Source: Butyrivibrio sp. (GTDB taxonomy: Bacteria > Bacillota > Clostridia > Lachnospirales > Lachnospiraceae). Taken from it: 50,896 nucleotides of DNA. The DNA is taken from positions 1 to 50,896 of the forward strand of contig JAFZQT010000141.1 in the NCBI GenBank assembly GCA_017620235.1, written 5' to 3'. Position numbers and translations under genes: made by a program. This document shows positions 1 to 50,896 of this stretch, one piece after another; position 1 is the first letter of the stretch; every line of letters begins with the position of its first letter. The notes below the pieces were generated by a model. It did not search any database. It was given only the letters and a program-made list of their open reading frames with translations, and was not told the DNA's origin.

Positions 1-948
1 ATGGCTCGTCCTCTTATCGCTAAAAAGCTCGTAGAAGTTGCAAGAAAAGAAGGCGCTGTTGCTATCTGCCACGGTGCTACAGGTAAAGGAAACGACCAGA
101 TCCGTTTCGAGCTCGGAATCAAGGCTCTTGCTCCCGACATCAAGATCATCGCAGCTTGGAGAAACGACAAGTGGACAATGGATTCTCGTGAGTCAGAGAT
201 TGAATACTGCAGACAGCACGGAATTAACCTTCCTTTCTCAGCTGATTCAAGCTACAGCCGTGACAGAAACCTTTGGCATATATCACACGAGGGACTTGAG
301 CTCGAAGATCCCGCTCTTGAGCCCAATTACAAGCATCTTCTTGTACTCGGCAAAACTCCCGAAGATGCTCCCGACGTTCCTACAACAGTTACAATGACAT
401 TCGAGGCAGGTGTGCCCAAGTCAGTTAACGGCAAAGAGATGAAGGTTTCAGACATCATCCGCACACTCAACAAGCTCGGCGGCGAGAACGGCATCGGTAT
501 CGTTGACATCGTTGAGAACCGTGTTGTAGGCATGAAGTCACGTGGCGTTTATGAGACACCCGGCGGAACAATCCTCTACGAAGCACATCAGCAGCTTGAA
601 GAGTTGATTTTAGACCGTGATACCTATACAATGAAGAAAGACATGGGCAACAAGTTTGCCGACATAGTATATGAAGGGAAATGGTTTACTCCTCTTCGTG
701 AAGCCGAGCAGGCATTTATCGAATCAACTCAGAAGTATGTAACCGGTGAAGTTACATTCAAGCTCTACAAGGGCAACATCATCAAGGCAGGTACTAAGTC
801 ACCTTACTCTCTCTACAACGAGAGCATCGCATCATTCAAGACAGGTGACCTTTACGATCACCACGATGCTGAGGGATTCATCAACCTCTTCGGTCTCTCT
901 TCAAAGGTTCGCGCTATGAAGATGCAGGAAGTAGCCAAGAATAAATAA
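1..948 (+). CDS. argG: Argininosuccinate synthase, 3' part (5' end outside the window)
   Basis: Joins citrulline and aspartate with ATP to give argininosuccinate, the penultimate step of arginine synthesis in the cytoplasm. The visible 315 residues match the family from about residue 90 to the C terminus: GATGKGNDQIRFE near residue 25, the citrulline/aspartate-binding stretch SYSRDRNLWHISHEG near residue 80, and the conserved VGMKSRGVYETPGG near residue 177. The full protein is about 400 residues, so roughly 90 residues, including the N-terminal ATP-binding loop, lie before base 1. The methionine at base 1 is an internal residue, not the start. The DUF1294 gene follows after 3 bases, so the two are probably co-transcribed. 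No damage is seen in the visible part. Confidence 0.96.
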   Translation: MARPLIAKKLVEVARKEGAVAICHGATGKGNDQIRFELGIKALAPDIKIIAAWRNDKWTMDSRESEIEYCRQHGINLPFSADSSYSRDRNLWHISHEGLELEDPALEPNYKHLLVLGKTPEDAPDVPTTVTMTFEAGVPKSVNGKEMKVSDIIRTLNKLGGENGIGIVDIVENRVVGMKSRGVYETPGGTILYEAHQQLEELILDRDTYTMKKDMGNKFADIVYEGKWFTPLREAEQAFIESTQKYVTGEVTFKLYKGNIIKAGTKSPYSLYNESIASFKTGDLYDHHDAEGFINLFGLSSKVRAMKMQEVAKNK

Positions 949-951
949 TTT

Positions 952-1245
952 ATGGATTCACTTTCTTTATTGATCGTATATCTTATTTCAGTAAATATTA
1001 TAGGGTTTGCCTTAATGGGAAATGACAAGCGAAGGGCGCGTAAAAACGCCTTTCGCATTCCCGAGGCAACCCTTTTTGCTTTTTCTATAATAGGCGGAAG
1101 TATCGGAATGCTTATCGGAATGTACACTTTCAGACATAAAACAAAGCACATGACATTTAAGATTGGAATCCCGCTTATAATCTTTTTGCAGGTTCTCTTT
1201 ATTGTTCTTTTACGTTTATCTCCATTAAATTTTAGTTTTATATGA
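952..1245 (+). CDS. DUF1294 small membrane protein
   Basis: A 97-residue protein of unknown function that matches the DUF1294 pattern: MGNDKRRARKNAFRIPE (about residues 22-38), then a GG-x-x-G-hydrophobic segment, then FRHKTKH and a GIP motif. Hydrophobic stretches near residues 5-20, 41-57 and 72-90 suggest two or three membrane segments with a basic loop between them. It begins 3 bases after the argG stop with no clear ribosome binding site, which suggests translational coupling. Nothing links it to arginine synthesis other than position. Family assignment is firm from the motif; function is unknown. Confidence 0.85.
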   Translation: MDSLSLLIVYLISVNIIGFALMGNDKRRARKNAFRIPEATLFAFSIIGGSIGMLIGMYTFRHKTKHMTFKIGIPLIIFLQVLFIVLLRLSPLNFSFI

Positions 1246-1281
1246 TAGAATAAACAAAAAAAGACGAAAGGCTTTGTAATT

Positions 1282-2010
1282 ATGTATTTTGCAATATGTG
1301 ATGATAATATAGCTGACAGAAAGCAGTCTGAAAGACTGCTTAAAAGGCAGGCTGAAAGAGTTCTCAAAGAAGCCGGTGAGCAGGTCTATATAGATTCTTT
1401 CGGAAATAAGGAAGCATTTATGATAAGACCCCAGATGTATCAGGCTTTATTCATAGACATGACTTTAGATGAAACAAACGGTTTTGCAATCGCCAAAAAC
1501 CTCTTGGATATCGGGATTGTAAAACCCATTATTTTGTGCTGTTCTTCAATAAATTACAGAGAACTTGCCCAGAATGAAGGAATCGAAGCAAAGAATCTTT
1601 ATTTCCTTGATAAACCTATCAAAGTTGCAGAACTCACAAGCCTTGTCGATCACATCATAGAAGAAAGAATTGCTCCTCCTTCAACAGTGGAGCTTCGCTA
1701 TCACGAGGAAACCATCTACGCATCAGGCGATGACATCGTATGCGCCAAGAAAAAAGGCGAGAACCTCCTTGTATATCTTGCAGACGGTCGCACTCTCACT
1801 TTCGTAACTTCAGTCTTTAATTTCTATGACCAGTGCTCAATATTCCCACAGATATGCCCCGTATCCAACGACGGCATCATCAACATCAATCACATAAAAA
1901 AGTGCTCTCCCCTCCACATTACAATGGACAACGGGATGTCTTTTTTCGTCGCCTTCTACTACTCCAAGATAGTTAAACAGGCAATCGAAGACGCCAAAAA
2001 ACTCACGTAA
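1282..2010 (+). CDS. LytTR-family response regulator
   Basis: A 242-residue two-domain regulator. Residues 1-125 form a receiver domain with the acidic pair in CDDN, the phospho-acceptor Asp in FIDMTLDETNG (about residue 59) and the conserved Lys in DKPIK. Residues 138-242 resemble a LytTR DNA-binding domain, with the typical order KKKGENLLVYLADG, then a phenylalanine-rich helix, then NINHIKK near the C terminus. Such regulators (AgrA, ComE, VirR) usually control secreted peptides, bacteriocins or virulence factors. No histidine kinase gene is next to it in this window. An AAAGG sequence lies upstream of the ATG. Target genes cannot be named. Confidence 0.9.
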   Translation: MYFAICDDNIADRKQSERLLKRQAERVLKEAGEQVYIDSFGNKEAFMIRPQMYQALFIDMTLDETNGFAIAKNLLDIGIVKPIILCCSSINYRELAQNEGIEAKNLYFLDKPIKVAELTSLVDHIIEERIAPPSTVELRYHEETIYASGDDIVCAKKKGENLLVYLADGRTLTFVTSVFNFYDQCSIFPQICPVSNDGIININHIKKCSPLHITMDNGMSFFVAFYYSKIVKQAIEDAKKLT

Positions 2011-2047
2011 TGCTGATACATGCGGCGGTTAGACAAAGAAAGTTTGC

Positions 2048-2076
2048 TTTACTGAGAATTTCATACGTGGTATGAT
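2048..2076 (+). promoter_or_regulatory. Predicted sigma-A promoter for the DegV gene
   Basis: TTTACT at 2048-2053 and TATGAT at 2071-2076 are separated by 17 bases. The start codon of the DegV gene is about 50 bases downstream behind a GGAGG sequence. The -10 is close to consensus and the -35 is moderate. Confidence 0.5.
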
Positions 2077-2127
2077 ACAGTATGTAGTATTAAAAACTAC
2101 ATTCAATAACGCTTTTTTGGAGGATTT

Positions 2128-2964
2128 ATGAGTTATAAAATAGTTGTAGACAGCGGCTGTGATCTTCCTGTGGAATATAGAAAGGACCCTAGGTTCGAGT
2201 TTGTTCCTCTCATTATGCAGGTTGGTGATCACGTGATCGTTGATGATGATACATTTAACCAGAAAGAGTATCTGGATCTTGTGGCTGCTTCCGAGGATTG
2301 TCCGAAGACAGCATGCCCTTCACCCGATCTTTACATGAACGCATATCGCACAGATGCCGATGACGTTTATGTTGTCACACTTACTTCCAAGCTCAGCGGA
2401 AGTTATAACAGTGCTCTTTTGGGAAAAAATCTGTATCACGAAGAAATTGGTGAAAAGAATATACATATATTCGATTCTATGTCCGCAAGCTGCGGAGAAG
2501 GCAATATTGCCCTTAAGATAATAGAACTTGCAGAATCTGGACTTGCGTTTAACGAAGTTGTAGAGAAAGTTGAAGCATATCGCGACGAAATGCTTACATA
2601 TTTCGTTCTTGATTCACTTGAAACACTCAGAAAAAACGGCAGACTTACAGGTATGAAAGCTCTCGTAGCTTCCACTCTCAGTATCAAGCCCGTTTGCCAC
2701 GGAGTTAAAGGCGAGATTCTTCAGAAGAGTCAGGGAATCGGCATGAAAAAAGCCCTTGTCAAAATGACAGAGCTCATCGCAGCCGAAGTAAAAAATCCCG
2801 AGACAAAGACTCTCATGATCTCAAACGTAAACTGCTTCGAAAGAGCAGCCGTTGTAAAAGATATGATACTTAAGAAGGTTCCATTTAAAGCTGCACACAT
2901 CGTCGACACTGCAGGCTTATCTTCTACTTACGCAGCAGACGGCGGTATCATAGTTACTTGCTAA
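2128..2964 (+). CDS. DegV family fatty-acid-binding protein
   Basis: A 278-residue EDD-fold protein. DegV/FakB proteins hold a fatty acid and present it to the FakA kinase so that exogenous fatty acids can enter phospholipid synthesis. Seen here: the N-terminal VVDSGCDLP, the serine-rich ligand motif LTSKLSGSYNSA near residue 90, YFVLDSLETLRKNGRLTG near residue 152, and ISNVNCFERA toward the end. The length is standard. It has its own predicted promoter and GGAGG ribosome binding site and ends at a terminator shared with the convergent LacI gene. No fakA gene is present in the window. Confidence 0.93.
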   Translation: MSYKIVVDSGCDLPVEYRKDPRFEFVPLIMQVGDHVIVDDDTFNQKEYLDLVAASEDCPKTACPSPDLYMNAYRTDADDVYVVTLTSKLSGSYNSALLGKNLYHEEIGEKNIHIFDSMSASCGEGNIALKIIELAESGLAFNEVVEKVEAYRDEMLTYFVLDSLETLRKNGRLTGMKALVASTLSIKPVCHGVKGEILQKSQGIGMKKALVKMTELIAAEVKNPETKTLMISNVNCFERAAVVKDMILKKVPFKAAHIVDTAGLSSTYAADGGIIVTC

Positions 2965-2990
2965 TTGATGAAATTTCATATTAAACAGAA

Positions 2991-3022
2991 AAAACCACCG
3001 ATTCCATTGAACCGGTGGTTTT
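2991..3022. terminator. Bidirectional intrinsic terminator between convergent genes
   Basis: Ten-base inverted repeat AAAACCACCG / CGGTGGTTTT with a 12-base loop. The A and T runs are built into the stem ends, so it can work in both directions. It sits between the stops of the DegV gene (+) and the LacI-type gene (-). Confidence 0.85.
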
Positions 3023-3036
3023 CTAATTGCTTTTAT

Positions 3037-4062
3037 TCAGGCATTTAAATTTTTTACACTGTCTCCAAGAACCATATGTCCTTCAAGAATCATTACGCCC
3101 TGTCTGTAACGCTCTCCTCCGATCTTACGGATAAGATTGTAGATAGCGTTTCTTCCCATTTCGTATGTATCAACTTCAAATGTTGTAAGCTTGATATCGC
3201 ATAATCCCGGGAAAATATAATTGTCATATCCGGCTACGGAAATATCATCCGGAACCTTATATCCCTTCTCATTGAGACGCTTGATAAGCATACTTGCCGA
3301 CACGTCACAATTACAGAAGAACGCCGAAGGCATCTCCTCAGGAAGCTTAAAGAATCTGTTATAATCCATTTCGCCTGTGCTAAGATCCCTATCCGGTATT
3401 ACCCAGTCTTTTCTCACAGGATGGCTGTGCTCAAGCAACGACTTAACATAACCAAGATATCTGTCTGTAATATTTCCCTCTGCCATAATTGTTCCGACAA
3501 AAGCAATAGATGTATGTCCCATATCAAAGAGATGATTTGTAAGAAGGTATGCTCCGTGGAAGCTGTCGGCTACTACAGCATCCTCATCTCCTGTGTGGTT
3601 GCAGAAATCAAGATATATCATTGGAATAGAGAAGTTCTCTCTTATAGAATTCAGATATTCTCCACTAAGTCTTCCGATAACAATGATACCATCAACCTTT
3701 TTGTCCGCAACGATACGCGGGAAATTCTTTTTCTTCTCGCTCTGTTCAGATACAACCTCAAGCATGGTAAAGCATCCCATCTCCATTGCGATCTGAGAAA
3801 CTTTCTGGTGCATCTTTGTATAGTAAGAACTGTACTCAGTCATATTATCTTCAGAAATAAGAAGACCGATAGTATAACTCTTACTAAAGATGTCTACCTT
3901 ACGAGAAATAGACGGGATATATCCCATCTCATTTGCAAGAGCATGAATTTTCTCTCTGAGTTCATCACTCATGCCCTTCTGTCCTGATAATGCTTTTGAT
4001 ACTGTGACAGTGCTAACCCCGATTTTTTCAGCAATGTCTTTAAGTCTAACTGTCTTTGCCAT
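3037..4062 (-). CDS. LacI/GalR-family transcriptional regulator
   Basis: A 341-residue repressor. The N-terminal helix-turn-helix reads VRLKDIAEKIGVSTVTVSKALSG, followed by a hinge helix near residues 45-55 and a periplasmic-binding-protein-like ligand domain (YTIGLLISED, DGIIVIG, AGYDNYIFPG). I start it at 4062 rather than the upstream ATG at 4083 because GAGGG lies 5 bases before the 4062 ATG and nothing resembling a ribosome binding site precedes the other. The effector is presumably a sugar, but no sugar-uptake gene is adjacent, so its targets are elsewhere. It is divergent from the DUF5721 gene across about 210 AT-rich bases, where I could not identify a convincing operator. Confidence 0.92.
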   Translation of the reverse strand: MAKTVRLKDIAEKIGVSTVTVSKALSGQKGMSDELREKIHALANEMGYIPSISRKVDIFSKSYTIGLLISEDNMTEYSSYYTKMHQKVSQIAMEMGCFTMLEVVSEQSEKKKNFPRIVADKKVDGIIVIGRLSGEYLNSIRENFSIPMIYLDFCNHTGDEDAVVADSFHGAYLLTNHLFDMGHTSIAFVGTIMAEGNITDRYLGYVKSLLEHSHPVRKDWVIPDRDLSTGEMDYNRFFKLPEEMPSAFFCNCDVSASMLIKRLNEKGYKVPDDISVAGYDNYIFPGLCDIKLTTFEVDTYEMGRNAIYNLIRKIGGERYRQGVMILEGHMVLGDSVKNLNA

Positions 4063-4270
4063 ATTGTCCCTCTTTTTAGACATTTTTTTATAGTATAACG
4101 TATATCTTCACAAAAATATACAATAAATTTAAATTATCCTAATTAATCTTCATTTAAGTAGTTGCTATGCCCGTAAAAACCGCATTATTTAATTTATAAA
4201 AAAAATCCACACAAATAGTTATATTTATCATATAATTTTTTCTGTGATGACTTAATATTAAGGAGAAACT

Positions 4271-4771
4271 ATGATAGCGCTCAAGATAAGCAATATAAAA
4301 ATTTTCATGGAAAAGCTGCTCACGTCTGAGGTTTTCGATCATTTTCAAGTCGAAGAAGTCACCATCGAGACTTTCAATACTTTTTCAATTGACGGACATA
4401 TAAATAAAGAATTTTTTGCCGGATCTGAGGACGAAACATCAAACAATAACAATCGTTCTTTTTCACTTTGGTCAGAACTTCGTCCCATATGTCTCAGTCT
4501 CATAAAGGGTAAAAGAACTCCCATAAGCTTTAAATTTATCCTGCACGCGGATGACGGCACAAAAGAGACCGTTATAAGCAAATCTGAGAGCAATTTAGAC
4601 CCTTTTTCGCTAACTCTTGGGGTAAATATCAAATTTGCCAATAACGAGCTTATTTTGACAACAGGAACAGCATATAATGTATTCACTCTTGATAAGAGCG
4701 CAGAAAAAGCCTGGGACAATTATTTCCCAAGCTTTCTTGAATCATGTGGAATCGACAATCAGTTACTGTAA
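4271..4771 (+). CDS. DUF5721 family protein
   Basis: A 166-residue soluble protein of unknown function that I recognise as the clostridial DUF5721 type from its opening (MIALKISNIKIFMEKLL) and the FNTFSIDGHINKEF motif near residue 38. An AAGGAGAA ribosome binding site precedes the ATG. It is the only plus-strand protein gene in the long minus-strand run and its stop overlaps the 3' end of the convergent Hpt gene by 9 bases. No signal peptide or membrane segment is seen. Confidence 0.7.
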   Translation: MIALKISNIKIFMEKLLTSEVFDHFQVEEVTIETFNTFSIDGHINKEFFAGSEDETSNNNNRSFSLWSELRPICLSLIKGKRTPISFKFILHADDGTKETVISKSESNLDPFSLTLGVNIKFANNELILTTGTAYNVFTLDKSAEKAWDNYFPSFLESCGIDNQLL

Positions 4772-5134
4772 TGCAGTACTCTGATACTTTCTCAATATAC
4801 TTATCAGATCGTCGTATTTAAGCTTTATATGATCGTAATACGGCTCATATCCCTTCATGGATCCCGCTCTTAGAATTTCCGTAAGATCATAAACCTGCGA
4901 ATAAAATCCTTTAAGTCCCAGATTTGCACTCACGCCTTTTAGCGCGTGAACTGCTTTAAATGCTTCAGAGACATTATCCTCTCCCAGATACTTAGAAAGG
5001 CTATCCATACTCGGATCTCCAAGAAATCTGATCATAAACTTGGCAATAAGATCCTCATTGCCCATAAACCGATTGTGGACATCTTCCCAATCGACCCCCC
5101 ACTCAATCAGTTCTTCTTTAAAAGCTGCATCCAT
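4763..5134 (-). CDS. Hpt-domain phosphotransfer protein
   Basis: A 123-residue single-domain histidine phosphotransfer protein. The phospho-acceptor histidine lies in AVHALKGVSANLG (about residue 64), the standard H-x-L-K-G-x-x-x-x-L-G signature. Such stand-alone Hpt proteins shuttle phosphate between a hybrid kinase and a response regulator, but neither partner is adjacent. A GAGGA site lies 8 bases before the ATG. It is downstream of prfA on the same strand with a gap of about 90 bases and no visible terminator, so read-through from the prmC-prfA transcript is possible. Confidence 0.88.
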   Translation of the reverse strand: MDAAFKEELIEWGVDWEDVHNRFMGNEDLIAKFMIRFLGDPSMDSLSKYLGEDNVSEAFKAVHALKGVSANLGLKGFYSQVYDLTEILRAGSMKGYEPYYDHIKLKYDDLISILRKYQSTALQ

Positions 5135-5227
5135 TTATTCATTCCTCATAAGAATTTACGTTTTACAGTTTGATTTTACACTATAAAACTAAACACAGCA
5201 AGGTTGAAGATTGTACCGGAATACGCC

Positions 5228-6298
5228 TCATTTTTCCATAGTTGATAGCTTTTCCGCCTGATCTGCAGCAATAAGAGAATCGATTATTTCATCGATATCT
5301 CCATCCATTATCTGATCTATCTTATAAAGAGTTAAATTTATTCTGTGATCTGTTACACGTCCCTGATGGAAATTGTAAGTTCTGATCTTTTCCGATCTGT
5401 CACCGCTTCCCACCTGACTTCTTCTAAGCTCAGCGGCATCTTCGTGCTTTTTTGCCTGTTCCATCTCATAGAGCTTTGCCCTGAGCACCTTCAAAGCCTT
5501 AGCCTTGTTCTGCTGCTGGCTCTTTTCATCCTGACATGAAATAACGATACCAGTAGGAAAATGGGTAAGTCTTACGGCAGAATCCGTAGTATTTACGCAC
5601 TGTCCTCCGTTTCCGGAAGCTCTGAAAACGTCAAACTTACAATCATTCATATCGATCTCTACTTCGACATCCTCAACTTCAGGCATGATGGCAACTGTGA
5701 TTGCCGAAGTGTGTATTCTTCCGCCTGACTCCGTAGCAGGAATTCTCTGCACTCTGTGAACACCGCTCTCGAATTTAAGCCTTGAATATGCACCGGCACC
5801 CTTTATCATAAAGCTTACAGCCTTGATTCCGCCAATTCCTATATCTTCTACGCTCATGGTCTCGACGCGCCAGTTCTGCCTCTCAGCATATCGCGTATAA
5901 ACCCTGTACATATCTGCCGCAAAAAGCGCCGCCTCGTCTCCTCCTACGCCAGCACGGATCTCGACAATAACGTTTTTGTCATCATTCGGATCCTTGGGCA
6001 AAAGAAGTATCTTAAGCTTCTCTTCGTATGAAGGAATCATGCTCTTTGCTTCAGAAAGCTCTTCCTTAAGCATTTCTTTCATCTCAGGATCAGATTCCTC
6101 TTCAAGAAGAGCAAGACTCTCTTCTATGGTCTCTTTGCACTTTTTATACTCGCGATAGCACTCAACCAAAGCATCCAGGCTCTTTTGCTCCTTCATAAGA
6201 GCTCTGAACCTGTTTTGGTCGGAAATAACCTCCGGGTTATTAAGTTCCATCGTAATATCTTCGTATCTTCTTAAAATATCTTCCAATCTGTCAAACAT
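5228..6298 (-). CDS. prfA: Peptide chain release factor 1
   Basis: Recognises UAA and UAG in the ribosomal A site and triggers hydrolysis of the finished peptide. At 356 residues it has standard length. The GGQ catalytic motif lies in [18 protein letters not shown] (about residue 230), and the codon-reading PxT tripeptide is present as PAT near residue 187 (RF2 would have SPF), so this is RF1. It follows prmC by 15 bases. PrmC methylates the GGQ glutamine, so enzyme and substrate are encoded together, as in most bacteria. Confidence 0.97.
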
Positions 6299-6313
6299 AA
6301 TCTACCTACTCAT

Positions 6314-7156
6314 TTAGTAATAACAAGCACGCACTACTCTGTCGTTCCCGCTATAGTCCTTTATAACTTCAATATCGTGATATTTTCCCGCTTTAACCAT
6401 CAGCTCTTTTACATCATTTCCCTGATCGTACCCTATCTCGAGAAAAACATACGCTCCGGAATACAGATATTCGCCCGCATCTTCAATTATTCTCCTGTAA
6501 AAGACAAGTCCGTCTTCCGAACCGTCGAGGGCAAGCCTCGGCTCATAGTCCTTAACCTCAGGAGCAAGACTTTCTATAACGTCAGTCCGTATATAAGGCG
6601 GATTTGAAACCAATATATCAAATTTAGAAACTTCTTTTTCAGGAAAAAGATCTGTCAAAACAAATTCTGCCCTGTCGGAAAGCCCGAGTTTCTCTGAATT
6701 TCCCTTCGCTACAGAAAGTGCCTTTTCAGAAATATCGGTACATAGAGCCTTAGTTTCATTTGTATAATTCAAAATACTAAGCCCGATACATCCCGATCCC
6801 GTGCACAGATCCAGAACACGCATCTTGTCCTCGCAAAATCTGAGCGCCTCTTCCACGAGTATCTCAGTATCCTGCTCAGGTATCAGGACATCTTCCGTAA
6901 CATCAAAAGAAAGCCCCATAAAGCCCATACTTCCCAGAATATAGGCAACAGGCTCCCTCTTTACCCTTCTTGCGATAAACTCTTCATAGAGCTTCTCTTC
7001 CTCATCCGATACAACTTTGTCGGGATGTGCAAAAAGAGTGCTGTGATCTGTCTTACATACATATTCTAAAAGGAGCCGGGCATCAAGCTTAGCTTCTGTG
7101 ATTCCGGCTCTTATCAGATTCTCTGTTCCTTTGTCCAAACAATCTTTGTAATTCAT
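6314..7156 (-). CDS. prmC: Release factor glutamine methyltransferase
   Basis: A 280-residue SAM-dependent enzyme that methylates the GGQ glutamine of release factors. It shows an N-terminal helical substrate domain (residues 1-75), the SAM motif VLDLCTGSGCIGLSI near residue 110, and the catalytic NPPY in VSNPPYIRTDV near residue 184. It lies between the DUF1385 gene (18-base gap) and prfA (15-base gap), all on one strand, and is very likely co-transcribed with both. Confidence 0.95.
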   Translation of the reverse strand: MNYKDCLDKGTENLIRAGITEAKLDARLLLEYVCKTDHSTLFAHPDKVVSDEEEKLYEEFIARRVKREPVAYILGSMGFMGLSFDVTEDVLIPEQDTEILVEEALRFCEDKMRVLDLCTGSGCIGLSILNYTNETKALCTDISEKALSVAKGNSEKLGLSDRAEFVLTDLFPEKEVSKFDILVSNPPYIRTDVIESLAPEVKDYEPRLALDGSEDGLVFYRRIIEDAGEYLYSGAYVFLEIGYDQGNDVKELMVKAGKYHDIEVIKDYSGNDRVVRACYY

Positions 7157-7174
7157 ATACTTTATCTTATGTCA

Positions 7175-8293
7175 TCAATCATCGTATTCATCGCGTTTTC
7201 TGGAACGCTCACGAATCTTCATCTCTTTGGTCAATTCTTTTGTCTCTTCTCTTTTGCGCTCATAAAGCTCTCTTGTAGCTTCTCTCTTACTCGGCTTCTT
7301 CGAAAGAGCCTCATTATCAGTCCACTCTCCGTTTCCTTCGACATCGTAGCCAAAAGAGTCCATAAGGAACTGCTTCCAGTCAAATACTGCCTCAACAGAC
7401 TTGATCGCAACTTCGATCATGGCATCATTGGGTTCCTTTGTTGTAAGTCTCTGGAGCCAGAAACCGGGAGCAGATATGATTCTGATGAGAATAAAGTTGC
7501 TTCTGCCCGCAATCCTGATTATCTCATATGAGATACCTGAAATAACAGGGATAAGCAAAATTCTAAGAAGCACTTTGAAAACAACAGATTCAACTCTTAT
7601 AAAGAAAAATACAACAATGCTGACAAACATAACAAAGAGTATAAAGCTGCTTCCGCATCTCTTGTGAAGTCTTGAGCTCTTTTTTACATTCTCGGTAGTA
7701 AGAGGCTTACCTTTTTCAATGCAGTTGATGCACTTATGCTCTGCACCGTGATATCTGAAAAGCCTCTTGATATCCTTCATTCCGGATATTATCAATATAT
7801 AAATTATAAAAATCAGGATTCTTAAAACACCCTCAATAATAGCTGTAAGGGATGCATTCCTGATATATCTTCCGATTACAAGCTCAGAAAGTGCATAAGG
7901 AAGCACCATAAAAAGCGCAATGGCAAGTACAAAAGAAGCCACTGTAGTCAAAATCATAAGAACACTGTCTTCATGTCCGCTCGACACCTTATCAAGCTCC
8001 TCATCGAACTTTGAAGGTTTCTGCGGCAACTCTTCATAAAAAGAAGACGAATAAGTGAGCACCTTGATGCCAAGCAAAAGTGAATCTATGAACACGAACA
8101 CTCCTCTGATAAAAGGAATATTCAAAAGCTTACTTCCATAAGCTACTCCGTGGAATTCGTCAATCTCAACTGCTATATCGCCGTCAGGCTTTCTTACCGC
8201 AACAGCGTACATATCCTTGTTACGCATCATAACGCCTTCAAGTACTGCCTGTCCGCCTATTCCGGAATAGTGATCTATCTTGCGTTTCTTCAT
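7175..8293 (-). CDS. DUF1385 polytopic membrane protein
   Basis: A 372-residue membrane protein of unknown function. The family signature is clear: IGGQAVLEGVMMRNKD near the N terminus and RYHGAEHKCI in the middle (about residue 187). Hydrophobic segments lie near residues 75, 105-130, 140-165, 215-235 and 240-260, and the C-terminal 45 residues are highly charged. The ATG at 8293 is the start because GAGGTG lies 5 bases upstream; the longer frame opens with TTG and has no such site. The position between rpmE and prmC is a recurring order in Clostridia. Confidence 0.9.
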   Translation of the reverse strand: MKKRKIDHYSGIGGQAVLEGVMMRNKDMYAVAVRKPDGDIAVEIDEFHGVAYGSKLLNIPFIRGVFVFIDSLLLGIKVLTYSSSFYEELPQKPSKFDEELDKVSSGHEDSVLMILTTVASFVLAIALFMVLPYALSELVIGRYIRNASLTAIIEGVLRILIFIIYILIISGMKDIKRLFRYHGAEHKCINCIEKGKPLTTENVKKSSRLHKRCGSSFILFVMFVSIVVFFFIRVESVVFKVLLRILLIPVISGISYEIIRIAGRSNFILIRIISAPGFWLQRLTTKEPNDAMIEVAIKSVEAVFDWKQFLMDSFGYDVEGNGEWTDNEALSKKPSKREATRELYERKREETKELTKEMKIRERSRKRDEYDD

Positions 8294-8313
8294 CTTCGCA
8301 CCTCGCAATATCT

Positions 8314-8342
8314 AAAAAAGGTTGAGGCCATAGCCTCAACCT
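8314..8342 (-). terminator. Intrinsic terminator after rpmE
   Basis: Perfect 10-base stem (AGGTTGAGGC / GCCTCAACCT, loop of 4) at 8319-8342, followed on the minus strand by TTTTT. It lies between rpmE and the DUF1385 gene, so it either ends the rpmE transcript or attenuates read-through into DUF1385-prmC-prfA. Confidence 0.85.
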
Positions 8343-8361
8343 CTCTTTTTACTTCTGCAAA

Positions 8362-8568
8362 TTACTTATTGTCCATGCCGTATTTCTTATTGAACTTATC
8401 AATACGTCCACGAGCAGCTGTAGCCTTCTGCTGGCCTGTGTAGAATGGATGGCACTTTGAGCAGATTTCAACGTGAATGTCGCTCTTAGTTGATCCAACT
8501 GTAAATGTGTTACCGCAGTTGCAAGTAACAGTGGCCTGATGGAATTCTGGCTGAATGTCCTGTCTCAT
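8362..8568 (-). CDS. rpmE: Ribosomal protein bL31, zinc-binding form
   Basis: A 68-residue large-subunit protein. Four cysteines in C-x-C and C-x-x-C pairs (TCNCGN and CSKCHPFY) mark the zinc-containing L31 rather than the zinc-free paralogue made under zinc limitation. A GAGGTG site lies 8 bases before the ATG. Upstream is a TTGCAT-17-TATATT promoter and downstream a strong terminator, so it can form a single-gene transcript. Confidence 0.96.
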
Positions 8569-8642
8569 CTCTTTCTCACCTCTCTATATACAAAGAATCT
8601 TCTCATATCACAAATTTATTCACTGTTTACAACAGCTATATA

Positions 8643-8671
8643 AATATAACATAGAGATATTTTTTATGCAA
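8643..8671 (-). promoter_or_regulatory. Predicted sigma-A promoter of rpmE
   Basis: On the minus strand, TTGCAT (8666-8671) and TATATT (8643-8648) are 17 bases apart, about 75 bases before the rpmE start. Its -35 region abuts the hairpin at 8672-8694. Confidence 0.5.
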
Positions 8672-8694
8672 GCATTTTTTTATTAAAAAAATGC
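8672..8694 (-). terminator. Weak AT-rich hairpin after the zinc-ribbon gene
   Basis: GCA-T7-ATT-A7-TGC, ending 4 bases before the stop codon of the zinc-ribbon gene. The stem is almost all A/T, so its strength as a terminator is doubtful. Confidence 0.4.
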
Positions 8695-8698
8695 ACCG

Positions 8699-9406
8699 TT
8701 ATAAAACCATATTATTAGGGATATAGCCTGTTTTTACGTATTCTTTGTACGATTTACGAAGTTTATTTGTAGCAATAACCGCACAGACTCCGGCAATAAT
8801 AAATCCAAAGCCCGCAGGAAATCCTATCGCAAAAATGTATAGTATGGTATTAAAAATACCATATACAAGAAGCATATAGGATGCCACCAGACTTCCTTTA
8901 AACTGAACAAGAGCAGCCAAAACAATTAATAAGATGAGATCCAGGAATCCCCAATAATTACCTTGTAAAACACCTATCAAAACAGATATAACCGTCATAA
9001 TATATATCGCTACCGCTGCGCCTGTAATACTCTTATGTACATTCGCCAAAGCCGGCAATTTCATATATTCTGAAACATTCATTCTGTTTGGAACAGTCTT
9101 ATTATTTGTTTTAAGAAGCGAATCAAGCTCATCTATGCCATTCTGACCATAATAGTTTCCCTGGATCCCATAGCCATTCTGAGGATACATGTTATTCTGC
9201 GCCCCCATACCGTTCTGTGCATATATGTTGTTCTGCGCTTCTGCTACATTCTGATTGTTAACTCCATCTTGCACATAAAAACTATTCTGCGTATTAAATT
9301 TATTATCTACAGTCGCACCATACGAATCCGTTTTAAGTGGTGCACCACAATTTGAACAATATAAAGCCGTATCGGCATTATTGTATCCGCATGTTCCACA
9401 TACCAT
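8699..9406 (-). CDS. Zinc-ribbon membrane protein of unknown function
   Basis: A 235-residue protein with three parts. An N-terminal zinc ribbon (CGTCGYNN and CSNCGAPL, about residues 3-22) is followed by a low-complexity Asn/Gln/Tyr/Gly linker with loose repeats of AQNxMYxQNG type (residues 30-90). The C-terminal third has four hydrophobic segments (about residues 130-215). Clostridial proteins of this layout are common and uncharacterised; the ribbon may be structural. A GGAGAG site precedes the ATG and TATAAT lies about 50 bases upstream. It is downstream of the secreted coiled-coil gene at 9523, but an inverted repeat lies between them. Confidence 0.75.
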   Translation of the reverse strand: MVCGTCGYNNADTALYCSNCGAPLKTDSYGATVDNKFNTQNSFYVQDGVNNQNVAEAQNNIYAQNGMGAQNNMYPQNGYGIQGNYYGQNGIDELDSLLKTNNKTVPNRMNVSEYMKLPALANVHKSITGAAVAIYIMTVISVLIGVLQGNYWGFLDLILLIVLAALVQFKGSLVASYMLLVYGIFNTILYIFAIGFPAGFGFIIAGVCAVIATNKLRKSYKEYVKTGYIPNNMVL

Positions 9407-9455
9407 TTAATTACTCTCTCCTACTATAATCATTCATATAATACTTATTGCGTTG

Positions 9456-9500
9456 ATTATAGCATAGGGTATGTGAATTAAAAAGTAAAATAATTCACAT
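9456..9500 (-). promoter_or_regulatory. Predicted -10 box and perfect inverted repeat upstream of the zinc-ribbon gene
   Basis: TATAAT on the minus strand (9456-9461) has only a poor -35 17 bases away. That -35 overlaps a perfect 10-base inverted repeat, ATGTGAATTA-N10-TAATTCACAT, at 9471-9500. There is no T run after the repeat, so it fits an operator or a weak transcript end better than a classical terminator. Confidence 0.35.
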
Positions 9501-9522
9501 GCAATTCAAAAAAGTATCAATA

Positions 9523-10527
9523 TCATTTTATAGCTAAAACATAACCCGAAATGTATGGTACTGCAGAAGTATTATTTGTAGAAATTCTCACAGAATTATT
9601 GGATAGTTTTGATATAGAATACCAAGCTATTTTCTCTCCTCTCTGATTAGACGCAACATTGTTTATAACTAAAAACAAAGTTTCTTCCGCTGTACAATCT
9701 GATATATCCATATTTGTAGCTATATCAAAATGTCCCTTGTAGTTCCCATCATCAGAAAAAGTTCTATATGAAAAGCTAGCAACTTTTCTAGCTTTAACAG
9801 AATTTTTCCCTATTCCTTTACCCTCATCAATCCACTTCTGCTTATTATCTACAATAGCCTGTTCCTTACCTGCATCAATCCAAGTTTGCTTATTCTCATC
9901 AATAGCTTGCTTCTTACCTTCATTAATCCATGTCTGTTTATTATCTTCAATTGCTTGTTTCTTACCTTCTTCAAGGCCTTTTTCATAAGCTTCCTGACGC
10001 GCAGCTTCAATTATAGCTGAAACATCAATTGTACCGCCGTCATAATAGCCACTCTCAAGTATATATTTATCATTACTTTCAAGAGAAACATCCAAAGTTC
10101 CCCGATACTTTATATCATTGATCTTAGAAATAATATCCTCATATGATGCATCTTCCGATATATTGTTCTGCACATATACATTTCTATTCAATCCGCTTAT
10201 TATATCTGCTTTATTCCTAAATATAGCTGACATAAATGCTACATATCCATCTGCGAAAAGATCTATCTGATCATCGAGACTATTGATTCCAATAGATATA
10301 TTTGAAATTTCAGATGACATTCCTTCATCTGTGCAATTCTCACTAAGAGCATCAACCTGATTATTTAGATTATCTATTCCTTCAGAAATTGTTGTAATAC
10401 CCTCTGAATCAATTAAATCATCCAACTCTTCTGCATGCACATTCGGTGAAATCAGCAAAGAAAATGCAAGTGTTGCTCCAACCAGTTTCATAAAACTTCT
10501 TGTTAAACCTATACTTCTTTTTTTCAT
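9523..10527 (-). CDS. Secreted coiled-coil repeat protein, paralogue A
   Basis: A 334-residue protein with a classical signal peptide (basic start, hydrophobic core, cleavage likely after NVHA). Residues 35-120 have heptad-like I/L spacing (ISEGIDNLNNQVDAL, NSLDDQIDLF). A shared motif ESGYYDGGTIDVSAIIEA sits near residue 155-175. A 16-residue tandem repeat of the type GKKQAIEDNKQTWINE (three copies, about residues 190-240) leads to a C-terminal domain of about 90 residues. The gene at 10855 has the same N-terminal half and leader but a different C-terminal domain. No cell-wall anchor is visible. Function is unknown; surface or secreted binding is a guess from architecture. Confidence 0.75.
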   Translation of the reverse strand: MKKRSIGLTRSFMKLVGATLAFSLLISPNVHAEELDDLIDSEGITTISEGIDNLNNQVDALSENCTDEGMSSEISNISIGINSLDDQIDLFADGYVAFMSAIFRNKADIISGLNRNVYVQNNISEDASYEDIISKINDIKYRGTLDVSLESNDKYILESGYYDGGTIDVSAIIEAARQEAYEKGLEEGKKQAIEDNKQTWINEGKKQAIDENKQTWIDAGKEQAIVDNKQKWIDEGKGIGKNSVKARKVASFSYRTFSDDGNYKGHFDIATNMDISDCTAEETLFLVINNVASNQRGEKIAWYSISKLSNNSVRISTNNTSAVPYISGYVLAIK

Positions 10528-10854
10528 ACACCTTATCCATCCAGTCTTTGTTTTTATTCAGAAAACAATCAGTCATATAATAATCCAAAAGCCAAAACCA
10601 ACTTTACGCCTCCCCTCTGCTTTTATAGAATACTTTTTAATTTGTTAATATATTTCCGTTTTTCTGAACTATAACGAATTATAGAATATATCACAACCAA
10701 TTGTACATACATTTTATATAATTCATTATTTTTTCATATATCTTACTATTTAGCCAAAAAAGAATACCCTCTTTACCGGTTTGTCCAATAAAGAGGGTAC
10801 ATCTCAATATTCTGCTTTTATAGTGGATATTTTAATCCATCAAATCATTCTATC
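10528..10854. other. AT-rich intergenic region between the paralogues
   Basis: 327 bases without a gene. It holds the AAGG ribosome binding site and a 13-base leader shared with the other paralogue (10537-10549) and the terminator at 10765-10799. I see no convincing promoter, and no open frame with a ribosome binding site. Confidence 0.6.
10765..10799 (-). terminator. Intrinsic terminator after paralogue B
   Basis: Ten-base stem TACCCTCTTT / AAAGAGGGTA with a 15-base loop, followed on the minus strand by a T-rich TTCTTTTTT. It lies about 55 bases after the stop of the gene at 10855, so the two paralogues are probably transcribed separately. Confidence 0.85.
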
Positions 10855-11841
10855 TTAATTTGAAAAACGATAAAAATAGTCTCTCTGTGCGCCATTATTG
10901 TTTATCACTTCGACTATAGATATGCCTTCGTTTACACCAAATCGATACCATCCATCTCCTACATATTCACCTGAAGAGATTGGCCTGTCTATAGCTTTTC
11001 GTCCCCACGCATTATCTCCTGACTTAACCCATACGTGAATAATATCATTAGAGTTTAGCGGCACATTATGATTAACCGAATTTCTAACATAAATATATTT
11101 GTACGACTTATATGTTATATAAGGACTGATTGCTAAGCAAGATGAACCGGTAATGGATAACCAATTAGAGGCACTAGTCATTATAAAGTCTTTTCCGGCT
11201 TCAAGACCTTCTTTATAGCCTTGCTCTTTTCCAGCTTTCTTGCCTTCAGCCAATCCTCTTTCATATCCTGCTTTATCACCATCTGCTTTTCCAGCTTTAT
11301 ACCCTTCTCGACGTGCAGCTTCAATTATTGCCGACACATCAATTGTGCCTCCATCATAGTAACCGCTCTCATATGTATAATTTCCATTATTATCCGGAGT
11401 AATATTCAATGATCCCTGATACTTTATACTATTGATTTTTGAAATAATATCTGAGTATGATGCATTTCCGGATATATTATCATTTGCAAAAACGCTTTTA
11501 TTTAAGCCTTCTATAATGGACTGTCTATTCTTATTAATCGTTAATGAAAGCTTGTAATAATTTTGGCTGAGATTTGAAATTGTTTCATTAAGAATATCAA
11601 TCATACCGGATATATCAGAAATATCATCTGACAACGCTTCATCCTGGCAATTATCATTAAGCGCATCAACTTTCTCATCAAGAGTATCAATTCCATCCGA
11701 TATTGTTGCAATATCTTCTGAATTAACCAATTCTTCCAGCTCTTCAGCATGCACATTTGTTGAAAGCACTAATGAAAGTGAAAGTGCTGTTCCAATAAGT
11801 TTTGTAAAATTTCTTGTAAAACCAATATTTCTTTTTTTCAT
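10855..11841 (-). CDS. Secreted coiled-coil repeat protein, paralogue B
   Basis: A 328-residue paralogue of the gene at 9523. It shares the signal peptide (cleavage after NVHA), the heptad-rich N-terminal half with NASYSDIISKINSIKYQG, and the ESGYYDGGTIDVSAIIEAAR block. The charged repeat linker is different (GKADGDKAGYERGLAEGKKAG, continuing with more EGL/KAG units, about residues 185-225), and the roughly 110-residue C-terminal domain is unrelated by eye, rich in Tyr, Ser and Trp. A 13-base leader shared with paralogue A sits before the start (11851-11863). This looks like a duplication with tail replacement. Function is unknown. Confidence 0.75.
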   Translation of the reverse strand: MKKRNIGFTRNFTKLIGTALSLSLVLSTNVHAEELEELVNSEDIATISDGIDTLDEKVDALNDNCQDEALSDDISDISGMIDILNETISNLSQNYYKLSLTINKNRQSIIEGLNKSVFANDNISGNASYSDIISKINSIKYQGSLNITPDNNGNYTYESGYYDGGTIDVSAIIEAARREGYKAGKADGDKAGYERGLAEGKKAGKEQGYKEGLEAGKDFIMTSASNWLSITGSSCLAISPYITYKSYKYIYVRNSVNHNVPLNSNDIIHVWVKSGDNAWGRKAIDRPISSGEYVGDGWYRFGVNEGISIVEVINNNGAQRDYFYRFSN

Positions 11842-11958
11842 ACTTTTTCACCATCCAGTCTTTTAATTTTTTAACTACGATCATGTAAAACTACTACTTT
11901 TTGAAACTTTGATTCTTTGAAATTTGTTACTCAACTCATAAAAACATTAGCCAAGCAG

Positions 11959-11979
11959 CTATAACAAAAACAATTTCAT
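11959..11979 (-). CDS. Possible six-codon leader peptide with an ideal ribosome binding site
   Basis: AAAGGAGGT lies 8 bases before an ATG (11977-11979), but the frame stops after six codons (MKLFLL). It is the strongest ribosome binding site around and has no larger frame behind it. It sits about 120 bases upstream of paralogue B. It may be a leader peptide, a gene remnant or chance. Confidence 0.3.
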   Translation of the reverse strand: MKLFLL

Positions 11980-12046
11980 ATTCAAGTACCTCCTTTCCTG
12001 CTTAATCATGCAAAAATTTATCTTATTGATGGAAATAGATATTGCC

Positions 12047-12673
12047 CTACTTCCTAAGATACTTCTTCAGCTTGGACTTTATCCTTTGCATCGCATTATC
12101 AGTGGATTTCTCGTCTCTGCCAAGAACCGCAGAAACTTCTTTTATAGACATTCCGGTAATATACAGATCCAAAACCTGTCTTTCCAGATCGCTAAGATCG
12201 CGCTCAATGGCATTTTCGAGCGCTTCAAGATTTTCCCTTTCAATTATCTGCTCCTCGGGAATGGAGCTGGAATCCGATTCAAGCACATCTTCAAGAGCCA
12301 CTTCACTGTCAGTGGCACTGTCCTTGTTTTCGGCATATAAAGAAATATAACTGTTTAAAGGCGCATGTTTTTTGCGCGCAGAAGCCTTGATGGCAGAATA
12401 CATCTGTCTTGAGATACAAAGATCCGCAAATGTGGCAAAACTTGCATCTCTTCCGATGTCATAGTCTCTGATAGCCTTAAAAAGACCTATCATCCCCTCC
12501 TGGATAAGATCATCCCTGTCTGCTCCCAAAATAAACATCGATGCAGCTTTTTTGCGGACAAGATTCTTATATTTATCCATAATAAAATCCATGATGCCGG
12601 ATTCCTTGCCTCCCGCATCATGGAACTTCACTATAAGCTGTTCATCGCTTTGTCCATCATAATTTGTTTTCAT
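12047..12673 (-). CDS. sigH: RNA polymerase sigma-H factor (sigma-30 family)
   Basis: A 208-residue sigma-70 family factor. Region 2 includes GADRDDLIQEGMIGLFKAIRDY (about residues 50-71) and FADLCISRQMYSAIKASARKKH, the sequence typical of SigH. Region 4 helix-turn-helix is near residues 165-205 (LDLYITGMSIKEVSAVLGR). In Bacillus and clostridia SigH drives entry into sporulation and competence; whether this organism sporulates cannot be told here. It begins 3 bases after the rlmB stop, as the last gene of the cysS-mrnC-rlmB-sigH order widespread in Firmicutes. Confidence 0.93.
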   Translation of the reverse strand: MKTNYDGQSDEQLIVKFHDAGGKESGIMDFIMDKYKNLVRKKAASMFILGADRDDLIQEGMIGLFKAIRDYDIGRDASFATFADLCISRQMYSAIKASARKKHAPLNSYISLYAENKDSATDSEVALEDVLESDSSSIPEEQIIERENLEALENAIERDLSDLERQVLDLYITGMSIKEVSAVLGRDEKSTDNAMQRIKSKLKKYLRK

Positions 12674-12676
12674 AGC

Positions 12677-13426
12677 TCACCCAATTCTTTGTCTTACAAC
12701 TTCAAATGCAAGTACACCAGCAGCTACCGAAGCATTAAGCGAATCAATATCGCCCTTCATTGGAATTGACGCGATCATATCGCAGTTCTCTTTTACAAGC
12801 CTTGAAACGCCGCTTCCCTCGTTTCCTATGACTATTCCTATAGGCCCCTTAAGATTTAGCTTATACATCTCTGTTCCGCCCATATCGGCACAGGCAAACC
12901 ACAAGCCTTTATCCTTAAGCTCCTCGATGGTCTTAGCTATATTTGTAACCTTTGCAACAGGTGTGTAATTTAGTGCACCGGCAGAAGCTTTCGCAACAGT
13001 CGCCGTAAGTCCAACCGCTCTGTGCTTGGGAATAATAACGCCATGTGCTCCCGCAAGATTCGCTGTTCTGATTATCGCACCGAGATTATGCGGATCCTCA
13101 ATACCGTCAAGGATGATAACAAAAGGATCTTCGTTCTTTGCTGCCGCTTTTGCCAAAATATCCTCAACTTCAGCGTACTCGTAAGAAGCCGCGTAGGCAA
13201 TAACACCCTGATGTTTTCCTGTCTCAGATAACTGGTCGAGCCTTTCTTTTTTCACAAAGCTCACAACCGTATCCTTATGCTTTTTCGCTTCGCGCATTAT
13301 TGTCTGCACAGGACCGTCCTTGCATCCATCAAGAACAAAGAGTCTGTCTATTGTTTTTCCGGCGCGAAACGCCTCAAGAACCGCATTTCTGCCCTCTATT
13401 ATTCTACTTTCAAAGTTTTCTTCCAT
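12677..13426 (-). CDS. rlmB: 23S rRNA 2'-O-methyltransferase, RlmB/TrmH family
   Basis: A 249-residue SpoU-class methyltransferase, expected to modify G2251 of 23S rRNA. It has an N-terminal substrate-binding domain (residues 1-75, with IEGRNAVLEAF) and a knotted SAM domain carrying the three motifs: NLGAIIRTANLAGAHGVI, IVIGNEGSGVSRLV and DSLNASVAAGVLAFEV. A GAGGA site precedes the ATG. It lies between mrnC and sigH. A tRNA target cannot be ruled out for this superfamily, but the length and context favour RlmB. Confidence 0.93.
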   Translation of the reverse strand: MEENFESRIIEGRNAVLEAFRAGKTIDRLFVLDGCKDGPVQTIMREAKKHKDTVVSFVKKERLDQLSETGKHQGVIAYAASYEYAEVEDILAKAAAKNEDPFVIILDGIEDPHNLGAIIRTANLAGAHGVIIPKHRAVGLTATVAKASAGALNYTPVAKVTNIAKTIEELKDKGLWFACADMGGTEMYKLNLKGPIGIVIGNEGSGVSRLVKENCDMIASIPMKGDIDSLNASVAAGVLAFEVVRQRIG

Positions 13427-13454
13427 CGTAATTCCTCAAAAATTTTGCTCTAAA

Positions 13455-13895
13455 TCATTCGAGAACATCAAGCGAAAGCCTCTCTATTCCGAGAGAAATC
13501 AGCTCACATGCCCTGTCCATGTTATCCGTAAGATAAAGATATCCGATAACAGCCTCAAATCCCGTAGCATCGAGATAATCCATCGTCGTGGCGTTCTTTG
13601 CCTTGGTGTGAGGTTTTGAATTGCGCCCTCTCCTGTAAATATCAGCCTCTTCCTCGGTAAGATCATCCATAAGAGCTTTGATAAATGCAGACTGTGTGCC
13701 GGCTTTTACAATATCACTTGCTCTTTTATGGAGCTTGTTAACCGCAGTATTGCCTTTATTTACAAGAATCGACCTTATGACAACGTCAAAGATAGCGTCT
13801 CCAATATAAGCAAGCGTAAGAGGGGAATAGGTCCTTATGTCCTTCCCCTCAATGCCAAATTTATCATTTAGATATTTGTTTAAATGAGCTGCCAT
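13455..13895 (-). CDS. mrnC: Mini-ribonuclease III
   Basis: A 146-residue single-domain RNase III-type nuclease without a double-stranded RNA-binding domain. It matures the ends of 23S rRNA precursor in Firmicutes. The signature LAYIGDAIFDVVIRSIL (about residues 28-44) carries the acidic metal ligands, and EEADIYRRGRNSK lies further on. It overlaps the end of cysS by 16 bases, indicating translational coupling. Confidence 0.93.
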   Translation of the reverse strand: MAAHLNKYLNDKFGIEGKDIRTYSPLTLAYIGDAIFDVVIRSILVNKGNTAVNKLHKRASDIVKAGTQSAFIKALMDDLTEEEADIYRRGRNSKPHTKAKNATTMDYLDATGFEAVIGYLYLTDNMDRACELISLGIERLSLDVLE

Positions 13896-15301
13896 TTAAC
13901 TCCCTCACGAGTATCCTTGATCTCAACGCCTTTTTTTAGAAGCTCGTCGCGGATTGCATCGGCTGTCGCAAAATCCTTTGCTTTCTTTGCTGCCGCTCTT
14001 CTCTCAATAGCGTCGAGAACATAAGCCTCAAGCTCGGGATCAACTTCTTTTTCCTCCTTGGAAGCCGCAGCATGTCCAATGAGATCAAGTGAAAGAACCT
14101 TATCAAAACTCTTTACAAGAGCAAGTTTAGTTGCATCGTTAATATCAGCCTTGAGCACATCATAAAGAAGTGTAATCGCCATAGATGTGTTGAGGTCGTC
14201 AGAAATAGCATCTCTGAACTTATCCTCAAACTCTTTTACAACAGCCTCGTCAACGCTTCCCTCTTCCTTAAGATCGGCAATCTTCTTTATAAGCTTATTA
14301 AATGCCCCTGTCACATTGTCGAGTGCCTCAAAAGAGAACTCAAGAGGCTTGCGGTAATGAGACTGTAAGCAGAAAAATCTGTAAACAAGCGGATCGTATC
14401 CTTTTTCCTTAAGAAGTGAAACGGTAAGGATCGCTCCCTTTGACTTAGACATTTTGCCTGATTTGTCATTTAAGTGATTACTGTGGAACCAGTATTTGCA
14501 CCACTCATGTCCAAGATAGCTCTCAGACTGTGCAATCTCATTTGTATGATGAGGGAAAATATTGTCAACACCGCCGCAGTGGATATCGATATACTCTCCA
14601 AGGTGCTTCATTGAAATGCATGAGCACTCGATATGCCAGCCGGGATAACCAACGCCCCAAGGGCTGTCCCACTTAAGCGCCTGTTCCTCAAACTTGGACT
14701 TTGTAAACCAAAGAACGAAGTCTGTCTTGTTCTTTTTATTTGTATCCTCTTCAACATCATCGCGAACTCCGACCTGAAGCTGCTCTTTCTCAATATCCGA
14801 AGAAAAGACATAATAATCATCAAGCTTGCTTGTATCAAAATACACATTTCCGCCGGCAACATAGGCATAACCCTTCTTAAGAAGAACCTCTACCATATTG
14901 ATAAATTCGGGTATGCAGTTAGTCGCAGGCTCAACAATATCGGGGCGCTTATTTCCAACAGCGTCAAAATCAGTAAAGAAAGCATCAGTATAGTACTTCG
15001 CGATCTCCATAACGCTCTTGTGCTCTCTTTTTGCCCCTGCAAGCATCTTATCTTCGCCGGTATCGGCATCGGATGAAAGATGTCCCACATCAGTGATGTT
15101 CATGACACGCTTAACATCATACCCTGCGTACATTAACGCCTTGATAAGCACGTCCTGCATGATATATGTACGGATATTACCGATATGTGCGTAGTGATAA
15201 ACGGTAGGTCCGCAAGTATACATTGTTACTTTGCCCTCTTCTCTGGGCTGAAAATCCTGAATTGTTCTTGTAAGTGTATTGTAAAACTTAAAATTTGCCA
15301 T
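13880..15301 (-). CDS. cysS: Cysteinyl-tRNA synthetase
   Basis: A 473-residue class I synthetase. The HIGH-type motif is AHIGNIRTYI (about residue 34) and KMSKS is intact at about residue 285 (SGKMSKSKGA). Zinc ligands are likely Cys in TCGPTVY and the later CSC / HTNE region. The C-terminal helical anticodon-binding region ends KDTREGVKWQ. AGGAGA precedes the ATG by about 12 bases. No T-box fits in the 48 bases before ispF, so regulation must come from an upstream promoter. Confidence 0.97.
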   Translation of the reverse strand: MANFKFYNTLTRTIQDFQPREEGKVTMYTCGPTVYHYAHIGNIRTYIMQDVLIKALMYAGYDVKRVMNITDVGHLSSDADTGEDKMLAGAKREHKSVMEIAKYYTDAFFTDFDAVGNKRPDIVEPATNCIPEFINMVEVLLKKGYAYVAGGNVYFDTSKLDDYYVFSSDIEKEQLQVGVRDDVEEDTNKKNKTDFVLWFTKSKFEEQALKWDSPWGVGYPGWHIECSCISMKHLGEYIDIHCGGVDNIFPHHTNEIAQSESYLGHEWCKYWFHSNHLNDKSGKMSKSKGAILTVSLLKEKGYDPLVYRFFCLQSHYRKPLEFSFEALDNVTGAFNKLIKKIADLKEEGSVDEAVVKEFEDKFRDAISDDLNTSMAITLLYDVLKADINDATKLALVKSFDKVLSLDLIGHAAASKEEKEVDPELEAYVLDAIERRAAAKKAKDFATADAIRDELLKKGVEIKDTREGVKWQLI

Positions 15302-15349
15302 CTATTTCATATCTCCTTGGTTAAAGAAAGTTTTCATCGTTGCAAGCAA

Positions 15350-15898
15350 TTAGTTCGTACAGCCGCCACAACACCCTTTAGGCTTTTCGCCCGTCTGGAA
15401 CGTCACGTTCGTTGAATGAAGTTCAATAGGACTTGTCAAAAGACATATTGCCTGCGATGATATTCCTTCTCCGCTTCCCGTAAATCCAAGGCCTTCTTCT
15501 GTTGTTGCCTTGACATTCACCTGACTTATCTCGATTCCAAGCGCATCCGCGATATTCTGCCTCATATCGTCAATGTGTGGTCTCATCTTAGGCGCCTGTG
15601 CAATTATCGTAGCATCAATATTTTCAATAAGAAAACGATTTTCATCAAGCATTTTCCCAACTTCTCTCATAAGTGCAAGAGAATCGGCTCCTTTATACCT
15701 TGGATCCGTGTCCGGGAAATGTTTACCTATATCGCCAAGAGCCGCAGCTCCCAAAAGCGCATCCATTATCGCGTGAAGCAGTACATCCGCATCGGAATGT
15801 CCCAAAAGACCTTTTTCATACGGAATCTTTACTCCACCTATGATCAGATCTCTGCCTTGCACCAAACGATGTACATCATACCCCATTCCTATATGCAT
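15350..15898 (-). CDS. ispF: 2-C-methyl-D-erythritol 2,4-cyclodiphosphate synthase with a Cys-rich tail
   Basis: Catalyses the cyclisation step of the MEP isoprenoid pathway. Metal ligands and active-site stretches are intact: GYDVHRL (residue 5 on), [32 protein letters not shown] and [15 protein letters not shown]. The usual family length is about 160; this one has 182 because of a roughly 28-residue extension ending KGCCGGCTN. Such a Cys-rich tail is not part of the normal fold and might bind metal. It lies between azlD and cysS in the same operon; no ispD fusion is present. Confidence 0.95.
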
Positions 15899-15913
15899 TC
15901 CAATCCTCCAATT

Positions 15914-16219
15914 TCAATGAATAAACAATTCAACTATAAAAGCAGTCGCGCAGGCAAGTCCTGCAACCGTCAACAAACTCTTTTTGTTAAAAGCAAGTAT
16001 CAGTGCCACGCAAAATCCCGCAAGCGCCGAAATATGATTATCGGTCGCAGATAGAATCGCAGGAAACGTCATCGCCGCCAAAGTTGCGTACGGCACATAA
16101 TAAAGAAACGATCTTATAAATGTACTCTTTATCTCTTTTCTAATAAGAGTAAGAGGCAGCGCTCTTATCGAGTAGGTTACAACTGCCATAAGAAGAATAT
16201 ATGCATAAACGTTACTCAT
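15914..16219 (-). CDS. azlD: Branched-chain amino acid exporter, small subunit AzlD
   Basis: A 101-residue membrane protein with about four hydrophobic segments and the family features YSIRALPLTL and the Tyr/Pro-rich YYVPYATLAAMTFPAIL. With AzlC it forms an exporter for branched-chain amino acids and their analogues. I start it at 16219: GGAGG lies 6 bases upstream there, and this ATG overlaps the azlC stop by 8 bases. The longer frame beginning at 16264 lacks support. Confidence 0.9.
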   Translation of the reverse strand: MSNVYAYILLMAVVTYSIRALPLTLIRKEIKSTFIRSFLYYVPYATLAAMTFPAILSATDNHISALAGFCVALILAFNKKSLLTVAGLACATAFIVELFIH

Positions 16220-16943
16220 CTTTTTCCTCCTTGACAGGTGCAACAATCGCCGCGCAAGCCGCAACGAACACTGTAATTATTATAATTCTAAATCCCGAAG
16301 ATATACAGCTAAGAAACGGCGCAAATGCAAACACCGTGCTTAAGATCATTGCCGCTACAACTACAGCGCGCACGCTCTTATTCTCTTTTGTATCCGGAAT
16401 TATTATTGCAATAAACATACCATAAATGGCAAGTCCCAAACAACTTATAAGCCTCTGCGGCATTATCTGCCCGGCAATCGCACCAAGAACTGTTCCAAGA
16501 ACCCAGCCCGTTACTGAAAGCGTTATAAGTCCATATGAATACATAGGATAGAGCCCGCCTTTTTTTAGCACGCTCACTCCGAAGATCTCGTCCGTTACTC
16601 CGTAGGAAATTCCAAGTCTGTGAAGGGTGCTTGTCTTTGGATCAAGCCTCTGTGACAGAGCCGCCGACATAAGCATGTATCTTAAATTGATTATAAACTG
16701 TAATACGGCAAGTTCAAGGAAACTTCCGTTTTTTTCGATTATCTCAAGTGCAGAGAACTGTCCCGCACTTGTCACATTAAGAAGAGAGGTCATTGCCGAT
16801 TGAAATACAGTCATTCCTATCTTGGAACTCTCTATTCCGAATGCAAAAGAAACTGCTATATACCCCAGAAAAATGGGAACCGCATCCCTGACTCCGTCTC
16901 TGAAGTCACTGAATTTGCCAACATTCATACCAAACTTTTTCAT
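16212..16943 (-). CDS. azlC: Branched-chain amino acid exporter, large subunit AzlC
   Basis: About 243 residues with the AzlC opening FRDGVRDAVPIFLGYIAVSFAFG and several further membrane segments. It partners AzlD, whose start overlaps its stop. The true start is uncertain: a TTG at 16949, an ATG at 16943 and an ATG at 16928 are in frame, and the GAGG present is too close to one and too far from another. It follows alaX by only about 10 bases, so it is in that operon. Confidence 0.88.
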   Translation of the reverse strand: MKKFGMNVGKFSDFRDGVRDAVPIFLGYIAVSFAFGIESSKIGMTVFQSAMTSLLNVTSAGQFSALEIIEKNGSFLELAVLQFIINLRYMLMSAALSQRLDPKTSTLHRLGISYGVTDEIFGVSVLKKGGLYPMYSYGLITLSVTGWVLGTVLGAIAGQIMPQRLISCLGLAIYGMFIAIIIPDTKENKSVRAVVVAAMILSTVFAFAPFLSCISSGFRIIIITVFVAACAAIVAPVKEEKDE

Positions 16944-16952
16944 CCTCAAACT

Positions 16953-18158
16953 TTATAGATTATTGCAACACTCTGCTATATCTTCCTGTGTTGCTCCGGA
17001 TATACTGCCCTGAACCATCTGATTGCTTCCGCCGCCTTTTGCTCCTAACTTCTCTCTAAGAAGCCCCGCAACACTGCGTGCGTCGTCTCCCGCTTTTCCG
17101 GAAGCCACTATATATCTGAATCCGCACTCAGAATCTCCCGCAAACACTCCGCAGAATCCATCATGTTCTTCCGCAAGAAGATTGACCGTCTTTCTCATAA
17201 GATTCGTATCTGTGCCGGCATCTTTAAAAAGAAATACGTTCTTGAGTCCTTTGTCTATCTCAGAAAGTTCATAGCCCAAAAGCTTCTCTCTTTCCGTGAA
17301 AAGATCTGCTTTAAGAGCCGCATTGTCATCCTTAAGCTTTGAAACGGATGAAAGTACATTGTCAAAAGAAGTTGTAAAATCAGCCGCAAGCTGTGATAAG
17401 ATCTCGTGTTCAACCGAAAGGAACTCAAGCGCTCTTTTACCGCACAGAATATTTACTCTGACTCCGCCCTTATAATTGCGAACTCCCACAACTTTCAAAA
17501 GCCCGATCTCTCCGGTCTTCTCAACATGGGGCGCACAACATGCGCAGGAATCGTATCCTTCAATATTCACGATGCGTATCGCACCCGTAAGTTCTTTTTT
17601 GCTGCGGTACGGAATATCCTTAAGCTCTTCTTCCGAAGGAAAGCTCGCGATAACGCTTATATTCTTCCAGATAGCTTCATTTACGCGTTTCTCTATCTCT
17701 TTTATATCTTCAGTGCTGAGCGCACCGTTATAATCCATCGTAACTTCAGTATCACTCAAGTGAAAGCCGACATTGTCATAGCCAAACTTTGAATTGACTA
17801 TTCCGGAAAAGATATGCTCTCCCGTGTGCTGCTGCATATTGCTGAATCTGTGTTCCCAGTCGATCTTGCCGTGAACACCGGCCCCTGCCTCTATGCACTT
17901 ATCAAGCACGTGATAGATCTCGTCCTCGTCCGTGCCGGACACCTTTCTTATCCCCGTATAAGAGACCTCATAAGTTTCACCGTCAGATGACGTAAGGCTT
18001 CCGACGTCCGAAGTCTGTCCTCCCTGCTCAGGAAAAAAAGCCGTCTTATCAAAAACAGCTTCAAACTTACCGTCTTCCCTCTCGCTACAGCTTAGAACTT
18101 TCGCGTCAAATTCGGTTATATATGCACTTTCGTAATAAAGTTCTACTGTTTTACCCAT
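16953..18158 (-). CDS. alaX: Alanyl-tRNA editing protein, AlaX-L type
   Basis: A 401-residue trans-editing enzyme that hydrolyses mischarged Ser- or Gly-tRNA-Ala. It shows the editing-domain zinc motifs QQHTGEHIFSGI (about residue 100) and CACCAPH (about residue 210), and a C-terminal DHHA1-like region with KLGAKGGGSNQMVQGS. The alanyl-tRNA synthetase catalytic core is absent, which separates it from AlaRS. I start it at 18158 (MGKTVELYYES): the 39 residues before that come from a palindromic GC-rich element and look non-coding. It appears to be the first gene of the alaX-to-sigH operon. Confidence 0.88.
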   Translation of the reverse strand: MGKTVELYYESAYITEFDAKVLSCSEREDGKFEAVFDKTAFFPEQGGQTSDVGSLTSSDGETYEVSYTGIRKVSGTDEDEIYHVLDKCIEAGAGVHGKIDWEHRFSNMQQHTGEHIFSGIVNSKFGYDNVGFHLSDTEVTMDYNGALSTEDIKEIEKRVNEAIWKNISVIASFPSEEELKDIPYRSKKELTGAIRIVNIEGYDSCACCAPHVEKTGEIGLLKVVGVRNYKGGVRVNILCGKRALEFLSVEHEILSQLAADFTTSFDNVLSSVSKLKDDNAALKADLFTEREKLLGYELSEIDKGLKNVFLFKDAGTDTNLMRKTVNLLAEEHDGFCGVFAGDSECGFRYIVASGKAGDDARSVAGLLREKLGAKGGGSNQMVQGSISGATQEDIAECCNNL

Positions 18159-18180
18159 AGGTTGTATTTTAGCAGAATAA

Positions 18181-18270
18181 AGAGTCGCTTTGCAACTTTT
18201 TAGCAAAGGAAACAAAGGAAGCAGAACCAAGAGTCGCTTGCGACTCTTGCGCGCGCGAGCGGTATTGCGA
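18181..18270. repeat. Palindromic GC-rich element upstream of alaX
   Basis: A perfect 8-base stem AAGAGTCG / CGACTCTT with a 4-base loop lies at 18229-18248, followed by a run of alternating CG. A degenerate copy of its left arm (AGAGTCGCTTTGCAACT) starts at 18181. The base composition differs from the neighbouring AT-rich spacers. Confidence 0.45.
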
Positions 18271-18278
18271 AACAAAAA

Positions 18279-18301
18279 AGAGACTGTATTAAACAGTCTC
18301 T
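18279..18301 (-). terminator. Intrinsic terminator at the end of the CarD gene
   Basis: Nine-base stem AGAGACTGT / ACAGTCTCT followed by a T run on the minus strand. The stem includes the last codons and stop of the CarD gene, so that transcript should end before alaX. Confidence 0.85.
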
Positions 18302-18807
18302 AATGGTAAGTGCGACAATACTTCTACTACTCTGTCTTTGACGGTCTCTTTCTCGGTCTTTAAAGAAAAAGCCATCTCGGTGTAAAGAAGTTTCTCAGCC
18401 ATATTCAGGTACTTCTCATTAAGTGCGGCGAATTTCTTGCCCTCTGCTTCACGAGTTGCCTTGATCTTATGAAGCGACTTCACAAGACTCATCATTTCAT
18501 CAGCAAGATTTCTTTTGATAATTCCGGCAATCTCAGGCTCTGCTTTCTTGCCCTCGGGAAGTTCAAGCTCATCCACTTCTTCTATATCGCAGATAAGTCC
18601 CTCGGCATCGTCAGCGCTCATAACATCGCGAACCTTATCCTCCGCCCCTTCAACAGGAACATAAATAACACTGCCCGCGTCTACAGCAGAAACCATCATG
18701 TAATATTGCTTTTCATTTCCTTTCTCAAGGAATGCCGGAACGAGAATATCTCGAACCTTGCACAATCCATGGTTACCGTAAATTACACATTCACCTACAT
18801 TCAACAT
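18289..18807 (-). CDS. CarD/CdnL-family RNA polymerase-binding regulator
   Basis: A 172-residue protein with an N-terminal CarD/TRCF RNA polymerase-interacting domain (VGECVIYGNHGLCKVRDI, residues 4-21; YYMMVSA near residue 35) and a helical C-terminal DNA-binding half (about residues 75-172). CarD proteins stabilise open promoter complexes, notably at rRNA promoters. A strong GGAGG site precedes the ATG. A cre-like operator lies 48 bases upstream. It is the last gene before a terminator, with the GNAT gene behind it. Confidence 0.9.
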   Translation of the reverse strand: MLNVGECVIYGNHGLCKVRDILVPAFLEKGNEKQYYMMVSAVDAGSVIYVPVEGAEDKVRDVMSADDAEGLICDIEEVDELELPEGKKAEPEIAGIIKRNLADEMMSLVKSLHKIKATREAEGKKFAALNEKYLNMAEKLLYTEMAFSLKTEKETVKDRVVEVLSHLPLETV

Positions 18808-18854
18808 TCCGTTCCTCCTTCAATATTATCAAAAAACAGCCAACATACCTTTTA

Positions 18855-18868
18855 TGTAAGCGCTTTCA
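18855..18868. promoter_or_regulatory. Catabolite-responsive (cre-like) operator upstream of the CarD gene
   Basis: TGTAAGCGCTTTCA on the plus strand, TGAAAGCGCTTACA on the minus strand. It fits every position of the core CcpA consensus TGNAARCGNWWWCA. Other LacI-family proteins use similar sites, so the bound protein could be CcpA or a relative. Confidence 0.6.
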
Positions 18869-18981
18869 GTAGACAAGAAAAAAATATATGATTCCCCCCT
18901 TGGAATCGCGAGCCTTAATAAGTATATCACAATAGAATATTTTTTGTAATACTATACCGTCTAAAAAACTTTACAAAATTT

Positions 18982-19539
18982 TTATACATTTGCTCTATTT
19001 TTTCTACTCCACTCCTCAAAAGTCAGTACATTCACGTACTCCACGCGAAGCTCTCCCAGCATCACAACTCTGGTCATATGATTCACATGATGAAGTTTGA
19101 AACCACACTTTTCCTGTACCTTTTTTGACCGATCATTCCCCTCAAAATAAGCACAAAAAACACGGCTAAGATTTAGATTCTCAAAGCCATGTCTTAATAA
19201 TTCCTGCGCCGCTTCCGTCGCAATGCCTTTCCCCCAAAAAGGATAGCCTACCCAATAACCAAGTTCCGCCTCATCGGCACCTATCGGACGCTCGGGACTT
19301 CCATCCAAAGTAAGCCCTATGCTTCCAATGATCTTTCTCCCAAGCTCCTTTAGGCAGATAGCATACACCTCATCTCTTGCAAAAACAGTCCTTATTATAG
19401 CTTTGCTGTATGCTTCGTCCTTATGAGGCGGCCACCCCGCCGGAGGTCCTATCCTTTCATCGCTGGCATACTTGTACAGATCAGCCGCGTCACTACTTTT
19501 CCATTTTCTTAGGATCAATCTTTCCGTTTCCAGTACCAT
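18982..19539 (-). CDS. GNAT acetyltransferase, RimJ/RimL type
   Basis: A 185-residue N-acetyltransferase opening with the typical VLETERLILRKW, then the acetyl-CoA-binding region ELGYWVGYPFWGKGIATEAA near residue 95, and FENLNLSRVFCAYFEGNDRSKKVQEKCGF. Members acetylate ribosomal protein N termini or small amines; the substrate here is unknown. I start it at 19539, where AAGG lies just upstream; the frame continues up to 19569 without a site. It overlaps the 3' end of the EAL gene by 47 bases, which ties the two in one transcript. Confidence 0.85.
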   Translation of the reverse strand: MVLETERLILRKWKSSDAADLYKYASDERIGPPAGWPPHKDEAYSKAIIRTVFARDEVYAICLKELGRKIIGSIGLTLDGSPERPIGADEAELGYWVGYPFWGKGIATEAAQELLRHGFENLNLSRVFCAYFEGNDRSKKVQEKCGFKLHHVNHMTRVVMLGELRVEYVNVLTFEEWSRKNRANV

Positions 19540-21430
19540 TTGCCTTATGAACCAGTCCTTTTTGCGCATTTAAAAATTCAATATAGTCATTCTCAGGAAC
19601 AGGTCTCGAATAATAAAATCCCTGAAGATACTCAACACCATTATCAATAAGTATTCTTGCCTGTTCAAGTGTCTCTACACCTTCTGCAAGCACGTGAAGT
19701 CCGTTTTTCTTCATAAAATCTATTGTATGCTTGAGCACATTAAGTTTCTCGGGATTATCCGGACTGAGACAATTCCAGATAAACTCCCTGTCCATCTTTA
19801 TAAGAACATAATCCATGTCCAGAACTTCCAAAAGATTGGAATCTCCCGCTCCAAAATCATCCATCGAGAAGGTAAAACCTTGCTCTCTCATCTTCTTAAA
19901 GTTCTCTTTAAACGTCGCATCGCCTGTTATATGGGATGTATCGGTAATCTCAAAGTTGATAAAGTTAGGTGGAATGTGATATTTTTCCATCTTCCTGAAC
20001 AATCTTTCATGAGTATGTGCATCAACCGCGTCATTCCCCGACAGATTAACCTCAATCGTCTTGATTCCATAACTTAACAGATTCTCTCTTGCGATAAACG
20101 AGCATACTTTCTCAAATACAAGATCGTCAATTTCCTGAACCAGTCCACACCTCTCGGCAATAGGGATGAAATCCTCGGGTGATATATATTTATCGCCATC
20201 ATTTCTGCGCAGCCTTACAAGAGCTTCCGCAGATGAAAAAGAACCTTCTTTAACACTGAGTATCGGCTGATAATAAACGTCGAAGCTCTTGTCCTTCACA
20301 GCCTGTCTCACAACATCCTCTATGGTATTCCTGTAGACCATCTTGTCGACTATGTTTTCATCAATCACAATATTGGGCGAAGACTGCGTATAAACATATT
20401 CTCCGGACACATATGTAAGGATCTGCATAGCTTTATCAAGATCTTTTGCAATACGCGGAGCTTCAACAACCGAAAACGTGAGCCTGTAGTTGCCTGCCCC
20501 TATGCCTTTATACAAGTTTATCGTTGACATAAAACGCTCGACGATATCAGCTTTTTTGGCTATAAAGCTAAGCGTATTCCAACTCGAAAGATACGCACCG
20601 AGCTGATAATCGGAAAGTGCAAAATCCGCAACTTTCTCCTGCTCTGCTTCAAGAGCTTTTCGCGCCGAATCGGTGAAAAGAATATTCTTCTCAATAAAAA
20701 TAACAGACATTATGAAAAATGTTTTTGGCTGAGCAAAGCGCTCTGCAAGCATTGCAATGAACGCATCTTTGTTCATTACACCGGGAATACTCTTTTCATA
20801 ATAATCTTTGGGATTTTCGATAAAATTATAAATGATGACAGCCGTAAGTACGATTGCCATGGAAGATATCTGCATGCCCTTTCTGGCAATCTGGAAAACA
20901 AGCGTTGCGCACCAGACAATATGGGTAAAAACGATAGTTACAAAAACTTCCCTTTTTGCCCTGCCATTATAAACAACAGCCAGTACAGCCGCTGCAAGCA
21001 AATATAGAATTCCTATGACATAGCATATGGTCAAAAGGATATTGCTCGACGTTCCACCAAATAAAGCATTGGACGCTACTATTAGCAATACGCCTACAGC
21101 CGCGGGAATTGCGCAGAGAGCAGTTTTTTTACCGGATATCCCCCTCTTTATCGTAAATCTGGAATAAGTGTACAGACAAAGCGAAAAGATTACAGCAAGC
21201 AAAGTGCACAGATACAGTCCACGTGCCAGACCTTGCAGCCATGAATGTGAATCATTCGGATATACGAATGCCCAATATTCAATCATTTCAACAGCGATAT
21301 TTAAAGCAGACAACACTAAGAAGAGACAGAACATACGTGTCGTGGAAAGCTGTGGTATGCTCTTTCTCATATAGATTAGCATTAGTATTCCAAGAACTAA
21401 AATTGCAATAATCAGTGTACGTATTTCCAT
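19493..21430 (-). CDS. Membrane-bound EAL-domain cyclic di-GMP phosphodiesterase
   Basis: A 645-residue protein. About seven hydrophobic segments lie in residues 1-215 (7TM-type sensor region). Residues 220-365 resemble a GGDEF fold without a GGDEF motif, so it is a degenerate cyclase domain. Residues 375-625 are an EAL domain with intact catalytic motifs: SSAEALVRL, EVNLSG, FEITDTS, MDDFGAG, IKMDREF, AEGVET and LQGFYYSRP. It should therefore degrade c-di-GMP to pGpG in response to a membrane signal. A probable c-di-GMP riboswitch lies about 3 kb away (24656-24719). Confidence 0.9.
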   Translation of the reverse strand: MEIRTLIIAILVLGILMLIYMRKSIPQLSTTRMFCLFLVLSALNIAVEMIEYWAFVYPNDSHSWLQGLARGLYLCTLLAVIFSLCLYTYSRFTIKRGISGKKTALCAIPAAVGVLLIVASNALFGGTSSNILLTICYVIGILYLLAAAVLAVVYNGRAKREVFVTIVFTHIVWCATLVFQIARKGMQISSMAIVLTAVIIYNFIENPKDYYEKSIPGVMNKDAFIAMLAERFAQPKTFFIMSVIFIEKNILFTDSARKALEAEQEKVADFALSDYQLGAYLSSWNTLSFIAKKADIVERFMSTINLYKGIGAGNYRLTFSVVEAPRIAKDLDKAMQILTYVSGEYVYTQSSPNIVIDENIVDKMVYRNTIEDVVRQAVKDKSFDVYYQPILSVKEGSFSSAEALVRLRRNDGDKYISPEDFIPIAERCGLVQEIDDLVFEKVCSFIARENLLSYGIKTIEVNLSGNDAVDAHTHERLFRKMEKYHIPPNFINFEITDTSHITGDATFKENFKKMREQGFTFSMDDFGAGDSNLLEVLDMDYVLIKMDREFIWNCLSPDNPEKLNVLKHTIDFMKKNGLHVLAEGVETLEQARILIDNGVEYLQGFYYSRPVPENDYIEFLNAQKGLVHKANGTGNGKIDPKKMEK

Positions 21431-21501
21431 AAATTAATTATAATATTTATTCTCTGTGTTGTATAGATAAAGAACGACGGGTTACGTTTTGATTCTATAA
21501 T

Positions 21502-22812
21502 CTACTTTTCAGGTTTGATTATGTACGATGTGAACGCCGGAATATCAAGTCCGCCGCCAAAATCAATATCTTTTCCGGTAATAAGGTCTACACCGCATCC
21601 TGCTCCCGCATTAAAGTCAGCATGGAAAGGTGCTTCGTCTGCATTTATCACAGTGAGTATGCGTTCGTTCTCGCATGCGCGCTGGAATATGCACTGTCTG
21701 TTTGTCAAAAGAAGCGATGAGAAATCACCGTAGTTTAGCGCCTGTGATTCAGCTTTAGCCTTACATAGCTTGGCGATATGGTCTGTAAGCTCGTTCCATT
21801 CCGGCTTATCAAAACATGGTCTGAGTGCCGGATCGCCCATTGATTTGTCAGCTTTTTCTCCCCATTCACTTCCATAATAGATCGTAGGAATACCGGGCAT
21901 ACCAAACATAAGCGTATATATAAGTTTCAGATGCTCAGGACGAGTTAGGATACTCGCAATCCTACTGACATCATGATTATCAACAAATGACAAAAGGTGC
22001 CTGCCTCTGTACAAAGTCCAGTTCTCGGGTCCGAACTGCCGAAGCAACGAGTGTACGATTTCAAACAGGTTCATGCTGTTAAGCGCAGAGAACATGCCCT
22101 TATAGCACTCATAATTTGTTGCACTGTGGCAAAGATCGTCTCCCATTATCCTGTTGTAATCTCCGCCTATCATTTCGCCTGTGAGGTAAAAGTCCGGCTT
22201 CATAGAGGTTGTTTCTCTTCTGAGAGTCCGTATAAAGTCCTGGTCGAGGCAATAGGCCACATCAAGCCTAAGCCCATCTATATCAAACTCTTTTACCCAC
22301 AAGCGGATGCTCTCTAAAAGATATTCCGTGACTTGAGGATTCTTCAGATTAAACTTCACAAGGTCGTAGTTGCCTTCCCAGCCTTCATACCACAGACCAT
22401 CATTGTAATTGCTGTTTCCGTCGAAATTTATATTGAACCAGTCTTTGTAAGGTGAATCCCATTTCTTTTCAACAACGTCCACGAAGCCAAAGAAGCCTCT
22501 TCCGGCATGATTAAAAACTCCGTCCAATATAACTTTTATTCCTTCTTTATGTAGCGCGTCGCAAACCTCAGCAAAATCTTCGTTTGTGCCAAGTCTCACA
22601 TCAATTTTCTTGTAATCGCGGGTATTATAGCCGTGAGTGTCCGACTCAAAGACAGGATTAAACAAAATTGCGCCCACTCCAAGCTTTTTGAAATGCGGAA
22701 TCCAATCAATGACTTTCAAGATTCTGTGCTCAAGTTTTCCGTCGTTTTCAAAGGGCGCACCGCAGAAACCCAAAGGATATATCTGGTAAAAAGAAGTTTC
22801 ATATGCCCACAT
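21502..22812 (-). CDS. Cytoplasmic alpha-amylase family (GH13) glycosidase
   Basis: A 436-residue glycoside hydrolase without a signal peptide. The four GH13 regions are present: DGVFNHAG (I), GLRLDVAY with the nucleophile Asp (II), LTGEMIGGD with the acid/base Glu (III) and FVDNHDVSR (IV). Size and IYPLGFCGAP opening suggest a small neopullulanase- or cyclomaltodextrinase-like enzyme acting on imported maltodextrins. Exact specificity cannot be read from sequence. AGGAGG precedes the ATG by 7 bases. It is divergent from the tRNA gene. Confidence 0.92.
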   Translation of the reverse strand: MWAYETSFYQIYPLGFCGAPFENDGKLEHRILKVIDWIPHFKKLGVGAILFNPVFESDTHGYNTRDYKKIDVRLGTNEDFAEVCDALHKEGIKVILDGVFNHAGRGFFGFVDVVEKKWDSPYKDWFNINFDGNSNYNDGLWYEGWEGNYDLVKFNLKNPQVTEYLLESIRLWVKEFDIDGLRLDVAYCLDQDFIRTLRRETTSMKPDFYLTGEMIGGDYNRIMGDDLCHSATNYECYKGMFSALNSMNLFEIVHSLLRQFGPENWTLYRGRHLLSFVDNHDVSRIASILTRPEHLKLIYTLMFGMPGIPTIYYGSEWGEKADKSMGDPALRPCFDKPEWNELTDHIAKLCKAKAESQALNYGDFSSLLLTNRQCIFQRACENERILTVINADEAPFHADFNAGAGCGVDLITGKDIDFGGGLDIPAFTSYIIKPEK

Positions 22813-22902
22813 AACATAGCCTCCTTGTTTACAAAATACAAACTATATTTTTATTATATACCGATTTGCCTAAATTTTTTAATCAATTTTGAAAAATACG
22901 TG

Positions 22903-22932
22903 TTGACAACGGGCATATCTACGATGTATAGT
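22903..22932 (+). promoter_or_regulatory. Promoter of the tRNA-Met gene
   Basis: A perfect -35, TTGACA (22903-22908), and TATAGT (22927-22932) are 18 bases apart, 39 bases before the tRNA. A 7-1-7 palindrome (GCTGTTT-C-AAACAGC, 22943-22957) lies in the leader. Confidence 0.8.
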
Positions 22933-22971
22933 ATCTAAGTCGGCTGTTTCAAACAGCTTTGACATACAGAT

Positions 22972-23045
22972 GGCGAGATAGCTCAGTTGGCTAGAGCACG
23001 CGGTTCATACCCGCGGTGTCGAGGGTTCGAATCCCCCTCTCGCTA
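22972..23045 (+). tRNA. tRNA-Met (anticodon CAT), elongator type
   Basis: Cloverleaf read by eye: acceptor GGCGAGA / TCTCGCT, D-stem GCTC / GAGC, anticodon loop TTCATAC in a CGCGG / CCGCG stem, and T-loop TTCGAAT. The first pair is G-T with discriminator A, as in Bacillus elongator tRNA-Met. The initiator C1-A72 mismatch and GGG/CCC anticodon stem are absent. The T-stem (GAGGG / CCCCC) contains one A-C mismatch. CCA is not encoded. It has a strong promoter and terminator of its own. Confidence 0.95.
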
Positions 23046-23051
23046 CTAATT

Positions 23052-23090
23052 AAAACTCTGAAACGTAGATAAATATTGTTTCAGAGTTTT
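23052..23090 (+). terminator. Terminator of the tRNA-Met gene
   Basis: Thirteen-base perfect stem AAAACTCTGAAAC / GTTTCAGAGTTTT with a 13-base loop, continuing into TTTTTTG on the plus strand. It starts 7 bases after the tRNA. Confidence 0.9.
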
Positions 23091-23118
23091 TTGTTTTAAG
23101 TCAAAAGTAATGTCTAAA

Positions 23119-23150
23119 AAGACTGCCTCTTTGATTCAAGAGACAGTCTT
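23119..23150. terminator. Bidirectional terminator after the secreted repeat protein
   Basis: AAGACTG-C-CTCTT paired with AAGAG-A-CAGTCTT (one mismatch, 6-base loop), with T runs on both outer sides. It lies 11 bases past the stop of the gene at 23162 and can also back up the tRNA terminator. Confidence 0.8.
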
Positions 23151-23161
23151 TATTTTTTCTA

Positions 23162-24637
23162 TTACATTGCAAAAGCAACTGTTCCTAAAAATTCTGTGTT
23201 TATCTGAACTTTACCGTTTGTTACTACTGCATCATATGAATGAACCTCACCTGTAACCGTTCTTACATATACTGATATTGTCTTTCCTTCATAAGATTTA
23301 TCTAGAGAAAATGTGTATTTAGCAGGTGTTTGAAGCTTTGTAAGGCTTACTCCTGCGGCATATGCTCTGATATAGAGAGAACCTTCAACCGGAGTTTTTC
23401 CGGACTCTGTTATTACTGTATTAAGAGCCTGTGCTATTTTATCAAATCCGTAGATTGAATCTCCGTTTCTGTCAAGAGCAGGAACAATTGTTGCTGTTAT
23501 CTTTGATGAATAACCCTTAGGAGCACTTGCAGAACTCAGATCAACAACAACATCCATTAACTTTCCGTTTGAATCTTTTACTGCTACAGTAGCTGAACCT
23601 GAATTATTGGATACAGCTGCAAAATAATCGTTTGATATATCAGATTTGTAAACATTAGCATAGTCTGACGTGGTTGTTACATATGATTCTGACGAATTAT
23701 TGGCATCTGATGATGCACTACTCTTTGTACCGGAAGACTCTGAGTCCGATGATACGCTACTGCTATTATTTGTATCAGAAGACGCTGTGTCTGATGATGC
23801 ACTACTATTATTTGTATCAGAAGACACTGTGTCTGATGAAGAATTTGTACCGTTTGTAATTATAGCTTTACCATTATATACATAGCCTCCTTCTGCTGTA
23901 TCTACAATTCTTCCTACTTCGCTAAAAAAAATATCTGTTCCATAATAACCCTGATTAAGAATTGAACCATCAGTAGGTAATGAAATATAACTTTCATTAA
24001 TGGTAACTGTTCCACCAACTGCAACTATAGGACACTGGGTTCCTACGGAAGATGCCTTAGCCTCAGCTGTAACATTTGAATTGTTGATAACAATATTATG
24101 ATTTCCGTATTCACCCATAGCATGAGAAGATATCTGTTCATCATTACCGGCTGCAATAGTATCGGTACTTGTTACATTTGAATCAGTAATAATAACATTT
24201 CCCTCTGTTCCTTTACCGTCTTTGCCACCGTTTATACCATCAGCTGAAACAGTAGAATCTATTATCTTCACATCTCCATCAGCTGAAATAGAACCGCTTG
24301 TAGTAATGTTAGCATTATCAATTGTTAAATCGGCATCGGTTGAAGGATCAGATGTACTTACTTCGATGTTTCCGGAAACTGTAACAGGATTATTATTTGT
24401 TGTAATAGTAATATTATCATTAGCCACGACGTTACCATTTACGTTATCTGTCAAAGTAAGTTTGCTTTCGTCCGAATTCCAGGTAAAGCCTTCGCCGCTT
24501 TCAGTACCATCATTAAATGAATTGGATACTTCACCAACATACCCTGATGCTCCAGCATAAACGGTTATCGGAGAGCCGATAAGGCTTACTACAACAAGCC
24601 CACTCATAATTTTTGCTGCTACTAAATATCCTTTCAT
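23162..24637 (-). CDS. Secreted adhesin-like repeat protein behind a c-di-GMP riboswitch
   Basis: A 491-residue protein with a signal peptide (cleavage likely after VYAG). Residues 40-260 are rich in Asn, Thr, Ile and Val with repeated hydrophobic-turn units (TITTNNNPVTVSGNIEV, VIITDSNVTS), as in beta-helical or carbohydrate-binding surface proteins. Residues 265-335 are a Ser/Asp/Asn linker of about 14-residue repeats (SSDTNNSSASSDTASS). The C-terminal 140 residues form a globular domain ending in FLGTVAFAM. No LPxTG or membrane anchor is seen, so it is secreted or attached non-covalently. GGAGG precedes the ATG and the riboswitch lies just upstream. The exact ligand is unknown. Confidence 0.8.
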   Translation of the reverse strand: MKGYLVAAKIMSGLVVVSLIGSPITVYAGASGYVGEVSNSFNDGTESGEGFTWNSDESKLTLTDNVNGNVVANDNITITTNNNPVTVSGNIEVSTSDPSTDADLTIDNANITTSGSISADGDVKIIDSTVSADGINGGKDGKGTEGNVIITDSNVTSTDTIAAGNDEQISSHAMGEYGNHNIVINNSNVTAEAKASSVGTQCPIVAVGGTVTINESYISLPTDGSILNQGYYGTDIFFSEVGRIVDTAEGGYVYNGKAIITNGTNSSSDTVSSDTNNSSASSDTASSDTNNSSSVSSDSESSGTKSSASSDANNSSESYVTTTSDYANVYKSDISNDYFAAVSNNSGSATVAVKDSNGKLMDVVVDLSSASAPKGYSSKITATIVPALDRNGDSIYGFDKIAQALNTVITESGKTPVEGSLYIRAYAAGVSLTKLQTPAKYTFSLDKSYEGKTISVYVRTVTGEVHSYDAVVTNGKVQINTEFLGTVAFAM

Positions 24638-24655
24638 AAAATCCTCCTCATAATA

Positions 24656-24719
24656 TATCTGGCTGTCTCATTTAGACACTGTAGCTTAGCGTCACCGGAT
24701 TACTACGAATTTGCCAATA
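24656..24719 (-). promoter_or_regulatory. Probable class I cyclic di-GMP riboswitch (GEMM)
   Basis: On the minus strand the leader has the conserved elements in order. TATTGGC pairs with GCCA-G-ATA to close the structure. GGCAAA is followed by a small hairpin capped with the GNRA tetraloop GTAA. Next come GACGCTAAGCTACAG (consensus GACGCAAAGC) and GTCT-N5-AGAC, then AGCCAGAT. The first hairpin has one T-C mismatch. GAGGAGG begins 7 bases beyond the closing helix, so control of translation is plausible. A TATACT -10 box lies at 24727-24732, putting the RNA start right at the aptamer. Confidence 0.75.
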
Positions 24720-24726
24720 CATTAAC

Positions 24727-24732
24727 AGTATA
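24727..24732 (-). promoter_or_regulatory. -10 box for the riboswitch-controlled gene
   Basis: TATACT on the minus strand, about 8 bases before the first aptamer nucleotide. The matching -35 is weak (T-rich). The position agrees with transcription starting at the 5' edge of the riboswitch. Confidence 0.45.
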
Positions 24733-24764
24733 ACATAAATTATACTTACAAAAATATGATAATA

Positions 24765-25574
24765 TCAGCAATAGGAAATCCCCATTAATATATCTTTGAA
24801 CATTTCTTTTATTCCTTTAATATCCAAAGGATTATCACTTGTTTCATATGTAAGAATCAGATTCTTTCCCGGATATATGCCGTTTTTTCTATATTCATCA
24901 AGCTTATTCAGACACCCTCTTCGATACTCTTTATTTTCTAAAAGTCCAAAATGCTCCATATATATTTCTTCTCTCGTCTTAACTTTAAGCAATGTAAAAT
25001 CCGGATATCTAACTATACCGCAATCGATGACCAGCGGCTTTTCATAATGATACGGTATCCCCAGATCATAGAGCATATCCGCCAATATAGCTTCTGACTT
25101 AGACCTTACTTTTTCGCCTCTGCGAGTGTCATATTTGATGTTTTCCGGCATGTATGGATTTGAACGGAAACTTTGCGACTGCCATTCTTTGACATAAAGA
25201 TAATCAGGAATAATATATGGTGTGACAAGATTTTGTCTGTCTGATGATAGATTAGTGAAGATTGATTCGGAATTATTTCCTTTAAAACGCTTTGTGAACT
25301 TCTCTATATTATCCAGTTCTTTTCTTGCTTTCTTGAGAAAATGCTTGTTGTATGCTTTCTGTGCCAAGCTCTTTGCAATATTTATATTTTTCATCGAAAT
25401 ATACTCTTCTGATAGCTTCTTATAATCAGTCACTTTATAATAGCGTATTTGATTATCTGATCTACTTATCCTGAGCTTCCCCTCCGGAAATTTCTTTTCA
25501 TCTTTTTCTGCAGCTTTTATAGCATTCTTTAGTAGAATCTGCCGTTGCTCCAATCGTTGAATTATCTTATGCAT
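24765..25574 (-). CDS. PD-(D/E)XK nuclease-like protein of unknown function
   Basis: A 269-residue protein. Residues 1-110 are charged and helical (coiled-coil-like, many Lys/Glu). From residue 155 the pattern SKSEAILADMLYDLGIPYHYE, then RYPDFTLL and then YMEHFGLL with a later Lys fits a PD-(D/E)XK nuclease core: E, PD, and E-x-hydrophobic-G as metal ligands. This is pattern recognition, not proof of catalysis. GAGGA precedes the ATG. No methylase or partner gene is adjacent, which argues against a simple restriction system. Downstream is the riboswitch gene; upstream is the palindrome array. Confidence 0.65.
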   Translation of the reverse strand: MHKIIQRLEQRQILLKNAIKAAEKDEKKFPEGKLRISRSDNQIRYYKVTDYKKLSEEYISMKNINIAKSLAQKAYNKHFLKKARKELDNIEKFTKRFKGNNSESIFTNLSSDRQNLVTPYIIPDYLYVKEWQSQSFRSNPYMPENIKYDTRRGEKVRSKSEAILADMLYDLGIPYHYEKPLVIDCGIVRYPDFTLLKVKTREEIYMEHFGLLENKEYRRGCLNKLDEYRKNGIYPGKNLILTYETSDNPLDIKGIKEMFKDILMGISYC

Positions 25575-25620
25575 TTATATTATCCTCGTTTCTTATTTGG
25601 ATTTGTTTTTAGCATTTTGC

Positions 25621-25649
25621 AAAAAGCGTTCCCTTTAAACACGCTTTTT
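25621..25649 (-). terminator. Terminator-like hairpin next to the palindrome array
   Basis: AAAAAGCGT / ACGCTTTTT with an 11-base loop. On either strand the GCGT/ACGC core is followed by five T. It lies between the palindrome array and the nuclease-like gene. Confidence 0.6.
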
Positions 25650-25656
25650 CTCGCGG

Positions 25657-25918
25657 TATGACTTTTTCTTACGTTTTCACCCCAAAAAGTCATGAATTCC
25701 CTTTGTCAGTTTTATGTTTTTCACTTGTTGTATGACCTTTTATGCATTCCTGTTCTAAAAAAGTCATACTCTGTTCTTATATAACACTTCATTTCTTGCT
25801 TAGCATATGACTTTTCTATACATTCCCGCTCTAAAAAGTCATACTCTGTTCTTATATAACACTTCATTTCTTGCTTAGCACATGACTTTTCTATACCTTC
25901 CCGCCCTAAAAAGTCATA
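25657..25918. repeat. Array of four 38-nt palindromes at 75-base spacing
   Basis: Copies at 25657-25694, 25731-25768, 25806-25843 and 25881-25918, each of the form TATGACTTTT-N18-AAAAGTCATA. Start-to-start distances are 74, 75 and 75. The 37-base spacers at 25769-25805 and 25844-25880 are identical, and the first spacer (25695-25730) is diverged. Because 75 is a multiple of 3, the minus strand reads as a 25-residue repeat (YDFLGREGIEKS type), but the ATG has no ribosome binding site. Confidence 0.85.
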
Positions 25919-26129
25919 CTTTAGCATTTTCATCACAATACTTTTGGAATTATCACCCTACACCAAATCCCAAAACAAACCGCTATACCATCAGTGAAAA
26001 ACCTCGTCCGAACGGACGAATTAAAATAAATCCCAGAATACAGACACCTGAACATGTGTCCGAACACTCAAAACAATTAAGCTTCCATATTGTATCACAA
26101 ACCAACTTATAATACGAGTAAAATGCAAA

Positions 26130-26160
26130 AAGCTGCACAGCCTCAACGACTGTGCAGCTT
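26130..26160 (-). terminator. Terminator after the MATE gene
   Basis: Eleven-base stem AAGCTGCACAG / CTGTGCAGCTT with a 9-base loop, followed by TTTTGCATTTT on the minus strand. Confidence 0.85.
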
Positions 26161-26193
26161 CTCGCTATTTTAATATATTCTTCTCTATCCAAT

Positions 26194-27546
26194 TTACACA
26201 ACTTCATGAATCCATTTCTTACTCATGAACCTTATCGTGAATATGATTGCTCTGATACCCCAGTCGCAGAACATACCGATCCAGACGCCCATAGCACCGA
26301 TATGTGCTACGCGGATAAGGTAAGTTGCAAGCGACACTCTGCAAAACCACATAGTGAGAGTTGAAACAATCATCGAAAAGCGCACATCTCCTGCCGCTCT
26401 CATACCGTAAGCCGTCACAAATGAAGGCGCCCAGAAAATCGGCTTAATAATTGTGATCCAGCCCATCATATAGATGCACTGTCTCGCACTCTCCATAGGC
26501 ATGCCGGCGAGCACGGTAACAGGTCTTGTAATTGCATATGCAACCAAGCAGCTAGCAAACACCGCAATATATCCCCATTTGATCATCTTCTTGGTATAAA
26601 AAATTGCTTCATCCCTCTTGCCTGCACCAAGACACTGCCCAACTATGGTCATGAGTCCAATTCCAACACCCACTCCGGCAACACCATTGACATTCTCAAG
26701 AATAACAGTCATAGACTGCGCCGCAATTGTGATCGTTCCAAGCGTTGAAACAGATGACTGAATTGCAAGACGCCCAAACTGAAACATTGAATTTTCAATA
26801 CCGTTAGGCACTCCCATGGCAAGTATCTTCTTGATACTGTGTTTATGCGGACGAATCTTGAGATAATCTCTTACCGAGATCTCATTCTTGTCACTTCTAA
26901 GAAGTACCAACAGAACAATTGCATTAAACATCCTCGAAACAAGCGTAGATGTCGCAGCTCCCGAAACGCCCATCTTAAACACATAGATAAGTATTGCATT
27001 TCCCGCAACATTGAGCATGTTTGAGATGATTGCTATCCTCATTGGAAGCCCCGTGTTGGCCTGTGCCCTAAAAATCGCGCTACAAGCCGCCGCAAGAGAT
27101 ACAAACGGATATGATAATATGGTTAAAAGAAAATATATCTGCGAAGCTCTCATGACATCCGCTTCAACCTCACCAAATATAAGGCGCAGAAGACCTGTTC
27201 TGAAAACAAGTCCCAGAATAGTCATGAAAAGAGAGATCGCAAGCGAAACAAGAAGCACCTGTCTTGCCGAATCATTGGCTTTTTTGATATTTCTCTGACC
27301 TATGTAATTGGAACAAATGATAACTCCGCCCGTAGCCATAGCATTAAATGCCTGAACAACAAGGAGATTTACTGCATCAACAAGCGACACTCCCGAAAGA
27401 GCTGCAGGTCCGACAGTGCTCACCATCATGGAATCTGCCATTCCCATAAGGGAAGTGAGGAATTGTTCCGCTATAATAGGAATCAGCAACAGAAAAAGCT
27501 TCCTGTTGCTGAACATATGATTAGTCTCTTCTATTTTTTTACTCAT
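26194..27546 (-). CDS. MATE-family multidrug/cation efflux transporter
   Basis: A 450-residue polytopic protein with about 12 hydrophobic segments in two similar halves. The opening LFLLLIPIIAEQFLTSLMGMADSMMVS and the PNGIENSMFQFGR stretch in the second half are typical of the DinF/NorM-related MATE family, which exports drugs or metabolites using a sodium or proton gradient. I start it at 27546 (MSKKIEETNHMF) with GGGA 7 bases upstream; the longer frame to 27591 runs into the 172-bp repeat. The substrate is unknown. Confidence 0.92.
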   Translation of the reverse strand: MSKKIEETNHMFSNRKLFLLLIPIIAEQFLTSLMGMADSMMVSTVGPAALSGVSLVDAVNLLVVQAFNAMATGGVIICSNYIGQRNIKKANDSARQVLLVSLAISLFMTILGLVFRTGLLRLIFGEVEADVMRASQIYFLLTILSYPFVSLAAACSAIFRAQANTGLPMRIAIISNMLNVAGNAILIYVFKMGVSGAATSTLVSRMFNAIVLLVLLRSDKNEISVRDYLKIRPHKHSIKKILAMGVPNGIENSMFQFGRLAIQSSVSTLGTITIAAQSMTVILENVNGVAGVGVGIGLMTIVGQCLGAGKRDEAIFYTKKMIKWGYIAVFASCLVAYAITRPVTVLAGMPMESARQCIYMMGWITIIKPIFWAPSFVTAYGMRAAGDVRFSMIVSTLTMWFCRVSLATYLIRVAHIGAMGVWIGMFCDWGIRAIIFTIRFMSKKWIHEVV

Positions 27547-27964
27547 ATTTGTATCCCAATCAAACCGCCACAGTTTTATGTGCAAGCACAAAACTGCATT
27601 TCATATCGCATTATGCAATTTCGCGATATACGGATTACTCCGCGCTTCGCGCTTTCGCAATCCTACGTCCATTCGGAAATCGTCGTACTCACTGCGTTCG
27701 TACTCCTTTTTCCCTCATGTCCGTTATGTCATTTCATAACCACAGTTTTATGTGCAAGCACGAAACTGCATTTCTTATCGCATTATGCAAGTTCGCGATA
27801 TACGGATTACTCCGCGCTTCGCGCTCTCGCAATCCTACGTCCATTCGGAAATCGTCGTACTCACTGCGTTCGTACTCCTTTTTCCCTCATGTCCGTTATG
27901 TCATTTCATAACCACAGTTTTCCGTGCAAGCACGAAAACTGTGGTTACTCATGACATATATCGC
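27547..27964. other. Gene-free spacer filled by a tandem repeat
   Basis: 418 bases between the MATE start and the argS stop. Nearly all of it is the repeat at 27568-27946. Open frames across it shift between copies because the unit length is not a multiple of 3, so they are not genes. I see no separate promoter for the MATE gene outside the repeat. Confidence 0.8.
27568..27946. repeat. 172-bp tandem repeat, two full copies plus a partial third
   Basis: Units start at 27568, 27740 and 27912, exactly 172 bases apart, and are nearly identical. Each begins with a hairpin of the form CAGTTTT-N2-GTGC-AA-GCAC-N-AAACTG. In the partial third copy this becomes a nearly perfect palindrome (CCACAGTTTT to AAAACTGTGG) that closes the array. 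The body contains CG-rich inverted segments (CCGCGCTTCGCGC) unlike the flanking DNA. Confidence 0.9.
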
Positions 27965-29734
27965 TTACATCCTCTCAGGTGCGCTGAATCCGAGAAGGTC
28001 GATGCCTTTTTCAAGCACCTTAAGTGTTATCGCAAGAAGAGCGATATAGCTCTCCTTCTTGTACTCATCCGTCTCTGCAAGGATCCTTGTTCCATGATAG
28101 AAACTGTTGAATGCATTGCTGAGGTCATAGATATATGCACAGATTCTGTTGGGCGCAAGGTCTCTTGCAGCACTCTCAACTGAATCAGCAAATCTTGTAA
28201 TAAGAAGCATAAGGTTCTTCATTGCATCGCTGTCAGGATTGCCAAGCTTTGCATCCTTGACGTTTCCGCCTGCTTCTTCGAACTTCTTAAGAATAGACTT
28301 GATACGTACCATTGTATAAAGAATGTACGGACCAGTATCTCCCTCAAATGAAGTGAATTTATCAATATCGAAAATGTAATCCTTAGAAGGCTGATTTGAG
28401 AGATCACCATACTTGATCGCAGAAACTGCAACCTTGTGCGCAGTATCTTTTGCCTCTTCGTCAGAAATATCAGGATTGCCCTCCTTGATTCTTCCGTACA
28501 TCTTCTCGTCAATCTCTGCAATGAGATTCTCAAGACGCATAACGCCGCCCTCTCTTGTCTTGAAAGGCTTGCCGTCAGCGCCGTTCATTGTACCAAATCC
28601 AACAAAATGAAGCTCTGTCTCAGGCATAACAAGCTTTGTCTTTCTTGCACAACGGAAAACCTGTGTAAAATAAAGCTCCTGTCTCTTATCTACAACATAG
28701 ATAATTCCCTGAGGATGAACCTCGTCCATACGCTGCCTGATAGTAGCAAGATCGGTTGTATTGTACAAAGAAGCTCCATCAGACTTAAGGATCATGCAAG
28801 GCGGAATCTCTTTTGTATCAGTCTCTTCAGCAACATCAACTACAAGCGCTCCCTGGCTCTCATGCGCATATCCCTTGCTCTTCATGTACTCAACCATGTC
28901 GGGGATAGCTACGTGAGCGTCAGACTCACCCTTCCAGAGGTCAAAAGAAACTCCAAGCTTATTGTAGTTCTTCTTAAGATCTTCCACAGACACATTCAAA
29001 ATGTGGTGCCAAAGAGCTCTGTAAAGCTTGTATCCATCCTGCAAAAGCTTTGTAGCTTCCATAGCCTCTGCCTTGAACGCCTCGTCCTCCTTGGACTTCT
29101 TGCTGGCAGCGGGATAAATCTCCTCAAGCTCTGAAACTGTAAAAGGTGCTTCCTTGGGATATGCACCTGTATAATCAGGATCAAAGTAACAAAGATCGGG
29201 CTTTCTCTCCTTAAGACCTGTGATAACAAGTCCCATCTGAAGTCCCCAGTCTCCGAGATGCACATCACCGATAACCTTGTTTCCTGTATATCTGAGAATT
29301 CTCTTGATACTCTCTCCGATAACAGCTGAACGAAGGTGACCTACGTGAAGCGGCTTCGCAACGTTGGGTCCGCCGTAATCAATGATATATGTAGGCTCAT
29401 GACCGGGCATTGTAACACCCATGTGCTTCTCATGAAGCATCTTCACGATGTAGCCTCTTACAAAATCACCATTCACGATAATATTGAGAAATCCCGGCTT
29501 AACCGACTCAACCTTCTCAAACATCTCGTTGCCTGCAAGATTTGCAGCAACATCATCAGCGATCATGAAAGGTGCTTTGCCATACTTCTTTGCGCCCGCC
29601 ATAGCTCCGTTACACTGATACTCGCACAGATCAGGTCTGTTAGAAATGGTAACCCTTCCGAGCTCCCTGTCATAACCGGCCTTCTCAAATGCATCTCCGA
29701 CTTCCTTTGAAATAATCTCTAATACTTTATCCAA
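27965..29734 (-). CDS. argS: Arginyl-tRNA synthetase
   Basis: A 589-residue class I synthetase. It has the N-terminal Add1 domain, the HIGH-type motif AKPLHVGHLRSAVIGE (about residue 127), and a C-terminal DALR anticodon-binding domain ending in GLLGFSAPERM-type sequence (here GIDLLGFSAPERM). The KMSKS equivalent is KTREGGVMRLENL, the degenerate form usual for ArgRS. AAGAAGG precedes the ATG. A terminator separates it from queH upstream. Confidence 0.97.
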   Translation of the reverse strand: MDKVLEIISKEVGDAFEKAGYDRELGRVTISNRPDLCEYQCNGAMAGAKKYGKAPFMIADDVAANLAGNEMFEKVESVKPGFLNIIVNGDFVRGYIVKMLHEKHMGVTMPGHEPTYIIDYGGPNVAKPLHVGHLRSAVIGESIKRILRYTGNKVIGDVHLGDWGLQMGLVITGLKERKPDLCYFDPDYTGAYPKEAPFTVSELEEIYPAASKKSKEDEAFKAEAMEATKLLQDGYKLYRALWHHILNVSVEDLKKNYNKLGVSFDLWKGESDAHVAIPDMVEYMKSKGYAHESQGALVVDVAEETDTKEIPPCMILKSDGASLYNTTDLATIRQRMDEVHPQGIIYVVDKRQELYFTQVFRCARKTKLVMPETELHFVGFGTMNGADGKPFKTREGGVMRLENLIAEIDEKMYGRIKEGNPDISDEEAKDTAHKVAVSAIKYGDLSNQPSKDYIFDIDKFTSFEGDTGPYILYTMVRIKSILKKFEEAGGNVKDAKLGNPDSDAMKNLMLLITRFADSVESAARDLAPNRICAYIYDLSNAFNSFYHGTRILAETDEYKKESYIALLAITLKVLEKGIDLLGFSAPERM

Positions 29735-29775
29735 ATCAAAACCTTCTTTCTAAAAGCTTTTCTTTACCATGAAAA

Positions 29776-29797
29776 GAAACGCCGACTAAAGCGTTTC
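29776..29797 (-). terminator. Terminator after queH
   Basis: GAAACGC / GCGTTTC with an 8-base loop, then TTTTC on the minus strand. It lies between queH and argS. Confidence 0.7.
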
Positions 29798-29850
29798 CTA
29801 GTGCATCATTTTATCAAAATCTGCTACCTCTGGCAACGGCAAATGAACCC

Positions 29851-30564
29851 CTACGCTTTCTGCCGCTCCCTCTCTGCCTTGGAGAAACCGCACCCGCAAT
29901 AATCCTGCCTGTACAGCCCAAACTTCTGAGACAACTCTATAGACCTTTTATAGCCTTCCTTCTTCTTGAAATCAGATGGTAAAAAAGCTATCTCTCTGCC
30001 GGGCATTTCTCCATCCGATGCCTTCTTCCCGTTCACATACTCCGCAGCTTGCACTCCGACTTCATTGAGCACATCCGCGTTCTTCAAAGGGCTTATTGTA
30101 AGCGTCGTGGTAAAATATTCAAATCCCTCTTTTGCCGCTATCTCAGCAGTCTTTCGAAGGCGCAGTTCAAAGCACTTCCTGCATCTCTCGCCGCCCTCCG
30201 GAATATCTTCATATCCTCGCACAGCATCAAGATATTCCTTGGGATCGTACTCGCCCTCGATAATGCCTATCTTTCTGGCATGCTCATCTGAGTGCATACC
30301 CTCAAAATCCTGCTCATCAACCTGCTTATTATACGCCTCGATTAGCCTCTTTTCCTCCAATACCCTCTTGTGATATTCCTCACTCTCAGTAATATTGGGA
30401 TTGTAAAAAAATACCGTCACATCGAAAAACTCTCGCAGATATTCAAGACAATGCGACGAACAGGGTGCACAGCACGCATGTAAAAGAAGCTTTGGCACCT
30501 CGTTCTTTTTCTGAAATTCCTCTATTCTTTTTTCCAATTCCTTAGAATAATTTATCTTGTTCAC
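29851..30564 (-). CDS. queH: Epoxyqueuosine reductase, QueH type
   Basis: A 237-residue enzyme for the last step of queuosine synthesis in tRNA, the non-orthologous replacement of QueG. Cysteine motifs that hold the iron-sulfur cluster and second metal are present: LLLHACCAPCSSHCLEYL (residues 26-43), ERCRKCFELRL (about residue 126) and DYCGCGFS near the C terminus. The start is GTG (30564). It follows aroE-aroK by 12 bases and is probably co-transcribed. No other queuosine gene is in the window. Confidence 0.92.
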   Translation of the reverse strand: MNKINYSKELEKRIEEFQKKNEVPKLLLHACCAPCSSHCLEYLREFFDVTVFFYNPNITESEEYHKRVLEEKRLIEAYNKQVDEQDFEGMHSDEHARKIGIIEGEYDPKEYLDAVRGYEDIPEGGERCRKCFELRLRKTAEIAAKEGFEYFTTTLTISPLKNADVLNEVGVQAAEYVNGKKASDGEMPGREIAFLPSDFKKKEGYKRSIELSQKFGLYRQDYCGCGFSKAERERQKA

Positions 30565-30576
30565 TTCTCTTTTATC

Positions 30577-31992
30577 CTAAAAACTGCTTCCAAAGCCTAT
30601 CGCAGCAATTATCTCATCCGCAACCTCAGATGGAGTCTTGCCATCCGTATCAACGATAATATCCGCAGCATCCTCATAGATCTTGCCGCGCTTATCCTGG
30701 AGCTCTTTTATCCTTGCAAGCGGATCTTCACTCTTAAGCAACGGTCTCGTGTCATCGCCCTTAAGTCTCTCGTAAACGGTCTCGGGAGACGTGCGAAGAT
30801 AAACGACTTTGCCCGCCTTCTTAAGAAGCTCTCTGTTCTTCTCTCTAACGGGAAGCCCACCGCCAAGCGAAATAACAGTCTCTCTCATATGGTCTGAGAC
30901 CACCATTTCCATCAGCTCGGTCTCCATATCCCTGAATGCATCCTCGCCGTCCTGCTCAAAAATATCGGAAATTTTCCTTCCCTCAGCTTCTTCTATCGCT
31001 TCGTCGGTATCTATAAGCTCAAGTTCAAGTTTCTCGGACAAAAGCTCAGAAACCGTGCTCTTTCCACTTCCCATAAATCCCTCGAGGATTATGTTTGTCG
31101 CGCCCAGAACCTCCATCATCAGAGACTTATAAATAATGTCAGCCTCTTCCTTACTTATCTTGATGCCATCATCCTCGAACCACAGCTCAAACGCATCGAT
31201 TCCCTGATATAGCAGCATCTTAAGACCGGAAAAAGCTTTTCCTCCGGCTTCCTTAACGAGCTTCATAAATTTCGTCTCAAGCGGCTTGTACACTACATCT
31301 ATCGCTGCATACACGTGCTTATAGAACTCTGCATCCTCGATAACAGCACTGTTCACATCAGGGAAAAGACCTACTGACGTACACTGTACAACAAAAAATC
31401 TCTTCTCTTTGTCCAGAAGTTCCTTGTAATCATCAAGCGGCATCGGAATTATCTTTTCTCCAAGACTCTCATCGAGAGCACCGTTAACTTCCTTTGCCAC
31501 AGCCTCAGCTTTTTCATAAGTCCTGTTAAGAACATAAACCTTATCTGCCCCCTTTGTTGCACAAAGATAAGCTACAGGTCTTGCCACCCCGCCGGCTCCG
31601 AGGATAACCACACATTCGCCGTCAAGCACAATACCCTCATCCTGCATAGCATGGTAGAGTCCCGACATATCGGTATTGTATCCCTTAAATCCGCCTTCTG
31701 TTCTCACAAGCGTATTAACTGCGCCGATTCCCTCTGCGAGTGCATCAACCTCAACAAGATGATCGATAACATCACTCTTATAAGGAACAGTGACATTTAG
31801 TCCCTTTATTCCAAGAGCATTTGCGCCCCTGACAGCATTCTTAACGCCGCCCTTAGGCACCTCAAAAGGAACGTAAACAAGATTCACGCCCTTCATTGCA
31901 GCTATTGAATTATGAATAAGAGGAGACAATGTATGCCTCACGGGATTTCCAATCAGTCCGCACGTCATCGTATTTCCATCTGTATGATTCAT
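30577..31992 (-). CDS. aroE-aroK: Shikimate dehydrogenase - shikimate kinase fusion
   Basis: A 471-residue bifunctional protein covering two consecutive steps of the shikimate pathway: 3-dehydroshikimate to shikimate to shikimate 3-phosphate. Residues 1-285 are AroE (GLIGNPVRHTLSPLIHN at the start, LNVTVPYK with the catalytic Lys near 68, NAD(P)-binding ILGAGGVARPV near 132). Residues 298-471 are AroK (P-loop ILEGFMGSGKST, DTDEAIEEAEG, SLGGGLPVR). GAGGTG precedes the ATG by 7 bases. Both active sites look intact. Confidence 0.95.
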   Translation of the reverse strand: MNHTDGNTMTCGLIGNPVRHTLSPLIHNSIAAMKGVNLVYVPFEVPKGGVKNAVRGANALGIKGLNVTVPYKSDVIDHLVEVDALAEGIGAVNTLVRTEGGFKGYNTDMSGLYHAMQDEGIVLDGECVVILGAGGVARPVAYLCATKGADKVYVLNRTYEKAEAVAKEVNGALDESLGEKIIPMPLDDYKELLDKEKRFFVVQCTSVGLFPDVNSAVIEDAEFYKHVYAAIDVVYKPLETKFMKLVKEAGGKAFSGLKMLLYQGIDAFELWFEDDGIKISKEEADIIYKSLMMEVLGATNIILEGFMGSGKSTVSELLSEKLELELIDTDEAIEEAEGRKISDIFEQDGEDAFRDMETELMEMVVSDHMRETVISLGGGLPVREKNRELLKKAGKVVYLRTSPETVYERLKGDDTRPLLKSEDPLARIKELQDKRGKIYEDAADIIVDTDGKTPSEVADEIIAAIGFGSSF

Positions 31993-32085
31993 ATTCTGTC
32001 ACCTCTTCTGCTTCTATAATAATCACGGTCATTTTTCGTCTTATGCTAAATTGTACATTCTCTTAAGCAATAAAACAATAGAAAA

Positions 32086-32108
32086 GGGACACCCTCAACA
32101 GGTGTCCC
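32086..32108 (-). terminator. Terminator after the small unknown gene
   Basis: Eight-base stem GGGACACC / GGTGTCCC with a 7-base loop, then TTTTCT on the minus strand. Confidence 0.8.
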
Positions 32109-32141
32109 CAGCATACATTTCTATACTCAATATTTCTTTAC

Positions 32142-32537
32142 TTAATTTTTTCTGATTACCAGTCCATCGGCTGTAGCGGCAATTATGCTGCTCTTGTTTC
32201 CCGAAAGGTCATCCCCGACAAAGTACTGATACTCGCGAAGAATCTGATCTTTCTGCATACCTGTGATTGCCTGTTCCATATCTTCCGAAACAAGACCGTC
32301 TATCTTAAAGAGATTCCTCGAGGCATCATCATAGATTCCAAAAGAAATCGCCACATTATCAATAGATGCATTTCCCCTAAAAACAGATTCCTCTGCCTCA
32401 TCTTCCATGACATCATTCTGCTCCAAAGTGCTGCCGGAGTTTAGAAACTCGGTATTATTTTTCGCGTCATTACCCACAGTTGTCGGAAATTTGTAAACAC
32501 TACTTCCACCATACCCGTTAACTCTGCTAATCGCCAT
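32142..32537 (-). CDS. Small protein of unknown function
   Basis: A 131-residue soluble protein I do not recognise. The start at 32537 (MAISRVNGYGGSSVYK) is well supported: AAAGGAGG lies 9 bases upstream. The longer frame to 32579 has no such site. It has an acidic middle (NDVMEDEAEESV), a later MQKDQILREYQYF helix and no signal peptide or membrane segment. It is about 200 bases downstream of the peptide importer and ends at its own terminator. Confidence 0.7.
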   Translation of the reverse strand: MAISRVNGYGGSSVYKFPTTVGNDAKNNTEFLNSGSTLEQNDVMEDEAEESVFRGNASIDNVAISFGIYDDASRNLFKIDGLVSEDMEQAITGMQKDQILREYQYFVGDDLSGNKSSIIAATADGLVIRKN

Positions 32538-32734
32538 AACACCAAGCCTCCTTTCCCTTGCTACATCAGTCACATTCAAAAACGTAATCGTTTAAGGTAA
32601 CATACTGTCAGCCCTTTTAATATATATATCGGAAGAAAAGCCCACAAATTAAGCGTTAATTATAAAAAAAATATGAAATATCGCACAAACCTTAGCTTAC
32701 ATACACACAATATTACTTCGCAGCACTTCATCTC

Positions 32735-33490
32735 TCACTTTCTGATACCCGCCGCCTTCAAAAGCCGCTCGGTATACTCAGCCTGAGGATGCCTATACAC
32801 CTCATCCGTCTTCCCATGCTCAACTATCCTGCCGTCCTTCATGATCATCACATGGTCACTGATCTGGTAGACCACTCTGAGATCATGAGATATGAAAATA
32901 ATGGATATTCCAAGCTTTTTGTGAAGCGAACGAAGAAGCTCCATAATCTGCGACTGAATCGTAACGTCAAGCGCGGATACCGGCTCATCTGCAATGAGGA
33001 GCTTAGGATACCGCATAAGCGCGATGCCGATGCACACCCTCTGCCTCTGCCCTCCGGATAACTGTGAGGGATATCTGTCCAGCATCTCAAGTGGAAGCTC
33101 GACATCCTTCATTACCTCTTTTACCCGCTCAAGGCGCTCTTCCTTCGACCACTTCCTCTTCTTGTCGACTTTCAGCGGTTCCTCCATGAGCCAACCGACT
33201 TTCTTGGAGGGATTAAGCGAGCTGTACGGATCCTGAAACACCATCTGCGGTCCGTCATACTTCTGTGCAAGTTCGCCCGTATAATCCTTGTTTATTCCGA
33301 CGATTGTCCTTGCAAGCGTCGACTTGCCGCATCCCGACTCTCCCGCAATCGCAAGCACTTCACCCTCTTCCATATCGAAAGTCACATCGTGAAGGATCTG
33401 TATTTTTTTATTCTTGGAAAAGAGCTTTCTCTTTCTGTTCTTATAAAAAACATTAAGGTCTTTAGCTCTTAAAACCTTATCATCGCTCAT
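32735..33490 (-). CDS. oppF: Oligopeptide ABC transporter ATPase, OppF/DppF type
   Basis: A 251-residue ATPase, one of two that power the peptide importer. Walker A GESGCGKST, Q-loop MVFQDPYSSLNP, signature LSGGQRQR, Walker B LLIADEPVSALD and H-loop FISHDLRVV are complete. It lacks the C-terminal oligopeptide extension with cysteines found in many OppF/DppF proteins, so it is a short form. It starts 2 bases after the oppD stop and is the last gene of the SBP-B-C-D-F operon. Confidence 0.92.
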   Translation of the reverse strand: MSDDKVLRAKDLNVFYKNRKRKLFSKNKKIQILHDVTFDMEEGEVLAIAGESGCGKSTLARTIVGINKDYTGELAQKYDGPQMVFQDPYSSLNPSKKVGWLMEEPLKVDKKRKWSKEERLERVKEVMKDVELPLEMLDRYPSQLSGGQRQRVCIGIALMRYPKLLIADEPVSALDVTIQSQIMELLRSLHKKLGISIIFISHDLRVVYQISDHVMIMKDGRIVEHGKTDEVYRHPQAEYTERLLKAAGIRK

Positions 33491-33492
33491 AA

Positions 33493-34293
33493 TCAGTTTC
33501 CTATGTCAATCTTTGGAATAGCTGCGATCAGCTTCTTCGTATAAATATCCTGCGGAGCGCCAAACACTCTTTCCGTCGCACCACTCTCGACTATATTTCC
33601 CTTCTGCATAACAATAACCCTCTCGCAGAGCTGATTTACAAGGCTAAGGTCATGAGAAATAAAGATAATGGATGTCCCGCGCTCTTTATTTATCTTTTTA
33701 AGAAGCTCAACAATCTGCGCCTGAACCGTCACATCAAGCGCCGTCGTAGGTTCATCTGCTATCAGTATCTTGGGATTGCCTATCATCGCGGCAGCTATCA
33801 TAACTCTCTGCCTCATACCTCCAGAAAGCTCATGCGGATACATGTGATATATGTTCTCAGCATCACTAAGCCCCACGGCAAGCATCATCTCGATAGCCAT
33901 TTCCTTGCGCTTCTTCTTATCAATATCAGGATGATGGATGAAAAGAGATTCCTCAACCTGCCAGCCGATTCTTTTAACCGGATTAAGACTCGTCATAGGC
34001 TCCTGAAATATCATAGAGATCTCATCTCCCTGATACGACCTCAAAGTCTTTCTGTCGCAGGTAAGAAGATCGTCGCCGTTAAACATGATCCTTCCTGTCT
34101 TGGTTATGGAGTGCCTGCTGAGAAGCCCTGCTATCGCAAGAGCACTCATACTCTTTCCCGAGCCCGACTCACCAACAATGCCGACAATCTCGCCCTCTTC
34201 AAGCATCAAGTCAAAATCTTCCACTGCAACCTCGGGAAACCCGTGGTCGTGAAACTCTATATGAAGATCAGTTACGTCAAGTATCACTCCCAT
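33493..34293 (-). CDS. oppD: Oligopeptide ABC transporter ATPase, OppD/DppD type
   Basis: A 266-residue ATPase with Walker A GESGSGKS, Q-loop MIFQEPMTSLNP, signature LSGGMRQR, Walker B ILIADEPTTALD and H-loop FISHDLSLV. It also lacks the long C-terminal extension. It overlaps the 3' end of oppC by 10 bases and is followed 2 bases later by oppF, consistent with equal production of both ATPases. Confidence 0.92.
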   Translation of the reverse strand: MGVILDVTDLHIEFHDHGFPEVAVEDFDLMLEEGEIVGIVGESGSGKSMSALAIAGLLSRHSITKTGRIMFNGDDLLTCDRKTLRSYQGDEISMIFQEPMTSLNPVKRIGWQVEESLFIHHPDIDKKKRKEMAIEMMLAVGLSDAENIYHMYPHELSGGMRQRVMIAAAMIGNPKILIADEPTTALDVTVQAQIVELLKKINKERGTSIIFISHDLSLVNQLCERVIVMQKGNIVESGATERVFGAPQDIYTKKLIAAIPKIDIGN

Positions 34294-35108
34294 CTTCTGA
34301 TTCCCTCACCTAAAAACGAAAATCCCAAAACCATCAAAACAATAACAAGTCCGGGGCAAAGACAATAACTCGGAGTTGTAAACATGTACTGCTGCGCATC
34401 GGAAAGCATCTTTCCAAGACTTGCATAAGGCGGCTGCGAACCGACACCCAGATAGCTTAATCCCGCTTCCGCAAGCACCGCATTGTTAAATCCGATAAGT
34501 ATCGATGAAGCCAAAACTCCTTTAATATTAGGCAAAATATGTACAAATATCATCCTGACATCCGACACACCCTGAAGTTTGGCGCTTTCAACATAATCTG
34601 TGTTCCTGCACCTTAATACTTCGCCCCTTACAATTCTCGCAAAGCTCGGAATAAATGCTATTCCAAGTGAAAAAAGAAGCTGAATCCATCCGGTTCCAAA
34701 AACACTGACGATCACAAGTGCCAACAAAATACTGGGAAATGCGAACATCGCATCAATAACTCTCATAGTGATCTCATCAAAAAGTCCGCCATAGTAGCCT
34801 GTGAGCGCCCCAATAAGCGTCCCCATAAACGCGCCAATAAACACTGTTCCGAGCGCTATAAGGAACGTAACCCTGCTTCCGTACATAACTCTGCTGAACA
34901 CATCTCTTCCCATGTTGTCTGTTCCCATTATATGTTTAAAAGAGATTCCTTTAAGCTTTTCAGAAGCACTCATCTTAGTCGGTTCATACGGCATCCAGAA
35001 AAGCCCTACTACTATCATAAGAAGGATGATTACTGTAATTATGACACCCGCGCACATATAGGGATCTTTCTTTATTTTCTTAATAACTTCAGCACATTTA
35101 TTTCTCAT
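34284..35108 (-). CDS. oppC: Oligopeptide ABC transporter permease, OppC/DppC type
   Basis: A 274-residue permease with about six membrane segments. It shows the OppC N-terminal segment followed by HIMGTDNMGRDVFSRVMYGSR, and the EAA loop in SAKLQGVSDVRMIFVHILPN that contacts the ATPases. The ATG overlaps the oppB stop (ATGA). Confidence 0.93.
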   Translation of the reverse strand: MRNKCAEVIKKIKKDPYMCAGVIITVIILLMIVVGLFWMPYEPTKMSASEKLKGISFKHIMGTDNMGRDVFSRVMYGSRVTFLIALGTVFIGAFMGTLIGALTGYYGGLFDEITMRVIDAMFAFPSILLALVIVSVFGTGWIQLLFSLGIAFIPSFARIVRGEVLRCRNTDYVESAKLQGVSDVRMIFVHILPNIKGVLASSILIGFNNAVLAEAGLSYLGVGSQPPYASLGKMLSDAQQYMFTTPSYCLCPGLVIVLMVLGFSFLGEGIRRWE

Positions 35109-36049
35109 TCTTCAATCCCTATTCTCGGGTCAACTATTCTATAAATAATGTCAACCAAAAGGTTGGTGACAATAACTATCATTGCAATACCCATGATTAT
35201 CGCTTCAACCACGGGATAATCTCTGTTACTTATGCTCGTAAGAAGAATTCGGCTGATTCCCGGAATTCCAAAAACCTGCTCTATCACTATACTTCCCGCT
35301 ATCATATCCGCAAGAAGCATGCCCAGAAAGGTTATAACCGGAATCAATGCATTCTTAAGAACATGTCTGTAAAGAACACCGTTTGTATTATTTCCTCTAC
35401 TGTAGGCGGTTCTTGTGTAATCTTTTTTCGCCTCGTCGATGACGCTTCCCCTCAGCATCTTAACTGTCATCGCAATCTTGGGAAGAGCTACCGCTATCGA
35501 AGGAAAAACAAGATATCCCACAAATCCCGCAAAATCATCACTGTATGAAACAAAACCTCCCGGCGTAAAAAGTTTGAACACCATTCCAAAAATAAAAGTT
35601 ATAAGTATTCCTGAAAAGAAAGGCGGAACTGCCATGATTATCTGATTTATGACCGTAACTACGCGGTCAAGCACTCCCCCTTCATGTTTCGCTGTAATGA
35701 TTCCCATCGGAATCGAAACAATTATTGTAAGTAAAAACGACATAATAGCCATAGTCAGCGTGATCGGAATCTTATTTAGTATCATTCCCGAAACAGGTAC
35801 GCTGTAGTTGTAGCTTTTTCCCATATCCCCGTGCAAAAAAGCTGTAAACCATCTGAAATACCTGACTATGACCGGATCGTTTAATCCCATCTGCTCTCTT
35901 GTCTGTGCAATAAGTTCGGGAGAAGCCTCCGTCCCAAGCTTCTTGAGCGCCGGATCTCCCGGAATTATGCTAAAAGCGAGGAATACACACAGTGAAACAA
36001 CCACTAAAGTAATTATCATAGAAATGACTTTTTTAATGATATATTTCAT
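35105..36049 (-). CDS. oppB: Oligopeptide ABC transporter permease, OppB/DppB type
   Basis: A 314-residue permease with about six membrane segments, the OppB-type FSIIPGDPALKKLG and EQMGLNDPVIVRYFRW periplasmic stretch near residue 30-65, and an EAA loop (YTRTAYSRGNNTNGVLYRHVLKNAL). Of two in-frame ATGs, 36049 has GAGG 9 bases upstream; the one at 36055 is only 3 bases from it. It follows the binding-protein gene by about 30 bases. Confidence 0.92.
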   Translation of the reverse strand: MKYIIKKVISMIITLVVVSLCVFLAFSIIPGDPALKKLGTEASPELIAQTREQMGLNDPVIVRYFRWFTAFLHGDMGKSYNYSVPVSGMILNKIPITLTMAIMSFLLTIIVSIPMGIITAKHEGGVLDRVVTVINQIIMAVPPFFSGILITFIFGMVFKLFTPGGFVSYSDDFAGFVGYLVFPSIAVALPKIAMTVKMLRGSVIDEAKKDYTRTAYSRGNNTNGVLYRHVLKNALIPVITFLGMLLADMIAGSIVIEQVFGIPGISRILLTSISNRDYPVVEAIIMGIAMIVIVTNLLVDIIYRIVDPRIGIEE

Positions 36050-36080
36050 GTGCATATTCCTCGCAAATTCTCTAAATGAC

Positions 36081-37658
36081 TTATTCAGCCGGTCTTATCT
36101 TTGCAATATCCTGCAAATAAATGGGATAGAAAACATATCCCGTAAACTTCTTATTAAGTGCGACGTACTCAGGAAGATCCTGAATAAATACGCTTGCTGC
36201 ATCTTTTGAAAGAATTCTCTCACACTCCTTGTAATACTCCGTCTTCTTGGCATCATCCGCCGTCTCGGTAGCATTGTGAAGTGCCTCATCGAACTCCTTG
36301 TTACTGTAATTAAATGTATTCTTGCTTGAAGTTGACTCATATCTTGCAAGAAGCGCTCCCGCTGATACTGTGGAAGCATCAAATCCGACAACCGTCGACT
36401 CATACTTCTTGTCAGTATAAACATCGCTGAGCCATGTGTTCCACTCAACTTCCTGAATATTTGCCGTAACTCCGACAGCCTTAAATTCCTCAACAAGAAC
36501 CTGCGCCGTATCAACGTGCTGCTTGTAATTGGAAGGAACGGTTATCGTGAACTCAAATCCATTCGGATATCCAGCTTCAGCTAAAAGAGCTTTCGCCTTC
36601 TCAACGTCATGATTGTATGTATCATTAAGCTCGGGCAAAAAATATTTCGTAAATGCCGGATACATGGCACTTCCAATCTCTGTTCCCGCTCCGTCAGAAA
36701 CAAAGTCCATGATTTCCTGCGGGTCTATCGCATAGCAAAGCGCCTGACGAACTCTCACATCATCAAAAGGCTTAACTGCGTTATTGAGATAAAGAGCCTG
36801 AACCAGATTCATGGTTCCCTCATAGATCTCAAACTTGTCAGAAAGCTGTGCAACCTGAGCCGAAGGGATCCTTGCGTACATATCTATCGAACCACCCTCA
36901 AGATCAAGTACTATCGCATCCGAATTGGCTTCAATCTTAAACACTACGTCCTTAATAAAAGCTTTTTCACCCCAATAATCATCAAACCTTGTAACTACAA
37001 GACTTTCCTGAGGTGCATTGGAAACATACTTATAAGGTCCCGTGCCGATAGGATTGGTCTCGGGATTTTCGTTTGCCTTAGGTATTATCGCAACCGTAAA
37101 CTGCGGAAGAAGCTCCGAATCAGCCTTATTAAGCACTACTTCTACATGCTTGTCATCAACAATATTTACACTCTCAATTTCCGAAAAAGAAGATATAAGC
37201 GGTTCGCTTCCATCAACCCCCGCATTTCGTTCCAAAGAATATTTGACATCCTCCGCTGTAACATCGGTTCCGTCATGGAACTTCACTCCATCTCTGAGTG
37301 TAAAGGTATAAACCTTGTTGTCCTCTGAAATTGTGTACTCACTGGCTACAGCAGGGTTAAGATTACCGTTCTCATCGGGTTTAACGAGTCCTTCGAACAC
37401 GTTAAACATTACCTCTTTTGTACCTGCCCCCGTCATATGATGAGGGTCAAGACTGTCAATGTCCTGAGGTATTCCTACGATAAGTTTGGAAGTATCTCCC
37501 GCATTTACTGCCTCAGAAGCAGATGAACCTGCACCCGAGTTATTTGCGGAATTCCCTGTCTTGTCGCTTGAGCAACCACTCAATGCAACAGTCAGCGCCG
37601 TTAACACAACTGTCAGAAGTGAGCAGATACTCTTTCTGCCATGCCTTCTTGTGATCAT
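36081..37658 (-). CDS. oppA: Peptide-binding lipoprotein of the ABC importer (SBP family 5)
   Basis: A 525-residue extracellular binding protein. It has a lipoprotein signal with lipobox ALSGC (lipidated Cys about residue 29), a Ser/Asn/Ala-rich tether, then the family 5 core (DIDSLDPHHMTGAG, FTLRDGVKFHDGTDVTAEDV, NNAVKPFDDVRVRQALCYAID). The start is 37658 because AGGAAGG lies 12 bases upstream. The frame stays open for 42 more codons, but those fall in the structured element at 37698-37819. The peptide, nickel or other ligand class cannot be settled from sequence. Confidence 0.92.
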   Translation of the reverse strand: MITRRHGRKSICSLLTVVLTALTVALSGCSSDKTGNSANNSGAGSSASEAVNAGDTSKLIVGIPQDIDSLDPHHMTGAGTKEVMFNVFEGLVKPDENGNLNPAVASEYTISEDNKVYTFTLRDGVKFHDGTDVTAEDVKYSLERNAGVDGSEPLISSFSEIESVNIVDDKHVEVVLNKADSELLPQFTVAIIPKANENPETNPIGTGPYKYVSNAPQESLVVTRFDDYWGEKAFIKDVVFKIEANSDAIVLDLEGGSIDMYARIPSAQVAQLSDKFEIYEGTMNLVQALYLNNAVKPFDDVRVRQALCYAIDPQEIMDFVSDGAGTEIGSAMYPAFTKYFLPELNDTYNHDVEKAKALLAEAGYPNGFEFTITVPSNYKQHVDTAQVLVEEFKAVGVTANIQEVEWNTWLSDVYTDKKYESTVVGFDASTVSAGALLARYESTSSKNTFNYSNKEFDEALHNATETADDAKKTEYYKECERILSKDAASVFIQDLPEYVALNKKFTGYVFYPIYLQDIAKIRPAE

Positions 37659-37697
37659 GTTAATTCTTTTCCTTCCTGAAATATTATGCTCTGGGAT

Positions 37698-37819
37698 ATG
37701 AACTAAACTCGTGTAAAACCTCGTCAAGTTCATCCCCATGGCTCGCACTAGGCTCGAAACCACCTCGCCAAGTGCTCTGCTCAAATATATAGCCTTGACA
37801 AAAAAATGTCAAGGCTATA
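37698..37819 (-). repeat. Three-stem-loop intergenic element with a duplicated motif
   Basis: Stem-loop 1: ATGAACT / AGTTCAT at 37698-37733. Stem-loop 2: GCACTAGGC / GCCAAGTGC at 37745-37775. Stem-loop 3: TATAGCCTTGACA / TGTCAAGGCTATA at 37788-37819 (13-base stem, 6-base loop), starting just past the nrdR stop. Stem-loops 1 and 2 are related in sequence: both read G-x-ACTA-xx-CTCG-N7/8-CCTCG-x-CAAGT-x-C on the plus strand. Stem-loop 3 lacks a good T run, so it is only a possible terminator of nrdR. Confidence 0.65.
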
Positions 37820-37821
37820 GT

Positions 37822-38334
37822 TCACTCCTTTTTAAGGAGCGGTGTGCTCTTATCAGTCGTATCGGTAATGATACCATCAGCCTCTTTCTTGAGAACTGAT
37901 TTAAGCTCATCCATAAAGGTATTAACATCTTTAAATTCTCTGTATACAGAGGCGAATCTTACATAAGCTACGGGATCGAGATTTTTCATCTTATCCATAA
38001 CTATCTCACCAATAGCTCTGCTCGGTATTTCCTTCTGTTCCATATTAAAAACTTCCGTCTCAACGGCGTCAACCATCTTAGTAATCTGTTCTGCGCTTAC
38101 AGGTCGCTTATGACAAGCTCTGAAAACACCAGCTTCAATCTTCGCTCTGTCATAAGGTTCTCTGATGTCACCCTTTTTTATGACAATAAGTGGAATCGTC
38201 TCAACCTTCTCGTAAGTCGTAAATCGCTTACCACACGAATCACATACACGTCTTCTTCTAATCGAAGTATTTTCATCAGCGGGTCTTGAATCAATTACTC
38301 TTGTATCATCTTTTCCGCAGAATGGGCACTTCAT
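37822..38334 (-). CDS. nrdR: Transcriptional repressor NrdR
   Basis: A 170-residue zinc-ribbon and ATP-cone repressor of ribonucleotide reductase genes. The zinc ribbon uses CPFCGKDD and CDSCGKRF (residues 3-38). The ATP-cone spans about residues 48-138 (VIKKGDIREPYDRAKIEAGVFRAC cut across its start). The standard length is about 150; the extra residues are a polar C-terminal tail (TTDKSTPLLKKE). GGAGG precedes the ATG. It lies downstream of ftsZ after a terminator. Confidence 0.95.
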   Translation of the reverse strand: MKCPFCGKDDTRVIDSRPADENTSIRRRRVCDSCGKRFTTYEKVETIPLIVIKKGDIREPYDRAKIEAGVFRACHKRPVSAEQITKMVDAVETEVFNMEQKEIPSRAIGEIVMDKMKNLDPVAYVRFASVYREFKDVNTFMDELKSVLKKEADGIITDTTDKSTPLLKKE

Positions 38335-38463
38335 ACAGATTCCTCCATTATGTCCACAATATATTGCCTATGCAAAATCCATTTCCACAAATTATTGTAT
38401 CATCATTTTTCGTATTTTTCCACACAATTTATAATCAACCCGTTTATGCCCTAAAATATGAAA

Positions 38464-38489
38464 AGCTGCCACACTTATGTGTGACAGCT
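38464..38489 (-). terminator. Terminator after ftsZ
   Basis: AGCTG-x-CACAC style stem (38464-38474 with 38479-38489, one C-A mismatch, TTAT loop), then TTTTC on the minus strand. It ends the ftsZ transcript about 10 bases beyond the stop codon. Confidence 0.8.
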
Positions 38490-38498
38490 GTATAAGCT

Positions 38499-39740
38499 TT
38501 ATTTTCTCTGAAGGAAATCCGGAATCTTAAGTGATTTGGGTTCCACAGTTGCCTTGATCTCGCTGGGTCTGTTGATTGAAAGCCCCGGTCTGGGTGTTGA
38601 TGATGCTGAAGGAGCATCAGTAACCGCTGAGATAGGCGATATTATCGGCTGTACCGGAGGTACAGTTGCGATAGGTGTTATAGGTGTAGGAACGACCGGT
38701 GTAGGTACAGGTGTCGGCTGTGATGTTGCAAATACGCGATTTGTTGCGCTCTGAGCAGCAGCTGCCTTAGTCTGTGTACTGGTCTGAACCTTCTCTTCAA
38801 TACCTGTTGCGATAACAGTTATTGTACAATTATCAGTCTTGCTCTCATCATACATTGCACCGAAGATGATGTTTACATCATTTCCTGCAAGCTGACGAAC
38901 ATATTCTGAAGCATCGGATGCATCCTGAAGTGTGATGTCACCTGAAATATTGATGATAACACTGGAAGCTCCGTTAATCTTAGTCTCAAGAAGAGGACTT
39001 TCAACCGCCATCTTAACAGCGTCAATAGCCTTCTCATCTCCCTTTCCGTTACCGATACCGATATGAGCAATGCCCTTATCTTTCATAACAGTCTGAACAT
39101 CGGCAAAGTCAAGGTTAATTACAGCAGGAACATTAATAAGATCTGTGATTCCCTGTACGGCCTGCTGGAGAACCTCATCTGCTTTCTTAAGCGCATCAGG
39201 CATAGTTGTACGCCTGTCTACGATCTGAAGAAGCTTATCATTAGGGATCACAATAAGTGTATCTACATTAGACTTGATATTCTGGATACCAAGCATAGCA
39301 TTCTGCATACGTACGCGTGCTTCAAAGCTGAAAGGCTTTGTAACAACACCTACGGTAAGAATCCCCATCTCTCTTGCAAGCTTAGCAACAACGGGAGCTG
39401 CACCTGTACCGGTTCCGCCGCCCATTCCGCAAGTAACGAAGACCATGTCAGCGCCCTTAAGTGCTGCGGTGATTTCCTCCGCACTCTCTTCTGCCGCCTT
39501 CTCTCCAATCTCAGGTTTAGCACCTGCTCCGAGACCCTTTGTAAGCTTTTCACCAATCTGTAAAAGCTTGGGTGCCTTACAAAGCTGAAGCGCCTGCTTA
39601 TCTGTATTAATACCGACAAATTCTACGCCGGTAATATTTTCGTCTACCATTCTATTAACAGCATTATTACCTGCACCGCCAACCCCTACGACGATGATTT
39701 TGCAAGTAGTTTCAGCATCGTTTGACTTTATTTCAAGCAA
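38499..39740 (-). CDS. ftsZ: Cell division protein FtsZ
   Basis: A 413-residue tubulin-like GTPase that forms the division ring. Residues 1-310 hold the core: [23 protein letters not shown], the tubulin signature [15 protein letters not shown] (about residue 106) and [12 protein letters not shown]. Residues 320-395 are a Pro/Thr/Val-rich linker, and the conserved C-terminal peptide is [10 protein letters not shown]. The start codon is TTG (39740), with GGAGGAG 7 bases upstream. It is separated from ftsQ by 103 bases that contain its own promoter. Confidence 0.97.
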
Positions 39741-39778
39741 GTTTTCTCCTCCTTCATAACTTGGACTCCTTATTAGCT

Positions 39779-39807
39779 ATGATACGATTTTTTTACTCAA
39801 TTATCAA
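39779..39807 (-). promoter_or_regulatory. Predicted sigma-A promoter of ftsZ
   Basis: On the minus strand, TTGATA (39802-39807) and TATCAT (39779-39784) are exactly 17 bases apart, ending about 38 bases before the TTG start of ftsZ. Confidence 0.65.
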
Positions 39808-39843
39808 CCCGTTTTTTAAGTAGAATTTTGTTTAAATTTCACT

Positions 39844-40683
39844 TTATTCAGACACAATTTCTTGATTTTTCGGGCTAAAAGTAAAAAGTTTAGTGTCCTC
39901 ATTAAAATCTTTCATACCGAGAATCCCTTTCTGTCCTTCGAGCTTTGGCAACACTTTTTGAAGTTGCTGAATTTTCTCATCAATACAATCATTTTTGCCC
40001 AAACTGACTTCAATATCTCCAAAATAAAGATAAACATTAAAATCACTGTCAAAAAATATCTTGTCCGCGTGAAGCTGATATTTATTCAAAAGCTGCGTAA
40101 TATCAAGGATTTCACCAAACACTGCCTGGTGTGCATCATCGATAGGGAGCTTCTCATGCATATTAATATAATCAAATTCAAGTCCCATGACCTGTGGGAC
40201 ATCTTCAGTAGTCTCAGAAGAGCACTCTACAACGATTCCCTCTCTGTCAAAGTATATGTATCGTCCAAGATAAGCGATATATCCCGCGATAGCTTTTTCA
40301 AAAACATTGATCTTGACCGTATCGCGCGAAACGATATCCACGTCGATCTTCTCAATGAACGGAATATTCTCAATACTCTTGTTCATATACTTCATGGACA
40401 GAAACATAGAGTTATGACAAAGCTTGTCGGTTATGACCATATCTGCGATCTCATTTTTTGTATAATGAGTATTCCCGTCAACCTCGACATTCTTGACGGT
40501 ATAATTGTCTGCGACATACCAGATTACTGAAGCAACGATTATTACAGAAACAGAAATTATACCCGCAATAACATAAAGACTCCGTTTATACCTAAAGGAG
40601 TCTCTCAGTTTCTCAAAAGGATGAAAAGCCGGTCTGGCAGCATATGAACGTTTTTTTCTTTTTTTACGCTTCTTCTTTGCCAT
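39844..40683 (-). CDS. ftsQ: Cell division protein FtsQ/DivIB
   Basis: A 279-residue single-pass protein. A strongly basic cytoplasmic start (KKKRKKRKKR) precedes a membrane segment near residues 38-62, then a POTRA domain (YTVKNVEVDGNTHYTKNEI, about residue 71) and a beta domain. It links FtsZ-ring assembly with septal wall synthesis through FtsL and the FtsI/FtsW pair. It starts 7 bases after the ftsW stop. Confidence 0.9.
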   Translation of the reverse strand: MAKKKRKKRKKRSYAARPAFHPFEKLRDSFRYKRSLYVIAGIISVSVIIVASVIWYVADNYTVKNVEVDGNTHYTKNEIADMVITDKLCHNSMFLSMKYMNKSIENIPFIEKIDVDIVSRDTVKINVFEKAIAGYIAYLGRYIYFDREGIVVECSSETTEDVPQVMGLEFDYINMHEKLPIDDAHQAVFGEILDITQLLNKYQLHADKIFFDSDFNVYLYFGDIEVSLGKNDCIDEKIQQLQKVLPKLEGQKGILGMKDFNEDTKLFTFSPKNQEIVSE

Positions 40684-40690
40684 ATCAAAA

Positions 40691-41851
40691 CTATCTTCCT
40701 ATATTTCTTCCCACATTAAGTGCTATTCCAAGCTCTGCGAGCTGGAATGTAACAGCAGTACCACCGTAGCTGATAAACGGAAGTGTGATTCCCGTATTGG
40801 GAATTGTATTGGTAACAACCGCTATATTAAGAATAACCTGAATAGCTATATGCGCCATAACGCCGATAACAAGAAGCGCTCCAAACATATCAGGCGCATT
40901 GTTTGCAATGATCATAAGTCTCCATATTAGTAGAAGGAACATAAGCATTACGGCAATAGCTCCGAAAAGACCGAGCTCTTCACATATAACCGAAAAGATC
41001 ATGTCGTTCTGCGCCTCGGGAATGAAGCCCATCTTCTGCATACTCTCACCGAGCCCTTTTCCGAATGTTCCGCCGGAACCGATTGCATAAAGAGACTGAA
41101 GTGTCTGGAAACCTTTTCCTGTAGCATGTCCCTGAGGATCAAGCCAGGCAAGAACTCGCTCAGATCTGAAATTTCCGTTTGCTCCCGCGTGATAGATTAT
41201 AAAAACCACCAGCGCACCGAAAGCAAGAACAGAAAGCGCCGCCATCACATACCTCTTATATCCGGGTGTGGCGATGAAAAGCATAACAATAGCAATTCCC
41301 ATTACAATGATTGCCGAACTAAGATTCTTTGTACATAAACGAATAAGCAATGCCAGAAAAGCCGGAAATCCTAATGCAACACCAAATCCCTTAGGTGTAA
41401 GAAGAAGTTTCTGAAGTCTGAGGATCATTGTCGCCATAAATGCAATGACCGCAATCTTAGCAATCTCCGCCGGCTGAATTGACAATCCCAGTCCGGGAAT
41501 AATGATCCATCTCTTAGCACCATTAACCTCTTTTCCAATTATCGGAACCAGAAAAAGCAAAACTACAGATGTTGCATACAATGGAAACGCCATTTTTCTC
41601 AAGAATCCATACGGAAAATAGGACATGAATAACATAGCAACAATGCCGCCGAGTACCGCACCGAACTGATGCTTGAAAAAATATGACGTGTCACCGCCCA
41701 TCTTAAGATTAGCCCAATATGTACTTGTCGAATAGATCATTACAAGTCCGAACGCCAACAAAAAAAATATTACAAATATCAAACTGTAGTCAATATATGT
41801 TTCTTCTTTTTCTCTTTGCCTTCTTAAAACGTTCACTCCGGTTCTTGCCAT
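40691..41851 (-). CDS. ftsW: SEDS glycosyltransferase FtsW (SpoVE-like)
   Basis: A 386-residue membrane protein with about ten segments that polymerises septal peptidoglycan with its partner transpeptidase. Family features: IYSTSTYWANLK near the N terminus, KRWIIIPGLGLSIQPAEIAKI (read as two parts around GL), the loop FIPEAQNDMIFSVICEELG carrying the catalytic Asp, and PFISYGGTA near the end. In the clostridia this position is occupied by FtsW or the sporulation paralogue SpoVE; single-copy status cannot be judged here. Confidence 0.94.
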   Translation of the reverse strand: MARTGVNVLRRQREKEETYIDYSLIFVIFFLLAFGLVMIYSTSTYWANLKMGGDTSYFFKHQFGAVLGGIVAMLFMSYFPYGFLRKMAFPLYATSVVLLFLVPIIGKEVNGAKRWIIIPGLGLSIQPAEIAKIAVIAFMATMILRLQKLLLTPKGFGVALGFPAFLALLIRLCTKNLSSAIIVMGIAIVMLFIATPGYKRYVMAALSVLAFGALVVFIIYHAGANGNFRSERVLAWLDPQGHATGKGFQTLQSLYAIGSGGTFGKGLGESMQKMGFIPEAQNDMIFSVICEELGLFGAIAVMLMFLLLIWRLMIIANNAPDMFGALLVIGVMAHIAIQVILNIAVVTNTIPNTGITLPFISYGGTAVTFQLAELGIALNVGRNIGR

Positions 41852-41885
41852 GTCACATCATCCCCTCATAGTTTTAGTAGTATTA

Positions 41886-43256
41886 TCAAAGCTTATTTAC
41901 GTACTCCTTGAATTTCTTACCTCTTGTTTCATAGTTAGGGAACATATCCCAGCTTGCACATGCAGGTGAAAGAAGTACCGCTTCTCCTTCCTTTGCGTTG
42001 GAACTGCAATATTCCAGTGCTTCCTCAAAAGTGTCTTTGAATACGAATTTATTAAAACCGTGCTTCTGTGCACACTCTGCAATCTTTTCCTTTGTCTGTC
42101 CGATAAGAACGAGCATCTTTACAGTGTCTCCAAAATTCTCGATCCACTCGTCGTACTCACTGCCCTTATCGTATCCGCCACCGATAAGTATTGTAGGCTT
42201 ACACATAGCTTTGATTCCCTGTATAGCCGCATCGGGATTTGTGCCCTTGGAATCATTGTAATAATCTACGCCGTTCTTGGTCGCAACAAACTCAATTCTG
42301 TGCTCAACCGCCTTGAAATTGCGAACGACTTTAAGGATTGTTGAAAAAGGTACACCCATAGCAACAGCCATAGCTATCGCAGCCATAACATTCTCTACAT
42401 TACACATTCCGACAAGATTCATGTCGTGAATATTCATAACTTTAACAGCTTCACCGGCTATACTCATGAATACCTCTTCGCCGTCCAGATAGAATCCGTC
42501 CTTAAGTTTTTCTGATGTTGAAAAGAAAACCACCTTAGCAGGACATTTTTTTCCAAACTCTCTTGTATAGGGATTGTCGTAGTTAAGTACGCATGTATCT
42601 TCCTTGGTCTGATTGTTTGTAATGTTCTGCTTCATCTCGGCATAGCACTCCATAGTGTGATGCCTGTTTAAGTGATCGGGTGTTATGTTTAAAATAGCTG
42701 AAACCTGAGCATGGAAATTATCAACCGCCTCAAGCTGAAAAGAGCTTATCTCTCCGACAGTTACAGTATCATCACCCATCTCAAGTGCACTCTCTGCATA
42801 AGAAACACCGATATTTCCTACAACATAGCTGCTCTTAAAGTGAGCTTTCATTATCTCTCCCACAAGAGTCGTAGTTGTAGTCTTTCCGTTTGTTCCGGTG
42901 ATAGCAACAAGCTTTCCTTTCGCAAAATTATAAGCAAGCTCTATCTCACTCCAAATAGGAATATTTTTTTCCTTTATACGAAGCACCGTAGGTGCATCAA
43001 GAGGAACCGCAGGGCTTGGAACTACAAGCACAAGCTCATCGAGAACCTCATCTGAGATCTCACCTATGATGATCTCTGTATTATCTTTATCCTCTTCGTT
43101 CAGTTTTTTTACTATATCTTCTCTTGTAACCTTGGTATTCTCTTCAAGCATTACGGGAACAGCGCCAACCTGATGAAGAAGTCTCACTGAACCTACTCCC
43201 GACAAACCTGTTCCGATTACAAGTACCTTTTTTCCTGTTATCTCACTAGCTTTCAT
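41886..43256 (-). CDS. murD: UDP-N-acetylmuramoyl-alanine--D-glutamate ligase
   Basis: A 456-residue cytoplasmic Mur ligase that adds D-glutamate to UDP-MurNAc-L-Ala. It has an N-terminal UDP-binding domain (VLVIGTGLSGVGSVRLL), the ATP loop ITGTNGKTTTTTLVGEI near residue 117, the central LNITPDHLNRH, and a C-terminal domain with YNDSKGTNPDA and LLSPACASWDMF. It lies between mraY and ftsW. Confidence 0.96.
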   Translation of the reverse strand: MKASEITGKKVLVIGTGLSGVGSVRLLHQVGAVPVMLEENTKVTREDIVKKLNEEDKDNTEIIIGEISDEVLDELVLVVPSPAVPLDAPTVLRIKEKNIPIWSEIELAYNFAKGKLVAITGTNGKTTTTTLVGEIMKAHFKSSYVVGNIGVSYAESALEMGDDTVTVGEISSFQLEAVDNFHAQVSAILNITPDHLNRHHTMECYAEMKQNITNNQTKEDTCVLNYDNPYTREFGKKCPAKVVFFSTSEKLKDGFYLDGEEVFMSIAGEAVKVMNIHDMNLVGMCNVENVMAAIAMAVAMGVPFSTILKVVRNFKAVEHRIEFVATKNGVDYYNDSKGTNPDAAIQGIKAMCKPTILIGGGYDKGSEYDEWIENFGDTVKMLVLIGQTKEKIAECAQKHGFNKFVFKDTFEEALEYCSSNAKEGEAVLLSPACASWDMFPNYETRGKKFKEYVNKL

Positions 43257-43271
43257 ATCTCTAAACCTCTG

Positions 43272-44237
43272 TTATAATCCTGCATACGCGATCAGACACA
43301 TAATTATTGTGACTGTTGTAAACACATTAACTACCTTTGTTTCAGACCATCCGCCTTTTTCAAAATGGTGATGTATCGGAGCCATTCTAAAGATTCTTTT
43401 TCCGTTTGTAAGTTTAAAATAAGAAACCTGCATGATAACGGATATAACCTCGATAAGATAAATGAATCCAACAATCACAATGAAAAGAGGCATATTCATA
43501 ACATATGATATTCCAGCAACGAAACCTCCGATAGCAAGCGATCCCGTATCACCCATCATTACTTTTCCGGGATATACGTTATATACAAGATATCCGAGAA
43601 GTCCGCCCATCATAGCTGCTGACATTACTTCTGCTCCGGTTGAGCCATAACGCATGGCTGCCAATGCAAAAAATCCTGCCACAACAGCCGTTACCGATGC
43701 GCAAAGACCGTCAACTCCGTCTGTAAAGTTCGTTCCGTTAGCTGTTCCAAGTGCTATGAAACACAAAATCGGAATATTAAAGATTCCAAAATCTATCGTA
43801 GCTCCCGTAAAAGGAACAGTCATTGTAAGCGTAAGATCTGTACAATTCTCAACATATAATGAGAAAAGTATTGCCACCAAAAGCTGCCCCAAAAACTTCT
43901 GCCATGCTCTTAGTCCCAGATTATGCTTTTTTACAACCTTGATGTAATCATCAATAAATCCGATCACTCCAAAGCCAAAAGTCAGGATAAGAACAGGTAT
44001 TACTTCCTTATGAAATGCAGCATAGGAAACACCTATAATAAAGAAGGGAAGCAAAAAGATAATCCCTCCCATTGTAGGAGTTCCGGTCTTTTTCTGATGA
44101 GACTCAAGCCCCTCTTCTCTCTCAGTCTGTCCCGCTTTGAGTTTTCTAAGAATCGCAATGATCTTAGGTCCCGCAAGTACTGCAATCAAGCATGATGCAC
44201 ATACCGGTATCAAAGTTCTTACAATATAATCATTCAC
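43272..44237 (-). CDS. mraY: Phospho-MurNAc-pentapeptide translocase
   Basis: A 321-residue integral membrane enzyme that makes lipid I from UDP-MurNAc-pentapeptide and undecaprenyl phosphate. It has about ten membrane segments and the conserved motifs GTPTMGGI, FIDDYIKVVKKHNLGL, TDGVDGL (catalytic Asp residues) and MAPIHHHFEKGGWSE. GGGGGTG lies 9 bases before the ATG. Confidence 0.97.
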   Translation of the reverse strand: MNDYIVRTLIPVCASCLIAVLAGPKIIAILRKLKAGQTEREEGLESHQKKTGTPTMGGIIFLLPFFIIGVSYAAFHKEVIPVLILTFGFGVIGFIDDYIKVVKKHNLGLRAWQKFLGQLLVAILFSLYVENCTDLTLTMTVPFTGATIDFGIFNIPILCFIALGTANGTNFTDGVDGLCASVTAVVAGFFALAAMRYGSTGAEVMSAAMMGGLLGYLVYNVYPGKVMMGDTGSLAIGGFVAGISYVMNMPLFIVIVGFIYLIEVISVIMQVSYFKLTNGKRIFRMAPIHHHFEKGGWSETKVVNVFTTVTIIMCLIAYAGL

Positions 44238-44258
44238 GTAAACACCCCCGCTGAATTT

Positions 44259-46571
44259 TTAATTTTTTGTAGCTTCTTTAGCTGCATTATCCGAACCCTC
44301 ATCTTCAAACGCGCTTGCACCCATTTCGTATCCGGTGTCAGGATCTACAAAATTTCCTGTGTTCGGGTTAATATAATACCCTGTTGCAGGGTCAACGTCA
44401 AATGATTTCCAAGCCGGTTCCTTATTTTCTTCAGTATCTTCTTTTTTCTCTTCAGAATCCTGACTTGCAGCAGCTGCCTCTTCTTCCTGCTTTTCTTCTA
44501 CTTTAGGCTGTTCGGATGTGATTCCATACTTTTCTCTGAACTCATCAAGTTCCTTCTGATCTTTTTCCGTAATTTCCTCTGTCATCGGATATCCGAGATA
44601 AGGAAGCGCCTCTGTAAGAATATTATGTACAATAAAAGTTGCAAATCTAGCATTATCCTGAGCAACCGAATTCGGCCTGTCCACAACAACATATATCGAA
44701 ATCTCCGGTTTATCCGCAGGTGCATACCCCATAAACGAAACAACATATTCTCTTTTGTTACGTACGCCGTGTTCGTCAGCAGTCTCCGCTGTTCCTGTCT
44801 TACCACCGATCTTATATCCGACAGGTTGTGCCGTCCATCCGGTACCTTCTTTTTCGGTAACAGAATTGCAATACTCGATAATTTTCTTTGAAGTACTGTC
44901 AGAAACTGTCTGCTTGAGTAATCGTGGTTCAATATTCTTTATTGTGCTTCCGCTACTTGAAAGAATCTTTTTTACAACATGAGGTTCGTAGTACTTTCCA
45001 CCATTAACCAACGAATTAAAAGCTGTTATCATCTCTATCATGGTGCAGTTAAAACTCTGTCCAAAAGAGTATGTCGCAAGATCGGTAGGAGTCATGCCGT
45101 TTTGTCCGCCTGCTCTCTTTACCAGCGTTTCCGTTTTAGGCTCACCCGGAAGATCAATATTTGTCCTAAGGCCTATTCCCAGATTTTTCTGATACTTTGA
45201 GAATGTTTCTATTCCAATTTGATTAGCAATACACATCAAGCCAACGTTACACGACTTCTGAATAGCCCGCTGAACACTTACAGGGCCGTCACCGCCGGTG
45301 TTATGGCAGTGAATCTTATGTCCTCCGACTTCAAGATAACCGTTACAATTATATACTTCATCGCCCGTGATTTTACCGCTCTCAAGGCCAATTGCAACAG
45401 TAAGAGGTTTGGAGACAGATCCCGGCTCATACGAGTCAGATACACAGTAATTTCGCCAAAGTGATTTCAAGTTGCACAGCTTCTGCTTAACAACCTCAGG
45501 ATCTTCACTATTGTTAAACTCATCAACCCTTTCCTGCGATACGTATATAGGATTGCCTTTTTCATCTTTAAGCTGTTCCCTTTTTACAATAGTTTTTCCT
45601 TCACTATTTTTTTCTTCTATCTCTACAAACTCAGGTCTTCCAACAAGTCTGGATGTATCCCACGGATTATTGAGATCAAAATCAGGATAGCTTGCCATCG
45701 CAAGGATCTCACCGGTATTTACATTCGATATGATGCATCCTACATTATTTGCACCGTTTCCCGGATGAACCTGGTTCTTGTTTTCTTCATTAAAAACTTT
45801 AAGGTATTTCTCAGCTATCGCCTGAAGATGAACGTCTATTGTCGAAACTATACTGTTGCCGTCCACTGCCGGAATAGTTGTTCTTTCAAGTTTCATGTCA
45901 TCATCAAGATAGCCGTACTCTCTTCCCGCAATACCACTCAAAACATCATTATACTGCAGTTCAAGTCCTGCCTGACCCTGATTGTCAGCCGAAGCAAATC
46001 CAACTACATCGCAAGCCAGCGTATTTTCGGGATACCTTCTTATATAATCATCTTCGAAATAGACGCCCTTTATTTTTCCTTCACTTTCTTCGGATGCTGT
46101 AAATGCCTGGAAATCTTTTATCTCGTCATAACTAAGTCTTTTTGCGAGGATATAATAGCTCTTATCAGGATGCTTCTCCAGATAATCCTGTATCCATGCC
46201 ATGTCGATGCCATTTTCTTTCATCTTTCCGGCAAAATACTTATTAAGTGCCTCTAGTGTAGGTTCAACATTTTTCTCATCGCTTTTAAGAACTTTAGCAT
46301 CAAGTATCAGATTGTATACTTTCTCGCTCCATGCAAGTGTTGTTTCATTGGAATCAAGGATTGAACCTCTTTTATAAGGTATTGTCAGCGAATCATATCT
46401 CTGCTGGGAAAGAACTTTTTTCTCATATTCCTTACCATTGTTAGCCGTGATACTGATAAGCTTTGCCGCTAATCCAGCAAAAGCCAGTAATACCAATATA
46501 AAAAGTACTACCAGCTTTTTTTTCATTCCAATCGTAAATTTTTGCACGTTTTTAGTTTTGACAGTTTTCAT
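44259..46571 (-). CDS. ftsI: Division penicillin-binding protein (FtsI/SpoVD class B)
   Basis: A 770-residue class B transpeptidase. A membrane segment near residues 17-38 is followed by the dimerisation region and a transpeptidase domain with SxxK in YEPGSVSKPL, SxN as SCN in QKSCNVGL and KTG in GGKTGTAE. It has no PASTA domains, unlike SpoVD of Bacillus. After about residue 690 comes a charged Glu/Lys-rich tail ending in three loose repeats around DPATGYYINP, NTGNFVDP and DTGYEMG, which is unusual. It lies between ftsL and mraY. Confidence 0.94.
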   Translation of the reverse strand: MKTVKTKNVQKFTIGMKKKLVVLFILVLLAFAGLAAKLISITANNGKEYEKKVLSQQRYDSLTIPYKRGSILDSNETTLAWSEKVYNLILDAKVLKSDEKNVEPTLEALNKYFAGKMKENGIDMAWIQDYLEKHPDKSYYILAKRLSYDEIKDFQAFTASEESEGKIKGVYFEDDYIRRYPENTLACDVVGFASADNQGQAGLELQYNDVLSGIAGREYGYLDDDMKLERTTIPAVDGNSIVSTIDVHLQAIAEKYLKVFNEENKNQVHPGNGANNVGCIISNVNTGEILAMASYPDFDLNNPWDTSRLVGRPEFVEIEEKNSEGKTIVKREQLKDEKGNPIYVSQERVDEFNNSEDPEVVKQKLCNLKSLWRNYCVSDSYEPGSVSKPLTVAIGLESGKITGDEVYNCNGYLEVGGHKIHCHNTGGDGPVSVQRAIQKSCNVGLMCIANQIGIETFSKYQKNLGIGLRTNIDLPGEPKTETLVKRAGGQNGMTPTDLATYSFGQSFNCTMIEMITAFNSLVNGGKYYEPHVVKKILSSSGSTIKNIEPRLLKQTVSDSTSKKIIEYCNSVTEKEGTGWTAQPVGYKIGGKTGTAETADEHGVRNKREYVVSFMGYAPADKPEISIYVVVDRPNSVAQDNARFATFIVHNILTEALPYLGYPMTEEITEKDQKELDEFREKYGITSEQPKVEEKQEEEAAAASQDSEEKKEDTEENKEPAWKSFDVDPATGYYINPNTGNFVDPDTGYEMGASAFEDEGSDNAAKEATKN

Positions 46572-46590
46572 AGCAAAAGATATTTCCTTA

Positions 46591-47031
46591 TTACTTATTT
46601 GACGTCTGTGGTATGGGAGCGAGCTGTCTTACATAGTCATCGCCGCCATCATCAGAATATTTTACAATCTGACCGTCATCAGCATAAGTCATCCCAAATC
46701 CAATGGCTGCCTCTTTGATCTCATCAAGACTCATTCTGCCATTTGCTCTGTTATAGGATTCGTCATTGTCCTGTTTTAAACTGTTCAGCTGTTTCTCAAG
46801 CTGCGCAATATTTTTCATGCTAGCGGTAACTCTTGACTGAAGAGAAATATAAAAAGCCAAAGTTCCTACCATAAGAACCATTGCAAAAGATAAGAACAAT
46901 AAATATCCCAAACTCATGTGGTGACGCTTTTTATGTCTTCTTAAAGGCTCCTGAACATGGACTCTTCTACGCACATGATCAGGTTCATATACTCGTCTGA
47001 CTGTGTTGCCATAGATGTATGCGTTAGCCAT
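46591..47031 (-). CDS. ftsL: FtsL-like division protein
   Basis: A 146-residue bitopic protein: a basic cytoplasmic region (RRRVHVQEPLRRHKKRHH), one membrane segment near residues 41-63, then a short coiled coil (VTASMKNIAQLEKQLNSLK). Size and position between rsmH and ftsI identify it as FtsL in spite of low conservation. Of two in-frame ATGs, 47031 is 7 bases from the AGGAG, the one at 47037 only 1. Confidence 0.82.
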   Translation of the reverse strand: MANAYIYGNTVRRVYEPDHVRRRVHVQEPLRRHKKRHHMSLGYLLFLSFAMVLMVGTLAFYISLQSRVTASMKNIAQLEKQLNSLKQDNDESYNRANGRMSLDEIKEAAIGFGMTYADDGQIVKYSDDGGDDYVRQLAPIPQTSNK

Positions 47032-47067
47032 ATTCATTCTCCTTTCTGTTTTTAGTGTGAATTAGTA

Positions 47068-48006
47068 TCACCGAGCTTTTTCAAAAACTCTGAGTTTTGC
47101 GCTCTGTGATCTCTTGTTTTCGGAAAGCTCCTTCTCACTTGGAAGAATCGGCTTTCTGGTTACTACTTTGCCCTTTGAAACTTTACCGCAAACACAGACC
47201 GGGAAATCCGGAGGGCATGTGCACGGCTTCTCATTTGTTCTGAAATTATTTTTGGTTATTCTGTCTTCCAATGAATGGAAAGTTATAACGCAGAGTCTTC
47301 CACCCGGGTTCAAAAATTCTATGAATCCGTCCAACGAACCTGATAAAACGTCAAGTTCCCTGTTCAAAGCAATTCGTATCGCCTGATAAGTCCTCTTTGA
47401 AGGATGTCCGCCCTTCTCTCTCATCTTTGCCGGTATTGCAGCCTTGATGATCTCGTTGAGTCTGAAAGTCGTTTCTATGGGACTTTTTTCACGCTCTATA
47501 CAAATGTGCTTTGCTATATTCTTAGCGAATTTATCTTCGCCAAAGTCTCTTATAATATGAAAGATCTCTGTCTCTGAATAGTCATTGACAATATCTCTTG
47601 CTGTGAGCTGTTGTCTCTGATCCATTCTCATATCAAGAGGAACGTCCTCTTTGTAGGTAAAGCCTCTCTCGGCATTGTCAAGCTGGTAAGATGACACTCC
47701 AAGATCGAGCAATATCCCGTCAACACCGGTTACACCGAGCTCTCTAAGTCTCTTAACCGCATTCTCATAGTTGTCTCTGATAACAGTCACTCTGTCGCTA
47801 AAAGGCTCAAGTCTCTTAGTTGCAGCAGCGATAGCATCCGCATCCTGATCGGTTCCGTAAAGGTGACCGCCCTCAGTAAGCTTCTCAGCTATATGAAAAG
47901 AATGTCCGGCTCCTCCGAGCGTTCCGTCCAGATATATTCCATCCGGTCTAATATTCAGATTTTCAATTACTTCATTAAGAAGTACGGAGTAGTGATTAAA
48001 TTCCAT
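47068..48006 (-). CDS. rsmH: 16S rRNA (cytosine1402-N4)-methyltransferase
   Basis: A 312-residue SAM-dependent enzyme (MraW) modifying C1402 in the decoding centre. Motifs: [15 protein letters not shown] at the start, [12 protein letters not shown] (SAM loop), [17 protein letters not shown], and [14 protein letters not shown] near residue 235. It starts 9 bases after the mraZ stop. Confidence 0.97.
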
Positions 48007-48015
48007 GTGTTTTCC

Positions 48016-48456
48016 TTAGATACTTAAGCCGTATTCGCTCATCTTGGCAGCAATTGAATTGATATCATCAAATGTACTAGCCTTCTCCCATTCAGCCTTA
48101 CTCCAGATCTCAGCTCTGTTGCCGACTCCGGCAATAATGGCTTCCTTCTCGATCTTTGCATGCTGTAAAAGGTTTGCAGGAAGAAGTATTCTTCCCTGCT
48201 TATCAATTTCAGCATCAATAGCACCGGCGATAAAGAAACGCCCAAGCATTCTGGCTTCAGGTTTATCCATAGGAAGTGATTGAAGTTTCTCTTCGAACTG
48301 TTCCCAGCCCTCTTCGGCGAATACGAAAAGACAACCGTCAAACCCCTTAGTAACCACAAACTGTTCACCAAGAAGTTCACGGAATTTAGCAGGAATTATG
48401 AGCCTTCCTTTAGCATCGATGGAATGGCTGTATTCACCTTTAAATGCTGTTCCCAC
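48016..48456 (-). CDS. mraZ: Transcriptional regulator MraZ
   Basis: A 146-residue protein with two SpoVT/AbrB-like halves (KGEYSHSIDAKGRLIIPAKFRELLG and FFIAGAIDAEIDKQGRILLPANL, split here around the DxxGR and IPA cores). It forms a ring that binds spaced repeats upstream of the dcw operon. No ATG is available. I choose GTG at 48456 because it places the start 6 residues before GEY, near the family norm, with GGGAG just upstream. The GTG at 48477 lacks a site. The start remains uncertain because the operator repeats overlap it. Confidence 0.9.
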   Translation of the reverse strand: MGTAFKGEYSHSIDAKGRLIIPAKFRELLGEQFVVTKGFDGCLFVFAEEGWEQFEEKLQSLPMDKPEARMLGRFFIAGAIDAEIDKQGRILLPANLLQHAKIEKEAIIAGVGNRAEIWSKAEWEKASTFDDINSIAAKMSEYGLSI

Positions 48457-48497
48457 TTTTCTCCCACTTTCAACCACTTTTTAACACTTTTTACCAC
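48450..48497 (-). promoter_or_regulatory. MraZ box array of the dcw operon
   Basis: On the minus strand, four AAAGTG units read AAAGTGTTAA (48481-48490), AAAGTGGTTG (48471-48480), AAAGTGGGAG (48461-48470) and AAAGTGGGAA (48450-48459), preceded by a weaker GTGGT at 48493-48497. Spacing is 10-11 bases, one helical turn. This fits the AAAGTG[T/G]N3 repeats known for MraZ in Mollicutes. The array lies directly downstream of the promoter and overlaps the mraZ start. Confidence 0.8.
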
Positions 48498-48505
48498 CTG
48501 AAGTC

Positions 48506-48534
48506 ATTATAAAACAAAATTAATCATTAAACAA
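48506..48534 (-). promoter_or_regulatory. Predicted promoter of the dcw operon
   Basis: On the minus strand, TTGTTT (48529-48534) and TATAAT (48506-48511) are 17 bases apart, placing transcription start near 48499, right before the MraZ boxes. Confidence 0.7.
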
Positions 48535-48609
48535 CCTTAAAAACGTAAAAATTTAATAAAGTGTTTAGCTTAGAATCGATGGGCATTAGCACTTTTTTAG
48601 CATCAAAAA

Positions 48610-48631
48610 AGGAGCCCTTTTCGAGGCTCCT
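48610..48631 (-). terminator. Terminator after lgt
   Basis: Seven-base stem AGGAGCC / GGCTCCT with an 8-base loop, then TTTTTT on the minus strand. It isolates ychF-lgt from the dcw promoter. Confidence 0.85.
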
Positions 48632-48707
48632 CTTAATCGATTTTAAGCTAAAGTAATTTCCATTATTCTGTTTTTATTTTTTTATTAGCTTTTGCTTAAT
48701 TATCTTT

Positions 48708-49676
48708 TTAATCTTTATTTTCTGATTTAATTTCGTCTTTTTCTTCGTTTTCAGTCACAGATTCGGTATTTTCTTCCGTTTCATCCTCTTTAGACAAATC
48801 TGCTCCGTCTGATGTAACTTTTGAAAGTCTCACACGAGCAATGATCTCAGCAATAACCGCAAACACAAAGCAACTTGCGCCAATCAGCATCGATACCGGA
48901 ATATTTGTACCTGCAACAAGGAGCTGATCTGTCCTAACAAGCTCAATCCATGTTCTTCCGATTCCGTATCCGCCAAGATACAGTAATGTAATCTCTCCGT
49001 CAAACTTCTTATGCTTAGTATAAAGAAGAACGATCACAAGAAATCCAAGATTCCACAAACTCTCATAAAGAAATGTAGGCGAAACCTGAATGTAATTAGC
49101 TCCATCCATGTGCTGTATCATAAGATCAGATATATCAGAGCTTCTTACCATCTCAACAGGAAGTCGCATCGCAAGAAGTCCATCGGTGTACTCTCCAAAA
49201 ACCTCTCTGTTAGTGAAGTTACCCCATCTTCCCATAGCCTGTCCCAAGAGAAGCCCCGGCATAACCGTATCTGTAAGTTTAAGGAACTTACACTTTTTTA
49301 CCCTTGAGAAAATATAGATCGTCGCAAATCCCGCAATGACGCCGCCATATATCGCAAGCCCGCCGTTTCTTATCGCAAGAATACCAAGAAGATCATCCTT
49401 GTAATTATCCCATGAAAAGATAACGTAATACAGCCTTGCTCCTATTATGGAAAAGATAATGACATAAACCGCAAGATCCCAATACGTATCAGGGTCCTGA
49501 TCTGTCTTTTTTGCAACCTTTGCTATAAGTAAAAGAGCAAGCAAAAAGCCAAGTCCAATAATTACTCCGTAAAGTGCGACGGTAAAGCCAAATACTTCAA
49601 AGCTCTTGGGGACATTCTTTAAATACAAATGCAGATTAGGAAAAGCAATGTCCATTTTCCCCATTTCACCAGTCAT
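48708..49676 (-). CDS. lgt: Prolipoprotein diacylglyceryl transferase
   Basis: A 322-residue membrane enzyme that attaches diacylglycerol to the lipobox cysteine of lipoproteins such as the peptide-binding protein in this window. It has about seven membrane segments and the signature GRWGNFTNREVFGEY near residue 145. A 40-residue acidic tail (Glu/Asp/Ser/Asn rich) extends past the last segment and is not part of the usual enzyme. I start it at 49676, where GGGGAG lies 4 bases upstream; the longer frame to 49724 would overlap ychF. Confidence 0.94.
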   Translation of the reverse strand: MTGEMGKMDIAFPNLHLYLKNVPKSFEVFGFTVALYGVIIGLGFLLALLLIAKVAKKTDQDPDTYWDLAVYVIIFSIIGARLYYVIFSWDNYKDDLLGILAIRNGGLAIYGGVIAGFATIYIFSRVKKCKFLKLTDTVMPGLLLGQAMGRWGNFTNREVFGEYTDGLLAMRLPVEMVRSSDISDLMIQHMDGANYIQVSPTFLYESLWNLGFLVIVLLYTKHKKFDGEITLLYLGGYGIGRTWIELVRTDQLLVAGTNIPVSMLIGASCFVFAVIAEIIARVRLSKVTSDGADLSKEDETEENTESVTENEEKDEIKSENKD

Positions 49677-49689
49677 ATCGCTCCCCCTA

Positions 49690-50787
49690 TTAAACATTAA
49701 ATCTGAACAGAATAACATCTCCATCCTGAACTACGTACTCTTTTCCTTCCATACGTACGAGTCCCTTCTCTTTTGCTGCCGCAATTGAGCCTTCGCGGAG
49801 AAGATCCTGATAATTGATAACTTCCGCTTTAATAAAACCTCTCTCAAAGTCAGTATGAATCTTACCTGCTGCCTGAGGAGCTTTTGTTCCAATCTTGATT
49901 GTCCAAGCTCTTGTCTCATCTTCGCCTGATGTAAGGAAGCTCATAAGACCAAGTGTCTTGTAGCTTGCAGCGATGAGCTTATCAAGTCCTGACTCTGTAA
50001 GTCCCATACTCTCAAGGAACTCTGCCTTCTCATCCTCATCAAGTTCAGAAATCTCAGCTTCGATCTGAGCACTGATAACAAATACTTCGCTACCTGTCTT
50101 TGACGCAAGCTCTTTTACAGCTGCAACGTACTTGTTTGACGCTCCGTCATCAGCAAGATCGTCATCCTTAACGTTAGCCGCATAGATAACCGGCTTCCAT
50201 GTAAGAAGATCAAGGCTGTTTACAAATGCCTTCTCTTCCGGATCCTCAAATTCAAGTTCTCTGGCCATCTTGTCAGCTTCAAGAACCTCTTTTATCTTAT
50301 TTAATGTCTCAAGCTCCTTAGCTGCTGTCTTATCCATCCTTGCAGCCTTGGATGTCTTTGCGATTCTTCTCTCAAGAACTTCAAGATCTGCAAAAACAAG
50401 CTCGAGGTTGATTGTCTCAATATCACGCACAGGATCAACACTTCCGTCAACGTGAATAACGTTAGTGTCATCAAAACATCTTACAACGTGAACTATCGCA
50501 TCAGTCTCACGGATATTTGCAAGGAACTGGTTTCCAAGACCCTCACCCTTAGATGCACCCTTAACAAGTCCTGCAATATCAACGAACTCTATAGTAGCAG
50601 GTGTCACCTTCTTGGAATTGTACAACTCTCCAAGTTGCTTAAGTCTGATATCCGGAACTGCAACAACTCCCACGTTGGGGTCAATGGTTGCAAACGGATA
50701 ATTCGCAGCAAGCGCTCCCGCATTTGTAAGTGAATTGAAAAGTGTTGACTTACCAACGTTTGGTAAACCTACGATTCCTAGTTTCAT
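49690..50787 (-). CDS. ychF: Ribosome-associated ATPase YchF (Obg family)
   Basis: A 365-residue P-loop ATPase (OLA1/YchF). Walker A GLPNVGKST is at residue 6; the G4 position has a non-canonical ANVKDDD rather than NKxD, which explains its preference for ATP. A central coiled coil (residues 125-190) and a C-terminal TGS domain (GKIHTDFERGFIKAEV) follow. It binds ribosomes and affects the stress response. AGGAG precedes the ATG. lgt starts 13 bases after its stop, so the two are co-transcribed. Confidence 0.97.
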   Translation of the reverse strand: MKLGIVGLPNVGKSTLFNSLTNAGALAANYPFATIDPNVGVVAVPDIRLKQLGELYNSKKVTPATIEFVDIAGLVKGASKGEGLGNQFLANIRETDAIVHVVRCFDDTNVIHVDGSVDPVRDIETINLELVFADLEVLERRIAKTSKAARMDKTAAKELETLNKIKEVLEADKMARELEFEDPEEKAFVNSLDLLTWKPVIYAANVKDDDLADDGASNKYVAAVKELASKTGSEVFVISAQIEAEISELDEDEKAEFLESMGLTESGLDKLIAASYKTLGLMSFLTSGEDETRAWTIKIGTKAPQAAGKIHTDFERGFIKAEVINYQDLLREGSIAAAKEKGLVRMEGKEYVVQDGDVILFRFNV

Positions 50788-50896
50788 GTTTTTCTCCTAT
50801 ATCCCACTAATACTGGGTTTCTTAAAAATTTTTTTATCGATTTTTGTACCAATTGTACCAGAAATCCTAAGTTTTGATTATTAATTTTATCCCCAA

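Follow-up and report, generated by a model that had tools for sequence, protein, structure and literature searches.

The described systems closest to the element considered here are the class I c-di-GMP riboswitches (GEMM-I; RF01051), such as Vc2 and Vc1. We number positions after Vc2, as derived from excerpts of PMC3764141; the other papers are likewise cited from excerpts. In this class A47 stacks between the guanines of the ligand, and it is described as conserved across all class I riboswitches (PMC9049102). In Vc1 of Vibrio cholerae, both A39U (equivalent to A47U) and C104G (a change at C92) abolished c-di-GMP binding, as judged by equilibrium dialysis (PMC4744006). An A39T reporter was insensitive to depletion of c-di-GMP and, in this fusion, about as active as the wild type, and the A47U equivalent lowered the activity of a plasmid reporter with GbpA protein unchanged (PMC4744006); the effects of an A47U-type change on expression therefore vary. 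Ligand choice is known to shift with changes at the contacts 20 and 92: a G20A/C92U variant binds c-di-AMP, and A20 marks the cGAMP class (GEMM-Ib) of Geobacter, which has the same fold (PMC7288161). Finally, Bc2 of Bacillus thuringiensis, which precedes a collagen adhesin gene, joins a GEMM-I aptamer to a terminator and acts as an ON switch (PMC4933901). A search of the open-licence literature for riboswitches, Butyrivibrio and c-di-GMP found only work on a LytTR system, and among the matches listed for riboswitch loss in that literature nothing concerned the present case.

The locus lies on a 50,896-nucleotide contig of Butyrivibrio sp. (the whole stretch analysed, hereafter the window). On the minus strand, positions 24651..24725 matched RF01051 over the full length of the model (1-87), with 32.5 bits and an E-value of 7.5e-5 (301 bases given, 24560-24860; 4227 families), or 1.6e-4 when scaled to the whole genome. 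A first-pass annotation had called this a probable c-di-GMP-I riboswitch and proposed this covariance comparison as a check. The match is significant but falls under the gathering score of 35; when the entire window was scanned with gathering scores as cut-offs, two Clostridiales-1 RNAs and a tRNA were listed, with RF01051 absent. The c-di-GMP-II model (RF01786, accession per the excerpted PMC7288161) was absent from the matches listed in 24560-24860 at E-values up to 10. The pattern GGCAAAN{12,20}GACGCWAAG occurred once in the window and in none of 100 shuffles. The RF01051 match and the alignment to intact orthologous aptamers at the same place (see below) show the element to be homologous to the family in both sequence and location, and its origin from a class I c-di-GMP riboswitch is supported.

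The motifs named in the first-pass annotation are all present: GGCAAA (24715-24710), a hairpin with a GUAA loop (P2, 24694..24709), the GACGCTAAGC stretch (24693-24684), a short P3 hairpin formed by GUCU and AGAC (24665..24677, from sequence and folding), AGCC, a TATACT box (24732-24727) and a GAGGAGG site (24649-24643). Some of the structure read into them has to be revised. The supposed closing helix of TATTGGC with GCCAGATA is not part of the GEMM fold, in which the model pairs the GC of GGC with the GC of GACGC and assigns the GCC strand to P3. Nor is the short second hairpin unusual, as had been thought: with the number of bases from the GCAAA box to the match end as a proxy for P3 length, 15 of 86 Butyrivibrio entries, the window included, are as short or shorter. 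The proposed use of TATACT as a promoter found no support in a scan, which returned a single promoter-like site, a different one, where 1.7 were expected in shuffles. By eye, P1 could still pair as UAAU/AUUA. P2 keeps its GUAA loop, and four of its six pairs are standard, compared with five or six in the four orthologues with intact aptamers; model alignment and orthologue comparison place a lineage-specific U-C mismatch where all four have G-C. The fold energy of the aptamer was unremarkable (z -0.97 and -1.11 versus shuffles), and its lowest-energy fold is not the GEMM fold. For the 133-nt leader as a whole, z was -0.08, no better than shuffles, and a GEMM-like fold came to -3.8 versus -21.0 kcal/mol for the best fold, a comparison that says little, as these energies omit ligand and tertiary contacts.

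Compared with Vc2 and Vc1, the window copy retains the order of elements, the GNRA hairpin, G20, the C22-G45 and G21-C46 pairs and the position in a leader, but differs in U47, U92, a mismatched P2, a missing terminator and a sub-gathering score. The GACGCT noted in place of GACGCA was read correctly and is important; it corresponds to U47 (24688 in the model alignment). We surveyed position 47 in 110 fetched entries (109 matches), of which 106 fitted the search pattern. It was A in 105 of these, the sole U being that of the window, and A by eye in the four unparsed entries. The same base change at the stacking adenine was made in Vc1 A39U, although there it is a laboratory mutation in an otherwise intact leader (PMC4744006, excerpts), whereas U47 here is natural and accompanied by loss of the platform. 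The C92 equivalent is also U (24655); 99 of 108 entries have C at this position and six, including the window, have U. Since U92 occurs in five other entries, it need not be disabling on its own. G20, in contrast to the A20 of the cGAMP class, is kept (24715).

We then compared the leaders of orthologous genes. Full-length orthologues of the downstream protein were found in six of the 78 other genomes of the genus searched (76-82% identical); G090 had orthologue fragments, and five more genomes gave weak C-terminal matches. G036 shares the window neighbourhood (ArgS, MATE, the gene, amylase, EAL and GNAT, in stretches of about 20 kb), G098 and G065 have the same neighbour genes with extra DNA between, and in G026, G025 and G024 the gene is located elsewhere in a non-syntenic setting. 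Four of the leaders, those of G026, G025, G098 and G065 (proteins 76-80% identical to that of the window), carry aptamers scoring 55.2, 55.2, 53.0 and 53.4 bits, respectively; the window copy is 83% identical over 60 nt to the first two, at the same place before the gene. Downstream of each of the four aptamers lies a stem of 11-15 pairs that leads into a run of U's, with energies of -14.6 to -18.2 kcal/mol and z of -4.8 to -5.2, and in each case 0 of 200 shuffles were as good. A mechanical terminator scan of L112, the sole orthologue scanned, was empty, so that the assignment of these hairpins as terminators is based on folding. In all four, pairing is possible between AGACAGCCAGUU of the aptamer and the terminator's 5' strand (-10.7 to -10.8 kcal/mol), a candidate antiterminator, and this pairing was the predicted fold before the 3' terminator strand is made in three of the four, G025 excepted. 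The four leaders are therefore predicted to be OFF switches, in which ligand binding would protect the aptamer and allow the terminator to form. They share the aptamer-terminator arrangement of Bc2 but would not have its ON logic, and the likeness would extend to control of a surface protein if the orthologues' protein is surface-related (PMC4933901, excerpts). The leaders of syntenic G036 and non-syntenic G024 gave no GEMM match at E-values up to 10. By eye, that of G036 keeps CTTTACAACAGG, AATGAG and AGTTAAAG in the same order as 5' of the G065 aptamer, which argues that the same leader was lost there. In G090, an intact aptamer of 57.5 bits (L234, G090:C90, 647-721) appears by eye to be joined directly to the interior of the orthologous gene, which would reflect a deletion or a misassembly.

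The window copy lacks the terminator of this arrangement. From the CCAG of the aptamer core to the ATG there are 21 nt (24638..24658, including the GAGGAGG site), versus 84-86 nt in the four orthologues, and no expression platform of their kind is joined to the aptamer. The first-pass annotation had already noted that no terminator is visible, and our scan found none in the leader (fold of the 21-nt join, z 0.25). The aptamer itself has also changed. Over a 57-nt core, the window copy has seven private substitutions and the four intact copies 0, 1, 0 and 0. By parsimony, 7 of 15 core changes fall on the window branch, which makes up 10% of the gene-tree length (P 4e-4; 0.018 if its share were 20%); supports in this tree were 39-100, the inner ones being partly weak (39, 58, 86). 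Against G026, the nearest aptamer-bearing orthologue, the window differs at 9/57 core positions (15.8%) and 23/204 four-fold sites (11.3%), a small excess that points to lack of constraint rather than acceleration. In the five non-sister pairs of intact copies, the core differs by 3.5-10.5% versus 18.7-29.4% at four-fold sites, and in the sister pair G098-G065 by 0/57 versus 24/242. The aptamer is thus conserved in the intact lineages and, changing at a near-neutral rate, looks unconstrained in that of the window.

These results favour, with good though incomplete confidence, the reading of the element as a relict, a class I c-di-GMP riboswitch in the course of being lost. The ancestor would presumably have had a GEMM-I aptamer followed by a terminator hairpin, as in the four orthologous leaders, with AGACAGCCAGUU pairing to the terminator 5' strand until ligand binding freed the terminator and turned the gene off. 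The lineage of the window lacks 63-65 nt between the aptamer core and the start codon, and with them the terminator and the end of the ligand pocket (C92), and its aptamer has point changes that include A47U and the P2 mismatch. The remnant is predicted neither to bind c-di-GMP nor to control anything. As changes of the A47U and C92G type abolish binding in the excerpted Vc1 work and the platform is gone, the simplest reading is that control has been lost and that the downstream protein would now be made constitutively, independently of c-di-GMP. GGCAAA, the GNRA loop and the P3 pairing are still recognisable, which speaks for either a recent loss or some residual constraint.

The first-pass annotation took the missing terminator to favour translational control, and a riboswitch that still works, having moved from termination to control through the ribosome site or the start codon, is the strongest alternative, although we consider it improbable. 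The distance from the end of the aptamer core to GAGGAGG is 9 nt, and the free leader folds into an alternative structure, involving the P3 strands, in which two AUG bases out of three are paired. However, A47 and C92 are both U, neither the leader nor the join shows any fold signal, the aptamer is evolving at close to the neutral rate, and such an arrangement is absent from all six orthologues. Given the two pocket changes, the near-neutral rate and the disappearance of the orthologues' terminator, its absence is better read as loss than as a sign of a working translational switch.

Considerably less probable again is that the aptamer (G20, U47, U92) has been retuned to another nucleotide, acting as a terminator-free switch beside the ribosome site that responds to a weaker or different nucleotide signal without the class-conserved stacking adenine. 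The known retuning by changes at 20 and 92 lends this some plausibility, but no expression platform was recognised and no second U47 copy was seen among the fetched copies. A wider search for a conserved U47 subclass gave 43 exact pattern matches in 41 of 299 genomes of the family, of which by eye only that of the window resembles a GEMM hairpin, and we rejected such a subclass. Chance resemblance to GEMM-I, which the sub-gathering score and ordinary fold energy might suggest, is rejected on grounds of orthology and retains next to no credence, given the identity to the G026 and G025 aptamers, the genome-wide E-value and an aptamer at this place in four of six orthologous leaders.

Reading the element as a decaying relict, we see one leader before the same gene that is intact in four species, half-decayed in the window and absent in two species. 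Such a series allows the presumed course of riboswitch loss (platform, pocket, whole aptamer) to be put to the test, and it is a warning that an RNA in which the GEMM motif can still be recognised is not necessarily a functional sensor of c-di-GMP. The decayed state is known from one genome (144 contigs, 86% complete). This genome groups with Butyrivibrio, and the named relatives of the downstream protein are from Butyrivibrio at six of six loci.

As had been proposed, the leader precedes a gene for a probably secreted protein. The gene (23162..24637, minus strand) encodes 491 amino acids with a signal-peptide-like N-terminus and a Ser/Asn-rich linker, both seen by eye, and belongs to no known family: searches of Pfam (E 0.001), NCBIfam (0.01) and PDB chains (E 1) found nothing, and seven orthologues scanned against Pfam at E 1 gave chance-level matches alone (best 0.041). 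Of the description 'secreted adhesin-like', secretion is therefore likely, but the adhesin part is unproved. The genome has 22 GGDEF and 12 EAL matches and four GEMM-I copies over the cut-off, not counting that of the window, which indicates that c-di-GMP signalling is present. An EAL-domain gene, c-di-GMP phosphodiesterase-like, lies near the leader (19493..21430, minus strand; PF00563, E 2.4e-55). A second weak match in the same genome (L035 1417-1490, G000:C81; 29 bits, below the cut-off) has an odd 3' half and is possibly another relict.

On the upstream side, the leaders of G098 and G090 become similar to the window at the DNA level from 24739, and that of G065 from 24726. For the ORF immediately upstream (24765-25574), tblastn at E 1e-10 found nothing in the 20-kb regions around the orthologous genes of the six genomes, and, judging from these boundaries, an upstream insertion may have removed the old promoter. 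The 3' part of this ORF (24793-24853) recurs with 82-89% DNA identity in G035, G016, G033 and contig C1 of the window genome, and with 79% in G073.

Several other GEMM-I copies deserve mention. A20 instead of G20 was found in 9 of 86 Butyrivibrio entries and 11 of 108 overall (L044, L046, L047, L049, L050, L055 (two), L072 and L074, and the L115 and L116 leaders), and in two orthologues of the present leader, G098 and G065; the G026, G025 and G090 copies have G20. In the open-licence literature, nothing listed on A20 copies in Lachnospiraceae concerned this case. A cGAMP-making (Hypr) GGDEF enzyme might account for A20 copies; a survey of GGDEF domains in G065 (43 places, 30 loci, 28 parsed domains) found 26 with D and two with N at the signature position, and none of the cGAMP-making type with Ser, which we take to be the Hypr mark. 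Copies with GGTAAA or AGTAAA together with CACAAAG (L037, L038, L044, L045, L067, L083, L089, L094 and L235) carry C22U together with G45A, so that positions 22 and 45 still pair, and L079 and L055b have the second change without the first. A tandem pair of Clostridiales-1 RNAs lies between the MATE and ArgS genes of the window (27622-27963; 95.1 and 68.3 bits). Lastly, the aptamer at 1501 in L004 starts, by eye, 125 nt before an Hsp70-like ORF, and a terminator-like hairpin seems to overlap its 3' end, a layout that would point to an ON switch.
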